From Actinomycetes bacterium (lineage in GTDB: Bacteria; Actinomycetota; Thermoleophilia; Solirubrobacterales; 70-9): a stretch of DNA of 64,000 nucleotides. The translations under genes were made by a program, and so were the position numbers. Shown piece by piece: positions 1 through 64,000 of this stretch (its first letter is position 1; the number at the start of each line of letters is the position of its first letter). The stretch lies in the NCBI GenBank assembly GCA_016861045.1, contig BOKP01000001.1, positions 1 to 64,000 on the forward strand, given 5' to 3'. Under the pieces are notes generated by a model. The model was not told where the DNA came from, did no database searches, and saw only the letters and a program-made list of their open reading frames with translations.

Positions 1-36
1 GCCCGAGTTCCGCAGTAGGTAGTCAAGCGAATCGCA

Positions 37-65
37 CGCAATCCCGCTTCCCAAGCGGGATTGCG
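37..65. terminator. Perfect 13-bp hairpin (CGCAATCCCGCTT-CCC-AAGCGGGATTGCG) inside IS, downstream of transposase
   Basis: Exact inverted repeat, 3-nt loop. Confidence 0.55.
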
Positions 66-99
66 CCGCCTTTCGGCCAACCCTGCCGTGTGTCCACGC

Positions 100-1791
100 T
101 CAGGAGGGCTCCAGAGCGGTCACCGCGGCCGGCGGCTCGACCCCGAGATCGGTGAGGATCTGGCTCTGGGTGGCCGAAAGCGGGGTCGTCTGCTCGACCG
201 CCCCTGCCGGGCCCTCGAGCCGGACGAGCTTGATCCGCTCGAGCTCGGCGCGGATCTTTCGCCAACTTTGCTCGGTCTCACGCTCGGCGATCCGGACCAG
301 CAGCAGCGCCATCCAGCAGATCAGGACGTGGGCGCGGATTCGCTCGTCGAGCCGGTGGAAGACGGGGCGGATCCGCAGCGTCGACTTGAGGTCGCGGAAG
401 CAGCGCTCGGCCTCGAGCAGGTTCTTGTAGCCGAGGGCGACGTCGGCGGCCGAGAGCTCGGGGTCGCAGGTCTCGAGCAGGTACTTGCCGTCGAGGCGCT
501 CCTCGGCCTTGACCTTGGCGGCGTCGAGCTTCAGACGCCCAGCCTTGGTCTGGCGCAGGTAGCGCGAATAGGTCGGGTGATCGCGGAGCGCGCACTCGGC
601 CCGCGCGTGGGCGGTGCCGGCCTTGCCGGCGCGTGCGCGCAGCGAGTCGATCCGCTCCAGCTCCGCTGTGATCCGCTCGACGGCACGCTCGCGCCGGGAG
701 CGGTCCTTGGCCTCCTCGTCGGGGTTGTGGCAGACGATGAAGCGGCGGGCGGTCTCCCCTTCGCCGACTTTGACCTCCTTGACGCGAAGGTTGTCGCGGA
801 CGGCGCGGTAGCGGCCCGGGCGGCCGAGGGCCGCCTCGCAGGCGGCCTCGCCCGAGCGCATCCGCATCCCCGCGATCCAGCCGCCGCCTCCCTTGCGCAA
901 CTCGCGCAGGTTCGCCTCCGAGGAGATGCCGCGATCGATAACCCAGATCGCCCGCCCCAGCCTCCAGCCGGCCAGATCGGCCTTGACGTCGCCGACCACC
1001 GACTGATCGGCGCTGTTGCCGGGCCAGACCCAGCAGCGGACCGGGATCCCGGTCCGGGTCACCGCCAGGCCGACCACGACCTGGGGGCGGTCCGCTCGGT
1101 GGTCTTTGGAGTGGCCGAAGCGCCGCAGCGCCTCGGTCTCGGGATCGTCGGGGTCGGCCTCGTCCTCTTCGGCGATCTCGAAGTAGGTCGAGGTCGTGTC
1201 GAAGAAGAGCAGGTCGACCTCGAGGTTGAGCAGGTCGGCGACGCTGAAGAAGACCGCCTCCTGCACCGCTCCGGACGCGTCGGCCCCTGCGAGCACGTCC
1301 ATCGCCCGGTAGGCCGAGTCGGAGTCGAGCCCGGCGAGGCCGGGGATCGCGGCGTCGCGACTCGCCCACTCGGAGGCCGCGAGCTTGGACGCGGGGGCGA
1401 TCGCCCGGTTTGCGACCAGGGCGAAGATCGCCCGCTCGACGTCGGAGCGGTGGCGGCGGCCGGCAAGCGTCCGCTCCAGCGCGGAGCCGATGCCGAGGCG
1501 CCGCCAGAGCGCATCGAGGACCCAGGCCGAGCCGATCGGGCGCGCGTCGGTGGCGCGCAGCTCGCCGCCGGTCGCCTCGGCGAGGGTCCCGACCGGGTCG
1601 GCGCGCTCCAGGTAGCGGCTGATCGAGCCGACAAGCCGCCGCAGGCCCTCGACGTCGAGCTCGTCCTCGCGGCCGAGGTTGAGCAGCACCTTCGCCTTGG
1701 CGACGCCGCCGGTGCGGTGGTTGTGGGCGAGGGCGAGATAGCCGACCACCGAGCCGTCCTTGTTGCGGCGCTGGGTGCGACGCAGGTACAT
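100..1791 (-). CDS. IS1634-family (IS4-like) transposase
   Basis: 563 aa ORF; DDE-type motifs incl. FFDTTSTYFE, Y-x2-R-x3-E-like region CFRDLKSTLRIRPVFH. Confidence 0.9.
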   Translation of the reverse strand: MYLRRTQRRNKDGSVVGYLALAHNHRTGGVAKAKVLLNLGREDELDVEGLRRLVGSISRYLERADPVGTLAEATGGELRATDARPIGSAWVLDALWRRLGIGSALERTLAGRRHRSDVERAIFALVANRAIAPASKLAASEWASRDAAIPGLAGLDSDSAYRAMDVLAGADASGAVQEAVFFSVADLLNLEVDLLFFDTTSTYFEIAEEDEADPDDPETEALRRFGHSKDHRADRPQVVVGLAVTRTGIPVRCWVWPGNSADQSVVGDVKADLAGWRLGRAIWVIDRGISSEANLRELRKGGGGWIAGMRMRSGEAACEAALGRPGRYRAVRDNLRVKEVKVGEGETARRFIVCHNPDEEAKDRSRRERAVERITAELERIDSLRARAGKAGTAHARAECALRDHPTYSRYLRQTKAGRLKLDAAKVKAEERLDGKYLLETCDPELSAADVALGYKNLLEAERCFRDLKSTLRIRPVFHRLDERIRAHVLICWMALLLVRIAERETEQSWRKIRAELERIKLVRLEGPAGAVEQTTPLSATQSQILTDLGVEPPAAVTALEPS

Positions 1792-2040
1792 GCCTATAGC
1801 TAAACAGCGTCTGCGGATGGAAGCAGGCTGCCAACGGCAATCCGTGTGTCTACGCTATTCAGGACCGGTTCGAACCGGAACCGCTTGATCAAGGGGTTCT
1901 CAGGGCAAATCGGCCCCGGAACTGTCTACGAACTGCGGAACTCGGGCGAGGTGTCGGCGATCGCCCGGCTCGAGCCTCGCCGATCGTCGCCGCGCGGATC
2001 TCGGCGAGGTCGTCGCGAAGCTCCCGAACCGATACGCGGT

Positions 2041-2236
2041 GGCGCCGGCAGCACGCACTTCGCCGTGAGCGGGCCGCCGACGCCGGCGGCGCCCTCGCCT
2101 CGGAGGTCGAGGGCCTGCTCGCCGAGAGCGTCCAGGCCGCCAGCCTGACCATGAAGCCGTCGGAGGGGTCGCCGCCGTCCGCCTCTTCGACGACCTGCCC
2201 GCGAGCCCGATCGAGGACGGCTTCATGGTCGAGCTA
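2041..2236 (+). pseudogene. Degenerate fragment of VWA-domain protein gene (paralogue of 5361..6632)
   Basis: Near-identical to about 5945-6137 (e.g. GCCGGCGGCGCCCTCGCCTCGGAGGTC...GGCTTCATGGTCGAGCT) with indels disrupting the frame. Confidence 0.85.
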
Positions 2237-2377
2237 CCGCCGGGCGCTCGATCGCGGCGATCGGCGGTTCGCTTCCGGCCGGCTCGACCCAGGTGGGCCG
2301 GGGGATCGCCAGCGCGACGACCAGCAGGGTGAGATCGCGGAGGGCGGTGCCGCCGTAGCCAGTCCTGAGGGGGTCGC

Positions 2378-3565
2378 TCAGGCGCGGCCGCGCATCATGC
2401 CGTGCCAGTAGAGCAGCGGGAGCCCGTAGCGCTTGAGCTGGTACATGCTCCAGCGCTCCTTCGCCGAGTCGATCAGCGGGAAGCTCGGCTTCGGGTTCAG
2501 GTCGTAGTCGAACTCGGCCATGACGAGCTTGCCGTAGCCGGTGACCAGCGGGCAGGCGGTGTAGCCGTCGTAGGCGGCGCCCGGCTCCCGCCCGGCGATC
2601 GCGGCGAGCAGGTTGGCGACCAGCACCGGGGCCTGGCCGCGGACGGCCGCGCCGGTCTTCGAGGTCGGCAGGCTCGAGGCGTCGCCGAGCGAGAAGACGT
2701 TCGGGTAGCGCGGGTGGCGCAGGGTCGCGCGGTCGACCTCGACCCAGCCGCCCTCGTCGGCGAGCGGGCTGGAGGCGACCAGCTCGGGCGGCCCCTGGGG
2801 TGGGGTGACGTGGATCATCTCGTAGCCGATCACGACCTCGTTGCCGTCGCCGTCGCTGAAGACGGCCTCGCGCTCGTCCGGGCGGATCGCGGTCAGCCGG
2901 TGCTGGTAGCGGGTCTCGATCCCGCGCCGCTCGATCACCCGCTCGAGCGTCCGGGCGTACTTGTCGACCGCGAAGATCCCGGGGGTCGCCGACGCGTAGA
3001 CGACCTCGCTGCGATCGCGGACCCCGGCCTTGCGGAAGGCATCGTCGGCCAGGTACATGATCTTCTGCGGCGCTCCGGCGCACTTGATCGGCGGGGCGGG
3101 CATCGTGAACAGCGCCGTGCCGCCGCTGAAGGCGGAGATCGCCTCCCAGGTCCGCTCGCACTGGTCGTAGGCGTAGTTGGAGCAGATCCCGTCGCGGCCG
3201 AGCCGGCCCTCGAGCCCATCGATCGCGTCCCAGCGCAGGGTCAGCCCGGGGGCGAGGACGAGGTGGTCGTAGCCGATCTCGCGCCCGTCGGACGTGCGCA
3301 CGCCGTCCTCGTCGGGGAGCAGCTCGGTGGCCTCGGACTGGATCCACTCCGCCCCCTCGGGGATCAGCTCGGCCTCGGGGCGGGCGCTCGCCTCGCGGCC
3401 GACGACCCCGCCTCCGACCAGGGTCCAGAGCGGCTGGTAGTAGTGGGTCGCCGACGGCTCGATGATCGCGACGTCGGGCTCGTCGAGGGCGCGGCAGAGC
3501 CTGGCCGCCACCGTGATCCCGCCCGTCCCGCCCCCGACGATGACGATCTTGTGATGCTCGCTCAC
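2378..3565 (-). CDS. FAD-dependent oxidoreductase, sulfide:quinone oxidoreductase-like
   Basis: N-terminal VGGGTGG dinucleotide fold; PPIKCAGAPQKI motif; GTG start with GGAGG upstream. Confidence 0.85.
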   Translation of the reverse strand: MSEHHKIVIVGGGTGGITVAARLCRALDEPDVAIIEPSATHYYQPLWTLVGGGVVGREASARPEAELIPEGAEWIQSEATELLPDEDGVRTSDGREIGYDHLVLAPGLTLRWDAIDGLEGRLGRDGICSNYAYDQCERTWEAISAFSGGTALFTMPAPPIKCAGAPQKIMYLADDAFRKAGVRDRSEVVYASATPGIFAVDKYARTLERVIERRGIETRYQHRLTAIRPDEREAVFSDGDGNEVVIGYEMIHVTPPQGPPELVASSPLADEGGWVEVDRATLRHPRYPNVFSLGDASSLPTSKTGAAVRGQAPVLVANLLAAIAGREPGAAYDGYTACPLVTGYGKLVMAEFDYDLNPKPSFPLIDSAKERWSMYQLKRYGLPLLYWHGMMRGRA

Positions 3566-3676
3566 GAAGGCCTCCTGAGGATTCGCGGCCGTCCCGCGCC
3601 GGCCCGGACTGGCCGACCAGCCAATACAGGCCATACCTTATCGAGATTCGGGTCTTACGGCCCGGCGATTCGGGTC

Positions 3677-4320
3677 TTACGGCCCGCCCGCGCGGCCGGC
3701 GCCCGCGTCCGCGCCGAGCCCCCGCAGCCATTCGAGCACCGCCCGGTTCGCCTCGGGGTCCTCGCGGTTGCAGGCCAGGATCTCGCCGATGATCGCGTCG
3801 CGGTGGGCGCGGTCGTTGGTTTCGGTCGCCTCGATATGGCGGGCCATCGACCACTCGCCGCCGAGGTCGTCGAGCCGGCGCTCGTAGCCGGTCAGGGCCT
3901 CGATCTCCTCGAGGTTGTAGCTGGAGAGCGGGACGGCGACCGAGGCGCGGACGATCGGGAGGAGGTCGAGGAGGTTGTCGAGACGTCGCCAGCTCGGTCG
4001 CGCTGGAGGTCGAGGAGGATCGACCAGATCCGTCCATAAAGCTGCGAGCGCTCGTGCCCCTGCCGGGCGGCGACGGCGCGCTTGAAGTTGTCGTAGTCGA
4101 TCTCGGTGACGAGTTGGGCGACCGCCGCGAGCCACTCCGCCCGGCTGACCACAGCGCGGTGTCGATAGTCGGCCGCCGGGTCCTCGAACGGCTCGAGCGA
4201 GGGGATCTGCTCGCGAAGCGCGTCGATGTCGGCGCGCGCTCGGGCGCGGACGATGAGCGCGTCGGGATCGTCGCGGTGGGCGACGACGCTGTAGAGGCCC
4301 TGCGTGGTGAAAAGCCACAT
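3677..4320 (-). pseudogene. Hypothetical protein (MWLFTTQGLYSVVAHRDDPD family) with an apparent frameshift joining a C-terminal helical segment
   Basis: ORF 3892..4320 starts as a recognisable conserved family, then after about 3990 coding character moves to the frame ending at 3677 (LDNLLDLLPIVRASVAVPLSSYNLEEIEALTGYERRLDDLGGEW...) with no ATG/GTG between. Confidence 0.5.
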
Positions 4321-4323
4321 CGC

Positions 4324-4470
4324 TCAGCGCCCCCGGCGGCCCGACCGCCTCGACGGGCGGCCGAACACGGGGTAGCCGGTGAGGCCGTGTGCCGAGCTCG
4401 GCTCGCCCACCTCGACCGGGCCGGAGAGCTGGTCGGCGAGAGCCGGTGAGAGATCGGGAAGGCTGCTCAT
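4324..4470 (-). CDS. Small hypothetical protein (48 aa) upstream of and adjacent to the 4320 gene
   Basis: ATG at 4470, stop 4 nt before next start. Confidence 0.45.
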   Translation of the reverse strand: MSSLPDLSPALADQLSGPVEVGEPSSAHGLTGYPVFGRPSRRSGRRGR

Positions 4471-4532
4471 GGTCCCCATGTCGCGGCCCTGAGCCGGAAC
4501 CTGACAACGACCCACGAGGAAGCCCAAGCCCC

Positions 4533-4778
4533 TCAGGCGCGGTCGAGCTCGGCGGCGAGCAGGCCGATGATCAGGCCGAGGAAGGTCGCCGCTCCCTCGC
4601 GGGTCGTCTCGGCTTCGCTGAGGCGCTCGCAGACGAGCGCCTTCGTCCCGGCGTCGATGCCGACCGCCTCGAGCAGGCAGCGGACGGCCTCGGGCGTGAC
4701 GCCGCCGGGCTCGTGGATCGCCCGGAAGGCGTCGATCCGGTCGAAGGCCTGCTCGAGGCTGGCGGTGACGTCGCGCAT
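4533..4778 (-). CDS. Hypothetical helical protein
   Basis: 81 aa ORF, plausible composition, consistent strand. Confidence 0.6.
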   Translation of the reverse strand: MRDVTASLEQAFDRIDAFRAIHEPGGVTPEAVRCLLEAVGIDAGTKALVCERLSEAETTREGAATFLGLIIGLLAAELDRA

Positions 4779-4791
4779 GACCCTGACCGCC

Positions 4792-5286
4792 TCAGCCGAC
4801 CCCGCGGAGGCGCTTGCGCCCGTCCGGCAGGTAGCGGGTGATGCCGCGGCCGGCGAGCTCGTCCCCGGTCGCGGCGAGCGCCGCGCGCAGGACGCCCAGC
4901 GGCAGCCCCCAGTCGCGATAGCCCCGGGCGATCCGCTCGAAGTACCAGGCCGACGGCAGGCCGAGGTAGTCGTCGGAGGCCATCACGTAGGTCATCGCCT
5001 CGAGCGGTCCGCTCTCGGTCTCCACCTCGACGATCCGCCGCGCGTAGAGCGACGGCGCGCCCTCGTAGCGGTCGAGCGCGCCGACGTCGGCGTCGAGAAG
5101 GCGCCAGAGCGCGCCGTGGACGGAGCGGTCGACCGCCGGCTCGACGTCGGCGACGCCGCGGAAGGTGAGCCGCCAGCCGGCAAGCAGTGCCGTCGTCAGC
5201 GGCTTCGCGCTGGGGCAGCGCGTGACCATGTCAGCGCGATTCAGGTTCGAGCCGTAGGCGAAGTAGTAGGTCGGCGGTTCGGCCAT
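4792..5286 (-). CDS. Gamma-glutamylcyclotransferase (AIG2-like) family protein
   Basis: YYFAYGSNLN motif; ATG at 5286. Confidence 0.85.
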   Translation of the reverse strand: MAEPPTYYFAYGSNLNRADMVTRCPSAKPLTTALLAGWRLTFRGVADVEPAVDRSVHGALWRLLDADVGALDRYEGAPSLYARRIVEVETESGPLEAMTYVMASDDYLGLPSAWYFERIARGYRDWGLPLGVLRAALAATGDELAGRGITRYLPDGRKRLRGVG

Positions 5287-5360
5287 GCCCGGAGGGTCGT
5301 CCTCCCTGGCGCATTCCTGACGCCGCCCCGGGCTGTCAGGAAGTGGGCGGCGCAAGCGAC

Positions 5361-6632
5361 ATGGTCCACATGAAGATCGACACCAAGCTGGACTTCGACC
5401 TCGTCGCGGTCGAGAGCGAAGACACCGTCCACATCCTCCTCGAGCTGACCGCCCCGACTGCCGACGAGGCGGCCCAGCGGCCTCCGGCGACGCTCCAGGT
5501 CGTCCTCGACCGCTCCGGATCGATGGCCGGCGAGCGCCTTCACGCCGGGCTCGTCGCGATCGACGCGCTGCTCTCGCGGCTCGACCCCGGCGACCGCTTT
5601 GGCCTCGTCGTCTTCGACGACGAGGTGGGCGTGCCGGTGCCCGCGGCCCCGGTCGGCGACGCCGCCCGGGCCCGGGCGATGCTCGGACAGATCGGCCCGG
5701 GCGGCACGACCAACCTCGCCGGCGGCTACCTGCGCGGGATCCAGGAGCTGCAGCGGATCTCGCGCGACGACGGGAGCGCGACCCTCGTCCTGCTCTCCGA
5801 CGGCCTCGCCAACGTAGGGGTCACCGACCACGGGCAGCTCGAGCAGTTCGCCGCCGGCGCTCAGGGCGCCGGGATCACCAGCTCGACGATCGGCATCGGC
5901 CGCGGCTACGACGAGGACCTGCTCGCCGCGATCGCCCGCGGCGGCGCCGGCAACACCCACTTCGCCGAGAGCGGCGACGACGCCGGCGGCGCCCTCGCCT
6001 CGGAGGTCGCGGGCCTGCTCGCCGAGAGCGTCCAGGCCGCCAGCCTGACCGTGAAGCCGTCGAGCGAGGTCGCCGCGGTCCGCCTCTTCAACGACCTGCC
6101 CGCGAGCCCGATCGAGGACGGCTTCATGGTCGAGCTCGGCAGCCTCCACTCGGCCGAGCAGCGCCGGCTCGTGCTCGAGGTCGACGTTCCGGCGATCGCC
6201 GCGGCCGGGCCGGCTCCGGTCTGCGATCTCGAGCTGCGCTGGGTCGACGTCGGGTCGATGCGCAGCGATCGAGCCGACATCCCCGTCCACGTCAACGTCG
6301 TCCCCGGCGACGAGGCCGCCGGCCGGACCGCCGATCCGGCGGTGACGACCGAGCTCAGCTTCCAGCGCGCCCAGCGGGCGAAGCGCGAGGCCGCCGAGGC
6401 GCTCGGCCGCGGCGACATCGACGGCGCCCGGCGGATCTACCGCGGCGCCTCGCTCGGGCTCCGGGAGACGAACCTCTCCAGCGTCCCGGACGCGGTCGCC
6501 GCCGAGATCGCCGACGAGGCCAGCCTCCTCGAGGAGCTCGCCGAGCAGTCGCAGCGGGACCGCGCCCACGCCCGCAAGCGGGCCCTCGCCGACCACCACA
6601 TGAAGTCGCGCAAGCGCGGGCGGGAGGTCTGA
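5361..6632 (+). CDS. VWA domain-containing protein
   Basis: MIDAS motif VVLDRSGSMAGERL; about 423 aa. Confidence 0.9.
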   Translation: MVHMKIDTKLDFDLVAVESEDTVHILLELTAPTADEAAQRPPATLQVVLDRSGSMAGERLHAGLVAIDALLSRLDPGDRFGLVVFDDEVGVPVPAAPVGDAARARAMLGQIGPGGTTNLAGGYLRGIQELQRISRDDGSATLVLLSDGLANVGVTDHGQLEQFAAGAQGAGITSSTIGIGRGYDEDLLAAIARGGAGNTHFAESGDDAGGALASEVAGLLAESVQAASLTVKPSSEVAAVRLFNDLPASPIEDGFMVELGSLHSAEQRRLVLEVDVPAIAAAGPAPVCDLELRWVDVGSMRSDRADIPVHVNVVPGDEAAGRTADPAVTTELSFQRAQRAKREAAEALGRGDIDGARRIYRGASLGLRETNLSSVPDAVAAEIADEASLLEELAEQSQRDRAHARKRALADHHMKSRKRGREV

Positions 6633-6670
6633 GCCGCGGACGGTTGCGGCCCGCAGCCAGCCCGTCCGCG

Positions 6671-7090
6671 TCAGGTCAGGCCGACCGCGTGGATCGGCAG
6701 CAGCTCGCGAAGCCCGCGGAGGTCGTTCTCGTTGCGCGTGAACAGGGGAACATCCGTGGCCAGGGCGGTCGCAGCGATCAGAAGGTCGAGCGATCGGTAG
6801 CCCCGAGCCTTCCGCCCTCCGGCCACGACCGACGAGTAGATCCGGCCGAAAGCGCGGGCAGCGTCGGAGCCGAACGGAATCGCTTCGAACGTTGCCTCGG
6901 CCCGCTGAAGCCGGTCCTGGCGGCGGGCGCGCTCTTCGGCATTGCCGGTGGCGTGCGGGCCGGCGGCGAGCTCGACGAGCGTGATCGCGGAGATCGCGAC
7001 CTCCGCGGGCAGGTCGTCGTGATCGACCCGATCGAGATCGATCACGACCGAGGTGTCGATGAGGCCGCGACCCGGGTCGCGCTCAGCCAC
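6671..7090 (-). CDS. VapC-like PIN-domain toxin
   Basis: LIDTSVVIDLDR N-terminus, conserved E and late D residues; GTG start overlapping upstream gene. Confidence 0.85.
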   Translation of the reverse strand: MAERDPGRGLIDTSVVIDLDRVDHDDLPAEVAISAITLVELAAGPHATGNAEERARRQDRLQRAEATFEAIPFGSDAARAFGRIYSSVVAGGRKARGYRSLDLLIAATALATDVPLFTRNENDLRGLRELLPIHAVGLT

Positions 7091-7337
7091 GGGGTGTGGG
7101 GTCCTGGTCCACGGTCCGGTCGAGGTCGGCACGGAACTGCGCGGCATCGATCTCGGGGGCGTTCGCGAAGGCCGCGAGCACGGCGGTGGAATCGACGAAG
7201 CGCCGTCGCTGCGCAGGGATCAGGCTCCCGACTGGAACCCCATTGCGAGTGACGATGAAGTCCGCGCCACGGTCGAGGTCGCGCATGATCTCGCCGCTTC
7301 TGTTCCGCAGCTCGCGCTGGCTTATCCGCTCGGTCAT
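7083..7337 (-). CDS. Phd/YefM-family antitoxin
   Basis: SQRELRNRSGEIMRDLDRGADFIVTRNGVPVGSLIP; overlaps PIN toxin. Confidence 0.85.
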   Translation of the reverse strand: MTERISQRELRNRSGEIMRDLDRGADFIVTRNGVPVGSLIPAQRRRFVDSTAVLAAFANAPEIDAAQFRADLDRTVDQDPTPRG

Positions 7338-7527
7338 GCGGCCGAGCGTAGCACAAGTGCTACGCGGCGACGCGCTGCGACACGGAGGTGAGATGCCGAG
7401 GGCGCCGCGCCCGCAGGTCGCGCTCATCGCCGGCTGTGCCGGCCGGCGCGACCGGGACGTGGCGGCGCGGCAGTGACGGCGCGATGCCGGAGTTGACCGC
7501 GGCGCCATCCGCCCCGACAATGGACCG

Positions 7528-8028
7528 ATGTTCGGGGGTCGACGGAAGCGGGTCGAGAAGCTGAGCGCCGGAGCTCGGTTGAACCTCGAGGACGGCGAGC
7601 AGATCCACGAGCTCGTCCAGGTCCAGACCGGGCAGTCGACGGCGGCGAAGGCCAGCGCCGTCGCGGCCTCGGCGTTCGTGGGCTCCGAGCTCGGGACCTT
7701 CCACCGCTCGGAGGTGAGAGCGGGCCCGCACGTCCTCGTCGCCACCGACCGCAACCTCTACGCGATGACGCTGTCGGGGAATCGCCTGCTCGACGTCGGC
7801 GGGGTGGTTCTGAAGGCTCAGCTCGAGAAGGCCGGCCTCTACCGGGGAAAGAAGGCGCTGACCTTCGGCGGCGTCAAGTTCCACGTCATGGCGCTGTTCG
7901 GTGAGCACGCCGAGCGCCTCTACGACTACGTCGAGCAGTCGGGCGGGACGGCCGAGACGAAGCCGGCGCCGACGGATCCTCCGGCCAGCGAGCGCGAGCG
8001 GCGGATCCGGAAAGCGCTCGACGAGTAG
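7528..8028 (+). CDS. Hypothetical protein (PH-like?)
   Basis: 166 aa ORF; HVLVATDRNLYAM pattern. Confidence 0.7.
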   Translation: MFGGRRKRVEKLSAGARLNLEDGEQIHELVQVQTGQSTAAKASAVAASAFVGSELGTFHRSEVRAGPHVLVATDRNLYAMTLSGNRLLDVGGVVLKAQLEKAGLYRGKKALTFGGVKFHVMALFGEHAERLYDYVEQSGGTAETKPAPTDPPASERERRIRKALDE

Positions 8029-8140
8029 GGGCCCACCTCGTTCGAAGCTCTTCGGCACATCCGCGGCAAGCTCACGTGTCCGGCCGGCGCCCTGCCAGAT
8101 GGGATCACGGTCGAGCGACCGGAGCCTGCAAGGAGCACGG

Positions 8141-8332
8141 ATGGGCGAGAACCTCGAGATCCTCGACGAGCTGATCCTCCGGGTGATCGGTCTCCTCGTC
8201 GCGCCGACGAGCCTCCTGACGGCGATCGGCTTCCTGGTCACGTTCGTCGCTCTGGTGGCCGGCGGCGCCTGGATGCCCGCTCGCGAGCTGCTCGTCAGGT
8301 CGCGCTCCCTGGTTGCGACTGAAAGGGAGTGA
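8141..8332 (+). CDS. Small membrane protein
   Basis: 63 aa, one long hydrophobic segment, AAGGAG RBS. Confidence 0.65.
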   Translation: MGENLEILDELILRVIGLLVAPTSLLTAIGFLVTFVALVAGGAWMPARELLVRSRSLVATERE

Positions 8333-8334
8333 GG

Positions 8335-8958
8335 ATGAGAGCCACACTTCGCGACGGGGAGCTGACCCTGGTGCCGAGCCAGCTCGCGACGGTTCGCGGC
8401 GGGCCGATGGCCTGCCTCGCCCGGACGGCGCTGCCTTCGGACGTCGCGGTCGCCGACCTGAGGTTCGGGCCGCGGGACGAGGGGCCGGAGGACGAGGAGG
8501 CCGGTGAGCTCGAGGACGGCGAGCCGGTCGCGGCCGAGGACGAGGCGGACGCCGACGAAGGCTCCACCGCCGCCGGCGAGCGGACCGTCGAGGTGCGCTT
8601 TCTCGCCAACGACCGGCCGGCGGCGCGGCGGGCGCTGAAGAGGTGGGCGGCGTGGACCGGGCACGAGCGCGTCTGGTTCCGCGACGAGGTCTGCGAGCTC
8701 GAGCCGCCGGCGGAGATCGATCGCGAGCTCGGCACCACCTGTCCCTGCTGCGGGCTCGGGATCACCGACTCGGGCCCGGGGCTGATCGGCTTCGTCCGCG
8801 AGGCCGGCCACTTCCCGCTCAACTGCTTCGTCTGCGGCGCGTTCGTCCCGCAGTGGCGGCCGCTCGGCGACTCCAGCGGCGCCGCCGACGCCGTCGGCTA
8901 CCGGGAGCCGGCCGAGCACCGAGCCCTGCACGTGGCCGGCGGACGCGGGGATCGCTGA
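8335..8958 (+). CDS. Hypothetical protein with CPCCG/CFVCG putative zinc ribbon
   Basis: ORF directly after 8141 gene; two CxxC pairs. Confidence 0.65.
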   Translation: MRATLRDGELTLVPSQLATVRGGPMACLARTALPSDVAVADLRFGPRDEGPEDEEAGELEDGEPVAAEDEADADEGSTAAGERTVEVRFLANDRPAARRALKRWAAWTGHERVWFRDEVCELEPPAEIDRELGTTCPCCGLGITDSGPGLIGFVREAGHFPLNCFVCGAFVPQWRPLGDSSGAADAVGYREPAEHRALHVAGGRGDR

Positions 8959-9026
8959 GGACCGGGCAGCGTCGCCCGGGACCGGCGGTATCGATAGGTT
9001 GTGTCGCACCGAGAGGGGGATCGCGC

Positions 9027-9458
9027 GTGAGCCGGATCGCATCGTTGTCGGTGGCCGTGGTGGTCGCCATCGGGGTCCTGATCGCCGGACCGCCGCCGGG
9101 CGGCGCGGCACGCCCGACGACGTACGCGCCGCAGAAGTGCTCGAAGCCACGAGTCGAGCCGAGCACCATCGTCATCACCTGCGCCGATGGCGGCCTCTAT
9201 CTGAAGGTCAAGCGCTGGTCGTACTGGAACGGTCGGGAGGCCGGGGGGATGGCGAAGGTGTTCGCGAACGACTGCGATCCGTCCTGCATCGGCGGGACCT
9301 ACCACGAGGGGCGCGCCAAGATACGTCTCACCAGGCCCCGTAAGCGAACGTGCAACGGCCGCCGGGGCATCCGCATCTTCCAGCGCATCAAGCTCGATTG
9401 GAGGTACATGCCCGTCCCCGGGCTCGGCCGCAATTACGACCTCGCCTGCTACCCGTAG
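9027..9458 (+). CDS. Secreted hypothetical protein
   Basis: GTG start; N-terminal signal peptide; six Cys. Confidence 0.65.
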   Translation: MSRIASLSVAVVVAIGVLIAGPPPGGAARPTTYAPQKCSKPRVEPSTIVITCADGGLYLKVKRWSYWNGREAGGMAKVFANDCDPSCIGGTYHEGRAKIRLTRPRKRTCNGRRGIRIFQRIKLDWRYMPVPGLGRNYDLACYP

Positions 9459-9468
9459 GGATCGTGCC

Positions 9469-10395
9469 TTGGCCTGGCGAAGCCGCGCAATAGCCGTCGC
9501 GCTGGCCGCCGCGCTCGCCGGCTGCGGCGATTCCGGCACCGATGGCCCGTCGTCGGCGGATCCGGCCGGCGAGGAGCTCGCGTCGCTGATCGCCGCCGCG
9601 GAGCTGCGGCGGCAGGCAGAGGGCGCGATCGTCGATCTGGCTGCCGCCGGGGATGCCGCCGAGGTGGGTCGCGCCGCCGGCCGGCTCGAGGAGGGCGCCC
9701 GGAGGGCGCGGGCGCTCGCCGGGCGGGCGCCGGACACTCGCGCCGGCCGTGCCGCTGAGCGGTCGCTGAACGAGCTCGCCGCCGCGGTGGAAGACGTCGC
9801 GCGCACCGCCGCGAAGATGGAGCGGCTCTACGAGCGCGCGGCGGCGGAGCGGGCCCCGAGCGCCGAGGCCCAGGACGAGGTCGTCGAGATCGCCGCCGAC
9901 CTCGACCGCCTCCGCGCCGGGCTGGCGGCTCCCGAGCGCGCGCTGACGCGCTCGGCGCTGCTCGCGCGGCGGGCGCTCCTGATGGTGCGCCCCGACCTCG
10001 ACGCCGGCGACGTCGAGGAGGTCGCGAGGCTCGAGGTCGCCCTCGACCGAGCGTCGCGCGGCGACGCCCTCGGCGACGTCGAGGACGCGATCGCCGACCG
10101 CGCGGCCGCGCTGAACGAGCAGGTCGCAAGCCTCGAGCCGCCCGACGTCATCGCCGACTGCACCTCCCAGCACTACCCGAACGTAACCGACATGTCGGTC
10201 CGCAACATGGACTGTGCCGAAGCCGACGCGCTGACCGCGGTGGCGATCCAGGCGCTGGCGCCGACGTTCACGATCCCTGGCTGGTCCTGCTCGATCCTCG
10301 GGGACTACGGCCCGCCCGGCGGCCCGATCCTCGGCGCGAGCGACATCCGCTGCGTCGCCGGCGATCGCGCCTTCCGGTTCAGCTTCGGCGACTGA
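9469..10395 (+). CDS. Putative lipoprotein
   Basis: Lipobox LAGC after hydrophobic N-terminus; TTG start. Confidence 0.7.
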   Translation: MAWRSRAIAVALAAALAGCGDSGTDGPSSADPAGEELASLIAAAELRRQAEGAIVDLAAAGDAAEVGRAAGRLEEGARRARALAGRAPDTRAGRAAERSLNELAAAVEDVARTAAKMERLYERAAAERAPSAEAQDEVVEIAADLDRLRAGLAAPERALTRSALLARRALLMVRPDLDAGDVEEVARLEVALDRASRGDALGDVEDAIADRAAALNEQVASLEPPDVIADCTSQHYPNVTDMSVRNMDCAEADALTAVAIQALAPTFTIPGWSCSILGDYGPPGGPILGASDIRCVAGDRAFRFSFGD

Positions 10396-10398
10396 CGA

Positions 10399-11046
10399 CT
10401 ACCCCCGGAGGGTCTCCAGGAGGTGGGCCGCGACCTCCTCGGCGGCGCCGATGTCGCCACCGCCGCCGGCGAGGATCGCGTAGCCGCCGGCGCCGCTCGG
10501 AACCAGGTAGTCGACGCAGAGACCGCCTTCGCATTCGGGGAAGCTGCTGTTGCCCTGGAAGACGATCTTCGTCGCCGCGCCGAAGTTCGGGGCGTCGACG
10601 ATCGTCCGCGAGTCGACCGGCGCGCCGCTGAAGGCGGGGGGGTCGGAGGGGGTCGTGTGGATGACCACGAACAGCCCGTTCGGGCCCTGGATCCGGGTGG
10701 AGAACAGGGCGGGGTTCTGCTGGCTCGAGCTCGGAGGCGACCAGCCGCCGCCGGTCGGGACCTCAGCGGTCCAGCCGCCGAGGCCGTCGCTGTAGGTGGT
10801 GTAGGCGAGCTCGTCGCCGGGGTCCGTGGCGGGCGCCTCGGGCGTGGCCGCGGCCCCATCGCCGGAATCCTCGCCGGCATCGGCCCGCAGCTCTCTGACG
10901 TCCTCCTGCAGCGCCTTCAGCCGTTCCTCCTGGCGGGCGTCGCGTACCGCCTCCCTGAGCTCGGCCTCGCTGATCGAGCTCGTGCCGTCCCCGCCCGACC
11001 CGCAACCGGCGAGGACGCCGGCGAGCAGCAGCGCCGCCAGGGTCAC
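10399..11046 (-). CDS. Putative lipoprotein
   Basis: MTLAALLLAGVLAGC lipobox. Confidence 0.75.
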   Translation of the reverse strand: MTLAALLLAGVLAGCGSGGDGTSSISEAELREAVRDARQEERLKALQEDVRELRADAGEDSGDGAAATPEAPATDPGDELAYTTYSDGLGGWTAEVPTGGGWSPPSSSQQNPALFSTRIQGPNGLFVVIHTTPSDPPAFSGAPVDSRTIVDAPNFGAATKIVFQGNSSFPECEGGLCVDYLVPSGAGGYAILAGGGGDIGAAEEVAAHLLETLRG

Positions 11047-11260
11047 CGCCGCCCGTGCCGCCCCGCCGCCGGTCCGCGGCCGCTTGTCGATCCCCCGTCG
11101 CTCGATGCGCTGACCCTAGCCGAGAGCCGGTGGCCGGATCAACCGCACCCGCGCGCACCCGATCCAGCCGAACGGCCCGCCACCGGGGAGCGGACCGGGC
11201 CGGGAGGCGATGGGGTGGGTGGGAAGGAAGACGGCGCGAGGCGGCGAAGCGATCCCGTCG

Positions 11261-12118
11261 ATGAGACCACACCGCCTCCTTCCCGCATTCGTGATCGTCC
11301 TCGCCGCCGTCGGCGTCGCCACCGCGGCTGCCGCGGGGACCAAGAGCTCGGTCGTCGTGCCCGGCTTCGGCTTCGAATCGACGAGGACCGACTGCCCGAA
11401 GGGCACGGCGCTGGCCGCGCAGGGCTTCGGGACCAAGGACTTCGGCATCGACCCGCCCGCCAGCACCGTGGTCAGGATCGACTCGCACCGCTCCGGCAGC
11501 GGCCTCGCGAGCAGCGCCACCAACTTCGGTCTCGACGCCGGCACCTTCGACGCCTACGCGTACTGCTCGAAGGCGGCCCGCAAGATCAAGGTCGTCCGGG
11601 ACAAGCAGTTCGTGACCATCGGCACCTTCGGTGCCGCCAAGGCGACCTGTCCGCAGGGAAGCGTGCCGGTTGGCGGCGGATTCGGCGCCCCCGGCTTCGC
11701 GGCCGGCCCGGTTCGGGTGATCGCGCTGACCTCGCGGCGTCAGGGCCGAGCCTGGCGGGTCGAGGCCCTCGCCGAGGGTGACGACACCGCGCGCACCGCG
11801 CGCGGGGGGGTCATGTCCGGCACCCTCGTCGCTTACGCCTACTGCATGAAGGACGTCCCGAAGATCACGATCCGCAGGCGGAGCGTCGCGGTCGACCAGA
11901 GCGGCCTCGAGGCCGCCGTCGCGACCTGCCCGAAGCGGCGCGTGGCGGTCGGCGGCGGCTTCGACGGCAACATCCAGACGTCCGGTGAGCTGCTGGCGAG
12001 CGGGACCATCGTCTCGCGGCGGGCGAAGCGCGGCCGCGCCTGGAAGATCCGGGCGATCGGCCTCGGCGAGGCGGCGGGCGCGAAGGCGACCGCCTACGCC
12101 TACTGCATGAAGCGCTGA
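11261..12118 (+). CDS. Secreted protein with three internal repeats (TxCPxGxxxxGGGFG...AYAYCxK)
   Basis: Signal peptide; AYAYC occurs three times. Confidence 0.75.
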   Translation: MRPHRLLPAFVIVLAAVGVATAAAAGTKSSVVVPGFGFESTRTDCPKGTALAAQGFGTKDFGIDPPASTVVRIDSHRSGSGLASSATNFGLDAGTFDAYAYCSKAARKIKVVRDKQFVTIGTFGAAKATCPQGSVPVGGGFGAPGFAAGPVRVIALTSRRQGRAWRVEALAEGDDTARTARGGVMSGTLVAYAYCMKDVPKITIRRRSVAVDQSGLEAAVATCPKRRVAVGGGFDGNIQTSGELLASGTIVSRRAKRGRAWKIRAIGLGEAAGAKATAYAYCMKR

Positions 12119-12295
12119 GCGCGGCAGCGTCCTTCGGCGACCGCCTCGGCCGTCGTCGGGCGCCCGACATCCTCCAGGCCTGCTGACGCCGGCGCAAGCG
12201 CACGCTCTCGAGCGGATCCGGCCCAGCCGGTGCCGCACCTGTGCGCCCGCCTGCGCGATCGTGCGGGGCGAGCGAACCGAAAGGACGAGCGCGGG

Positions 12296-12655
12296 ATGGC
12301 GGTCGAGGGAAGGCGGACGCGAAGGCGGAAGACGCGAAGGCGGGAGCCGGAGGGGACCGGGCTGCGCGGCAAGGAGCGGGAGGATGCGATCGTGGCCCTG
12401 ATCCGGGCCGTGCCGGAGGGCTTCGTGACGACCTACGGCGACCTCTGCCCGGAGGCCCCGCGGCTGCCGGGGCGGATCCTGGCGACGACGACCGAGGAGC
12501 TCCCCTGGCACCGGATCGTGCGCGCCGACGGCACGTTCGCGAAGGGGGAGCGGCAGCGGCGGCTGCTGCGCCGGGAGGGGATCCCGCTCGCCGGCGAGCG
12601 GGTCGCGATGGAGCATGCCCACATCCCGCGCGAGGCCCTGCTCGACCGCGCGTGA
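12296..12655 (+). CDS. Alkyltransferase-like (ATL)/MGMT-family protein
   Basis: VPEGFVTTYGDLCPEAPRLPGRIL...LPWHRIVRADG: Trp at the PCHR Cys position. Confidence 0.8.
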   Translation: MAVEGRRTRRRKTRRREPEGTGLRGKEREDAIVALIRAVPEGFVTTYGDLCPEAPRLPGRILATTTEELPWHRIVRADGTFAKGERQRRLLRREGIPLAGERVAMEHAHIPREALLDRA

Positions 12656-12674
12656 GACGCCGCGGGCCGTCAGG

Positions 12675-12719
12675 AACGGGCCTGCCGCCCCGACTGGCCC
12701 GTTGCCGCGGAAGCGGCAA
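12675..12719. terminator. Two overlapping hairpins between convergent genes
   Basis: AACGGGCC/GGCCCGTT (12675-12703) and TTGCCGC-GGAA-GCGGCAA (12702-12719). Confidence 0.45.
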
Positions 12720-12799
12720 GGCGGGCGCCGGGAGGGGGACGGCCGGGGGACTCGATGCCGTCCCCCTTCCGGCGCCGCCGCGAGCGGGCGGAGCCGGGC

Positions 12800-15499
12800 T
12801 CAGCCGCCCTCGCGGGCGGCGACGACCTTGAGCAGCGCCTCGACCACCTGGGGGTCGAACTGGTGGCCGGCGCCGGCGCGCAGCTCGTCGTGGGCGGCGG
12901 CGGTGCTCATCCCGGCGCGGTAGGGGCGGTCGCTGGTCATCGCGTCGTAGGCGTCGCAGGCGAAGACGATCCGGGCGCCGATCGGGATCTCGCCGCCGGC
13001 GAGCCCGTCGGGGTAGCCGCTGCCGTCCCAGCGCTCGTGGGCGTGGCGGACGATCGGCCGGATCGGCGCCAGGAACTCGATCGGCTCGATGATCCGCTCG
13101 CCGATCAGCGAGTGCTGCTCGACCTCCGCCCGCTCGCCGGGGTCGAGCGGCCCCTCCTTGTTGAGGACCTCCCGGCGGATCCCGATCTTGCCGATGTCGT
13201 GCAGGGCCGCGGCGTAGCGGAGCATCCGCAGCTCCTCGCCCTCGAGCCCGAGCATCGCGCCGACGGCGACGGAGTCGTCGGCGATCGCCCGCGAGTGGGC
13301 GGCGGTGTAGGCGTCCTTGGACTCGAGCGCCGCCGACAGGGCCTCGGCGGTGCCGAGGTAGGCGCGGTCGAGGGTCCCGTAGAGCTCGATCGCCTCGATC
13401 ACGGTTCCGAGGACGGCCGCGAACGCGGCGAGGACGGCGGCATCATCGTCGTCGAAGGCGTCGATCGCCGCGTCCTCGAGGTTGATCGCCCCCCAGCTGC
13501 CGCGGCCGGTGCGGATCGGGACGACCAGCTCGGAGCGGACCTCGCTGCGCTCGGCGATCCCGCGGTAGGCGGGCTCGCGGGTGACGTCGCCGCACAGCAC
13601 CGGCTCGCCCTCGGCGAGCGCGCGGCCGATCAGCCCGACGTCGACCGGCTGGCTCCAGCCGTCCGGCGTCGGGCTCGGGGCCCGCTCGCCGCTGATCGTG
13701 ACCCGATCCCCCTCGACGGTGAGGACCTGGGCGATCGAGCAGCCGAACGAGCGCTGCAGCTCCTCGGCGGCGCCGTCGCTGAGGCGCCAGGCGTCCATGA
13801 CGCCGGCCAGGCGGACGGGGACGCTGAGCGCCAGGTCGAGGGCGCGGTCGAGCCGTCCCTTCGCCGTCGGCCGCTCGGCGCTGTGGGGGCTCGGGGCGAT
13901 CGCAGCGGCGGCGGCGAGGCGCAGCGGCGCGTCGACGTCCTCGAGCGGAGCGTCGTCGAGGTCGGCGAAGAGCTCGATCAGGTAGACGCCGTCGGCGTCG
14001 CCGGCGCAGACGCCGATCACCCCCTTGCAGCCCTCCCGCGCGAGCAGCTCGCGCTCGGCCGCGTCGCTCGCCTCGTCGTCGATCCGGGCCAGGTAGGAGC
14101 CGCTGCCCGCGGCGATGATCGCCGCCGTGGCGGGGTACTCGGCGAGCTCGTAGGACTCGTAGTCGAGGGTGCCGGGGGCGACCCGGGCGCCGGTGCGGCG
14201 GCGATGGCGGTTGTCGCCGAGGGCGACGTCGCGGATGCTGCTCTCGCCGTTGGCGGCGTGGGAGATCGCCCAGGAGGAGAAGTCGCCGGCCGCCGTGAAC
14301 GCCGTCGCGACGACCTCGAGGCGGTCGAGGGTGGTGGCACCGGCGAGCTCGCCGTCCATGGTCTTGGCGATCTCCTCGGCCGTCTCCCAGAAGCGGGGGC
14401 GGATGCCGCCGTCGGGCATCGGGATCCAATCGGCCTCGCCCTCCTCGGCCACCTGCGCGGTGGTGCAGACGCGGTTGCCGCCCCGGTGCTTGGCGAGGTA
14501 CTGGGCGGCGTCGGCGGCGGCGAGGAGCTGCGGCGGCTCGCCGGCGCCGACGACGGCGGTGGCGATGCCGCAGGACACCGACGGGGTGTCGTCGTCCTCG
14601 TCCTCGGCGAGCATCCGCTGGGCGCCGGCGGCGAGCGCCGCTATCTCGGGGTGCTCGATCGAGGCGCCTCCGGTCGGACGCCCCTCGAGCAGGACCCCGA
14701 ACTCGTCGCCGCCGATCCGCCCCACGAACGCGCCCGGGAACGAGGCCGCGGAGCGGACCAGGGCGTTGCCGACCCGGCGCAGCGCCTCGTCGCCGGCGGC
14801 GTGGCCCTTGGAGTCGTTGATCACCTTCAGCCGGTCGACGTCGCAGAGCATGATCGACAGGTCGGTGGTCCCGTTGGCGAAGCGCTGGGCCGCCCGCTCG
14901 AGCCGCTCCTCGAACGCGCGCCGGTTGGCCAGCCCGGTGAGCGGATCCTCGTAGGCCAGCCGGGAGACGCGCGAGAACATCTCCGAGCGCGAGACGACGG
15001 CGGCGAGCTGGGCCGCGATCGCCTCCAGGAAGAGGACGTCGGGGGACCGGAAGGGGGGATCGCCGGATGCGGTCGAAGCCCAGATCCCGCCCCAGCGCCG
15101 CCCCTCGACCTCGATCGCGACGCTCATGTCCGAGGTCTTCTCGAACCCGCGCAGCAGCTCGATCGTGATCGGGTCGGCGGCGGGGTCGTCGATCGAGCTG
15201 AAGTGGGGCCTGCCGGTCGCCGCCAGCTCGCGCAGGCGCGGGTAGGCGGAGACCTCGTAGACCTCGTCGGTCGGGAACCGCTCCTCGCCGGGCCCGAGCC
15301 TGCCGACGTTGATCAGCACCCGGTAGAGCCGGTGCTCGTCCTCGAAGCGGCTGATCGACAGCGATGCGGCCCCGATCGCCGCCCGGGCCTCGGTCGCGAC
15401 GAGCTCGATCACGTCGTCGAGCTGGTTCGCCGCCGAAGCCGCCGTCACGACGCGAAGCAGGGCTTCCCGTTCTTCCGATCGCAGTGCCGTCCCCGTCAC
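12800..15499 (-). CDS. GAF-GGDEF-GAF-HD-GYP multidomain cyclic-di-GMP signalling protein
   Basis: GGDEF motif RIGGDEFGV; HD-GYP motifs HDIGKIGIR and HERWDGSGYPDGL; 899 aa. Confidence 0.9.
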   Translation of the reverse strand: MTGTALRSEEREALLRVVTAASAANQLDDVIELVATEARAAIGAASLSISRFEDEHRLYRVLINVGRLGPGEERFPTDEVYEVSAYPRLRELAATGRPHFSSIDDPAADPITIELLRGFEKTSDMSVAIEVEGRRWGGIWASTASGDPPFRSPDVLFLEAIAAQLAAVVSRSEMFSRVSRLAYEDPLTGLANRRAFEERLERAAQRFANGTTDLSIMLCDVDRLKVINDSKGHAAGDEALRRVGNALVRSAASFPGAFVGRIGGDEFGVLLEGRPTGGASIEHPEIAALAAGAQRMLAEDEDDDTPSVSCGIATAVVGAGEPPQLLAAADAAQYLAKHRGGNRVCTTAQVAEEGEADWIPMPDGGIRPRFWETAEEIAKTMDGELAGATTLDRLEVVATAFTAAGDFSSWAISHAANGESSIRDVALGDNRHRRRTGARVAPGTLDYESYELAEYPATAAIIAAGSGSYLARIDDEASDAAERELLAREGCKGVIGVCAGDADGVYLIELFADLDDAPLEDVDAPLRLAAAAAIAPSPHSAERPTAKGRLDRALDLALSVPVRLAGVMDAWRLSDGAAEELQRSFGCSIAQVLTVEGDRVTISGERAPSPTPDGWSQPVDVGLIGRALAEGEPVLCGDVTREPAYRGIAERSEVRSELVVPIRTGRGSWGAINLEDAAIDAFDDDDAAVLAAFAAVLGTVIEAIELYGTLDRAYLGTAEALSAALESKDAYTAAHSRAIADDSVAVGAMLGLEGEELRMLRYAAALHDIGKIGIRREVLNKEGPLDPGERAEVEQHSLIGERIIEPIEFLAPIRPIVRHAHERWDGSGYPDGLAGGEIPIGARIVFACDAYDAMTSDRPYRAGMSTAAAHDELRAGAGHQFDPQVVEALLKVVAAREGG

Positions 15500-15571
15500 G
15501 ATCCCCCTATCGGCACGACCTCGTCCGTCGGTTAGGGGCGCAAGATCGTGTGAGGCGCACGCTATCGCGAC

Positions 15572-16120
15572 TCAGATGACCTGGTGCAGGCGCCGGCCCA
15601 TCGCCGCCCGCGAGCAGTTGAAGATCGCGCAGAGAGCGTCGAAGTCGCCCCCGGTCCGCCGGTAGTGGCGGCGGACCAGGTCGGCCGGCATCAGAAGCGA
15701 GGCGGCGAACCAGTTCGCCTCCTCCTCGATCGGGTCGAGCGGCGGCCGCCCGGCCGTCACCCCGCCGTCGGGGTCGACCGTCCCGTGGCGGCAGAACAGC
15801 GAGCGCTGGGCGTCCCGGTGGAGGAACCAGTGGCCGAGCTCGTGGCCGATCGTGAAGCGCCGCCGCGGTGGCCACTCGCGCGCCTCGGCGGCGTTGACCC
15901 AGATCTCGCGGTCGCCGGCCAGAAGCAGCCCCGAGATCGAGCCGTCGGCCCCGACCTCGGGGCACCCGGGTGCCGTCGTCATGTCCTCGACGTCGCGGAC
16001 GAGCAGCCCGACGTGGCTGTCGGCGATGTCCTCGATCGGGACCGGCAGGGAACGGTGGTTCCAGATCCAGTCGGGCACCTCGGCGAGCAGCTCCTCGGCA
16101 TGTCTCGTCACGCCCTCCAT
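15572..16120 (-). CDS. ImmA/IrrE family metallo-endopeptidase
   Basis: TIGHELGHWFLH and EEEANWFAASLLMP. Confidence 0.9.
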   Translation of the reverse strand: MEGVTRHAEELLAEVPDWIWNHRSLPVPIEDIADSHVGLLVRDVEDMTTAPGCPEVGADGSISGLLLAGDREIWVNAAEAREWPPRRRFTIGHELGHWFLHRDAQRSLFCRHGTVDPDGGVTAGRPPLDPIEEEANWFAASLLMPADLVRRHYRRTGGDFDALCAIFNCSRAAMGRRLHQVI

Positions 16121-16175
16121 CGGCCCGGCGATCGTAGCGCCGCGCCGGGCGCCGGGCCCGACCCCGGCCGGCGGC

Positions 16176-16808
16176 TCAGCCGTCGAGGAAGAGGGCGTCG
16201 ACCTCGTCGTGGCCGGGCTCGTCGGCGGTCGAGCGCCGCGCCGGGCCCGCCGCGTCCGCGGCGAACTCGGCGTCGGGGAACGCCGTCCGGGCGAAGGCCA
16301 GCCCCTCGCCGCCGCGATCGCCCGCGCCGCCGCCGGCGGCGCGGATCCGCCCCGGCTCGGTGCCGAGGATCGCGGCGAGGGCGTCGATGACGCGGGCCGA
16401 CACCCCAGCCGGGCGGAGCTGTCCCTGCTCCATCCGGTGGTAGTAGGAACCGACCTTCTCGACCTGCCGCGCGGCCGAGAGCCCGAGCGCCGCCGCGAGC
16501 CGGGAGACGAGCTCGGCGCGCTTGATCTTCGCCTTCCGCCGCAGCGCCGGCAGGAGCTCGGGCCACGTTCCCGATTCGGCCACGATCGCCTCGTAGACGC
16601 GGTCGACCGACCGCTGGGGGAGCGATCCCTCGTACGCCTCGGGATCCCACTTGCGAGGCGGCGCGGTCATGAGGAAGCTGTCGATCAGCGCCGCCAGCTC
16701 CTGACGCTGGTCGGGATCGACTCGCCCGAGCAGCGCCGCGGGATCGACCGCGCGGCCGGCCTCGTAGTCGGCGGCGAGCTCGTCGATCAATCGGTCAAGG
16801 TCAGCCAT
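16176..16808 (-). CDS. Helix-turn-helix (XRE-like) regulator
   Basis: 215 aa ORF between sigma-like and ImmA genes; AALGLSAARQVEKVGSYYHRMEQGQL HTH-like. Confidence 0.65.
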   Translation of the reverse strand: MADLDRLIDELAADYEAGRAVDPAALLGRVDPDQRQELAALIDSFLMTAPPRKWDPEAYEGSLPQRSVDRVYEAIVAESGTWPELLPALRRKAKIKRAELVSRLAAALGLSAARQVEKVGSYYHRMEQGQLRPAGVSARVIDALAAILGTEPGRIRAAGGGAGDRGGEGLAFARTAFPDAEFAADAAGPARRSTADEPGHDEVDALFLDG

Positions 16809-17466
16809 CGCGGACACCTCCATCCTCCCCCGCGGCGAGCTCCCGCTCCAGGTCGACCTTGAACCGGCGCCAGATCTGCTGCACGTTGGCGACGCTGACC
16901 TCCTTGCCGTGCTCGCCGTTCATCCGGGCCACGACCTCGGCGCCGGAGAGGTCCTCGCCGATCGGCTCGGGGCCGTAGAGCCCGATCACCAGGCGGTGCG
17001 TCTCGCTGCGGGAGGCGAGGACGCGAGCGACCGCGTCGAGGATCGCGACCGCCTCGGTCTCGTCCTCGACGGCCGCGTCCGGGCCCCAGACGTCCTCGGC
17101 GCCGGGGTGCTCGCCGGGCAGCGGCACCTGCTCGGGGTGGCGCTCGCGGTCGCGGTGGAAGTCGGCGATCCTGCGCCTCGTGATCCGGGCCATGAACGCC
17201 CGCACGGAGAGGATCACCTTGCCGTCGAAGGCGGAGCGCACGAACGACTCGAACGCCGCGGCGGCGACGTCGTCACGGGACTCGGGCGGGACCTTCGCGG
17301 CGACCAGGCCCCTGACGAGCGGCTCCTGCCTCCAGGTGACGATTCCGGCGGCGCGCCGGGCGCTCTCGAGGTATCCGGCCTCGCGGGCGGCGGCCACGTA
17401 CATGACGAGCTCCTCGTCGCTGCGCCGGGCGAGCACCCCCTCTCCGAGTGGTTCGAAGTCGCTCAA
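16801..17466 (-). CDS. RNA polymerase sigma factor-like protein
   Basis: Region-2-like ESFVRSAFDGKVILSVRAFMARITRRRIADFHRDRER and C-terminal HTH. Confidence 0.65.
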   Translation of the reverse strand: MSDFEPLGEGVLARRSDEELVMYVAAAREAGYLESARRAAGIVTWRQEPLVRGLVAAKVPPESRDDVAAAAFESFVRSAFDGKVILSVRAFMARITRRRIADFHRDRERHPEQVPLPGEHPGAEDVWGPDAAVEDETEAVAILDAVARVLASRSETHRLVIGLYGPEPIGEDLSGAEVVARMNGEHGKEVSVANVQQIWRRFKVDLERELAAGEDGGVRDG

Positions 17467-17684
17467 GGCACCGTCAACCTAGACGATCGAACCCGGGCCG
17501 CACCGCCGGGCGGGCTCGATCCGCCCGCCCGGCGACCTCGCGCGCGCCGGGCGTCTAGAGTTACCCGCGGTCCGGCCGCATGCCGGGCCGCGTATGAGAA
17601 ATGTGTGCTTGAGGACGAGGACCACTGCCCCGCAGTGCTTTTCAACCGAGCCGCAAGGAACAACGGCATTGGAGGCAATGCGAA

Positions 17685-17885
17685 ATGGCAAGTGGAACCG
17701 TCAAGTGGTTCAACGGCGAGAAGGGCTACGGCTTCATCGCCCCTGACGAGGGCGGCGACAAGGACGCCTTCGTCCACATCAGCAACATCGTCGGCGGGGT
17801 CCGCATCGACGAGGGCGACCGGGTCAACTTCGACATGGAGGACTCGGCGAAGGGCCCGCAGGCGGTCAACGTCACGAAGGCGTAG
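17685..17885 (+). CDS. cspA: Cold shock protein
   Basis: [30 protein letters not shown]. Confidence 0.95.
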
Positions 17886-17930
17886 GCCCGACACCGAGCG
17901 ACCGGCCCCGCGCTGAGGGGACCGGACCCG

Positions 17931-17954
17931 GCGCCGCCTCGATCGAGGCGGCGC
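17931..17954. terminator. Perfect palindrome GCGCCGCCTCGATCGAGGCGGCGC followed by TTGTCGTGT
   Basis: Hairpin downstream of csp gene. Confidence 0.65.
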
Positions 17955-18033
17955 TTGTCGTGTACGCCCGGCATCCGCGCCCTCGGTCGCGTCACCGGCG
18001 CCCGCGATCGCGCGAGCGGGCTCCGGCTCCCGG

Positions 18034-18570
18034 TCAGCGGCCGCCGAGGATCTGGTCGCGCTCGGCGAGCCGGTTGGCGCGCCGCAGCTCGGCCTCGCGG
18101 CGGCGCCGCTTCTCGTCCTCGCTCTCGGCGATCAGCTCCGGGGCGGGGGCCGGCCTGCCGTCCTCGAGCGCGACCATCGTCAGGTACGCGGTCGAGGTGT
18201 GCCGGGTCTCGCCGGTGAAGGGGTTCTCCGCCTCGACCCGGACGCCGACCTCCATCGAGGTCCGCCAGACCGAGTTCACCGACGCCGTGCAGCGGAGGAG
18301 CTCGCCGACGAACACGGGGGTGTTGAAGGTCATCCGGTCGATGCCGGCGGTCACGACCCGGCGGCCGGAGTGCTTGATCGCCGCGAGCCCCGCCGCCTCG
18401 TCGACGAGGCGCATCACCGTGCCGCCGTGGATGAACCCGCCCGAGTTGGCGTCGGTGATCGACATCCAGCGGACGAGCAGCGACACCGAATCGGCGACCC
18501 GGCGCGGCTCGCCCGCGCTCGCTCCGCCGTCCGGCCCCGGCCGCTCAGGGGGCTCGATCGCTTCCGCCAT
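18034..18570 (-). CDS. Acyl-CoA thioesterase (hotdog fold, YciA/BACH-like)
   Basis: NSGGFIHGGTVMRLVDEAAGLAAIKH. Confidence 0.85.
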   Translation of the reverse strand: MAEAIEPPERPGPDGGASAGEPRRVADSVSLLVRWMSITDANSGGFIHGGTVMRLVDEAAGLAAIKHSGRRVVTAGIDRMTFNTPVFVGELLRCTASVNSVWRTSMEVGVRVEAENPFTGETRHTSTAYLTMVALEDGRPAPAPELIAESEDEKRRRREAELRRANRLAERDQILGGR

Positions 18571-18656
18571 GGCCCAACCCTAGATCCCGAGGCCCGATCC
18601 CGGTCGGCCGCAGGACCGCGGGCGGCGCCCGGCGCCAGGGGTCGGGACCGCTCGCC

Positions 18657-19724
18657 CTACGCGGGCAGCGCGGCGATCGTCGGGCGGCGGTCGGAGCCGG
18701 GGGCGAGGCTGACCCGGTTGCGGCCCTCGCGCTTGGCGCGGTACAGAGCCTCGTCGGCGCCCGCCCAGAGCGCGCTGAAGTCGAAGCGGGAATCCGGGCC
18801 GGAGGCGGCGGCGCCGCAGCTCATCGTCATCATCACGCCGCTCGGGAAGGGGTGGCGGGCGACGGCGGCGCGGAGGCGCTCGGCGAGGTCGGCGGTGTCG
18901 CCGAGGCCGACGCCCGGGAGGACGATCAGGAACTCCTCGCCTCCGGTCCGGTAGGCGAGCTCGAAGGCGCGGAGCTGGTCGCGGATCAGCTCGGCGACGC
19001 GGACCAGGATCTCGTCGCCGCAGGCGTGGCCGACGGTGTCGTTGACCTCCTTGAAGTGGTCGATGTCGCAGTAGACGAGGCCGACCGGAGCGTCGGCCGT
19101 GAGCGCCTGCTGGCTCAGCTCGGCGACCCGGTTCTCGAGCGCCTTGCGGTTGAGCAGGCGGGTCAGCGGGTCGACGACGGACTCGCTCCGGTACTGGAGC
19201 TCCGAGTGCATCAGCGCCGTCGAGAGGATCGCGATGCCGAGGATCAGCGCCAGCGGCGTGAGCAGGAGCGGCGGGTAGTCGATCACGGCGCCGGCGTCGG
19301 TGCCGAACAGGACCGCGCAGAGGAGGGCGACGGTGATGGCGACGCCGGCGACGATCCCGCGCCCGGAGAACCTCGTGCTCAGGGTGACGACCGGCACCGC
19401 GAGGAAGACCGCGACGAGCGACTCCGGCGCGGCGGTGAGGAGCACCGCGGAGGCGATCACGAGCTGGGCGCCGACCCAGGCGCCGAAGATCCAGTACTCG
19501 GGGCGGGCCGATCGCGCCGCGACCTTGTCGGCGGCGGCGAAGAAGACGGCGGCGATGAGCAGCAGCGGCAGCGGCTCCCAGCCGATCCACGGGCCGGAGG
19601 CGACGAACCCGATCGCGAAGACGCCGAACGCCATCATCCGCACGTCGCGGAGGCGGGCGTCCATCTCGAGCATCCGCTCGCGGTCCTGCTCGCTGGCGAT
19701 CAGCCAGTTGATTCCGCCTCGCAT
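18657..19724 (-). CDS. Diguanylate cyclase (membrane-anchored GGDEF)
   Basis: YRTGGEEFLIVLPG; N-terminal TM segments. Confidence 0.9.
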   Translation of the reverse strand: MRGGINWLIASEQDRERMLEMDARLRDVRMMAFGVFAIGFVASGPWIGWEPLPLLLIAAVFFAAADKVAARSARPEYWIFGAWVGAQLVIASAVLLTAAPESLVAVFLAVPVVTLSTRFSGRGIVAGVAITVALLCAVLFGTDAGAVIDYPPLLLTPLALILGIAILSTALMHSELQYRSESVVDPLTRLLNRKALENRVAELSQQALTADAPVGLVYCDIDHFKEVNDTVGHACGDEILVRVAELIRDQLRAFELAYRTGGEEFLIVLPGVGLGDTADLAERLRAAVARHPFPSGVMMTMSCGAAASGPDSRFDFSALWAGADEALYRAKREGRNRVSLAPGSDRRPTIAALPA

Positions 19725-19779
19725 GCCTAGTTGATCGGCCGCTCGGCGGGAAATCTGAATCGCGGCCGGGCGGCTGCGA

Positions 19780-20559
19780 TCAGGCGACCGGGCGCAGCAC
19801 CTGCTCGATCCCGCTCGCCAGCCCGTCCTCGCCGACGTCGATCACGACCGCGTTGAGCCAGACGTCCTCCTCGGCGGTGCGGAAGCGGGGCGGCATCTGC
19901 GTCCGGAAGGCCCCGAGCGCGTCGTCGACCTCGACCCCGAGGACGCTCCGGCGCGCCGCGGTCATGCCGACGTCGGCGATGAACGCGGTACCGCCCGGCA
20001 GCACCCGGGCGTCGGCGGTCGGCACGTGCGTGTGGGTGCCGACGACCGCCGCCACGCGACCGTCGAGATGCCAGCCCATCGCGACCTTCTCGCTCGTCAC
20101 CTCGGCGTGGAAGTCGACGAACAGGACCTCGGCGCCGCGCCGCCGGAGATCGTCGAGCTCGGCGTCGGCGGCCGGGAACGGCGAGCGCGCCACCGTGAGC
20201 TGGAGCTGGCCGCTGAGGTCGAGGACGCCGACCCTCCGCCCCGCTGCTTCGACGATCGCCGACCCGCGCCCGGGGTTGCCCCTCGGGTAGTTCGCGGGCC
20301 GGATCAGCCGCTCGCAGCGGTCGATGAACTCGTAGGCGTCGCGCTGGCGGTATACGTGGTTGCCGGTCGTGATCAGGTCGACGCCGGCGGCGAAGATGTC
20401 GTCCGCGGTGCCCTCCGTGATCCCGACCCCTCCGGCGGCGTTCTCGCCGTTGGCGATCACGAGGTCGGGCACGAGCTCGTCGCGGAGCCCGGGCATCAGC
20501 CGCGCGAGCCCGCGCCGGCCCGGGCCGCCGACGATGTCGCCGATGAACAGGATCCGCAC
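19780..20559 (-). CDS. YmdB-family metallophosphoesterase
   Basis: MRILFIGDIVGGPGRRGL, NGENAAGGVGIT, TTGNHVY, GTHTHVPTAD. Confidence 0.9.
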   Translation of the reverse strand: MRILFIGDIVGGPGRRGLARLMPGLRDELVPDLVIANGENAAGGVGITEGTADDIFAAGVDLITTGNHVYRQRDAYEFIDRCERLIRPANYPRGNPGRGSAIVEAAGRRVGVLDLSGQLQLTVARSPFPAADAELDDLRRRGAEVLFVDFHAEVTSEKVAMGWHLDGRVAAVVGTHTHVPTADARVLPGGTAFIADVGMTAARRSVLGVEVDDALGAFRTQMPPRFRTAEEDVWLNAVVIDVGEDGLASGIEQVLRPVA

Positions 20560-20671
20560 GCGCCCACCCTAGCCGCGCGAGCGGGCCGGCCCGAGGCGGT
20601 CGCCGCCGGTCCGTCGACCAAGGTCCAGGGCCGCGGGGCAGCCCGACATCGATCGACTAGCTTGTGCCGCC

Positions 20672-21406
20672 GTGACGTCCGCCGCGACAGCAACGAGCGC
20701 CGCCGCGATCGAGGCCCGCGGGCTGACCAAGCGCTTCGGCGAGCGCGTGGCGCTGCGCGAGGTCGATTTCGCGGCCGTCCCTGGCGAGGTCCTCGCGGTC
20801 ATCGGCCCGAACGGCGCCGGCAAGACGACCCTGCTCTCGATCCTCGCCGGGATCCGCGAGCCCGACGGCGGCGAGGTCCACCTGCCGCGCGGCGTCGTCG
20901 GCTTCGTCCCCCAGCAGGCGGCGCTCTACCGGCGGCTGACGGTGGCCGAGAACCTGCGCCTCTTCGCCCGCCTCGAGGGCATCGACGACGTCGAGGCGGC
21001 GGTCGCGGCGATGCTCGGGCAGACCGGGCTCGGCGACCGCCGCGACGACCAGGTCGGGACGCTCTCGGGCGGCAACCAGCAGCGGATCAACATCGCGATC
21101 GGCCTCCTCTCCGACCCCGCGGTCCTGCTCCTCGACGAGCCCTCGACCGGACTCGATCCGCGTCAGCGCGGGCGCCTTTGGGAGTTCGTGCTCGGTCTCG
21201 CCGACACGGGGACGACGGTGATCTTCTCGACCCACAACATCGCCGAGGCCGAGCGCTACGCGCAGCGGGTGCTGGTGATCGCCGACGGGCAGGCGCTCTT
21301 CGACGGCACGATCGCCGGCCTGCACGCGGCAGCCCCCGCGACCCAGGCCGCCGGCGCCGACTTCGAGTCCGCCTTCGTCCGCTTCCTCGCCGAGCGCGGG
21401 CACTAG
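20672..21406 (+). CDS. ABC transporter ATP-binding protein
   Basis: Walker A GPNGAGKTT, signature LSGGNQQR, Walker B VLLLDEPS. Confidence 0.9.
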   Translation: MTSAATATSAAAIEARGLTKRFGERVALREVDFAAVPGEVLAVIGPNGAGKTTLLSILAGIREPDGGEVHLPRGVVGFVPQQAALYRRLTVAENLRLFARLEGIDDVEAAVAAMLGQTGLGDRRDDQVGTLSGGNQQRINIAIGLLSDPAVLLLDEPSTGLDPRQRGRLWEFVLGLADTGTTVIFSTHNIAEAERYAQRVLVIADGQALFDGTIAGLHAAAPATQAAGADFESAFVRFLAERGH

Positions 21407-21444
21407 ACAACCCAACCGGAGGGCCGCTCCCCGAACCCCCGCCG

Positions 21445-22794
21445 ATGCGCTGGCTACTGCTCAAGGACCTGCAGATCATGCGGCGCTCGCCGCTTCTGAC
21501 GACGCTGCTCGTCATCTACCCGATCGCGATCGCGGTCCTGATCGGGTTCGCGCTCAGCCGTGGCCCCGAGACCCCGCGCGTCGCCTTCCTCAACCAGGTG
21601 CCGCCCGACACTCCGCTGTCGGTCGGCGGCGAGGAGCTCGACCTCGCCGGAGCCAAGAGCGAGCTCTGCGAGCGGATCGAGTGCGTCGAGGTCTCGAGCG
21701 AGGGGGAGGCGCGCGAGAAGGTCGAGTCCGGGGACGTGCTCGCGGCGCTGATCCTTCCCCCCGATCTCGTCGAAAAGCTGCAGACGCTGGCCGGCCTCGC
21801 TCCCGAGAGCCCGACCGTGAAGGTGATCGTCAACGAGCAGGACCCGGTCAAGGCCGGGCTCGTGGACGACCGGATCAACTCGCTGCTGGCCGAGGCCAAC
21901 CTGCGGATCTCCCAGCAGGTCTCCGACGTCTCGACGACCTACCTGCGGATCCTCCTCGACGGCGGCGACTTCAGCTTCCTCGGAGAGGGGATCGAGATCC
22001 TCGGCCTCCGCCGCTCGGAGCAGATCCTGCGCGAGGTCCGCGACCAGCTCCCGCCCTCCAGCCCCGACCTCGACCGGCTCGACTCGGTGATCCGCTTCAG
22101 CCATCTCGCGGCCGAGAACCTCGGCGTCGCCGACGACCTCCTCGAATCGGTCTCGCAGCCGATCAAGGTCGACAAGGAGACGATCGACGGCGACACCCCG
22201 AGCCTCGACACGTTCGCGATCGCCGTCGCGGCGACGGTGACCCTGATGTTCGTCACGGTCCTGCTCGTCGCCGGCTCGCTGGCGCTGGAGCGCGAGGAGA
22301 ACGCGTTCGCGCGGCTCACCCGGGGCCTCGTCTCGAAGGCGACCCTGCTCGCCGAGAAGGTGCTGCTCGGGATCGTCGTCGCGCTGGCCGTGACGCTGCT
22401 GATGCTCGCCGGCCTCGGCTTCTTCGTCGATCTCGACTGGGGCCGCTTCGCGCTCTGGCTGCCCGCGATCGTCGCCGGCGGCGCCGGCTTCGCCGCCTTC
22501 GGCGCGGCGATCGGCGGCGCCGCCCGCGAGGTCCGGGCGGCCTCGCTGCTCGCCTTCATGGTCGGCCTGCCGGTCGCGTTCCTGTCGCTGATCCCGTCGG
22601 GTGCGGTGGCGCCCGGCCTCTACGACGTGATCGAGGTCGTGACGGCGCTGTTCCCGTTCGATCCGTCCCTGCGGGCGCTGACCGGTGCGCTCGCGGCGGC
22701 CGGGCCGAGCATCGCCCTCGCCGTCCTCCACCTCGCGACCCTCACGATCGCCTACGGCGTCCTCGCCCGGATCGCGCTCCGCCGCTTCGTCTGA
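21445..22794 (+). CDS. ABC-2 type transporter permease
   Basis: Hydrophobic N-terminus, large extracytoplasmic loop, C-terminal TM segments. Confidence 0.85.
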   Translation: MRWLLLKDLQIMRRSPLLTTLLVIYPIAIAVLIGFALSRGPETPRVAFLNQVPPDTPLSVGGEELDLAGAKSELCERIECVEVSSEGEAREKVESGDVLAALILPPDLVEKLQTLAGLAPESPTVKVIVNEQDPVKAGLVDDRINSLLAEANLRISQQVSDVSTTYLRILLDGGDFSFLGEGIEILGLRRSEQILREVRDQLPPSSPDLDRLDSVIRFSHLAAENLGVADDLLESVSQPIKVDKETIDGDTPSLDTFAIAVAATVTLMFVTVLLVAGSLALEREENAFARLTRGLVSKATLLAEKVLLGIVVALAVTLLMLAGLGFFVDLDWGRFALWLPAIVAGGAGFAAFGAAIGGAAREVRAASLLAFMVGLPVAFLSLIPSGAVAPGLYDVIEVVTALFPFDPSLRALTGALAAAGPSIALAVLHLATLTIAYGVLARIALRRFV

Positions 22795-22870
22795 GCGGGA
22801 CGGCCCGCCCCGGCCGGCAGCCGGGCGGCACGGTCCCGGGCTGCGGGTCCCGGGACGGCGCCGACCGGGG

Positions 22871-23251
22871 TCAGGAGGCGGAACCGCCCCCGAGGCGCAG
22901 GTGCCAGGCGACGCATCGCCGCATCGCCAGCTCACCCTGCTCGTCCGCGAACCTCCTCTGGAACGCGACCGGGTGGAGCCGTCGCTCGATTCGGCAATGG
23001 CGGACCGCCGCGCGGGTGGCCCGCGCCGCACTCCGCAGCTTCGCCCGCACGCATCGCCGCATCGCCCCCTCCCGCGGCCCGTAGCGGAGGAGGAACGCAC
23101 GGGGGTGCGCCTTCGCCTGCGCCTCGCAGGCCCGCTTCGCCGCCTCCACGGCCTTGGGGGGATGGTCGGTGTCCTCGGTCGCCGCGGCCGGCATCGCGCC
23201 AGCCGCGATCGCCATGACGGCGATCGCCGCGGTCGTCAGCAGCCGTCTCAT
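22871..23251 (-). CDS. Secreted protein with an internal duplication (two A-x-C...H-P-x-A-F...MRRCV units)
   Basis: Signal peptide, GGAGG RBS 7 nt upstream of ATG. Confidence 0.7.
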   Translation of the reverse strand: MRRLLTTAAIAVMAIAAGAMPAAATEDTDHPPKAVEAAKRACEAQAKAHPRAFLLRYGPREGAMRRCVRAKLRSAARATRAAVRHCRIERRLHPVAFQRRFADEQGELAMRRCVAWHLRLGGGSAS

Positions 23252-24845
23252 CGCTGCCCTCCTCTCGCCGGGCCGAAGGCCCGGCCGGTCGTTGCTGGTT
23301 CACCTCCTTCAACGAGCGGATCGTCGCCGCGTCATATCCGATCCCCGGACCGAGCCGGACCCGGCGCAGGGCCGCGGCGAGAGACGCCCGAGCGCGGGGC
23401 GCCGCCTCGGGCCGGAGCCGGCGCAGCGTGACCGTCACCGCGTCGGACAGCCGATCGCGCGGCAGCCGGCGCAACAGCCGGAGGGCTCGCCGCGGGATCG
23501 AGGCCGCGCGCCGGGCCGTCCCCATGCGGGCGCGCAGCAATCGCGGCCCGGCCGCGGTCGCGCCGTCGGCCAGCTCGACCGCGCCGTCGGCCGGCTCGAC
23601 CGCGCCGTCGGCCGGCTCGACCGCGGCGGGCTCGACCGCGCCGTCGGCGGCCGCCCCCCCCGGGTCGGGCCCGGGGGGATCGTCCGACGCCACCGCGGCC
23701 CGCTGCCCCGTCGCCCCGTCGAGGGGCCGCTTGGAGCCGTCCTCTCCCGGCGCCTCCGCCCCGCCTCCGGATCGGCTTCGCGCCGCCGCCGGCCGGGGGA
23801 CGACGACGGAGCCGACCGGAGCGGCGGCGGTCACGGCTGGATCGCCGTCTCCGCCGGATGCCCGAGGGGGCTCGGCGGTGGGCGGCGCGGTCGCGATCCC
23901 CGCGGCGGTCAGCGCTGCCGCCGCGACGATCACGGTCGCCTTCGCCGCGCCGCCGCCGAGGGCCGGCCCGGCGATGAGCCCGCCGCCGAGCGTCGAAGCC
24001 GCGCCACCGCCCGTGCTGAGCCCTCCCGCCCCGCCCTTCAGGACCGTGCCCAGCAGCGTGCCCGCCGCGGCCGCGGGCAGCGCCGGGCAGGCCGAGGCGA
24101 GCTCGCGTCGCCGCCCTTCGATCTCGGCCCGGAATCGCGCGCAGTCGCGGCAGGTGCGGAGATGGCTCCGCAGCTCGCGGCTTCGCAGCCGGCGCCCATC
24201 CCGGGCGGAGATCTCGCGGCGCACCCGCTCGCAATCGAGCGCGCGTCCGGCGGCGAAGCCGGTCAGGCTGATCCGCGCCTCGTAAACCGCCTGCCGGACG
24301 GCCGCCTCGCTGCAGTCGAGCGCCGCCGCGACGTCGGCGATGGCGAGACCGCCGAGCTCGCGCATCATCAGCGCGCTCCGCTGCCGTTCGGGCAGCGCCC
24401 CGAGATCGGCGAGCAGCTCCCGCAGCCGGGCCCGTGAGGACGTGATCGCGACCACGTCCCCGCGCGGGTCGGCAGCCGCGACGTCGGCGGGCAGCCCGGT
24501 CGCGATCGGCCGTCGCTCGCGTCTCCGGAGCATCGTGATCGCCTCGTTTCGGGCGATCCGGTAGAGCCACGGGACCAGGGCGATCCGCCGCTCTTCGCCG
24601 GCGAGCCCGCGCAATGCCGCCTCCATCGTCGCCTGGAGGGCGTCGGCGGCATCCTCGGCATCGCCGAGCATCGTCAGGCAGTAGCGGTAGAGGCCCCGGT
24701 GGTGGTCGCGGTAGGCCCGTTCGAACCGGCTCCGCCTTCGCCCCGGGGGGACGTCGAGCCAGGCCCGCCCGGGCAAGGCCTCGGTGGCGCCGCGTCCGGC
24801 CCGCCCGGGCCGGGCCGTCGCCCCGTTGCCGCCCGCGAAGCCCAC
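22932..24845 (-). CDS. ECF sigma factor with C-terminal ZAS-like zinc finger and TM segment; 3' end overlaps the next gene
   Basis: Region 2 [27 protein letters not shown], region 4 [43 protein letters not shown]. Confidence 0.75.
23562..23639. repeat. 21-bp tandem repeat (about 3 complete + 1 shortened copy) coding AVEPADG units
   Basis: GCCGTCGGCCRGCTCGACCGC at 23562, 23583, 23604. Confidence 0.85.
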
Positions 24846-24915
24846 CTCTGACCCGGGGAACCCGCCACCGAGCGGAACGTTGCGGTCGGGGCCGGCTACC
24901 TACACTGCAGCGGCA

Positions 24916-25883
<968 letters not shown>

Positions 25884-25887
<4 letters not shown>

Positions 25888-27050
25888 GTGAGCTGACCGA
25901 GACCGAGACGCAGGACCCCGAGGCCGCCTCGGGCGGCGGCCGCGGCGGGCCGAAGCTGCGCTCGCGCAAGGGCGGCGCCGCGATCCCGCTCGACGACGCC
26001 GACCGGCGGCTGATGAACCTGATGCAGTCGGAGTTCCCGCTCGACCCCGAGCCCTACGCGAAGCTCGCGGCCGCCGCCGAGATGCCGGTCGCGGAGCTGA
26101 TGGCGCGGGCGCGGCGGCTGCTCGACGGACGGATCATCCGCGAGATCACGCCGATCTTCGACACCAGGGCGCTCGGCTACGCGTCGATGCTCGTCGCCGC
26201 CAAGGTCGATCGCGAGTACCCGCACCGGCCCGCGAAGATCATCAACTCCCACCCCGGCGTCTCCCACAACTACCTGCGCGACCACGAGTTCAACCTCTGG
26301 TTCACGATCGCCACGCCGCCCGACTCGCGGCTCGGGCTCGAGGGCACGCTCGACGTCCTGCAACGGCTCACCGGCGCCGAGTCGATCCGCCAACTGCCGA
26401 CGCTGACGATGTTCAAGATCAACATGAACCTCGAGATGGAGGGCGGCACCGACGCGCTCGCCGCCAAGGCCGAGGCGGTGCTGCCGCGCGAGCTCGAGCC
26501 GCAGCCCTACGACGACTTCGACGTCGAGGTGATCCGGGCGGTCCAGGGCCCGATGGCGGTGACCGAGCGCCCCTACGACGATGCCGCCGCCGCGCTCGGG
26601 CTCGACGCCGAGGCCCTCCTCGCCCACATGGAGGGGTTCGCCGAGCGCGGGATCCTCCGACGGGTCGCCGCGATCCTCTTCCACCGCCGCGCCGGCTTCT
26701 CGGCGAACGGGATGGGCGTCTGGAGGGTCGCCCCAGAGGACGTCGCCGAGGTCGGCGGCAGGATGGCGGCGGTGCGCGGGATCTCGCACTGCTACCGGCG
26801 GCCGACCTATCCCGACTGGCCCTACTCGGTGTTCACGATGGCGCACGGCCGCTCGAAGGAGGAGTGCGACGCGGTCCTGCAGTCGATCGCCGACGAGCAC
26901 GACCTGCACGGCGCCGATCGCGCCGTCCTCTACAGCTCGACCGAGTTCAAGAAGGTGCGCCTGCGCTACTTCACCCCCGATTACGAGAAATGGGAGCGGG
27001 AGCACGCGCCGGAGGCGTTCGCCGGAGCAGCGGGCAGCGGGCAGCCTTGA
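25884..27050 (+). CDS. AhbA/AhbB-type (siroheme decarboxylase-like) fused tandem Lrp/AsnC-fold protein
   Basis: Two units: [15 protein letters not shown]...TLTMFKI and [16 protein letters not shown]...[22 protein letters not shown]. Confidence 0.8.
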
Positions 27051-28333
27051 ACTTCGACCGGTCGTCGGAGCTCTACAGGGAGGCGCTCGACCTGATGCCC
27101 GGCGGGGTCAACTCGCCGGTCCGGGCGATGGGGTCGATCGGGCGCGCGCCGATCTTCGTGGCGAGCGGGGAGGGCTGCCGGGTGACCGATGTCGACGGCA
27201 ACGAGTACATCGACTGGATCTGCTCCTGGGGACCGCTGATCCTCGGTCACGCCGACCCCGGGGTCGCCGCCGCCATCGCCGCCGCGGCCGCCCGCGGCAC
27301 CTCGTTCGGCACCGCCACCGAGGGCGAGGTCGAGCTCGCGGGCGAGATCGGCGACCGCTTCCCGTCGGTGGAGATGGTGCGGATGGTCAACTCCGGCACC
27401 GAGGCGACGATGAGCGCGCTGCGGCTCGCCCGCGCGGCGACCGGGCGCGAGCGCGTGGTCAAGTTCGCGGGCGCCTATCACGGGCACGTCGACGGGCTCC
27501 TCGCCGAGGCCGGATCGGGGCTCGCCACGCAGGGGATCCCGGCGAGCCCGGGGGTGCCGCGGGCGCACGCCGAGGCGACAGCGGTCGTTCCCTGGAACGA
27601 CTTCGTCGCGGTCGAGCAGGCGGTCGACGCGTACGAGCCGGCGGCGATCGTCTGCGAGCCGATCGCGGCGAACATGGGCGTCGTCCCGCCCCGCGACGGC
27701 TTCCTCGAGCACCTGCGGTCGCTCGCCGACTCGTGCGGCGCGCTGCTCGTCTGCGACGAGGTGATCACCGGCTTCCGGGTCGCCCGCGGCGGCGCCCAGG
27801 AGCTCTTCGGCGTCCGCGCGGACCTGACGGTGATGGGCAAGGTGGTCGGCGGCGGCCTTCCCGCCGCCGCCTACGGCGGCCGCCGCGAGCTGCTCGAGCG
27901 GGTGGCGCCGGCCGGCGACGTCTACCAGGCCGGCACCCTGTCGGGGAACCCGCTCGCGGTCGCCGCGGGACTGGCGACGCTGCGCCGTCTCGACGCCGCC
28001 GCCTACGCCCGGATCGGCGCCGCCACCGAGCGCCTCGCCGCCGGGCTCGCGGCTGCCGCCGCCGATGCCGGCGCCGGCTCGCGGGTCAGCGTCGCCTCCG
28101 CCCCCGGCCTCGTCACGCCGTTCTTCGCCGCCCGCCCGCCGCGCGACTTCGCCGCCGCCCGCGGCTGCGACCTCGACTCCTTCGGCCGGTTCTGCCGCGA
28201 GATGCTCGAGCGCGGGGTGATGCCGCCGCCGTCGCAGTTCGAGGCCTGGTTCGTCTCGCTCGCCCACGACGACGAGTCGATCGACCGGACCTGCGAGGCG
28301 GCGGCCGAGAGCTTCCGCGCGGCGCTGCGATGA
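27047..28333 (+). CDS. hemL: Glutamate-1-semialdehyde 2,1-aminomutase
   Basis: LMPGGVNSPVRAM, NSGTEATMSALRLARA, VMGKVVGGGLPAAAYGG; TTG start overlapping upstream TGA. Confidence 0.95.
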   Translation: MNFDRSSELYREALDLMPGGVNSPVRAMGSIGRAPIFVASGEGCRVTDVDGNEYIDWICSWGPLILGHADPGVAAAIAAAAARGTSFGTATEGEVELAGEIGDRFPSVEMVRMVNSGTEATMSALRLARAATGRERVVKFAGAYHGHVDGLLAEAGSGLATQGIPASPGVPRAHAEATAVVPWNDFVAVEQAVDAYEPAAIVCEPIAANMGVVPPRDGFLEHLRSLADSCGALLVCDEVITGFRVARGGAQELFGVRADLTVMGKVVGGGLPAAAYGGRRELLERVAPAGDVYQAGTLSGNPLAVAAGLATLRRLDAAAYARIGAATERLAAGLAAAAADAGAGSRVSVASAPGLVTPFFAARPPRDFAAARGCDLDSFGRFCREMLERGVMPPPSQFEAWFVSLAHDDESIDRTCEAAAESFRAALR

Positions 28334-28935
28334 GCGCGACGGCGCCCGAGCCCGGGCCCGAGGGCGCGCTCGCCGAGCTCGCCCTCCTGCTCCGCGAGGA
28401 GGGACCGCTGGTCGCCGGGCACGTCGCCACGAGCGCCGAGGTGCCGGCGCTCGGGCTGCTCGTCGCCGCCGGGCCGCGCTGCGCCGGCGCGCCCTCCGCC
28501 TTCGCGACGGTGGTCGAGCTCGTCCGCGAGGGCTACCTCTGCCACTACCGCGAGCCGCGCCTGCTGCGCGGCCTGGACCCCGACCTGAGGCTGCTCCTCG
28601 GCGACCATCTCTACGCGCGCGGGATCGAGCGCCTCGCCCGGCTCGGCGACCTCCTGGCGGTAGCCGAGCTGGCCGACCTGATCTCGATCGCGGCCCGGCT
28701 CGACGCCGCCGGGGTCGAACCCGATGCCGCCGAGATCGCCTGGCTCGCCGCCGTGATCGCGATCGCTGCGGGACCCGGCGCCGGGCACGACGACGCCAAG
28801 GCGACGCTGCGCCGTGACGGCGACGCCGGGCCGCTCTGGGAGGCCGCGAGCGAGCGGGCCGGGCGAGCCGGGCTGTCCGAGCGCCTGATGGTGACGTGCA
28901 AAGCAGTAGGATTCTCGCCCCCGCACCGTGGCTGA
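28330..28935 (+). CDS. Hypothetical helical protein, isoprenoid-synthase-like (HepS-like?)
   Basis: LLLGDHLYARGIERLARLGDLLAVAELADLISIAARLD resembles the [14 protein letters not shown]...[15 protein letters not shown] stretch of the polyprenyl synthase at 32102; lacks DDxxD. Confidence 0.5.
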   Translation: MSATAPEPGPEGALAELALLLREEGPLVAGHVATSAEVPALGLLVAAGPRCAGAPSAFATVVELVREGYLCHYREPRLLRGLDPDLRLLLGDHLYARGIERLARLGDLLAVAELADLISIAARLDAAGVEPDAAEIAWLAAVIAIAAGPGAGHDDAKATLRRDGDAGPLWEAASERAGRAGLSERLMVTCKAVGFSPPHRG

Positions 28936-29614
28936 ATCAGGCGCCGAAAAGACGAACAGCCCGGCCGGCGAGAGCCGTGCCCCCGAGCTGCCCGAGATGA
29001 AGCCCGTCGGGTACTTCGAGGGCGAGTCGATGACCCGCCGCAGGGCCTTCACGGTCGCCGGCGGGGCGCTCGGCGGCATCGCCGGCGCCGCCATCGTCCT
29101 GCCGGCGCTCGGATTCGCCGTGGCGCCGATCTTCGAGCAGCCCGAGGAGGACTGGCAGGCGGTCGGCGAGCTCGCGGACTTCGTCCCCGAGACCTACGTG
29201 CCGCGCGTGATCACGATCGTGCAGGGGATCGGCGAGGCCGGGAAGTCGACCGTCTACGTGCGCCAGGGGAGCGCCGAGCTCGGCGAGGATCCGGACTCCT
29301 ACGTCGCGATCTCGACCCGCTGCGCCCATCTCGGCTGCCCCGTCCGCTTCGTCCAGGCGGCCGGCAACTTCATCTGCCCCTGCCACGGCGGCGTCTACGG
29401 CTTCCAGGGCGAGGTCATCGGCGGGCCTCCGGTGCGCCCGCTCGACCGCTTCCAGACGCGGGTCACGGGCCGCTTCGTCGAGATCGGCCCGCGCTACAGC
29501 GTCACCTCCCAGCTCGAGCCGGTGCGAGCCCGCGATCCGGGCGAGTTCACCGGCGGCGTCTGGGAGTACCTGTACCCGCCGCGTCCCACGACCGCCGCGC
29601 CCCCGTCCTCGTAG
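28928..29614 (+). CDS. qcrA: Rieske iron-sulfur protein of menaquinol:cytochrome c reductase
   Basis: CAHLGC and CPCHGG motifs; N-terminal TM. Confidence 0.9.
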   Translation: MAESGAEKTNSPAGESRAPELPEMKPVGYFEGESMTRRRAFTVAGGALGGIAGAAIVLPALGFAVAPIFEQPEEDWQAVGELADFVPETYVPRVITIVQGIGEAGKSTVYVRQGSAELGEDPDSYVAISTRCAHLGCPVRFVQAAGNFICPCHGGVYGFQGEVIGGPPVRPLDRFQTRVTGRFVEIGPRYSVTSQLEPVRARDPGEFTGGVWEYLYPPRPTTAAPPSS

Positions 29615-29621
29615 GTAAGCG

Positions 29622-30521
29622 GTGCCGGACCTCCAGAAGCTGCTGCCGCCGCCGCTGCGCCGCCCGCCGAAGCCGGGACACCCGGACGGCTCGGGCAACG
29701 GCGCCGTCGCCCACCGCGAGGGCGCGGCGCCGGCGTCCCCGGTCACCGACGATCCGGGCCGCCGCGCCGCCGCCGGCGCCAAGGACGCCCCCGTCGACCT
29801 CGTCGGCTGGATCGACGAGCGGATGGGCGGCTCGGGGTTTCTCACCGCGATGCTCCTGCGCAAGGTCCCGAAGGGGACCAACTGGTTCTACACGCTCGGC
29901 TCGGCGACGCTGTTCGCGTTCGTCGTCCAGGCGGTCACCGGCGTCTTCCTGGCGATGTACTACACGCCCTCGCCGGTCGAGGCCTACGCGTCGATCACCC
30001 ACCTGACCAACGACGTGTTCCTCGGCGAGTTCGTCCGCGGCATGCACAAGTGGGGCGCCTCGGTGATGGTGATCCTCGTCTTCGTCCACATGGGGCGGAC
30101 GTTCTTCTTCGGCGCCTACAAGTACCCGCGCGAGCTCAACTGGGTGATCGGCGTCGTGCTGCTGATCCTGACGATGGTGATGGGCTTCACCGGCTACCTG
30201 CTGCCGTTCGACCAGCGCTCCTACTGGGCGACGATCGTCGGCGTCAACATCAACGGCACCGGCCCGCTGATCGGCCCCTATCTCTCCGACTTCCTCCGCG
30301 CCGGGCCCGAGTTCGGGGCGACGACGCTGTCGCGCTTCTACGCGATCCACATGCTGCTCGTGCCGGGGGCGATCATCGCGCTGATCGGCGCCCATCTCTA
30401 CCTCGTCGTCAAGCTCGGCACGACGGCGCCGCCCTGGCTGCGGGCCGACCGCAAGCCGGCGGACGCCCGCTCGCAGCCGGTCGACGCGATCGCCGACGGC
30501 GGCAACGGGAGGGCCACGTGA
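29622..30521 (+). CDS. qcrB: Cytochrome b (N-terminal, b6-like) subunit
   Basis: Cytochrome b motifs GFTGYLLPFDQRSYWATIVG, H residues in MHKWGASVMVILVFVHMGRTF; GTG start. Confidence 0.9.
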   Translation: MPDLQKLLPPPLRRPPKPGHPDGSGNGAVAHREGAAPASPVTDDPGRRAAAGAKDAPVDLVGWIDERMGGSGFLTAMLLRKVPKGTNWFYTLGSATLFAFVVQAVTGVFLAMYYTPSPVEAYASITHLTNDVFLGEFVRGMHKWGASVMVILVFVHMGRTFFFGAYKYPRELNWVIGVVLLILTMVMGFTGYLLPFDQRSYWATIVGVNINGTGPLIGPYLSDFLRAGPEFGATTLSRFYAIHMLLVPGAIIALIGAHLYLVVKLGTTAPPWLRADRKPADARSQPVDAIADGGNGRAT

Positions 30522-31366
30522 ACGGCCGCGAGAAGGAGCAGTACCTGCGCGAGTACGAGGTGCTCAAGAAGAAGGGCAAGCCCTTCTTCCCCTACGCCGT
30601 CCTGAAGGACTCGGCGATGGCGTTGATCGTCGTCGGTGTGATCGTCTTCATGTCGATCTGGCTCGGCGCCGAGCTCGGCCCGAAGGCAGACCCGACAACG
30701 ACCACCTACGTGCCCCGGCCCGAGTGGTACTTCTTCTTCCTGTTCGAGCTCCTGCGCGTGATCAAGCCGCCGGAGCTGGTCCCGATCGCGACGATCGGCA
30801 TCCCGACGATCGCGATGGTGCTGCTCTTCCTGCTGCCGTTCTACGACCGCAACCCCGAGCGCAACCCGCTGAAGCGGCCGATCGCCTCGATCGCCGGGAT
30901 CATGACGATCGTCGCGATGGCGTTCCTCACCTTCCTCGGCGCCAACGCCGGCTCGCCGACCGACATCGAGATCGAGGTCGCGCCCGAGTTCGAGCCCGGC
31001 AAGCTCGTCGCCGCCCAGTCCGGCTGTCTCGCCTGCCACCAGTTCGGCGAGAACGGCAACAACGGGCCCGGCCCGAAGCTGACCGAGATCGGCGCCCGCC
31101 TGAACCCGGCGGCGATCGCCCGCTCGCTGATCGTCGGCCCGGGGATGATGCCGTCCTACGCCGCCATGCAGGAGGAGGAGCCGGAGAAGTTCCGCGACCT
31201 CGTGGCGTTCCTCAGCTCCCTCAACGGAGAGGAGCAGGCGACCGAGGGCGAGGGGGCGGCCGGCGAGGCCGTCGAGAGCGCCGGCGGCGATCCCGCCGTC
31301 ACGGTCCCCGGGGACGGCGGGACGGAAGCGGCCGGCGGGGGCAGCGAATCCGGCTCGAGCCCCTGA
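30518..31366 (+). CDS. qcrC: Cytochrome b C-terminal (subunit IV-like) fused to cytochrome c domain
   Basis: RPEWYFFFLFELLR; haem c motif CLACH. Confidence 0.9.
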   Translation: MNGREKEQYLREYEVLKKKGKPFFPYAVLKDSAMALIVVGVIVFMSIWLGAELGPKADPTTTTYVPRPEWYFFFLFELLRVIKPPELVPIATIGIPTIAMVLLFLLPFYDRNPERNPLKRPIASIAGIMTIVAMAFLTFLGANAGSPTDIEIEVAPEFEPGKLVAAQSGCLACHQFGENGNNGPGPKLTEIGARLNPAAIARSLIVGPGMMPSYAAMQEEEPEKFRDLVAFLSSLNGEEQATEGEGAAGEAVESAGGDPAVTVPGDGGTEAAGGGSESGSSP

Positions 31367-32097
31367 CGACCGCCGAGAGCAAGCCCGCGCCCGGCTCGGA
31401 GGAGTTCGCCTCCGAGGTCCGAGGCATGTTCGACCGGATCGCCGGCGTCTACGACGTCATGAACTCGGCGATGACCGCCGGCCTCCACCACCGGTGGCGG
31501 GCGCGGGCGGTCGATCGCGCCGCCGTCGGACCCGGCGACTCGGCGCTCGACGTCTGCTGCGGCACCGGCGATCTCACGCTCGAGCTCGCGCGCCGCGTCG
31601 GCCCGTCGGGGCGGGTGGTGGGCTCCGACTTCTCCGAGCGGATGCTGGACCTCGCCCGCGACAAGCCGGTCCCGGCGGGCGCCGCGACGCCGATCTTCGA
31701 GTGGGGTGACGCGCTCTCCCTTCCCTACGACGACGGCGGCTTCGATGCCGTCACGGTCGGCTTCGGGGTCCGCAACCTCTCCGACCTCGACCGCGGCGTC
31801 GCCGAGATGGCCCGCGTCCTCAAGCCCGGCGGCCGGCTCGTCGTGCTCGAGATCACGCAGCCGGCCCGGCCGCCGCTCTCGACGTTCTTCTCGATCTGGT
31901 TCGACCGGATCGTGCCGCTGATCGGCCGATTCGCCGGCGACCGCGACGCCTACAGCTACCTGCCCGAGTCGGTGAAGCGGTTCCCGCCGCCGCGCGGCCT
32001 CGCCGAGGTCATCGACCGCGCCGGGCTCGCCGGGATCCGCTGGACGGTCCTCGCCGGCGGGATCATCGCGATCCATTCCGCGGTCCGGCCGGGTTGA
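31363..32097 (+). CDS. menG: Demethylmenaquinone methyltransferase (UbiE/MenG family); start codon uncertain
   Basis: FDRIAGVYDVMNSAMTAGLHHRWR, DVCCGTGDL, YLPESVKRFP. Confidence 0.9.
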   Translation: MTTAESKPAPGSEEFASEVRGMFDRIAGVYDVMNSAMTAGLHHRWRARAVDRAAVGPGDSALDVCCGTGDLTLELARRVGPSGRVVGSDFSERMLDLARDKPVPAGAATPIFEWGDALSLPYDDGGFDAVTVGFGVRNLSDLDRGVAEMARVLKPGGRLVVLEITQPARPPLSTFFSIWFDRIVPLIGRFAGDRDAYSYLPESVKRFPPPRGLAEVIDRAGLAGIRWTVLAGGIIAIHSAVRPG

Positions 32098-32101
32098 GCC
32101 G

Positions 32102-33106
32102 ATGACGCGCTCCTCCTCGCCGGAGCCGGTCACCGCCGCGACCGACCTCGCCGCCGCCTGGCTTCCGGCGCGGATGAGCGAGGTCGAGCGCCGGCTCGGC
32201 GAGAACGTGGCGGGGTGGGGCAGCGAGCTCGGCGCCGACGCGGGCGAGACCCTGGCCGCCGGGGGCAAGCGGATGCGGCCGCTTCTCGTCCTGCTCTGCG
32301 CCGGCCGCCGCGCCGGGGTCGAGGCGATCCGGGCGGCGACCGCGATCGAGCTCGTCCACATGGCGACCCTCGTCCACGACGACGTCCTCGACGACGCGCC
32401 GCTCCGGCGCGGGCTCCCCACCGTGGTCGCCAGCTCCGGCCGCCGCCGCGCCGTCGCCGCCGGCGACCTCCTCTTCTCCCGGGCCTTCGCGACCCTCGCC
32501 GACGACGGCACTCCGGCCGGCCGGAGCCGCCCGGGGACCGACCGCCAGGTCGAGCTTCTCGCCGGCGCGTCGGTCGCTCTCGCCCGGGGCGAGCTCGCCC
32601 AGCGCCGCGATGCCTACGACACCGGGGTCTCGATCGAGCGCTACCAGCATCGCTGCGCGCTCAAGACCGCGGCCCTGTTCGAGTGCGCCTGCGTGATCGG
32701 CGCCGCGCGTCCGGCGGCCGAGGAGGCCGCGCTGCGCGACTTCGGGCGCGCGATCGGCCTCGCCTTCCAGCTCCTCGACGACGTGCTCGACGTGCTCGGC
32801 CCGCCCGAGCGGACCGGCAAGGCCCGAGGCACCGACCTGCTCGACGGCACCGTCACCCTGCCGTTCATCCTCGCTCGCGAGCGCGACGCGGGCCTGCTCG
32901 AGGTCGACCTCGAGGGCCTCGATCCTGCCGCCGCCGAGCGGGTCTGCGACCGGATCGCCGCCACCGGGGCGCCCGGGCAGGTCCGCGCCGAAGCCCGCGA
33001 ACGGGTCGAGCGGGCGAAGGCCGCCCTGCGCGAGTCCGGCATCTCCGGCGAGGAGCTGCAGATGCTCGAGCTCGTCGCCGACGGGGTGGTCGAGCGCTAC
33101 AGCTGA
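32102..33106 (+). CDS. Polyprenyl diphosphate synthase
   Basis: [25 protein letters not shown]. Confidence 0.92.
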
Positions 33107-33117
33107 GGCCGGAGGTC

Positions 33118-33157
33118 GGAGGCTGGAGGCTCGAAGCGATCGCAGCTTCCAGCCTCC
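33118..33157. terminator. Inverted repeat GGAGGCTGGA...TCCAGCCTCC between convergent genes
   Basis: Perfect 10-bp arms. Confidence 0.6.
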
Positions 33158-33162
33158 GCATC

Positions 33163-33513
33163 TCAGAAGTCCTCGGGCAGGACGAGGTCGCCGCCGAGCA
33201 GCGCGCCGAACCGGCGCAGCTCCTCCTCCATGTTCATCCGCTCGAGCCTGCGGAGGTCGGCGCGGAGCGAGTCGGCGCCCGCGTCGAGGATCTGGTCGAA
33301 GCGGTCGAGGACGGCCTGCTCGTAGAAGCCGACCGTCCGCCATTCGCACTCGGGGCAGCGCAGGGCGACCCGCCAGTGGCCCGCGCCGGCCGTCGCCCAG
33401 TCGACCGGGTGGACGAGGCCGGAGCCGCACTCGGGACAGACGTGGACGTCCGGGACGAGGGAGCGGTCGTCCGATCCGCGCAGCGGCTGGGGGTGTCGAT
33501 CACCGCGGTCCAT
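33163..33513 (-). CDS. Hypothetical zinc-ribbon-like protein
   Basis: CPECGSG and CPECEW; ATG at 33513. Confidence 0.65.
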
Positions 33514-33572
33514 ACCCACGGCCCCCATATCGGCGTGGGGGGCCGCCCCTACGAACGGCCAGGGCCCCGGGC

Positions 33573-33610
33573 TGGACGTTCGTCCACCCTCCGTGCAAGC
33601 CCCCCTTGCA
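33573..33610. promoter_or_regulatory. Two perfect palindromes upstream of dcd (TGGACG-TT-CGTCCA; TGCAAG-CCCCC-CTTGCA)
   Basis: Direct reading; second ends 15 nt before ATG. Confidence 0.45.
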
Positions 33611-33624
33611 TAGACTTCCGCCGG

Positions 33625-34191
33625 ATGGTGCTCAGCGACCGCACGATCCGGGAGCAGATCGACTCCGGGCGGATCGCCTTCGATCCCTACGACCCGGAGC
33701 TGGTCCAGCCCTCGAGCGTCGATGTCCGCGTCGATCGCAGCTTCCGCGTCTTCCACAACGCCCGCCACCCCTACATCGACGTCCGCGAGCGGATGGAGGA
33801 CCTGACCGAGCTGGTCACGGTCCCCGACGAGGAGCCGTTCATCCTCCACCCGGGCGAGTTCGTCCTCGGCCAGACCCTCGAGCGGGTCCGCCTCCCCGAC
33901 GACATCGTCGCCCGGCTCGAGGGCAAGAGCTCGCTCGGCCGCCTCGGCCTGCTGATCCACTCGACCGCCGGCTTCGTCGACGCCGGCTTCGAGGGCAACC
34001 TGACGCTCGAGCTCTCCAACGTCGCGAACCTCCCGATCACGATCTACCACGGGATGCCGATCGGCCAGATCTCCTTCATGCGGATGGACGGCCCGGTCGA
34101 GCGCCCCTACGGCTCCGCCGAGACCGGTTCCAAGTACCAGGGCCAGGAGGAGCCGACGGCGAGCAGGTACTACTTGAACTTCGATAGGTGA
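33625..34191 (+). CDS. dcd: dCTP deaminase
   Basis: [42 protein letters not shown]. Confidence 0.95.
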
Positions 34192-34199
34192 CCCGGCGG

Positions 34200-34304
34200 A
34201 ATGCTCCGCTTCGGGTCCGCTTCCGCCGGCTCCGGCGGCGAGCCGCGGCGGCGGGCAGCTCCGACAATGCTCCGGGCGTCGCCCTCCGCTTCGGTCGGCT
34301 CCGG
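34200..34304. repeat. Two imperfect direct repeats (34200-34235, 34266-34304) AATGCTCCG...TCCGCTTC..CGGCTCCGG
   Basis: Aligned by eye. Confidence 0.5.
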
Positions 34305-34361
34305 GGTTGCGCCGCCGCGCGAGGCCGCACCTGCTCAAGAGCCCCCGGATAACCTTCCCGC

Positions 34362-35078
34362 ATGGCCGAGCCCGTTCCGGAGGACAACCTCGTCAAGCTG
34401 AACACGGCGCGGCGGCGGCAGGGGACGCTGGCGCGGATCCACGCCTACGGAGCGATCCTCGACGCGATCGTGCGGGCCGAGTTCGAGCCCGGCCGGCAGC
34501 TCTCGGAGAACGAGCTCGCGGCCTGGCTCGGGGTGAGCCGGACACCGGTCCGGGAGGCGCTCGCGCGCCTGCGCGAGGACGGGCTGGTCGAGATCGTCGC
34601 CCAGCTCGGGACGTTCGTGGCGCCGATCAGCCCGCGGGCGGTGACCGATGCCCAGTTCGTCCGCGAGGCGCTCGAGTGCGCCGCGGTCCGCAAGGCGGCG
34701 GAGCTGGCGACGACCGACGACATCGCCGCGCTCGAGGCGATCGTGCGCGACCAGCACCGCGCGGTCCGGGCCGGCGACCACGACGCTTTCTACGTCCTCG
34801 ACGACGACTTCCACCATGCCCTCTGCGACCTCAGCGGCCACAGCGCCGTCTGGAGCCTCGGGCAGCGGATCAAGTCGCACCTGAACCGGGTCCGCCGCCT
34901 CAGCCTGCCGGCGCCGAGCTACCTCGAGGAGATGGTCGGCGAGCACGAGCAGGTGCTCGCCGCGGTCGGGCGCAGCGACCCCGACGCGGCCGAGTCGGCG
35001 CTCCGCCACCACCTGCGGATGGTCCTGCGCGAGATCCCGCGGCTGCGGGAGCAGCGCCCCGAGTACTTCGACGAGTAG
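34362..35078 (+). CDS. GntR/FadR-family (FCD) transcriptional regulator
   Basis: LSENELAAWLGVSRTPVREALARLREDGLVEI. Confidence 0.9.
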   Translation: MAEPVPEDNLVKLNTARRRQGTLARIHAYGAILDAIVRAEFEPGRQLSENELAAWLGVSRTPVREALARLREDGLVEIVAQLGTFVAPISPRAVTDAQFVREALECAAVRKAAELATTDDIAALEAIVRDQHRAVRAGDHDAFYVLDDDFHHALCDLSGHSAVWSLGQRIKSHLNRVRRLSLPAPSYLEEMVGEHEQVLAAVGRSDPDAAESALRHHLRMVLREIPRLREQRPEYFDE

Positions 35079-35223
35079 GCCGCCGGGGGCGGATCCGGGG
35101 GCGCGGCGGTACCTGCGCGCGAGCTCTTCGTTTCGGCTAGGATCGCCGCCGCGACTTCGGGAGAGGTCGCGTGTTCAGGGTGGTGGCCGACCCCGGCCGC
35201 CCGTCCGACCGACAGGAGATTCG

Positions 35224-36669
35224 ATGAACCGTCCAGCCGTCCGCCTCCTCACCGCGCTGCTCGCGATCGCGATGCTCGCGGTACCCGCCTCGGCGCTCGC
35301 CGGCAAGGGCGGCAAGGGCAAGAACAAGGCGCTCGTGGTCTGCAAGCACGGCTGCAAGTACCGGACGATCCAGAAGGCGGTCGACAAGGCCGGGAAGACG
35401 AAGCAGAAGAACGACGTGATCGAGGTCAAGCCCGGCAAGTACGTCGAGGGCGTGATCGTCGAGGGCAAGAAGTACAAGGGCCTGACGATCAAGGGCACGA
35501 AGAAGAACGCCCGCAAGGTGATCCTCGAAGGCAAGAACGCCAAGGACCCGATCGGCAACCCGGCCAACAACGGGATCGAGATCATCGACGTCAAGGACGT
35601 CACGGTCAAGAACATGTGGGCCCGCAACTACCTGAACAACGGCATCTTCTGGCACGACACCAACACCGACGACAACAAGGCGACCTGCCAGAACCCGGTC
35701 GCCAAGAACGTCGACACCTCCTTCAACCGCAGCTACGGCCTGTTCATGTTCGGCTGCGAGGGCGGCGCCTTCAACGGCGGCGAGGGCTGGGGCCACGGCG
35801 ACTCGGCCTTCTACGTCGGCGCGACGCCGTTCCAGAAGAACCCGCAGAAGACGGTCCTGAAGAACCTCGAGGGCTACGAGAACATCCTCGGCTACTCCGG
35901 GACGAACTCGAAGTACGTCGTGATCAAGGACTCCGACTTCTACAACAACGGGATCGGGATCGTGCCGAACACGCTCGACTCGGAGCCGTTCGAGCCGAAC
36001 GCCGAGGGCGTGATCAAGGACAACAACATCTTCTGGAACAACTTCAACTACTTCCTGCCGGACTCGCGGGTCGAGCCGGTCGGCGGGCTCGGCGGGGGGA
36101 TCAACTACCCGACCGGGATCGGCGTCGCCCTGTTCGGCTCCGACGGCTGGAAGGTGACCGACAACGACATCTTCGGCAACTTCATGTGGGGCGTGGCGTT
36201 GTTCTCCGATCCGGTCGGCAACTGCGAGGGCCCGCCGAGCGACGGCTGCACGACCGGCGACGACGCGCTCAGCCAGAACAACCAGGTCACCGACAACGAC
36301 ATGGGCCGCGACGGCGCCGACACCAACGGGCATTACGACTTCTTCGTCGACGGCTCGGGGACCGGGAACTGCTTCGAGGGCAACGACACCTCGACGTTCG
36401 CCCCGGACGGGAGCCCGCCCGGCCCCGCCCACGCGACGGTCGGGCAGCTCTACCCGCCCTGCCCGGTCCCGGCCGGCACCCAGCCGAACCCGGGCGCGAC
36501 CGGAGACGTCTTCGGGACCCCCGGGCTGCAGTTCGGCGTTCTCTTCCCGTACGTGATCACCGATCCGCCCGAGAACCAGGAGTGCGAGTGGAACCAGCAT
36601 CCGCATCCGGCGTTCGGCGACTTCAAGCCGCTGGACGTGGAGCCCGGCCCGACCTGCCCGGTGACGTGA
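35224..36669 (+). CDS. Secreted right-handed parallel beta-helix protein
   Basis: Signal peptide; repeated NNGI/DNDIF/NNIFWNN turns; YRTIQKAVDKA start. Confidence 0.8.
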   Translation: MNRPAVRLLTALLAIAMLAVPASALAGKGGKGKNKALVVCKHGCKYRTIQKAVDKAGKTKQKNDVIEVKPGKYVEGVIVEGKKYKGLTIKGTKKNARKVILEGKNAKDPIGNPANNGIEIIDVKDVTVKNMWARNYLNNGIFWHDTNTDDNKATCQNPVAKNVDTSFNRSYGLFMFGCEGGAFNGGEGWGHGDSAFYVGATPFQKNPQKTVLKNLEGYENILGYSGTNSKYVVIKDSDFYNNGIGIVPNTLDSEPFEPNAEGVIKDNNIFWNNFNYFLPDSRVEPVGGLGGGINYPTGIGVALFGSDGWKVTDNDIFGNFMWGVALFSDPVGNCEGPPSDGCTTGDDALSQNNQVTDNDMGRDGADTNGHYDFFVDGSGTGNCFEGNDTSTFAPDGSPPGPAHATVGQLYPPCPVPAGTQPNPGATGDVFGTPGLQFGVLFPYVITDPPENQECEWNQHPHPAFGDFKPLDVEPGPTCPVT

Positions 36670-37061
36670 TGCGGCGCCCGCTGACGATCGCCGCCGCCCT
36701 GGTCGCCTGCGTCGGCCTCGCGCTGACGCCGGCGGCGGGGGTCGCCGCGAAGACGAAGACGGTCCAGGTCGCCGACGACTACTTCGCGCCGACCAAGGTC
36801 ACCGTCAAGAAGGACGCGAAGGTCAAGTTCAAGTGGGATCCCGTGAACGGGAACCCCCACAACGTGACGATGAAGAAGGGCCCGAAGGGGGTCAAGAAGT
36901 CGAAGGCCTGCACCTCGGGCAAGATCACGAAGTGCAACAAGTCGGGGACCGGCGCGATCGGGATCAAGTTCACGCCGAAGTTCAACAAGAAGGGCAAGTA
37001 CAGCTTCGTCTGCACCGTTCATCCGACGACGATGAAGATGAAGGTCGAAGTCAAGAAGTAG
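36669..37061 (+). CDS. Secreted cupredoxin (plastocyanin-like)
   Basis: VQVADDYFAPTKVTVKKDAKVKFKW...NPHNV...YSFVCTVHPTTMKMKVEV. Confidence 0.9.
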   Translation: MRRPLTIAAALVACVGLALTPAAGVAAKTKTVQVADDYFAPTKVTVKKDAKVKFKWDPVNGNPHNVTMKKGPKGVKKSKACTSGKITKCNKSGTGAIGIKFTPKFNKKGKYSFVCTVHPTTMKMKVEVKK

Positions 37062-37079
37062 CCCTGGGGTTGTGTCGAG

Positions 37080-38117
37080 GTGAGCCTGCCCCCGATCGGA
37101 CGGCGCGCGTTCGTCGCCGAGGCAGCCGGCGGCCTGCTCCTCTGCACGCTCGCGGGCAAGGAGTTCAGGCTCGACGAGCCGGCCGACGTCGAGAAGCTCG
37201 CGAGCGACCTGCCGGTGCCGCCGAAGGTGGCCGCCGCGCGGGCGAGCGGCGGGGCCGAGGCCGTGCTCGCGCAGTCCGGCGGCACGAACGAGTACTGGAT
37301 CCAGGCCGAGCAGGTGAAGTGGGACATCGTCCCCAACGGCCGCGACCAGATGATGGGCAAGCAGGTCAAGGGGAAGACGAAGTTCAAGGCGTACGCCTAC
37401 CGCGCCTACGCGCCGGGCTTCAGCGAGCCGCTCGGCCCGGCGAGGATCCCGGGGCCGCTGCTGGAGGCGAACGTCGGCGAGACGATCACCGTCCACTTCC
37501 GCAACAAGACCTCGACGCCGGTGACGATGCACCCGCACGGGGTCATGTACTCGGTCGACATGGACGGCGCCTACAAGGGCAAGTACACCGACCCCGGCGG
37601 GTTCGTCGAGAAGGGCGACGAGGTCACCTACGTCTGGGAGGCGATCCCCGAGGCGAAGGGCGCCTGGATCTACCACGATCACGGCCCGATGGACCCGCTG
37701 CCGCTCTACAAGGGCCTGCTCGGGCCGATGATCATCCGCGACCCGGGCGAGCCGCAGCCCGACCGCGACTTCTTCGTCGCCTTCCACTCGTTCCAGCCCG
37801 CGGCCACCGGCCTCAACCAGCCCTTCTACTGCGTCAACGGGCGCGCCTACGCCGGCAACACGCCGAGCTTCAAGGCCGCCGTCGGCGACGACGTCGCCTT
37901 CCACGTCTACGCCCTCGACGACTACTTCCACACCTTCCACATCCACGGCCACCGCTGGGCCGACTCGAGCGGGAGGATCGTCGACAACGTGACGACCGGG
38001 CCCGGTGACCTCGTGACCGTGCGGTTCACCGAGGACAACCCGGGCCGCTGGTTCTACCACTGCCACGTGTTCAGCCACCTGCACCAGGGGATGAACGGTT
38101 GGTACATCGTCGACTGA
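37080..38117 (+). CDS. Multicopper oxidase
   Basis: MHPHGV, YHDHGP, HTFHIHGH, HCHVFSHLHQGM; GTG start. Confidence 0.92.
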   Translation: MSLPPIGRRAFVAEAAGGLLLCTLAGKEFRLDEPADVEKLASDLPVPPKVAAARASGGAEAVLAQSGGTNEYWIQAEQVKWDIVPNGRDQMMGKQVKGKTKFKAYAYRAYAPGFSEPLGPARIPGPLLEANVGETITVHFRNKTSTPVTMHPHGVMYSVDMDGAYKGKYTDPGGFVEKGDEVTYVWEAIPEAKGAWIYHDHGPMDPLPLYKGLLGPMIIRDPGEPQPDRDFFVAFHSFQPAATGLNQPFYCVNGRAYAGNTPSFKAAVGDDVAFHVYALDDYFHTFHIHGHRWADSSGRIVDNVTTGPGDLVTVRFTEDNPGRWFYHCHVFSHLHQGMNGWYIVD

Positions 38118-38821
38118 TCGGACCCGCCGCCCTCGCCCTGCTCCTGACCGCCGCCCTGCTCCTGCCGGCGGCGGCGGGCGCCGCCAACCGCCGGGTCTCG
38201 ATCAGCGACTACCGGTGGTCGATCCCCGACGTCGAGATCGACCGCGGAGAGCACGTCACCTGGTACTGGACCGGGCCCGACACGATGCACTCGATCACCG
38301 GTCAGCCGCCGAACGCGACCCAGTGGGACTCCGACCCGGGATCGCTGCCGAGCCACAACGTCGGCGACAGCTACCAGGTCAGCTTCGACGACCCCGGCGT
38401 CTACGAGTTCCAGTGCAAGATCCACTCGCTGGTCCGCGGGACCGTGACCGTCTCCGGCACGCCCGGCGACCCGGTCTCCGAGCCTGACCCGGTGCCGAAG
38501 AGCAACGTCGACCTGAAGCCGCCGAAGATGCGGCGGATCGCGTTGCCGCGCAAGTTCGGGCCGCGCGGCGCGCCGTTGACCTACTCGATGAACGAGCGCG
38601 GCAAGCTCGACGTCGAGTACTACCGCTACGGCCGCGGCGGCAGGCCCCGGTTCGCGGGCTATGCGACCTACAAGGCCCACGTCGGCTTCAACAACGCGCG
38701 GATCGGCAAGCGCAAGCCGCATTTCAAGCCGAGGCCGGGGCGGTACCTGGTCGAGCTCCGCGTCAGCGACCAGCAGCACAACACGGCGAAGGCGAAGAAG
38801 CGGGGATTCCGGATCTGGTAG
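38099..38821 (+). CDS. Secreted cupredoxin-domain protein
   Basis: Signal peptide; DTMHSI ... YEFQCKIHSLVRGTVTV; overlaps preceding gene. Confidence 0.8.
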   Translation: MVHRRLIGPAALALLLTAALLLPAAAGAANRRVSISDYRWSIPDVEIDRGEHVTWYWTGPDTMHSITGQPPNATQWDSDPGSLPSHNVGDSYQVSFDDPGVYEFQCKIHSLVRGTVTVSGTPGDPVSEPDPVPKSNVDLKPPKMRRIALPRKFGPRGAPLTYSMNERGKLDVEYYRYGRGGRPRFAGYATYKAHVGFNNARIGKRKPHFKPRPGRYLVELRVSDQQHNTAKAKKRGFRIW

Positions 38822-38884
38822 CGGCTCGCCACCCGCACGGGTAGCGGCGGACGGCATGGGCCGGCCCCGCTACGATCAGCACCT

Positions 38885-39142
38885 ATGCCGAACATCGGTC
38901 CACTCGAGCTGGCGATCGTCGCGATCATCGCGCTGATCATCTTCGGCCCCAAGCGCCTGCCCGAGCTCGGCCGCTCGATCGGCGACGGCCTCCGCGAGTT
39001 CAAGGCCTCGGTCAGCGGCGAGCGTCGCGACGAGGACGAGGACGAGCCGCCGCAGATCGACGACGAGATCGAGGACGCCGAGCTGGCCGAGGACGAGGAC
39101 GCGGACGAGCCCGTCCGCGGCGCCGAGCGCAGCCCGTCCTGA
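38885..39142 (+). CDS. tatA: Sec-independent translocase TatA
   Basis: IGPLELAIVAIIALIIFGPKRLPELGRSIGDGLREFK. Confidence 0.93.
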   Translation: MPNIGPLELAIVAIIALIIFGPKRLPELGRSIGDGLREFKASVSGERRDEDEDEPPQIDDEIEDAELAEDEDADEPVRGAERSPS

Positions 39143-39183
39143 GCGCCCCGGTGGCGGCCGCCGACCGGGACCGGAGCTGACTC

Positions 39184-39966
39184 GTGGCGCGGATCAGGGC
39201 GGCGAGCTTCGACGACCGGATGACCCTGGTCGAGCACCTCGACGAGCTCCGCAGCCGGCTGATCTTCAGCGCGGTCGCGCTCGTGATCGTCGCCGCCCTC
39301 TGCTTCTGGCAGAACCACCTGCTGCTCGACATCGCCAACGCCCCGCTCCCCGACGACGTCGAGCCGCTCACCTTCTCGCCCTCGGAGCCGTTCCTGACGA
39401 CCCTGACCCTGACGCTCTACGGCGCGATCCTGCTGACCCTTCCGATCCTCCTCTACCACGCCTACGCGTTCGTCCTGCCGGCGCTGACGCCGACCGAGAA
39501 GAGGGTCCTGATGCCGATCCTGATCCTCGTCCCGGTCCTGTTCGTGGCCGGGGTCGTCTTCGCCTACTTCGTCGTCGTCCCGGCCGCGATCAAGTTCCTG
39601 CTGAACTTCAACGCCGACCAGTTCAACATCCAGATCCGCGCCCGCGAGTACTACAGCTTCTTCGCGCTGACGCTGATCTCGGTCGGGATCCTGTTCCAGA
39701 TCCCGATCGGGATCCTCGCCGTCACCAAGCTCGGCATCGTCACCCCCGCTCAGCTCGCGAAGAACCGCCGCTACGCGATCCTGATCATCGCCGTCCTGGC
39801 GATGCTGCTGCCGGGGACCGATCCGGTCACGATGCTGATCTCGATGCTGCCGCTGGTCCTGCTCTTCGAGCTCAGCCTGCTTCTCGCGCGGGCGCTCGGC
39901 AGGCCGTCGCGGAGCCTCCGCTCCGACCTCGAGCCGGCCGAGCCGCCGGTGGAATCGACCGGGTGA
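39184..39966 (+). CDS. tatC: Sec-independent translocase TatC
   Basis: MTLVEHLDELRSRLIFS; six TM pattern. Confidence 0.93.
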   Translation: MARIRAASFDDRMTLVEHLDELRSRLIFSAVALVIVAALCFWQNHLLLDIANAPLPDDVEPLTFSPSEPFLTTLTLTLYGAILLTLPILLYHAYAFVLPALTPTEKRVLMPILILVPVLFVAGVVFAYFVVVPAAIKFLLNFNADQFNIQIRAREYYSFFALTLISVGILFQIPIGILAVTKLGIVTPAQLAKNRRYAILIIAVLAMLLPGTDPVTMLISMLPLVLLFELSLLLARALGRPSRSLRSDLEPAEPPVESTG

Positions 39967-39996
39967 CCGTGGAATCGATCATCTAGGCTCCGCGGC

Positions 39997-40770
39997 ATGC
40001 TGTTCGAGCTCGGCGGCAAGCGCAAGCGCCTGATCCAGGTGATCTACGTCTGCCTGGCGGTGCTGATGTTCGTCGCGCTGGTCGGATTCGGGATCGGCGG
40101 CAACGTCAGCGGCGGCATCTTCGACGCGGTCGGGCTCGGCGGCGGCGACACCGCCTCCGACCCGCGCTACGACGCCCAGATCGAGCGCGCCGAGCAGACC
40201 CTGCAGACCGACCCGAAGGACGAGAAGGCGCTTCTGACCCTCGCCCGGACGCAGTTCCTCGCCGGCCAGGCCGCGGCCGAGACCGACGAGGCGGGCCAGG
40301 TGACGCTGACCGAGGACACCTTGAGCCGCTACCGCGAGGCGACCGACGCTTGGGAGCGCTACCTGGCGACGAAGCCGAAGCAGCCCGACGACGGCGTCGC
40401 CTCGCTGATGATCCAGGCCTACTCGGGGTCCGCGGGGGTCGACCCGACCCGGCTCGAGAGCGACCTCGATGGGGCCTTCGAGGCGGCTCGGATCGTCGCC
40501 GAGGCGCGCCCGAGCGCCGGCACCAACCTCCAGCTCGCCACCTACGCCTACCTCTCCGGCGAGGACGAGATCGGCGCGCAGGCCGAGCGGGACGCGCTGC
40601 GGGAAGCGCCGGACGCGACCACAAAGAGCCAGATCAAAAGCCAGGTCGAGCAGGCCAAGCAGCAGGGCGAGGCGATCGCGAAGGCGCTGAAGCGGAGCGC
40701 CCCCGACCAGAGCCAGCTTCAGAACCCGCTCGGCGGGCTCGGCGGCACGAGCCCGGTCCCGGGCGGCTGA
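39997..40770 (+). CDS. Membrane-anchored TPR-like protein
   Basis: N-terminal TM, TPR-like helices. Confidence 0.75.
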   Translation: MLFELGGKRKRLIQVIYVCLAVLMFVALVGFGIGGNVSGGIFDAVGLGGGDTASDPRYDAQIERAEQTLQTDPKDEKALLTLARTQFLAGQAAAETDEAGQVTLTEDTLSRYREATDAWERYLATKPKQPDDGVASLMIQAYSGSAGVDPTRLESDLDGAFEAARIVAEARPSAGTNLQLATYAYLSGEDEIGAQAERDALREAPDATTKSQIKSQVEQAKQQGEAIAKALKRSAPDQSQLQNPLGGLGGTSPVPGG

Positions 40771-40841
40771 TCGCGAGCCCCCGGCGCCCCGCGCCGAGGC
40801 CTCCACGCGCCCGGCGGCGCTCGCTACCATGGCCCGTCCCG

Positions 40842-40914
40842 GGCGATTAGCTCAGCTGGTAGAGCAGGAGACTCTTAATCTCAAGGTCGTAGGTTCGAGC
40901 CCTACATCGCCCAT
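40842..40914 (+). tRNA. tRNA-Lys (anticodon CUU)
   Basis: Acceptor GGGCGAT/ATCGCCC, D-arm GCTCAGCTGGTAGAGC, loop CTCTTAA, T-arm GTAGGTTCGAGCCCTAC; CCA not encoded. Confidence 0.97.
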
Positions 40915-40920
40915 CGGGAT

Positions 40921-40943
40921 CGGGCCGGGAGGGTCCCGGCCCG
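40921..40943. terminator. Hairpin CGGGCCGGGA-GGG-TCCCGGCCCG after tRNA-Lys
   Basis: Perfect 10-bp stem. Confidence 0.6.
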
Positions 40944-40960
40944 CCTGCGATCATCGGCCG

Positions 40961-42118
40961 GTGCAGGCGTACCGCGAGACGGTGGCTCGACGGGGGCTTC
41001 GAGGCGTCGGGACGCTGGCCCGCGCGTTGCGGGAGGGGCGGGCGCGGGCCCGCGCGGCGGCTGAGCCGCTGCCCGTCGACGGCGAGCGGCTGCGGCGCCT
41101 GCTCGCCGGGACCGGAGCGGAGGCGCGCCTCCTCGACATCCCGGTCGACCGGCCACCGTGGACGCCGACCGGGCTCCGGGTCGAGCCCGGGGAGGTGGTC
41201 GGCTGGCTCGCCTGGGGGTCCGTCCACCTGGCCGCGCGGCTGGGGATCAGCGCCCCGCCGCGCGCGGTGGTCGGCGCCCGGATCGGCGCCGGGCCGGCGC
41301 TGAGGAGCACCGCCGACACGTTCACCCGCGTCGCCGGGGACGCGGGTGAGCTGCAGCTCGGCAGCCTGTTCCCGGGAGAGCCGCGGGAGGACGGGACGGT
41401 GGTCACCGACCGGATCCCCTACCGGATGATGTCCGGGCGCCTGTCGGCGATCGTCGTGCGCTGGGCGCCCGGGACGAGCCCGCGGGAGGCCCTCGCGGGC
41501 GTCGCCGCCCGCGACGCCTCCGGGCTCTGTGCCGCGGAAGCGGAGCGGCTTGCGAGCCCTCCGCGGCCGCCCGCCGGCTGGGACGAGCACCCGCTTGCGG
41601 CCGCGGCCGGCGTCTACCGGCGCTCGCCGGCGGGCATCGCCGCCCAGATCCGCGAGCCCGTCGGGATCATCCGCCGGCCGGCCGGGATGGCGCTGTCGGA
41701 GACGCTGCGCCTGCGGTGGGCGTGGCGGCTGGAGGAGCTGCCCGCGCGGCTCCCCGAGGACACGCCGCTCACCCATGACCACCTCAGCGTCGCGCTCGAG
41801 TTCGACGACGGCCGCGACCTCGCCTGGCAGTGGAGCTGCGGGCTGCCCGAGGGCTTCTCCTACCGGTGCCCGCTCGACCACTGGCGGCACCGCGAGGCCC
41901 ACGTCGTCGTCCGCAGCGGCGGCGACGGGCTCGGTCGCTGGCTCGACGAGGAGCGCCCGGTCCTGGCCGACCACCGGGCCGCTCTCGGGGGCCCAACCCC
42001 GGCCCGGGTGGTGCGAGCGTGGCTGATCTCGGTCGCCGCCTTCCAGGGCGGCGAGGGGCGTGGCGAGTTCGCCCGGATCGAGCTGGTCGACGGCGGGCGG
42101 ACGCTGCGGGTCCTCTGA
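40961..42118 (+). CDS. Hypothetical protein, DUF3047-like C-terminal region
   Basis: LSVALEFDDGRDLAWQWS...ERPVLADHRAALGG. Confidence 0.6.
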   Translation: MQAYRETVARRGLRGVGTLARALREGRARARAAAEPLPVDGERLRRLLAGTGAEARLLDIPVDRPPWTPTGLRVEPGEVVGWLAWGSVHLAARLGISAPPRAVVGARIGAGPALRSTADTFTRVAGDAGELQLGSLFPGEPREDGTVVTDRIPYRMMSGRLSAIVVRWAPGTSPREALAGVAARDASGLCAAEAERLASPPRPPAGWDEHPLAAAAGVYRRSPAGIAAQIREPVGIIRRPAGMALSETLRLRWAWRLEELPARLPEDTPLTHDHLSVALEFDDGRDLAWQWSCGLPEGFSYRCPLDHWRHREAHVVVRSGGDGLGRWLDEERPVLADHRAALGGPTPARVVRAWLISVAAFQGGEGRGEFARIELVDGGRTLRVL

Positions 42119-42133
42119 CGGGACCCCCCGGGC

Positions 42134-43084
42134 TCAGGCGCCCGGGCCGGTCGGGCGCCCGGCTTCGCGGGTCCGCCGCCCGAGCCGGGCGCGGACGATC
42201 GCCGCCGCCGCGTGCTCGTGGACGCGATGCGTCTCGGCGATCTCGACGTCGGTGAAGCCCGCCGCCTCGAGGCCCGCCGCGAACTGCTCGCGGGTCAGGG
42301 CTCCGGCGATGCAGCCCGTCCACTGCTCCATGTCGTCGCGCGTCCGCTCGTCCATGCCGGGGTCGGCGATGACGTCGCTGACCGCGAACCGGCCGCCCGG
42401 CCGGAGGACGCGGGCCGCCTCGGCGAAGACGCGCCCCTTGTCGGCGGAGAGGTTGATCACGCAGTTGGAGATGACGACGTCGACGGAGTCGTCCGGCAGC
42501 GGCACCTCCTCGATCGTCCCCTTCAGGAACTCGGCGTTGGCGACGCCGGCCTCGCGCCGGTTCGAGCGCGCGAGCTCGAGCATCTCGTCGGTCATGTCGA
42601 GGCCGTACGCCGTGCCGGACGGGCCGACGCGACGGGCGGAGAGGAGCACGTCGATGCCGCCGCCCGAGCCGAGGTCGAGGACGGTCTCGCCCTCCCGCAG
42701 CCCGGCGACGGCGGTCGGGTTGCCGCAGCCGAGCGAGGCTAGCTCCGCCGCCCCGGGCAGCTCCCGGCGCTCCTCGCCGTAGAGGCCGGCCCCGAACACG
42801 GCACGCTGCTCGTCGCTGATGACGTCCCCTCCGGCGCAGCAGGAGGCGTCCCTGCTCTCGACGCTCGCCGCGGCGGCGGCGTAGCGCTCGCGAACCCGTT
42901 CGCGGATCTCGCCCGCTTCGCCCGCTCCCGTCCCCGCCGCGCCCGCCGCCGGGCACCCGCAGGTGCCGGCCTCGTGCCCGGGCCCGCAGCACCCGTCCTT
43001 CTCCTCCGGCTCGCAGCAGCCCTCCCGCGCGGCGGGCGGGCAGCAGCCGCTCTCGCCGGTCGCGGCGGCGCCTAGCCCAGCCAT
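42134..43084 (-). CDS. arsM: Arsenite S-adenosylmethyltransferase with Cys-rich N-terminal extension
   Basis: DLGSGGGIDVLLSARRVGPSGTAYGLDMTDEML, NCVINLSADK; CC-x-CC-x-CC-CGC N-terminus. Confidence 0.9.
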   Translation of the reverse strand: MAGLGAAATGESGCCPPAAREGCCEPEEKDGCCGPGHEAGTCGCPAAGAAGTGAGEAGEIRERVRERYAAAAASVESRDASCCAGGDVISDEQRAVFGAGLYGEERRELPGAAELASLGCGNPTAVAGLREGETVLDLGSGGGIDVLLSARRVGPSGTAYGLDMTDEMLELARSNRREAGVANAEFLKGTIEEVPLPDDSVDVVISNCVINLSADKGRVFAEAARVLRPGGRFAVSDVIADPGMDERTRDDMEQWTGCIAGALTREQFAAGLEAAGFTDVEIAETHRVHEHAAAAIVRARLGRRTREAGRPTGPGA

Positions 43085-43425
43085 GTGGTCAGCTCCTCCA
43101 ATGCGTCGGGTTCGACGTAGTAGTAGGCCCACAGGCCGCGGCGCTCGGAGCCGACGATCCCGGCCTCGCGCAGCCGCTTCAGGTGGTGGGAGACGGTCGG
43201 CTGCGAGACGTCGAAGAGGGGGACCAGCTCGCAGACGCAGACCTTGCCGGCGTGCTTGCGGAGGACGTCGACGAGTTGCATCCGCACCGGGTCGCCGAGC
43301 GCCTTCGCGACGGCCGCGATCCGCTCCGCCGCGGCCGGCTCGATGTCGGGATGGACGACCGGATCACAGCACGGCTCGCCGGCCGGGCGCTTCGTCTTCG
43401 GGGCAAGATCGAGATCCAAAGCCAT
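43072..43425 (-). CDS. arsR: ArsR-family transcriptional regulator
   Basis: VCVCELVPLFDVSQPTVSHHLKRLREAGIV. Confidence 0.93.
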   Translation of the reverse strand: MALDLDLAPKTKRPAGEPCCDPVVHPDIEPAAAERIAAVAKALGDPVRMQLVDVLRKHAGKVCVCELVPLFDVSQPTVSHHLKRLREAGIVGSERRGLWAYYYVEPDALEELTTWLG

Positions 43426-43435
43426 CCATTTACAT

Positions 43436-43454
43436 ATATCAATAGAGCTGATAT
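43436..43454. promoter_or_regulatory. Candidate ArsR operator ATATCA-N7-TGATAT
   Basis: Perfect inverted repeat in AT-rich divergent intergenic region. Confidence 0.55.
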
Positions 43455-43478
43455 CTGTCAATGGAATATCCTGACGTC

Positions 43479-43856
43479 ATGAGCGAGGCGCGTCCGACGA
43501 TCCTCTTCGTCTGCGTTCGCAACGCGGGGCGTAGCCAGATGGCGGCCGCCCTGGCGCGGGAGCTCGCCGGCGAGCGGGTCGCGGTCTGCTCGGCCGGATT
43601 CGACCCGGCGGAGGCGTTCGGCCCGGCGGCGGCGGAGGCGATGGCCGAGGTCGGCATCGAACTCGGAGCGGCGGCGCCGAGGCTGCTCGAGACCGACGCC
43701 GTGCGCGCCGCGGACGCGATCGTCGCCGCGGCTCAGGCGGCGGCCCAGCCGCCGGCGCTCACCGCGCAGGGGCCGCCGCGATGGGCGAGGACGCGGGCGC
43801 CGGCGACGTCGAGAGCGATCGTGGCGAGCGTCGCCGAGCGCCACCCGGCCGGCTGA
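43479..43856 (+). pseudogene. arsC: 3'-truncated arsenate reductase (low-MW phosphatase family); homology stops near 43730
   Basis: ILFVCVRNAGRSQMAAALA...RLLETDAVRAADAIV, then unrelated sequence. Confidence 0.75.
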
Positions 43857-44806
43857 TCGTCGCCGGGGTGGGCGCAGAGCCCGTTCTCGTGGTCGACGAG
43901 GACCCCGGCGCGGGCGGTCGGGTCGGCCGCCGCGCGGAGCCGTCCGGCCCGCTCGCCGAGCGACTCGAGGCGGCCGCGGGTGGTCGCGTCGAAGCCGGTC
44001 GGCCGCTCGCCGCGCGCCAAGGCCGGATCGAGGAAGTGGTTGGTGTGAACGAGAACGCCGGCCGCGCCGGGCTCGAGCACGCCGAGCCCGGCGGGGGAGA
44101 GCTCGAGGCAGCGGGCGCTCGCCCGCTCCCCGTCCCAGGCGACGACGGTAAGCACCGTCGAGGCCGAGACTGCCGCCGAGGAGGCGATCGCGGTCGCCTC
44201 CTCGATCGTCGCCGCCTCGTCGAGGATGCGGCGGGCGACGACGTGGACCGGCACGCCGGGCCGGCCGCCGTCGTCGCGGTGGTGGAGGATGTTGAAGTGG
44301 AGGCCGAGCCCGGCGCCGTTGACGCCGACTTTGCCGACGATGCCGTGCTCGGTGAAGAGGTGAACGGCGTGGCCCGGGCCGGGCTCGAGCTCCAGCAGCA
44401 CGGTCGACTCGCGCAGGCGCTCGTACCAGTCCCACGTCTGGATCGTCCGTGGCGGCCCGCCGCCCGGCGGGGCGACGGCGAAGGTCGAGCACTCGCCGGG
44501 CGTCGTGGCGCCGGCGGCCGCCAGCACCTCGGTTCGCGCGTTGAGCGCGCCCGCCTGCCAGCGCTCGAGGCCGGCGCCGGCCGCGATCCCGCCGATCTCG
44601 GCGGCGATCGCCGGAGCCCACTCCTGCGTCCGGCGCAGCGCCCCGGCGCCGACCTCTCGCCGCAGCCCGGCGCCGGCGCCGCTCGCCGCGAAGAGCCGCT
44701 CGTACGCTCCCCAGGCGGCGACGATCCGCTCGCGGTGGGCCGCGCCGATCTCGAGGCCGCGGGCGTGGGGGTCGGTCGCGACCGCGTGGAAGCGTTGGAT
44801 CGTCAT
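43733..44806 (-). CDS. C45-family Ntn peptidase/acyltransferase (isopenicillin acyltransferase-like)
   Basis: ECSTFAV nucleophile, TWDWYERLR, GKVGVNGAGLGLHFNIL. Confidence 0.8.
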   Translation of the reverse strand: MTIQRFHAVATDPHARGLEIGAAHRERIVAAWGAYERLFAASGAGAGLRREVGAGALRRTQEWAPAIAAEIGGIAAGAGLERWQAGALNARTEVLAAAGATTPGECSTFAVAPPGGGPPRTIQTWDWYERLRESTVLLELEPGPGHAVHLFTEHGIVGKVGVNGAGLGLHFNILHHRDDGGRPGVPVHVVARRILDEAATIEEATAIASSAAVSASTVLTVVAWDGERASARCLELSPAGLGVLEPGAAGVLVHTNHFLDPALARGERPTGFDATTRGRLESLGERAGRLRAAADPTARAGVLVDHENGLCAHPGDDQPAGWRSATLATIALDVAGARVLAHRGGPCAVSAGGWAAA

Positions 44807-44829
44807 GGCGGCGGGACCCGACCGTCCGG

Positions 44830-45735
44830 TCAGCCGGCGGCGAAGCCCTCGCGCCAGGAGGGGATCGCGGGCCGCCAGCCGAGCTCGGCCTTCGCCTTCG
44901 CGTTCGCCGCGCCGCGGAGGTCGGTCATGAAGGCGACCCCGTAGGCGCCGACCATCGGCCGGGCGAGCCAGGCGGGAAGGCGCCGGGGCCGCGGGCCGCC
45001 GCGGGCCGCGGCGAGAGCCGGAAGCCACTCGTCGACCGTGGCCGGGTCGTCGTCGACGACGTTGAAGACGCCGCTCGGCCCCCCCGCCAGCGCGGCGACG
45101 ATCGCGGCGGCGGTGTCGACGGCGTGGACGAACGAGAACGTCGAGCTGCGGCCGCGGCGGTGCAGGATCGGCATCCGGCCGCGGGCGGCCATCCGGCCGA
45201 ACCCGCCGTCGGGCGCGAACATCGTCCCCTGGCCGTAGAGCTGGCCGAAGCGGAGGACCTTGCCGCCGGCCTCGAGCGTGAGCCGCTCGAGCTCGGCGAT
45301 CGGCGCCGCGGCGGCGGTCAGCGGATCGGCCGGATCGTCGCGGAGCGGAACGTCCTCGGCGGCGAGCCCTTCGCCGGGGACGTTGACGAACGCGATGCTC
45401 TGGGCGACCAGCTCGGCGCCCCCGGCCGCCGCGGCGGCCTCGATCAGGATCCGCGTGCCCTCGGTGCGCAGCCGGTTGGTGGCGGCGAACTGGGCGGCGA
45501 CGTCGCCGCGGCCGGCCTCCTTCGGGATCGCCGTCGCGAGGTGGACGATCGCCTCGGGCCGCCAGTCGCGGGCGAGGGAGACGACCCGGTCGCGGTCGAG
45601 CAGGTCGACGGCGAGCGTGTCCTCGGCGTCGCCGGGGGTCCGGGCGAAGCCGCGGACCTCGTGGCCGGCGGCGCGAAGCGCCGGCATCGCCGCGCGGCCG
45701 AGCACCCCGGTGGCGCCGGCGACCGCGACCCGCAT
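44830..45735 (-). CDS. NAD(P)-dependent epimerase/dehydratase
   Basis: VAVAGATGVLGRAAMPALRAAGHEV. Confidence 0.9.
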   Translation of the reverse strand: MRVAVAGATGVLGRAAMPALRAAGHEVRGFARTPGDAEDTLAVDLLDRDRVVSLARDWRPEAIVHLATAIPKEAGRGDVAAQFAATNRLRTEGTRILIEAAAAAGGAELVAQSIAFVNVPGEGLAAEDVPLRDDPADPLTAAAAPIAELERLTLEAGGKVLRFGQLYGQGTMFAPDGGFGRMAARGRMPILHRRGRSSTFSFVHAVDTAAAIVAALAGGPSGVFNVVDDDPATVDEWLPALAAARGGPRPRRLPAWLARPMVGAYGVAFMTDLRGAANAKAKAELGWRPAIPSWREGFAAG

Positions 45736-45742
45736 CGCGGCC

Positions 45743-45853
45743 TCAGCCCCGGGTCTCGCCGGACATCTGGTAGCTGACGTACCAGGCGATGTGGCGGACG
45801 GCGCCGAGGCCGATCGCGGCGGGGGTCAGGAAGTGCCCGAGCACGCGTCCCAT
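45743..45853 (-). CDS. Small ORF, 36 aa (MGRVLGHFLTPAAIGLGAVRHIAWYVSYQMSGETRG)
   Basis: Ends 7 nt before the epimerase start, same strand; below ORF-track cutoff. Confidence 0.45.
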   Translation of the reverse strand: MGRVLGHFLTPAAIGLGAVRHIAWYVSYQMSGETRG

Positions 45854-45927
45854 CTCGAGCGGGAGTCTACCCGCAGCGCCGGCCCCCGCCCGCGGATCGG
45901 CCCACCCCTCCACCTAGACTGGCCGCC

Positions 45928-47172
45928 ATGCAGATCGGGATCGTAGGGCTCGGATACGTCGGCCTGCCGCTCGCCGTGGCCTTCGCGGAGGCCGGCCACC
46001 GGGCGGTCGGCTACGACGTCGACCGCGACCGGGTCGAGCGGCTCGGCCGCGGGGAGAGCGACGTCGAGGACGTCCCCGCGGCGACGCTGTCGGGCCTGGG
46101 CGAGCGCTTCATCGCGACGGCCGATCCGGCCCCGCTCGCCGACTGCGACGCGATCGTGGTCTGCGTGCCGACGCCGCTCGCCGCCGAGCGCGAGCCCGAC
46201 CTCGCCCACGTCCGCGCGGCCGCCGGGACGGTCGCATCGGTCCTGCGCGCGGGGCAGCTCGTCGTCCTCGAGTCGACGACCTACCCGGGAACGACGCGGG
46301 AGGAGCTGCTGCCGCCGCTCGAGCACGGCGGCCTCGAGGTCGGCCGCGACTTCTTCCTCGCCTACTCGCCGGAGCGGATCGACCCGGGCCGGGGCGCGCA
46401 CGCGATCGCGACCACCCCGAAGGTCGTCGGCGGGCTCACCCCGGCCTGCCTCGAGCGCGCCGAGCGCCTCTACGCCGAGATCTGCGACGAGGTGGTCGCG
46501 GTCTCCTCGCCGGAGGCCGCGGAGCTCTCGAAGCTGCTCGAGAACACCTTCCGCTCGGTCAACATCGCGCTCGTCAACGAGCTCGCGCAGCTCACCGACC
46601 GGACCGGGGTCGACATCTGGGAGGTCATCGACGCGGCGTCGACGAAGCCGTTCGGCTTCATGCGCTTCGATCCCGGCCCCGGAATGGGCGGGCACTGCCT
46701 GCCCGTCGACCCCTTCTACCTCGCCTTCGAGGCGCGCCGCCACGACTTCGCGGCCGAGTTCGTCGAGCTCGCCGGCAAGATCAACCAGTCGCAGCCGCTG
46801 TTCTGCGTCGGCAAGGTCCAGCGCGCGCTCAACGACCGCGGCAAGCCGGTGAAGGGCTCGCGGGTGCTGCTGGTCGGCGTCGCCTACAAGTCCGGGGTGG
46901 CCGACCTGCGCGAGTCGCCGGCGCTGAAGATCATCGACCGCCTGCGCGAGCTCGGCGCCGAGGTCGCCTACCACGACCCGCACGTGCCGTCGCTGCCCGA
47001 GCGGGGGCTGGAGTCGGTCCCGCTCGCCGCCGCCGCCGACGTGGACGCGGCCGCGATCGTCACCGCCCACGACGGGGTCGACTACGGCGCGCTGGTCGCG
47101 GCGGCGCCGCTGGTCGTCGACTTCCGCGGCGTCACCAGAGGGCTCGCCGCCGACAACGTCGTCCTCCTCTGA
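45928..47172 (+). CDS. Nucleotide-sugar dehydrogenase (UDP-glucose/UDP-ManNAc dehydrogenase family)
   Basis: IGIVGLGYVGLPLAVAFAEAGH, GGHCLPVDPFYL. Confidence 0.93.
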   Translation: MQIGIVGLGYVGLPLAVAFAEAGHRAVGYDVDRDRVERLGRGESDVEDVPAATLSGLGERFIATADPAPLADCDAIVVCVPTPLAAEREPDLAHVRAAAGTVASVLRAGQLVVLESTTYPGTTREELLPPLEHGGLEVGRDFFLAYSPERIDPGRGAHAIATTPKVVGGLTPACLERAERLYAEICDEVVAVSSPEAAELSKLLENTFRSVNIALVNELAQLTDRTGVDIWEVIDAASTKPFGFMRFDPGPGMGGHCLPVDPFYLAFEARRHDFAAEFVELAGKINQSQPLFCVGKVQRALNDRGKPVKGSRVLLVGVAYKSGVADLRESPALKIIDRLRELGAEVAYHDPHVPSLPERGLESVPLAAAADVDAAAIVTAHDGVDYGALVAAAPLVVDFRGVTRGLAADNVVLL

Positions 47173-47176
47173 GCCG

Positions 47177-47863
47177 GTGCCGCTCGGCCGTCGCAACCAG
47201 CTTCGCGCCTTCGAGGACCGCCTGACCAGGGTGCTGGCCCCGGTCGCCGGCGCGATCACCGCCGCGGTCCTGCTCGGCGAGGGGGCCCGCCGCTACCGCG
47301 GCCGCCTCGCCGCCCGCCATCCCGAGGACACCCACCTGCTGCCCCGGGCCGAGTCCCCCGCGGAGGCGCTCGAGGTCGCCGGGCTCGCCTCCCAGGATGC
47401 CGTCCGGGTCGCGGTCAGCGGCTACCGCTCGGCCTCGCGGGCCGAGGTCGCACTGTTCAACATGTTCGCCGGCTTCGTCGGCGTGTCGCTGTTCATCCGC
47501 GTCTCCACGCTCGGGGTGCGGGAGGGCTGGTGGGGAGGCAACGTGCGCCTCGGCGGCCGCCACATCCATCACTTCGTGCCCGGCATCCTCGTCGCGTTCT
47601 GCTCCGGCGCCGGGGCGCTGATCAGCGACGACGAGCGGATCGAGACGACGCTCGCGATCCCGTTCGGGATCGGCGTCGGCCTCACCTTCGACGAGGCGGC
47701 CCTGCTGCTCGACCTCCGCGACGTCTACTGGAGCCGCGAGGGCGTGCTCAGCGTCCAGGTCTCGCTCTCCGTCGCCACGTTCCTCGGCGCCGTCATCCTC
47801 GGGATGCGGATGCTGCAGCGCGGCGAGACCCGCGCCGCCGAGCAGGGCCGGATCCCCGGCTGA
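47177..47863 (+). CDS. Integral membrane protein, unknown
   Basis: Several TM segments; RHIHHFVPGILVAF. Confidence 0.75.
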   Translation: MPLGRRNQLRAFEDRLTRVLAPVAGAITAAVLLGEGARRYRGRLAARHPEDTHLLPRAESPAEALEVAGLASQDAVRVAVSGYRSASRAEVALFNMFAGFVGVSLFIRVSTLGVREGWWGGNVRLGGRHIHHFVPGILVAFCSGAGALISDDERIETTLAIPFGIGVGLTFDEAALLLDLRDVYWSREGVLSVQVSLSVATFLGAVILGMRMLQRGETRAAEQGRIPG

Positions 47864-47929
47864 GCGGCCGACCCGTCGTCGGGGCCGCGGCCGGCCGTCG
47901 TCCGCATCGTGAGAGCCGCTAGGCGTTTG

Positions 47930-47946
47930 CCCAGCAGGCTGCTAGG
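47930..47946. promoter_or_regulatory. Candidate TetR operator CCCAGCAG-G-CTGCTAGG
   Basis: 17-bp palindrome with one mismatch 9 nt upstream of TetR ATG. Confidence 0.5.
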
Positions 47947-47955
47947 TTCGGGCCG

Positions 47956-48546
47956 ATGGCGAGCACGGAGGAGGCTCTTCGCCCGCCGCCCGCCGCCGGC
48001 CGGCGGGCGCTGATCGAGGCCGCGGTCCGGGTGGTCGGCGACGGCGGGCTGCGCCGGCTCACCTACCGCGAGGTGGCGCGGGAGGCGGGCGTCACCCAGG
48101 GGCTCGTCTCCCATCACTTCGGCTCGCGGGCGGAGCTGATCCGGGCCGCGCTCGAGCACGCATCGCGAACCTCGCTGGCGCGCTCGCCGATCGAGCCGCC
48201 TCCGGGCCGGCTCGAGGACCTCTCCGCCGGGCTCGCCGAGCGCGTCGCCGATGCTCCCGGCGAGGAGGCCTTCCAGTTCGAGATCGCCCTCGAGGCACGC
48301 CGCCGCGCCGATCTCGCCCCGCTCGCCGTCGAGCTCTACGACGGGTACCTGGAGGCGACCGCCCGCGCGCTCGACGCCGTCGACGTCCCCGGCGACCCCG
48401 ACCTCGCCCGGCTCGTCTTCGCCGCGATCGACGGCCTCGCCTTCCAGCAGCTCGTCACCGGGGATCGGGCCGGGACGACGCGTTCGCTGGCGATCCTGCA
48501 CGAGATGCTCGCCGTGGTCCGCGACCGCGGCGGCGAAAGGAGATGA
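47956..48546 (+). CDS. TetR-family transcriptional regulator
   Basis: LTYREVAREAGVTQGLVSHHFGSRAELI. Confidence 0.93.
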   Translation: MASTEEALRPPPAAGRRALIEAAVRVVGDGGLRRLTYREVAREAGVTQGLVSHHFGSRAELIRAALEHASRTSLARSPIEPPPGRLEDLSAGLAERVADAPGEEAFQFEIALEARRRADLAPLAVELYDGYLEATARALDAVDVPGDPDLARLVFAAIDGLAFQQLVTGDRAGTTRSLAILHEMLAVVRDRGGERR

Positions 48547-48547
48547 G

Positions 48548-50641
48548 ATGAGCGCCTCCCGCTTCGACGTCCTCCTCGAGCCGATCGAGATCGGGCCCCT
48601 CACGGCCCGGAACCGGTTCTTCCAGGTCCCGCACTGCAACGGCATGGGCTACCGGGACGTGAGCGCCCACGCCGAGATGCGCGCCGTCAAGGCCGAGGGC
48701 GGCTGGGCCGTGATCTGCACCGAGCAGGCCGAGATCCACCACAGCTCCGAGATCACGCCGTTCATCGAGCTGCGCGCCTGGGACGATCGCGACCTCCCGG
48801 CCATGGCCCGGATCGCCGAGCGGATCCACGACGGGGGCTCGCTGGCCGGGATCGAGCTCTGCTACAACGGCATGAACGGGCCGAACCTCTACAGCCGGGT
48901 CGCGCCGATGGGCCCAGCGCACCTGCCCGTCGCCACCTTCACCGCCGATCCGGTCCAGGCCCGGCGCATGGACAAAGGCGACATCGCCGACCTGCGCCGC
49001 TGGCACCGCGAGGCGGTGCGGCGCTCGCTGACCGCCGGCTACGACCTCGTCTACGTCTACGCGGGCCACGCGCTCGGCGGCATCCACCACTTCCTCTCGC
49101 CCCGCTACAACGACCGCACCGACGAGTACGGCGGCCCGATCGAGAACCGGATGCGCCTGCTGCGCGAGGTGCTCGAGGACACGATCGAGGAGGCCGGCGG
49201 CCGGGCCGCGGTCGCCTGCCGGATCACGGTCGACGAGCTGCTCGGCGACGAGGGGATCACCCGTGCCGAGATCGGCGAGGTCGTCGAGGCGCTCGGCGAG
49301 CTCCCCGACCTCTGGGACTTCGTGCTCGGCAGCTGGGAGGACGACTCGGTCACCTCGCGGTTCGGCGAGGAGGGCGACCAGGAGGCCTACGTGCGCGGGC
49401 TCAAGGCGCTGACCACCAAGCCGGTCGTCGGCGTCGGCCGCTTCACCTCCCCCGACACGATGGTGCGGATGGTCCGCTCCGGGGTCCTGGACCTGATCGG
49501 CGCCGCCCGCCCGTCGATCGCCGACCCCTTCCTGCCGAAGAAGATCGAGGAGGGCCGGCTCGAGGACATCCGCGAGTGCATCGGCTGCAACATCTGCGTG
49601 TCGGGGGACTTCACCGCGACTCCGATCCGCTGCACCCAGAACCCGTCGATGGGCGAGGAGTGGCGGCGCGGCTGGCACCCGGAGCGGATGCGGCCGCGCG
49701 GGACCGACGCCAAGGTGCTCGTGATCGGCGGCGGGCCGGCGGGCCTCGAGGCCGCCCAGGCGCTCGGCAAGCGCGGCTACGAGGTGATCCTCGTCGAGGC
49801 CGACCGCGAGCTCGGGGGGCGGGTCCGGCGGGAGGCGAGGCTTCCGGGGCTGTCGGCCTGGATCCGCGTCGTCGACTACCGGGTCGGGCAGATCGAGCGG
49901 CTCGCGAACGTCGACGAGGCGCGCGACGAGGTGACCGCCGACGAGATCCTCGCCTACGACTTCGACCACGTCGCGATCGCGACCGGGTCGCGGTGGCGCG
50001 GCGACGGCGTCGGCCGCCACCACACCCGCCCGATCCCGCTCGACTCCGGGCTGCCGGTGCTGACCCCGGACGACCTGATGGCCGGCGAGCGCCCGGCGGG
50101 CCGGGTCGCCGTCTATGACGACGACCACTACTACATGGGCGGCGTCCTGGCCGAGCTGCTGCGAGCCGAGGGCCGCGAGGTGACGCTCGTCACCCCCGGA
50201 GCCTGTGCGTCGAGCTGGACGGCGGCGACGATGGAGCAGCACCGGATCCAGGCGCGGCTCTTGGAGCTCGGGGTTCGGATCGAGGCCTCGCGAGCGGTGA
50301 TCGCGACCACGGCGCGGGGCGTGGCGACGAGCTGCGTCTTCACCGGCTCCGAGCGCGAGATCGACTGCGACGCGGCGGTGTTCGTCACCGCACGCCTGCC
50401 CGAGGAATCGCTCTACCGGGAGCTCCTCGACCGCCGTGACGAGTGGGCGGACGCCGGCCTGCGGACGGTCAAGGCGGTCGGCGACTGCTGGTGTCCGGGC
50501 ACGATCGCCGCCGCCGTCTGGGAGGGCCACCGCTACGCCGAGGAGCTCGACGAGCCCGAGGCCGACGCCGCGCTGCCGCTCCGCGAGGTCACCGAGCTGG
50601 CCGACGCGGGGGCCGCCGTGCGGCTTCGGGCGCCGGCCTGA
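48548..50641 (+). CDS. NADH:flavin oxidoreductase, trimethylamine/dimethylamine dehydrogenase-like (FMN, 4Fe-4S)
   Basis: CIGCNICVSGDFTATPIRCTQNPSMGEEWRRGWHPE cluster motif; GGGPAGLEAA. Confidence 0.85.
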   Translation: MSASRFDVLLEPIEIGPLTARNRFFQVPHCNGMGYRDVSAHAEMRAVKAEGGWAVICTEQAEIHHSSEITPFIELRAWDDRDLPAMARIAERIHDGGSLAGIELCYNGMNGPNLYSRVAPMGPAHLPVATFTADPVQARRMDKGDIADLRRWHREAVRRSLTAGYDLVYVYAGHALGGIHHFLSPRYNDRTDEYGGPIENRMRLLREVLEDTIEEAGGRAAVACRITVDELLGDEGITRAEIGEVVEALGELPDLWDFVLGSWEDDSVTSRFGEEGDQEAYVRGLKALTTKPVVGVGRFTSPDTMVRMVRSGVLDLIGAARPSIADPFLPKKIEEGRLEDIRECIGCNICVSGDFTATPIRCTQNPSMGEEWRRGWHPERMRPRGTDAKVLVIGGGPAGLEAAQALGKRGYEVILVEADRELGGRVRREARLPGLSAWIRVVDYRVGQIERLANVDEARDEVTADEILAYDFDHVAIATGSRWRGDGVGRHHTRPIPLDSGLPVLTPDDLMAGERPAGRVAVYDDDHYYMGGVLAELLRAEGREVTLVTPGACASSWTAATMEQHRIQARLLELGVRIEASRAVIATTARGVATSCVFTGSEREIDCDAAVFVTARLPEESLYRELLDRRDEWADAGLRTVKAVGDCWCPGTIAAAVWEGHRYAEELDEPEADAALPLREVTELADAGAAVRLRAPA

Positions 50642-50705
50642 TCGCGGCGCCCCCTGCCGACGGGGCCCGGCGCGTACCCGGGGCGGGGCCCGCCGCCGGG
50701 CAGGG

Positions 50706-51671
50706 TCAGCCGGCTCGTCGCAGGGCGATGCCGGTCAGGATCTCGCGGACGATCCGGTCGCCGACGAGCGCGGTCGGGTCGCGGGAGCCGACCGCGGTCG
50801 GGGCGACCTCGACGACGTCGGCGCCGACCAGCGCGAGGCCCGCGGCGCCGCGGCGGCAGGCACCGAGCAGCTCGGCCGAGGTCAGGCCGCCGGGCTCGGG
50901 AGTTCCGGTCCCCGGCGCGAAGGCCGGGTCGAGGGCGTCGACGTCGACGGTCATGTAGGCGGGGCCGGTGCCGATCGTCGCGACCGCGCGCCGCACCACC
51001 TCGTCGATCCCGCGCTCGCGGACGTCGTGGATGAAGAAGGAGGTGATCCCCCGCTCGCGCTGCCAGCCCATCTCGGCCTCGCCGGGCCAGTAGCCGCGCA
51101 GGCCGACCTGCACGTATCGCCGCGGATCCACGCAGCCCTCCTCGACCAGGAGCCGCATCGGCGTCCCGTGCGTGACCCGCACGCCGAGCTCGTCCTCGCC
51201 GGTGTCGGTGTGGGTGTCGAAGTGGATCAGGCCGAGCGGACCGTGCGCGGCGGCGCAGGCGCGGATCGCGGGCAGCGAGATCGAGTGGTCGCCGCCGAGG
51301 AGGAGGGGGAGGGTGTCGCTCGCGACCACCTCCGCGACGGTCTCCTCGACCGCCCGATGGGAAGCGGCGGCATCGAACGGGATCACCGGCGCGTCGCCGA
51401 AGTCGACGATGCGAAGCCGCTCGAAGGCGTCGACGCCGGCCTCGAGATGGGGGCCGTGCTCGACCCCCGCGGCCCGGATCGCGCGCGGCCCCCAGCGGGC
51501 GCCGGCGTCGAGGCCCGCGAGCCCGTCGAACGGCGCCCCGACGATCGCGACGTCGAAGTCCGCGAGCTCGGCCGCGTCCTCGGTCAGCGGCAGCCCGCCG
51601 TAGGTCAGGATCCCGGCGAAGTCGGGCTTGTATCCGTGCTCCCGCCAGCGCCGGCTCGGGTCGAAGATCAT
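50706..51671 (-). CDS. Agmatinase/ureohydrolase family protein
   Basis: LLGGDHSISLP, HFDTHTDT, VDVDALDPAFAPGTGTPEPGG. Confidence 0.92.
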   Translation of the reverse strand: MIFDPSRRWREHGYKPDFAGILTYGGLPLTEDAAELADFDVAIVGAPFDGLAGLDAGARWGPRAIRAAGVEHGPHLEAGVDAFERLRIVDFGDAPVIPFDAAASHRAVEETVAEVVASDTLPLLLGGDHSISLPAIRACAAAHGPLGLIHFDTHTDTGEDELGVRVTHGTPMRLLVEEGCVDPRRYVQVGLRGYWPGEAEMGWQRERGITSFFIHDVRERGIDEVVRRAVATIGTGPAYMTVDVDALDPAFAPGTGTPEPGGLTSAELLGACRRGAAGLALVGADVVEVAPTAVGSRDPTALVGDRIVREILTGIALRRAG

Positions 51672-51726
51672 CCGTCCTCCCGGTCGATTGTGGAACCCGC
51701 CGCCAGCCTAGCCTGCGCGGCGCCCG

Positions 51727-51861
51727 GGCTCGCTCGAGAAGGGCAAGTTCGCCGACTTGATCGTCCTCGACAGGAATCTCCTCAGGGTCCCGGTCCGGGA
51801 GGTGTCCGACACCGAGGTCGAGATGACCATGGTCGGCGGCGAGATCGTCTTCGAGCGGTAG
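51727..51861 (+). pseudogene. Orphan C-terminal fragment of an amidohydrolase (YtcJ-like)
   Basis: Reads GSLEKGKFADLIVLDRNLLRVPVREVSDTEVEMTMVGGEIVFER*; no upstream coding sequence. Confidence 0.8.
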
Positions 51862-51875
51862 CGGCGCACCGCTCA

Positions 51876-51910
51876 GACAGGAGCCCGCCGACGGTCGGCG
51901 GGCTCCTGTC
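51876..51910. terminator. Perfect 17-bp inverted repeat GACAGGAGCCCGCCGAC-G-GTCGGCGGGCTCCTGTC
   Basis: Immediately downstream of amidohydrolase fragment. Confidence 0.75.
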
Positions 51911-52030
51911 AGCCACGGGTCATGATCGCTCCGCCGCGCGATCGTGCGCCGACGATCGTCGCCGGGACGAGCGGTGCGCCGCCGCGGCGGCCGCGTCCGG
52001 CGCAGCGGCCAGATGGCCGACCCCGATTCC

Positions 52031-52058
52031 CGGCGAGCGCTCCGCGGAACGCTCGCCG
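52031..52058. terminator. Inverted repeat CGGCGAGCG...CGCTCGCCG downstream of iclR-type gene
   Basis: Perfect 9-bp arms. Confidence 0.4.
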
Positions 52059-52114
52059 CCGTCGAGCAGGTGGCATCGGCGCGCAGCGGTCGCCCCCGGC
52101 GCCCGGGGCCGGCC

Positions 52115-52921
52115 TCAGGAGGTCGGGCCGCCGAGCTGGGCCTCGCCGTCGCGGGCGGCGGCGAGGACGAGGCGGGCGAGGTCGCGTCCTGTCGACTTCG
52201 AGTAGCGCGCGGCGGGCGCCGCCAGCCCGACCGAGGCGACCGGCTGGCCGTTGACGAGGATCGGCGCCGCCAGGCCCCAGGCGTCGGCGTTGTTCTCCTG
52301 GTAGCTCGAGGCCCAGCCGCGACGGCGGATCCTCGCCAGGTCCCTCCGCAGCTCGGCGGGATCGGTGATCGTTCCCGGCGCGAGCTTCTCCAGCGGCTGC
52401 GCGAGGACGTCGGCGATGACCTGCTCGTCGAGGAACGCGAGCAGCGCCTTAGCCGAGGCGCCGGCGTGGATCGGGGTGACGCGGCCGATCTGGATCGTCA
52501 GCCGGAGGTCGTGGGTGGCCTCGATGCGGTCGATGCAGAGCGAGCCGTGGTGGGCCTTGTCGTAGACGTTCAGCAGCACCGTCTCGCCGGTCGCCCGGCT
52601 CAGGTTGCGCAGCACCGGCGCCAGCCGTGAGCGAAGGTCGACGGAGGCCATCGCGCGGCGGCCGAGGTCGACGGCGGCGAAGCCGAGCCGGTAGCGGGAG
52701 TTGATCCGGGTCAAGTAGGAGCGGCCCTCGAGCGCGCGGATGATCCGGTGCGTGGTCGCGGTCGGCATCCCGAGCTCGCGGGCGATCTCGCTCACCGACC
52801 AGGACGGGCGCTCGACCGTGAACAGGTCGAGCACGCGCAGCGCCTTCTCGAGGACCTTGGGGCCGGCCGGGACGGGGGCGGCGCGTCGCGGCGCCTTCTT
52901 CCTGCTCGTCGTTGGCTCCAT
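52115..52921 (-). CDS. IclR-family transcriptional regulator
   Basis: WSVSEIARELGMPTATTHRIIRALEGRSYL; IclR effector domain. Confidence 0.93.
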   Translation of the reverse strand: MEPTTSRKKAPRRAAPVPAGPKVLEKALRVLDLFTVERPSWSVSEIARELGMPTATTHRIIRALEGRSYLTRINSRYRLGFAAVDLGRRAMASVDLRSRLAPVLRNLSRATGETVLLNVYDKAHHGSLCIDRIEATHDLRLTIQIGRVTPIHAGASAKALLAFLDEQVIADVLAQPLEKLAPGTITDPAELRRDLARIRRRGWASSYQENNADAWGLAAPILVNGQPVASVGLAAPAARYSKSTGRDLARLVLAAARDGEAQLGGPTS

Positions 52922-52973
52922 CTCAGCGGCCTCGTGAATCGGGGTTGCGATTCCGGGCGGGCATGTTATCGTA

Positions 52974-53010
52974 TCCCCACAACGTGGGAACGTTTATCAC
53001 ATCGTGGTAA
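52974..53010. promoter_or_regulatory. Tandem IclR-type operators, TCCCCAC-AAC-GTGGGAA and TTATCAC-ATC-GTGGTAA
   Basis: Centres 20 bp apart, in divergent iclR/SDR intergenic region. Confidence 0.65.
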
Positions 53011-53033
53011 GACGTTCGGGAGAGGAGAAGGAG

Positions 53034-53873
53034 ATGGCAGACGACGTGACCTCGGAGACCGCGCCGGTTCCGACCCGGGAGCGGCCGCTCGACCTCTATG
53101 GGAAGGTCGCGATCGTGACCGGCGCCGCGAAGGGGATGGGCGGCCCGATCTGCAGGGCGCTGGCCGAGGAGGGGGCGGACCTCGTCCTCGCCGGCCGCGA
53201 CATGGACGCGATCGAGGCCCACGCGGATGCGCTCGGCACCGATTTCCCCGACACCGACCGCCTGACGGTCCGCTGCGACGTCACCGAGGAGGCCGACACG
53301 AAGGCGCTCGCGGCGGCGGCGCTGGACCGGTTCGGGAAGATCGACATCCTCGTCAACACCGCCGGCGTGATCGGGCCGATCGAGACCCCGGCCCGGGACT
53401 ACCCGGTCGACGACTTCAAGTTCGTCCTCGACGTCAACGTCGTCGGCACGTTCCTCCCGAGCAAGGCGGTGATCCCGTCCCTGATCGACGGCGGCGGCGG
53501 CCGCATCGTCAACATCGCCGGCACCTCCGGCCTGCGCGGCTACCGCAACCGGGTCGGCTACTCGTCCTCGAAGTGGGCCGTCCGCGGCCTCACCAGGACG
53601 CTCGCGCTCGAGCTCGGCCCGCACGACATCACCGTCAACGCCGTCTGCCCGAACGTGACCAACGGCGAGCGGATGGACAAGATCGTCAGCGGCAAGGCGG
53701 AGCGGCTCGGCAAGACCTACGACGAGGTCTACGCCGACTTCGCCTCGCAGACCGCGCTCGGCCGGTTCATCGACGAGGTCGACATCGCCGAGGCCGTTCG
53801 CTTCCTCGTCTCCGACCGGGCCCGCAACATCACCGGTCACGACATCGTCGTCGACGCGGGGTGGGACGTCTGA
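53034..53873 (+). CDS. SDR-family oxidoreductase
   Basis: VTGAAKGMGGPICRAL, NTAGV, YSSSKWAV. Confidence 0.93.
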   Translation: MADDVTSETAPVPTRERPLDLYGKVAIVTGAAKGMGGPICRALAEEGADLVLAGRDMDAIEAHADALGTDFPDTDRLTVRCDVTEEADTKALAAAALDRFGKIDILVNTAGVIGPIETPARDYPVDDFKFVLDVNVVGTFLPSKAVIPSLIDGGGGRIVNIAGTSGLRGYRNRVGYSSSKWAVRGLTRTLALELGPHDITVNAVCPNVTNGERMDKIVSGKAERLGKTYDEVYADFASQTALGRFIDEVDIAEAVRFLVSDRARNITGHDIVVDAGWDV

Positions 53874-53874
53874 G

Positions 53875-54747
53875 GTGTTCCCGCGCCCCTTCGACTACGC
53901 GCGTCCGGACAGCGTCGACGAGGCGCTCGCGGCGCTCGCCGCCAACCCCGGGGCCCGCCCGCTCGCCGGCGGCCAGAGCCTGGTGCCGATGATGAGCCTC
54001 GGGCTCGCGGCGCCGGACCTGCTCGTCGATCTCGCGCGGCTGCCGCTCGCCGGCAGCGAGAACGGCGGCGGCAGCGTCAGGCTCGGCGCCCTGACCCGGC
54101 ACCGCGAGCTCGAGCGCAGCGCCGAGCTCGCCGCACGGGCCCCGCTCGCGAGCGAGGCCGCGCGCTTCATCGGCAACCCGCGGGTCCGCAACCGCGGCAC
54201 GCTCGGCGGCAGCCTCAGCCACGCCGACCCCGCCTCCGAGCTCGGCACGGTCGCGCTCGCCTACGGGGGCCAGGCCGTCATCGCGGGCGCCGGCGGCGAG
54301 CGCACGGTCGACCTCGACGAGTTCTTCGCCGGCTTCTTCGAGACGGCGGTGGGCGCCGGCGAGCTCCTGACCGCCGTCGAGCTCGACGTCCCCGGGGCCG
54401 GCAGCGGCCACGGCTTCCACGAGGTCGCCGGCCGCGCCGACGACTTCGCGACCGCGGCCGCCGCCGCGGTCCTCACCCTCGACGGCACGGGCGCCGCCTG
54501 CGCCACCGTCCGGCTCGCGCTCGCCGGCGTCGGCGACCGACCGCTTCGGGTCGAGGCGGGCGAGGCGGTCTGCGCCGGCGCCGCGATCGACGCCCCGCTC
54601 CTCGGCCGCCTCGCCGACGCGGTCGCCGACGCGGTCAGCCCCGAGGACGACGCCTTCATCTCCGCCGGCTACAGGAAGCGCGTGGCCGGAGCCTGCGCGG
54701 CCCGCGCCGTCGAGAGCGCCTGGACGCGGGCGCGGGAGGCGGCCTGA
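53875..54747 (+). CDS. Molybdenum hydroxylase FAD-binding subunit (CoxM/XdhB-like)
   Basis: RPLAGGQSLVPMM, NPRVRNRGTLGGSLSHADPASEL. Confidence 0.93.
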   Translation: MFPRPFDYARPDSVDEALAALAANPGARPLAGGQSLVPMMSLGLAAPDLLVDLARLPLAGSENGGGSVRLGALTRHRELERSAELAARAPLASEAARFIGNPRVRNRGTLGGSLSHADPASELGTVALAYGGQAVIAGAGGERTVDLDEFFAGFFETAVGAGELLTAVELDVPGAGSGHGFHEVAGRADDFATAAAAAVLTLDGTGAACATVRLALAGVGDRPLRVEAGEAVCAGAAIDAPLLGRLADAVADAVSPEDDAFISAGYRKRVAGACAARAVESAWTRAREAA

Positions 54748-55298
54748 TGGAGGTCGGGTTCACGCTCAACGGGAAGGCGCGGCGGCTCGACGTCCCCGCC
54801 CACTGGACGCTGCTGCGGATGCTCCGCGACATCGCCGGCAGCACCGACGTCAAGCACGGTTGCGGCGAGGGCGTCTGCGGCGCCTGCGCGGTCCTCGTCG
54901 ACGGCGTCGCGATGAACTCCTGCTCGGTCCTGGCGCCGCAGGTCGACGGCGCGACCGTCGAGACGGTCGGCGGCCTCGCGGCGGGCGGCAAGCTGCATCC
55001 GCTCCAGGCCGAGATGGTCATGCGCGGCGGCGTCCAATGCGGGTTCTGCACGCCCGGGATGGTGCTGAGCGCGCTCGAGGCGGTGCGGATCGGCGCCGCC
55101 GGGAGCGACGAGGAGATCCGCCACAGCCTCGCCGGCAACCTCTGCCGCTGCACCGGCTACGGCAAGATCGTCGACGCCGTCGCCGCCTATCGCGACGGCG
55201 AGGCCCCCGATGACGTTCCGGCCGACGCGGGCGAGCACGAGCACCGGCCCGAGGGCGGCGGCAGCGCCGCTTCGCCGGGCGTGGGGGTGGGGCATTGA
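54747..55298 (+). CDS. Molybdenum hydroxylase [2Fe-2S] subunit (CoxS/XdhC-like)
   Basis: GCGEGVCGACAVLVDG, CGFCTPGM, NLCRCTGY. Confidence 0.95.
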   Translation: MEVGFTLNGKARRLDVPAHWTLLRMLRDIAGSTDVKHGCGEGVCGACAVLVDGVAMNSCSVLAPQVDGATVETVGGLAAGGKLHPLQAEMVMRGGVQCGFCTPGMVLSALEAVRIGAAGSDEEIRHSLAGNLCRCTGYGKIVDAVAAYRDGEAPDDVPADAGEHEHRPEGGGSAASPGVGVGH

Positions 55299-57610
55299 GC
55301 GACGTCGAGGTCGAGGCCGGCAGCCGCATCGTCGGCGCGGGGATCGCCCGCCACGACGCGGTCGAGAAGGTCCAGGGGCAGACGGTGTACGCGGCCGACT
55401 TCGCGCTGCCGCGGATGCTGCACGCGATGCTGAAGCGCTCCGACTACGCGCACGCGCGGCTGCGCGGCGTCGACGTCTCCGCCGCCGAGGCGATCGACGG
55501 CGTCGTCGCCGTCTACACCGCCGCCGACGTCCCCCAGAACACGGTCTGGGTCGACGTGCCGGGACAGACGCTCGAGGTCGGCGCCCTGAAGGCGCGCTCG
55601 AACGTGCTCGCCGACGAGGTCGTCCGCTACCACGGCGAGCCGGTCGCGCTCGTCGCCGCCGAGTCCGAGGACGCGGCGCTGGCCGCGGTCGACGCGATCG
55701 TCGTCGACTACGAGCCGCTGCCGGTCGTCGACGACCCCGAGCACGCGCTCGACGACGACGCCCCCGACCTGCACGAGAGCGGCAACCTGCTCGCGCACTG
55801 GGAGATCGAGGAGGGCGAGGTCGAGGCCGGCTTCGCCGGGGCCGCGGCGGTGGTCGAGGAGGAGTACCGGACGCAGTTCATCGACCACGCCTACCTCGAG
55901 CCCGAGGCGGGCGTCGCCTGGCGGGACACCGACGGGGTGATCACGATCCGCGCCGCCACCCAGGTGGTCGAGCACTTCCGCGACGTCGCCCGGATCCTCG
56001 AGCTGCCCGACAACAAGGTGCGGCTGATCACTCCCTACGTCGGCGGCGGCTTCGGCGGCAAGGAGGACATGACCGTCGAGCCCTACCTCGGGATCGTCGC
56101 GGCGCTGACCGGCCGGCCGGTGCGGATGGTCTGGAGCCGCCAGGAGTCGCTGACCGCGCGCCAGAACCGCCACGCGGTGCGGATGCGGTACCGGACCGGG
56201 GCCGACGCCGAGGGCCGTCTCGTCGCGATGGACATCGACATCCTCTCCGACGGCGGCGCCTACGCGCTGCTCAGCGCGCTCGTCCTGCTCTACTCGACGA
56301 CCTGTGCCGCCGGCCCCTACCGCTGCCCGAACGTGCGGATCAGCGCCCGCACCGTCTACACCAACCACACGCCTTGCAGCGCGATGCGCGGGTTCGGCGG
56401 CATGCAGGTCGCGCTCGGCTACGAGGGGCAGATGGACCGCCTCGCCCGCGAGCTCGGGATCGACCCGCTCGAGATCCGCCGCCGCAACTTCGTCGAGCGC
56501 GGCGACAGGCTGCCGATCGGCCAGGAGCTGGAGACCGTCGTCGAGCTGCCGGCGCTGGTCGAGGCGGTCGGCGAGCGGGCCGGCGAGCGGCCGGAGCCGA
56601 GCGGCCCGCGGCGCGCGGTCGGACGCGGCTACGCCTGCAACCTGCAGTCCTACGGCCGCTGCATCTGGCTCAACGACTGGTCGAGCGCCTGGGTCGGCTT
56701 CGAGCTCGACGGGACGCTCGTGATCCGGATCGCCGTCCCCGACATCGGCGGCGGCCAGGCGTCGTCGCTGATCCAGATCGCCTCCGAGGTGCTCGGCGTC
56801 CCGCCGCAGCGGGTCACGATCCACATCGGCGACTCGGCGCTGAACCCGCTCACCGGCACGACGACGGCGACCCGGCAGCTCTACATGTCCGGCAACGCCG
56901 TGCTCAAGGCCTCCCGGGAGCTTCGCGACGCGCTCGCCGGCGTCGCCGCGGGGCTCCTCGAGGTCGACGCCGAGCGGGTCGAGTTCGGCCCCGACGGGGT
57001 CAGCGGGGGCGGCGCCAGCGTGTCGTTCGAGAAGCTCCTCGCCGCCGCGGCCTCGGTCGACGTGCCCTGGCACGTCCTCGCCACACACCACGCTCCGAAG
57101 GGGATCCCCTGGCAGGCCGACGAGAGCTGGCGCGGGCGGGTCTTCCCCGACTTCACCTACGGCTGCCACGCGGTCGACGTCGAGGTCGACCTCGACACCG
57201 GCGGGGTCCGGCTGCTGCGCTACATCGCCGGCCACGACGTCGGCCGGGCGATCAACCCGGTCTCGGTCGAGGGCCAGATCGAGGGCGCGGTCGCGATGGG
57301 GCTCGGCTACGCGCTCTCGGAGCGGATCGTGTTCGAGGAGGCGCAGAACCTGTCGACGACGTTCTCCCAGTACCTGATCCCGACCGCGGTCGAGATGCCT
57401 CGGATCGAATCGCTGGTGCTCGAGAGCGGCGAGGGGATGGGGCCGTTCAACGCCCGCGGGATCGGCGAGCCCCCGATCGGCCCGCCGGCGCCCGCGGTCG
57501 CGGCCGCGATCCACGACGCCTGCGGGGTCGCGCTGACCGAGCTGCCGTTCACGCCGGAGCGGGTGGCGACCGCGATCGCGGTCGCGGGGGGTGGCGATGG
57601 CGCGGGTTGA
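55295..57610 (+). CDS. Molybdenum hydroxylase large subunit (xanthine dehydrogenase/CoxL-like)
   Basis: YVGGGFGGKEDMTVEP, MRGFGGMQ, GIGEPPIGPPAPAVAAAI; TTG start. Confidence 0.93.
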   Translation: MSDVEVEAGSRIVGAGIARHDAVEKVQGQTVYAADFALPRMLHAMLKRSDYAHARLRGVDVSAAEAIDGVVAVYTAADVPQNTVWVDVPGQTLEVGALKARSNVLADEVVRYHGEPVALVAAESEDAALAAVDAIVVDYEPLPVVDDPEHALDDDAPDLHESGNLLAHWEIEEGEVEAGFAGAAAVVEEEYRTQFIDHAYLEPEAGVAWRDTDGVITIRAATQVVEHFRDVARILELPDNKVRLITPYVGGGFGGKEDMTVEPYLGIVAALTGRPVRMVWSRQESLTARQNRHAVRMRYRTGADAEGRLVAMDIDILSDGGAYALLSALVLLYSTTCAAGPYRCPNVRISARTVYTNHTPCSAMRGFGGMQVALGYEGQMDRLARELGIDPLEIRRRNFVERGDRLPIGQELETVVELPALVEAVGERAGERPEPSGPRRAVGRGYACNLQSYGRCIWLNDWSSAWVGFELDGTLVIRIAVPDIGGGQASSLIQIASEVLGVPPQRVTIHIGDSALNPLTGTTTATRQLYMSGNAVLKASRELRDALAGVAAGLLEVDAERVEFGPDGVSGGGASVSFEKLLAAAASVDVPWHVLATHHAPKGIPWQADESWRGRVFPDFTYGCHAVDVEVDLDTGGVRLLRYIAGHDVGRAINPVSVEGQIEGAVAMGLGYALSERIVFEEAQNLSTTFSQYLIPTAVEMPRIESLVLESGEGMGPFNARGIGEPPIGPPAPAVAAAIHDACGVALTELPFTPERVATAIAVAGGGDGAG

Positions 57611-58244
57611 CGGCAGCGAGACCCTGTCCCTGCCCCGCGAGCGGGTCTGGGCCCTGCTCAACGACCCGGAGGTCCTCGGCGCCGCGATCCCGGGCTGTCA
57701 CGGGCTCGAGCGCGAGGAGGGGGAGGAGCATCGCTACCGGACGGCGATCGCCGTCGCGGTCGGCGCCGTCACCGGCGTCTACGAGGGCACGGTGCTCTAC
57801 GCCGACATCGAGGAGCCCGAGCGCTGCACGATCAGGGTCTCGGGCCGGGGCGACAAGGGGACGATCGACGGCCAGGGGGAGATCGAGCTGCTCGAGGCCG
57901 GCGACGACACCGAGGTCGCCTACCGCGGCGAGTTCAAGCTGACCGGGCCGGTCGCCGGGATCGGGCAGCGGCTCGCCCCCGGCGTCAGCCGGAAGATGAT
58001 CATCGAGACGCTCCGCAACCTCGAGCGCAGCGGCGCGGCGCCGCAGCCGGCCGGAGCCGGCGAGCCCTCCGCCCCGGAGGGCGCCCGCGGCGCCCGCCCG
58101 ACCGCGGCCCCGGCGGGGAGGGCCGCCGCCGCGCCGCCGCCGCGCGAGGTCGAGCCCTTCGACCCGGTCCCCGCCTGGGTCCGGCCGGTCGGCCTGCTCG
58201 CGCTCGGGCTCGTGATCGGCTTCGTGATCGGGAGGCTCGTGTGA
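57597..58244 (+). CDS. CoxG-like SRPBCC protein with C-terminal TM
   Basis: LPRERVWALLNDPEVLGAAIPGC; C-terminal hydrophobic anchor. Confidence 0.9.
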   Translation: MARVDGSETLSLPRERVWALLNDPEVLGAAIPGCHGLEREEGEEHRYRTAIAVAVGAVTGVYEGTVLYADIEEPERCTIRVSGRGDKGTIDGQGEIELLEAGDDTEVAYRGEFKLTGPVAGIGQRLAPGVSRKMIIETLRNLERSGAAPQPAGAGEPSAPEGARGARPTAAPAGRAAAAPPPREVEPFDPVPAWVRPVGLLALGLVIGFVIGRLV

Positions 58245-58248
58245 GTTG

Positions 58249-58287
58249 TTCTCACGATGTGAGATGGCCTTTCTGCGAAGTGAGAAA
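58249..58287. promoter_or_regulatory. Candidate IclR operators: TTCTCAC-GAT-GTGAGAT plus second GTGAGAA half-site 21 bp downstream
   Basis: Same motif and phasing as at 52974-53010. Confidence 0.6.
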
Positions 58288-58342
58288 CGAGCTAGGATGG
58301 CCGCAGCCATGCGACTGAGCGGAGGCTGACGGGGAGCGCGAG

Positions 58343-59848
58343 ATGGCCACGGCGACACACACCCACGAGGAGTGGCGGTCGCTCGCCGCCGCGCTCGAGC
58401 CGGGCGCCGGAGCGGTGATCGGCGGCGAGCTCGCCGCCGCCGCCTCGGGCGAGACCTTCGCATCGGTCAATCCGGCGACCGGGGAGACCCTGGCCTCGGT
58501 CGCTGCCGGCGACGCCGAGGATGTCGATCGCGCCGTCCGCTCCGGTCGCGCGGCGTTCGAGTCCGGCGCCTGGTCCGAGGCTGCGCCGGCCGACCGCAAG
58601 TCGGCGCTGCTGCGGCTGGCCGAGCTGATCGACGGCGACCGCGACCGGCTCGCCCTGCTCGACTCGCTCGACATGGGCAAGCCGGTCGAGGACGCGGCCA
58701 CCGTCGACGTCCCCGGCGCCGCCGGGCTCTTCCAGTGGTACGGCGAGGCGGTCGACAAGCTCTACGACGAGATCGCGCCGACCGGCCCCGGCGACCTCGC
58801 GATGGTGAGCCGGGAGCCGCTCGGCGTCGTCGGCGCCGTCGTGCCCTGGAACTTCCCGCTCGACCTCGCCGCCTGGAAGGTGGCGCCGGCGCTCGCCTGC
58901 GGCAACAGCGTCGTCCTCAAGCCGGCCGAGCAGTCGCCGCTGTCGGCGATCCGGCTCGGCGAGCTGGCGCTCGAGGCCGGCATCCCGGCCGGCGTCCTCA
59001 ACGTGGTCCCCGGCTTCGGCGAGACCGCCGGCCGTGCGGTCGGCCTCCACCCGGACGTCGACTGCGTCGCCTTCACGGGCTCGACCGACGTCGGCAGGCT
59101 GTTCCTCTCCTACTCCGCCGAGTCGAACGCGAAGCCGGTCTGGCTCGAGTGCGGGGGCAAGAGCCCCAACCTCGTCTTCGCCGACGTCGCCGACCTCGAC
59201 GCCGCGGCCGACATGGCCGCGTTCGGGATCTTCTTCAACCAGGGCGAGGTCTGCTCCGCGAACTCGCGCCTGCTCGTCGAGCGCTCGATCCACGAGGAGC
59301 TGGTGGAGAAGCTCGTCGAGCGGGCGCGCTCGACCGCGGTCGGCGACCCGCTCGATCCGGCGACGCGGATGGGCCCGCTCGTCGACGAGGGGCACGCGGC
59401 CCGGGTGATGTCGTTCATCGAGGGCGCCGGCGACGACGCCGAGCTTCGCACCGGCGGCGAGCGGTTCGCACGCAACGGCTCCGGCGAGACGTTCGTCGCG
59501 CCGACGATCTTCGACCGGGTCCCGAGCGGCGCCCGGCTCGCCCAGGAGGAGGTCTTCGGGCCGGTCCTCGCCGTGCTCGCCTTCGACGACGAGGAGGAGG
59601 CGACCGCGACCGCGAACGCGAGCCGGTTCGGGCTCGCAGCGTCGATCTGGACCTCGAACCTCGATCGCGCCCACCGGCTGGCGCGACGGCTGCGGGCGGG
59701 CACGGTCTCGGTCAACACCGTCGACGCGCTGAGCCCGCAGACCCCGTTCGGCGGCTTCAAGGGCTCGGGCTTCGGCCGTGACCTCTCGCTGCACGCGATC
59801 GACAAGTACACGGGCTTGAAGACGACCTGGATCAAGTACGGACCATGA
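58343..59848 (+). CDS. NAD(P)-dependent aldehyde dehydrogenase
   Basis: VVPWNFPLDLAAWK, FTGSTDVGR, ECGGKSPNLVF, FNQGEVCSANSR. Confidence 0.93.
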   Translation: MATATHTHEEWRSLAAALEPGAGAVIGGELAAAASGETFASVNPATGETLASVAAGDAEDVDRAVRSGRAAFESGAWSEAAPADRKSALLRLAELIDGDRDRLALLDSLDMGKPVEDAATVDVPGAAGLFQWYGEAVDKLYDEIAPTGPGDLAMVSREPLGVVGAVVPWNFPLDLAAWKVAPALACGNSVVLKPAEQSPLSAIRLGELALEAGIPAGVLNVVPGFGETAGRAVGLHPDVDCVAFTGSTDVGRLFLSYSAESNAKPVWLECGGKSPNLVFADVADLDAAADMAAFGIFFNQGEVCSANSRLLVERSIHEELVEKLVERARSTAVGDPLDPATRMGPLVDEGHAARVMSFIEGAGDDAELRTGGERFARNGSGETFVAPTIFDRVPSGARLAQEEVFGPVLAVLAFDDEEEATATANASRFGLAASIWTSNLDRAHRLARRLRAGTVSVNTVDALSPQTPFGGFKGSGFGRDLSLHAIDKYTGLKTTWIKYGP

Positions 59849-59873
59849 CAACCGAGGGCAAGAGGGAGGCTCC

Positions 59874-60902
59874 ATGAGGACCAAGGTGAAGCGGACCAGG
59901 GCCGTCGGCGCCGGCCTGCTGGCGGCGCTGCTGGCGGCGCTGCTGGTGGCCTGCGGCGGCGATGACTCGACCGACGGCACGTCGGCGGACGACTCCGGCG
60001 CGCCGACCGAGGTGGCGATCGGCACGACGACCTGGATCGGCTACGGGCCGCTCTGGATCGCCGACGACCAGGGCTTCGACCTCGACAACGGCGTCGACAT
60101 CAAGATGGTCAACTTCACGACCGACCAGGACCTCGAGTCCGGGTACGCCGGTGGCAAGTTCCAGGGGTTCAGCATCGCCACCAACAACCAGATCCGCCTC
60201 GCCGACCTCGACATCGACTTCGAGGTGGTGCTGATGGAGGACTTCTCGCTGACCGCCGACTCGATCGTCTCCTGCAACCCGCAGATCAAGTCGATCGACG
60301 ACCTCGCGGGCGCCAAGGTGGCGTTCGAGGAGCTCTCCGTCTCCGACCTGCTGCTCCGCTACGCGCTCGAGCAGGCAGGGATCGGCTTCGACGAGATCGA
60401 GTACGTACCGATCCCGGCGGCCGACGCCGGCACCGCCGCGGTCGCGGGCAAGGTCGATGTCGCCGTCACCTACGAGCCCTACCTGCAGGCGGCGCTCGAC
60501 GAGGGCGACGACTGCAAGATCATCTTCTCGGCCGAGGAGCGGCCGGGCCTGATCTCCGACCCGCTCAGCTTCAGCCCCGACTTCATCGAGTCGAACCCGG
60601 ACGCGGTCGTCGGCGTGCTTCGGGCCTGGGATGACGCGGTCGAGTTCTACAACTCGAACACCGAGGAGGCGCAGGCGATCGTCGCCGAGGCGGTCGGCGA
60701 GAAGCCCGACGCACTGGCCTCGAGCTTCGACGGCATCAAGCTGTTCAGCCTCCAGGAGTCGCAGGACTTCCTCGAGAACGACTTCGTGCCGCTCTGGGAC
60801 GACATCGGCCAGATCATGGTCGACCAGGGACAGATCGAGGAGGTTCCGGACGCCGAGGACCACCTGAACACCGACATGGGCCAGCAGGCCCTCGAGGGGT
60901 GA
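59874..60902 (+). CDS. ABC transporter substrate-binding lipoprotein (NitT/TauT, NMT1-like)
   Basis: Lipobox LVAC; WIGYGPLWIADDQGFD. Confidence 0.9.
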   Translation: MRTKVKRTRAVGAGLLAALLAALLVACGGDDSTDGTSADDSGAPTEVAIGTTTWIGYGPLWIADDQGFDLDNGVDIKMVNFTTDQDLESGYAGGKFQGFSIATNNQIRLADLDIDFEVVLMEDFSLTADSIVSCNPQIKSIDDLAGAKVAFEELSVSDLLLRYALEQAGIGFDEIEYVPIPAADAGTAAVAGKVDVAVTYEPYLQAALDEGDDCKIIFSAEERPGLISDPLSFSPDFIESNPDAVVGVLRAWDDAVEFYNSNTEEAQAIVAEAVGEKPDALASSFDGIKLFSLQESQDFLENDFVPLWDDIGQIMVDQGQIEEVPDAEDHLNTDMGQQALEG

Positions 60903-60986
60903 TCGACGGGACCGCGATGGAGGATGGGCGCGGCTTGCGCCGGAGTGCCCAATGAAGACCAGTCACACCAACACGAAGGGAACCCA

Positions 60987-62015
60987 ATGGAGGTCAAGGT
61001 GAAAGGGATCAGAGCCCTGGGGGCAGGACTTCTGACGGTGCTGGCGGCGGCGTTGCTCGCGGCCTGCGGCGGCGACGATTCCACCGACGGCACGTCGGCC
61101 GATGGCGCGCCGACCGAGGTGGCGATCGGGACCCAGCCGTGGATCGGCTACGGCCCGCTGTGGGTCGCCGACGATCAGGGGTTCGACCTCGACAACGGCG
61201 TCGACATCAAGATGGTCAACTTCTCGACCGACCAGGACCTCGAGTCCGGGTTCGCGAGCGGCAAGTTCCAGGCGGCGAGCAACGCGAACAACACGTACAT
61301 CCGCCTCGCCGATCTCGGCATCGATTACGAGATCACGCTGATGGAGGACTTCTCGCTGACCGCGGACGCGATCGTCTCCTGCAACCCGCAGATCAAGTCG
61401 ATCGACGACCTCGAGGGCGCGAGCGTCGCGTTCGAGGAGTTCTCGGTCTCCGACGTGCTGTTCCGGTACGCCCTGAACGAGGCCGGCATCGATTTCGACT
61501 CGATCGACTACTCGCCGATCCCGGCCGCGGACGCCGGCACGGCTGCGGTCGCCGGTCGCGTCGACGTCGCGGTGACCTACGAGCCGTACCTGCAGGCCGC
61601 CATCGAGGAGGGCGACAACTGCAAGATCATCTACACGGCCGAGGAGCGGCCGGGGCTGATCTCGGACGCGCTCGCGTTCACCCCCGACTTCGTCGAGTCG
61701 AACCCCGACGCGGTGATCGGCGTGATGAAGGCCTGGGACGACGCGGTCGACTTCTACAACTCGAACCCCGACGAGGCGCAGGCGATCATCGCCAAGGCGG
61801 TCGGGGAGAAGCCCGACGCGCTCGGCCCGAGCTTCGAGGGCGTCAAGCTGTTCGACCTGCAGGAGTCGCAGGACTTCCTCGAGAGCGACTACGCGACGCT
61901 CTGGGATGACATCGGCCAGATCATGCTCGACCAGGGCCAGATCAAGGAGGTCCCGGACGTCAACGACTACCTGAACACCGAGATCGGCGCCGAGGCGCTC
62001 GGGTCCTCGGAGTAG
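60987..62015 (+). CDS. ABC transporter substrate-binding lipoprotein, tandem paralogue
   Basis: Highly similar to preceding gene over nearly full length. Confidence 0.9.
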   Translation: MEVKVKGIRALGAGLLTVLAAALLAACGGDDSTDGTSADGAPTEVAIGTQPWIGYGPLWVADDQGFDLDNGVDIKMVNFSTDQDLESGFASGKFQAASNANNTYIRLADLGIDYEITLMEDFSLTADAIVSCNPQIKSIDDLEGASVAFEEFSVSDVLFRYALNEAGIDFDSIDYSPIPAADAGTAAVAGRVDVAVTYEPYLQAAIEEGDNCKIIYTAEERPGLISDALAFTPDFVESNPDAVIGVMKAWDDAVDFYNSNPDEAQAIIAKAVGEKPDALGPSFEGVKLFDLQESQDFLESDYATLWDDIGQIMLDQGQIKEVPDVNDYLNTEIGAEALGSSE

Positions 62016-62021
62016 GAGCCG

Positions 62022-62882
62022 ATGGCGGAGGCGATCAGCAAGACACCGGAGGCCGGGGCCCCGAAGCGGGCCCCGGCCGGCCGGCCTGCCGGGAAGCGGC
62101 GCCGCAAGCTCGCCGGGATCTTCGACCCGATCGAGCCGCGGACGTACATGATCATCGCGCTGCTCTCGTTCGCGGTGCTGTTCTTCGGCTGGTGGGTCGC
62201 GGCCGAGATCGACCTCGCCAAGGACATCTTCCTGCCGAGCCCGGCCGACGTCTGGAACCGCGGCGTCGAGCTGGCCAAGGACGGGACGCTCTGGGCCGAC
62301 GTCAAGGTCAGCTTCGTCCGGATCACGATCGGCTTTCTGATCTCGACCGCGATCGCGCTGCCGATCGGGATCGCGATCGGCACCTACCGGCTCGCCGAGG
62401 CGGCGATCGAGCCGCCCGTGGACTTCATCCGCTACATGCCGGCGGTCGCGTTCCTGCCGCTGACGATCGTCTGGGTCGGCGTCGACGAGAGCCAGAAGTG
62501 GCTCATCATCTTCATCGGCACCTTCTTCCAGCAGGTGCTCCTGGTCATGGACAACGTCAAGCGCGTCCCCCGCGAGTACGTCGACATCAGCCACACGCTC
62601 GGGATGCGCGACCACTCGGTGCTGCGGAAGGTGGTCCTGCCGGCGGCGGCGCCGGCGATCTGGGACACGCTGCGGATCACGCTCGGCTGGGCCTGGACCT
62701 GGCTCGTGATCGCCGAGCTCGTCGCCGCGTCCGACGGCCTCGGGCACCGGATCATCGTCGCCCAGCGCTACTTCCAGACCGACACGATCTTCGTCGGGAT
62801 CCTCGTCATCGGCCTCCTCGGCCTGATCATGGACCAGATCATGAAGTACACCGGAAAGCGGATCTTCAGGTGGGCGGAATGA
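62022..62882 (+). CDS. ABC transporter permease (NitT/TauT/SsuC-like)
   Basis: TM segments; EYVDISHTLGMRDHSVLRKVVLPAAAPAIWDTLRI. Confidence 0.92.
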   Translation: MAEAISKTPEAGAPKRAPAGRPAGKRRRKLAGIFDPIEPRTYMIIALLSFAVLFFGWWVAAEIDLAKDIFLPSPADVWNRGVELAKDGTLWADVKVSFVRITIGFLISTAIALPIGIAIGTYRLAEAAIEPPVDFIRYMPAVAFLPLTIVWVGVDESQKWLIIFIGTFFQQVLLVMDNVKRVPREYVDISHTLGMRDHSVLRKVVLPAAAPAIWDTLRITLGWAWTWLVIAELVAASDGLGHRIIVAQRYFQTDTIFVGILVIGLLGLIMDQIMKYTGKRIFRWAE

Positions 62883-63667
62883 GCGAGGCCAAGCTCTCGG
62901 TTAGCGGCGTCCGCAAGGTCTTCGAGGGCCGCGCGGGCGAGGTCGTCGCCCTCGACGGCGTCGACTTCGAGATCGCCGAGAAGGAGTTCGTCACCGTGAT
63001 CGGGACGAGCGGCTGCGGCAAGTCGACGATGCTCTCGATCATCGCCGGGCTCGAGGAGGAGAGCGAGGGCGAGGTGCTCGTCAACGGCGAGCCGGTCCAC
63101 GGGCCCGGGCGCGATCGCGGCGTCGTCTTTCAGTCCTACACGCTGTTCCCGTGGATGACCGCGCAGAAGAACGTGGAGTTCGCGCTCCACGGCACCAAGG
63201 GCGAGCGGGCCGACATCGCCCGCGAGCACCTCGAGCTGGTCGGCCTCGAGGGCTTCGCCGACGCCTATCCGAGCCAGCTCTCGGGCGGGATGCGGCAGCG
63301 GATCGCGATCGCTCGCGCGCTCTCCTACAAGCCCGAGGTCCTGCTGATGGACGAGCCGTTCGGGGCGCTCGACGCGCAGACGCGCCAGCTCATGCAGGAG
63401 CTCCTGACCCGGATCTGGGAGGAGCACAGGCTGACGGTGATGTTCGTCACCCACGACATCGACGAGGCGGTCTTCCTCTCCGACCGGGTGCTGGTGATGA
63501 CGGCGCGCCCCGGCAGGATCAAGGAGGACATCAGGGTCGGCGTCGAGCGGCCCCGGACCTTCGAGGTGCTCTCGACCCCCGAGTTCTTCGAGTACAAGTC
63601 ACGGCTGCTCGAGGCCGTGCGCGAGGAGAGCCTGAAGACGGCGACTGAGCAGCTCGCCGTGCGATGA
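62879..63667 (+). CDS. ABC transporter ATP-binding protein (NitT/TauT/SsuB-like)
   Basis: GTSGCGKST, LSGGMRQR, VLLMDEPFGALDAQTR. Confidence 0.94.
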   Translation: MSEAKLSVSGVRKVFEGRAGEVVALDGVDFEIAEKEFVTVIGTSGCGKSTMLSIIAGLEEESEGEVLVNGEPVHGPGRDRGVVFQSYTLFPWMTAQKNVEFALHGTKGERADIAREHLELVGLEGFADAYPSQLSGGMRQRIAIARALSYKPEVLLMDEPFGALDAQTRQLMQELLTRIWEEHRLTVMFVTHDIDEAVFLSDRVLVMTARPGRIKEDIRVGVERPRTFEVLSTPEFFEYKSRLLEAVREESLKTATEQLAVR

Positions 63668-64000
63668 GGGACGAGCGCCGGGTCCTGCGCGCGATCGAGG
63701 AGCGGGCCGACGACCTCGTCGCCCTGGCCGCGGAGCTGATCCGCTTCGACACGACGACCCGGGGCGAGCCGGGCGAGCCCGCCCGCGACGAGGAGCCGCT
63801 GCAGCGCCGCCTGGCGGCGATCCTCGAAGCCGCCGGCGCCGAGGTCGAGCTCTGGGAGCCGGCCCCGGGCGAGCTCGACCGCTGGCCCCGCCAGGTCCCG
63901 CCGGGGCTCACCTTCGCGGGCCGGCCGCAGCTGCTCGCCCGCTTCCGCGGCGGCGACCGGGAGGCGCCCTCGCTGCTCCTCAACGGCCACGTCGACGTCG
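63664..64000 (+). CDS. M20-family peptidase/deacetylase, truncated by window end
   Basis: LIRFDTTTRGEPGEPA..., SLLLNGHVDV metal-site motif. Confidence 0.85.
   Translation, partial: MRDERRVLRAIEERADDLVALAAELIRFDTTTRGEPGEPARDEEPLQRRLAAILEAAGAEVELWEPAPGELDRWPRQVPPGLTFAGRPQLLARFRGGDREAPSLLLNGHVDV

Follow-up and report, generated by a model that had tools for sequence, protein, structure and literature searches.

The 64,000-nucleotide stretch analysed here (the window) carries a palindrome between a CoxG-like gene and an aldehyde dehydrogenase (ALDH) gene, and a similar motif lies 5.3 kb away between the divergent genes for an IclR-family regulator (iclR, minus strand) and a short-chain dehydrogenase (SDR, plus strand). 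The questions are whether the two promoters share an operator, which protein would bind it and what that protein would do there. Very probably, as judged from sequence comparison, one IclR-family regulator governs both units.

Sequence scans

A tandem matrix was built from the two sites of the iclR/SDR promoter only and scanned with a spacing of 19–22 bp, using 200 shuffled windows as the control. The published IclR group-1 consensus WTTYCRYW3RYGRAAW, which is independent of this genome, was searched in the window and some loci. The modules of two close relatives (G048 and G049) were found by inspecting the cluster and were used in training, so that only the absence of modules elsewhere, not their presence in these two, counts as independent of the hypothesis. 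A more distant genome of another genus (G036, 44% identity in the regulator) was excluded from training.

The two transcription units

The likely binder is encoded at 52115–52921 (minus strand). The protein belongs to the IclR family, with HTH_IclR and IclR_C domains above the curated cut-offs (PF09339, E = 2e-14, 53.5 bits against a cut-off of 22; PF01614, E = 1.4e-34, 119.5 bits against 24). The first unit, on the plus strand, is led by the SDR gene (53034–53873), assigned by domain search and from relatives, and continues with the FAD, FeS and Mo subunits of a molybdenum hydroxylase and the CoxG-like gene (53875–58244), assigned by profile searches. The second unit, on the same strand, is led by the ALDH gene (58343–59848; PF00171, E = 2.8e-164), followed by genes for an NMT1/SsuA-like ABC transporter with two substrate-binding proteins, a permease and an ATPase (59874–63667; profile searches).

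Assignment of 55295–57610 as a CO dehydrogenase was rejected, as TIGR02416 (CoxL) gave 275.4 bits against a cut-off of 991.15. The nearest NCBIfam model, that of the pucD xanthine dehydrogenase subunit, scored 533.5 bits against a cut-off of 783.65, and on these profile scores the protein is a Mo hydroxylase of the xanthine dehydrogenase family. The adjoining genes for the two substrate-binding proteins (59874–62015) both match the same single gene of G048 (68 and 76%), which suggests a duplication in this lineage. Beside the regulator, genes for a TetR regulator, a mycofactocin-type OYE-like oxidoreductase and an agmatinase-like ureohydrolase occupy 47956–51671; none of these lies beside the cluster in the stretches of G048 and G049 that were examined.

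Layout of the two promoters

The ALDH promoter (58247–58298) reads TGTTCTCACGATGTGAGATGGCCTTTCTGCGAAGTGAGAAACGAGCTAGGAT. Site A, TTCTCACGATGTGAGAT (58249–58265, plus strand), is a near-perfect palindrome, TTCTCAC-GAT-GTGAGAT, centred at 58257, that starts a few bases past the coxG stop codon. Site B, TTTCTGCGAAGTGAGAA (58270–58286, plus strand; TTTCTGC-GAA-GTGAGAA, centre 58278), has a strong right arm and a degenerate left arm, and the centres of the two sites are 21 bp apart. The palindrome and the GTGAGAA 21 bp downstream are thus as the first-pass annotation had read them. It had called the latter a half-site; the GTGAGAA arm is present, but site B fits the consensus WTTYCRYW3RYGRAAW at 14 of 17 positions over both arms, which is more than a half-site. 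Its dyad symmetry extends to only three of seven positions, and site B is therefore asymmetric and weakly palindromic.

A plausible −10 hexamer, TAGGAT (58293–58298, plus strand), is placed by alignment with TAGATT and TAGGGT in the relatives. The overlap of the second site with this hexamer that had been proposed does not exist, six bases (58287–58292) intervening between them. A consensus sigma-70 scan passed no promoter, so the −10 assignment is drawn solely from conservation. A weak candidate −35 hexamer, TTTCTG (58270–58275, plus strand), falls within site B, 17 bp before the −10 element, and is poor in all three genomes (this one, G048 and G049). A Shine–Dalgarno-like GGGGAG (58331–58336, plus strand) precedes the ALDH start.

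At the iclR/SDR promoter, site A, TCCCCACAACGTGGGAA (52974–52990, plus strand), is kept in G049 and G048; site B, TTATCACATCGTGGTAA (52994–53010, plus strand), lies 20 bp from it and was assigned from conservation and the consensus match. A conserved −10-like TAACAT (52963–52968, minus strand), within ATGTTATC kept in three genomes, would serve iclR, and its position beside the module of iclR itself suggests autoregulation of that gene.

Chance and signal in the genome

The 2.70 Mb of this genome contain a single perfect match to TTCTCACN3GTGAGA. The loose single palindrome (three-mismatch level) was found seven times against 9.5 expected, which is not significant; the case is carried by the tandem arrangement and its conservation, not by the single palindrome. 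The group-1 consensus with up to three mismatches gave three matches in 64 kb against 0.73 expected, all of them in the two promoters.

With the matrix from the iclR/SDR sites only, the ALDH promoter scored 31.0, the top value in 64 kb apart from the training site (shuffle maximum 22.6, n = 200). A matrix from the SDR promoters of the relatives only gave the two promoters of this genome the two highest scores, 34.1 and 29.7, against a shuffle maximum of 22.8. A profile of six modules run against the 2.70 Mb genome returned just the two promoters at E ≤ 10. With a profile from the relatives only, the ALDH module came first in 2.7 Mb (E = 0.03); the iclR/SDR module was missed at E ≤ 10, so the two modules of this genome differ noticeably. 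The concern that the motif might be common genome-wide by chance was thus addressed directly and was not borne out.

Conservation in close relatives

G049 and G048, which belong to the same family but to a different genus, encode a regulator of 70% identity, and its recognition helix is near-identical across the three genomes (PTATTHRIIRALE once and PTATAHRIVRALE twice). The cluster is shared as well (SDR 77–80%, FAD 67%, FeS 81–85%, Mo 83–85%, CoxG 57% and ALDH 74–76% identity). Both tandem modules are present in both relatives with a spacing of 20 bp, against 21 bp at the ALDH promoter of this genome. The claim of matching phasing therefore stands as to the similar tandem spacing, not as to its exact value, which is 21 bp here and 20 bp at the first promoter and in the relatives. 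The counterparts of the ALDH site A are TTATCACGATGCGAGAA (G049) and ATTTCACGATGCGAGAG (G048). Alignment of the ALDH-side promoters shows that the sequence immediately upstream has changed, in contrast to the conserved operator, the −10-like TAG..T and the asymmetric form of site B.

Among 232 genomes of the order, matches to the six-module profile were confined to this genome (G000), G048 and G049, at two modules per genome, and these are the same three that make up the 70% regulator set. The other two genomes of the genus have neither the modules nor a 70% regulator, and a contig scan for the regulator returned only remote relatives (27–35% identity).

The arrangement in G048 shows further features. 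The tandem operator is separated from SDR by an inserted second iclR gene (L026 2548–3315, 40% identical), so that the module is flanked there by two divergent iclR genes; the first of these has an extra single site, TTTTCACGATGTGGACC (L026 2423–2439), overlapping its start. A possible site, TTACCACCATGTGGAAT (L026 18276–18313), which departs from the family consensus at two positions, precedes an amidohydrolase gene by about 20 bp; that gene is a possible third regulon member in G048.

More distant loci

At 11 regulator loci of greater distance, the commonest spacing among high-scoring pairs of sites was 20 bp, with 11 pairs; over the other spacings from 10 to 44 bp there were five pairs at 21 bp, four at 19 bp and 0–4 elsewhere. 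G036 has one module at its regulator gene and a second 92 bp upstream of the start of an SDR gene with 66% identity; on a separate contig with ALDH and CoxSL genes, the best pair is again a module (19.8 against a shuffle maximum of 17.4, n = 200). The spacing in the G036 modules is 20 bp. A module also precedes an ALDH gene in G254 (19.4 against a shuffle maximum of 17.0). The best pair in G359 (L038) scored 13.8, barely at the 95th percentile of the shuffles (13.6), and a control contig of G118, with a 54% identical Mo subunit and without a close regulator, gave no module (scan score 0.0). The leave-out matrices, the footprints in two relatives, the genome-wide restriction of the modules and the untrained genus G036 together support the proposal that the same motif ties the second unit to the first.

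Alternative explanations

That the palindrome is a chance feature without function agrees with the loose single-site matches being at chance level, but is refuted by the tandem, consensus, footprint and cross-genus tests, and we consider it scarcely credible. A little less remote, though still very improbable, is an RNA hairpin acting as a terminator or as an mRNA-end structure of the CoxMSLG operon. Its position just after the coxG stop and a hairpin energy of −6.9 kcal/mol would suit this reading; the relatives, however, break the stem (−2.6 and −1.6 kcal/mol) yet keep the letters of the half-site, and a matching module stands before SDR, a place at which no operon terminates in this orientation. 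Site B does not form a stem, and a terminator search found none.

The operator could be real and shared but belong to another protein, such as the TetR-family regulator at 47956–48546 or an unlinked IclR paralogue, since linkage and co-occurrence leave the identity of the binder unproven. We judge this improbable: the module fits the IclR consensus and spacing, adjoins the divergent iclR gene and occurs in the order only with this IclR, and tblastn with the TetR protein returned no copy at E ≤ 1e-10 in the stretches of G049 and G048 examined. A more serious, though still rather unlikely, variant keeps both operator and regulator, and is in that respect compatible with the preferred explanation; the regulator would act mainly by ligand-dependent activation of the ALDH promoter, as proposed for BhcR at bhcA, and repress only its own gene. 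All three genomes have a poor −35 hexamer, as activator-dependent promoters do, and BhcR, the nearest NCBIfam match, is proposed to act both ways (PMC11323563). Against this, site B sits in a repressor-like place between −35 and −10, with the −10 element beginning right after it.

Comparison with known systems

In 94 orthologous groups of the IclR family, tandem palindromes have been described whose centres lie 18–22 bp apart, and the arrangement has been attributed to a tetramer that places its dimers on one face of the DNA (PMC8222616); the spacings found here (21 and 20 bp in this genome, 20 bp in G048 and G049) fall within that range. With the group-1 tandem operators of subtype WTT-11-AAW (Suvorova and Gelfand 2021, PMC8222616) the modules share 17-bp sites with the core YCRY-N3-RYGR in register, and also two sites with centres 20–21 bp apart near a gene start. 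The four sites of this genome match the core at 8/8, 7/8, 8/8 and 8/8 positions and WTT-11-AAW at 13–14 of 17. The modules differ from the subtype in their outer arms, which are often TTC/GAA or TTA/TAA rather than WTT/AAW (fit 12–15 of 17), and the ALDH-type site B is asymmetric in all three genomes, unlike the group-1 palindromes (PMC8222616).

BhcR of Paracoccus denitrificans (PMC11323563), the best NCBIfam match, likewise combines a divergent regulator with a catabolic operon and has a proposed tetrameric DNA-binding form. The BhcR equivalog model NF045644 gave 138.8 bits for the regulator, below the cut-off of 350. The operon content here differs (Mo hydroxylase, SDR and ALDH), and one palindrome there contrasts with tandem sites at two promoters (PMC11323563). 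The tetramers of TtgV and E. coli IclR on their operators, as cited in PMC8222616 and PMC11323563, provide a model for two dimers on neighbouring sites; TtgV is remote from the present regulator in sequence (E = 1.5e-14).

Proposed mechanism

The sites, their conservation and spacing, their restriction to these promoters and their co-occurrence with the regulator can be read directly from the DNA; binding, the tetramer, repression and the ligand we infer. It is highly likely that the tandem sites are the operator of the IclR regulator at 52115–52921, which would bind as two dimers, probably forming one tetramer, repress the ALDH–ABC promoter and also control iclR/SDR–CoxMSLG. The two dimers would occupy the two 17-bp sites on the same DNA face, about two helical turns apart. 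Repression is favoured because, at the ALDH promoter, site B spans the interval from −35 to −10, where the bound regulator would block RNA polymerase. A pathway metabolite, probably an intermediate, would free the regulator from the ALDH–ABC promoter. At the iclR/SDR module the same binding would give autoregulation and joint control of the SDR, CoxMSL and CoxG genes.

A possible pathway and its significance

In G048 and G049 the ALDH-side operator-promoter drives a class III aminotransferase gene (85% identity between the two) that lies between it and ALDH (L025 2535–3899; L026 8689–10053). The gene is absent from the corresponding 58299–58342 of the window, and nothing close to it occurs elsewhere in this genome (best match 40%). 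CoxG is directly followed by an aminotransferase of 39–40% identity in two genomes from a different family of the class, and because of this gene order, loss in the lineage of the window would be a simpler reading than gain elsewhere. Hydantoinase, amidohydrolase and M20-type genes near the cluster in the relatives hint that the compound degraded may be an N-heterocycle or cyclic amide. A literature search did not find an operon of matching composition.

We tentatively propose an undescribed high-GC regulon, in which an IclR regulator with asymmetric tandem operators would control an unrecognised catabolic pathway (Mo hydroxylase, SDR, class III aminotransferase, ALDH and NMT1-type transporter, with hydantoinase/amidohydrolase-type neighbours in the relatives), perhaps for an N-heterocycle or cyclic amide. 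The aminotransferase would have been lost in the lineage of the window, its operator-promoter now driving ALDH directly.

The mechanism itself is standard for the IclR family, a solid but ordinary bacterial gene switch. What had been a guess becomes a predicted regulon of two promoters, with operator and regulator defined and with bases that can be tested; the regulator and its operator, used as a reporter, would offer a route to the inducer of the pathway.
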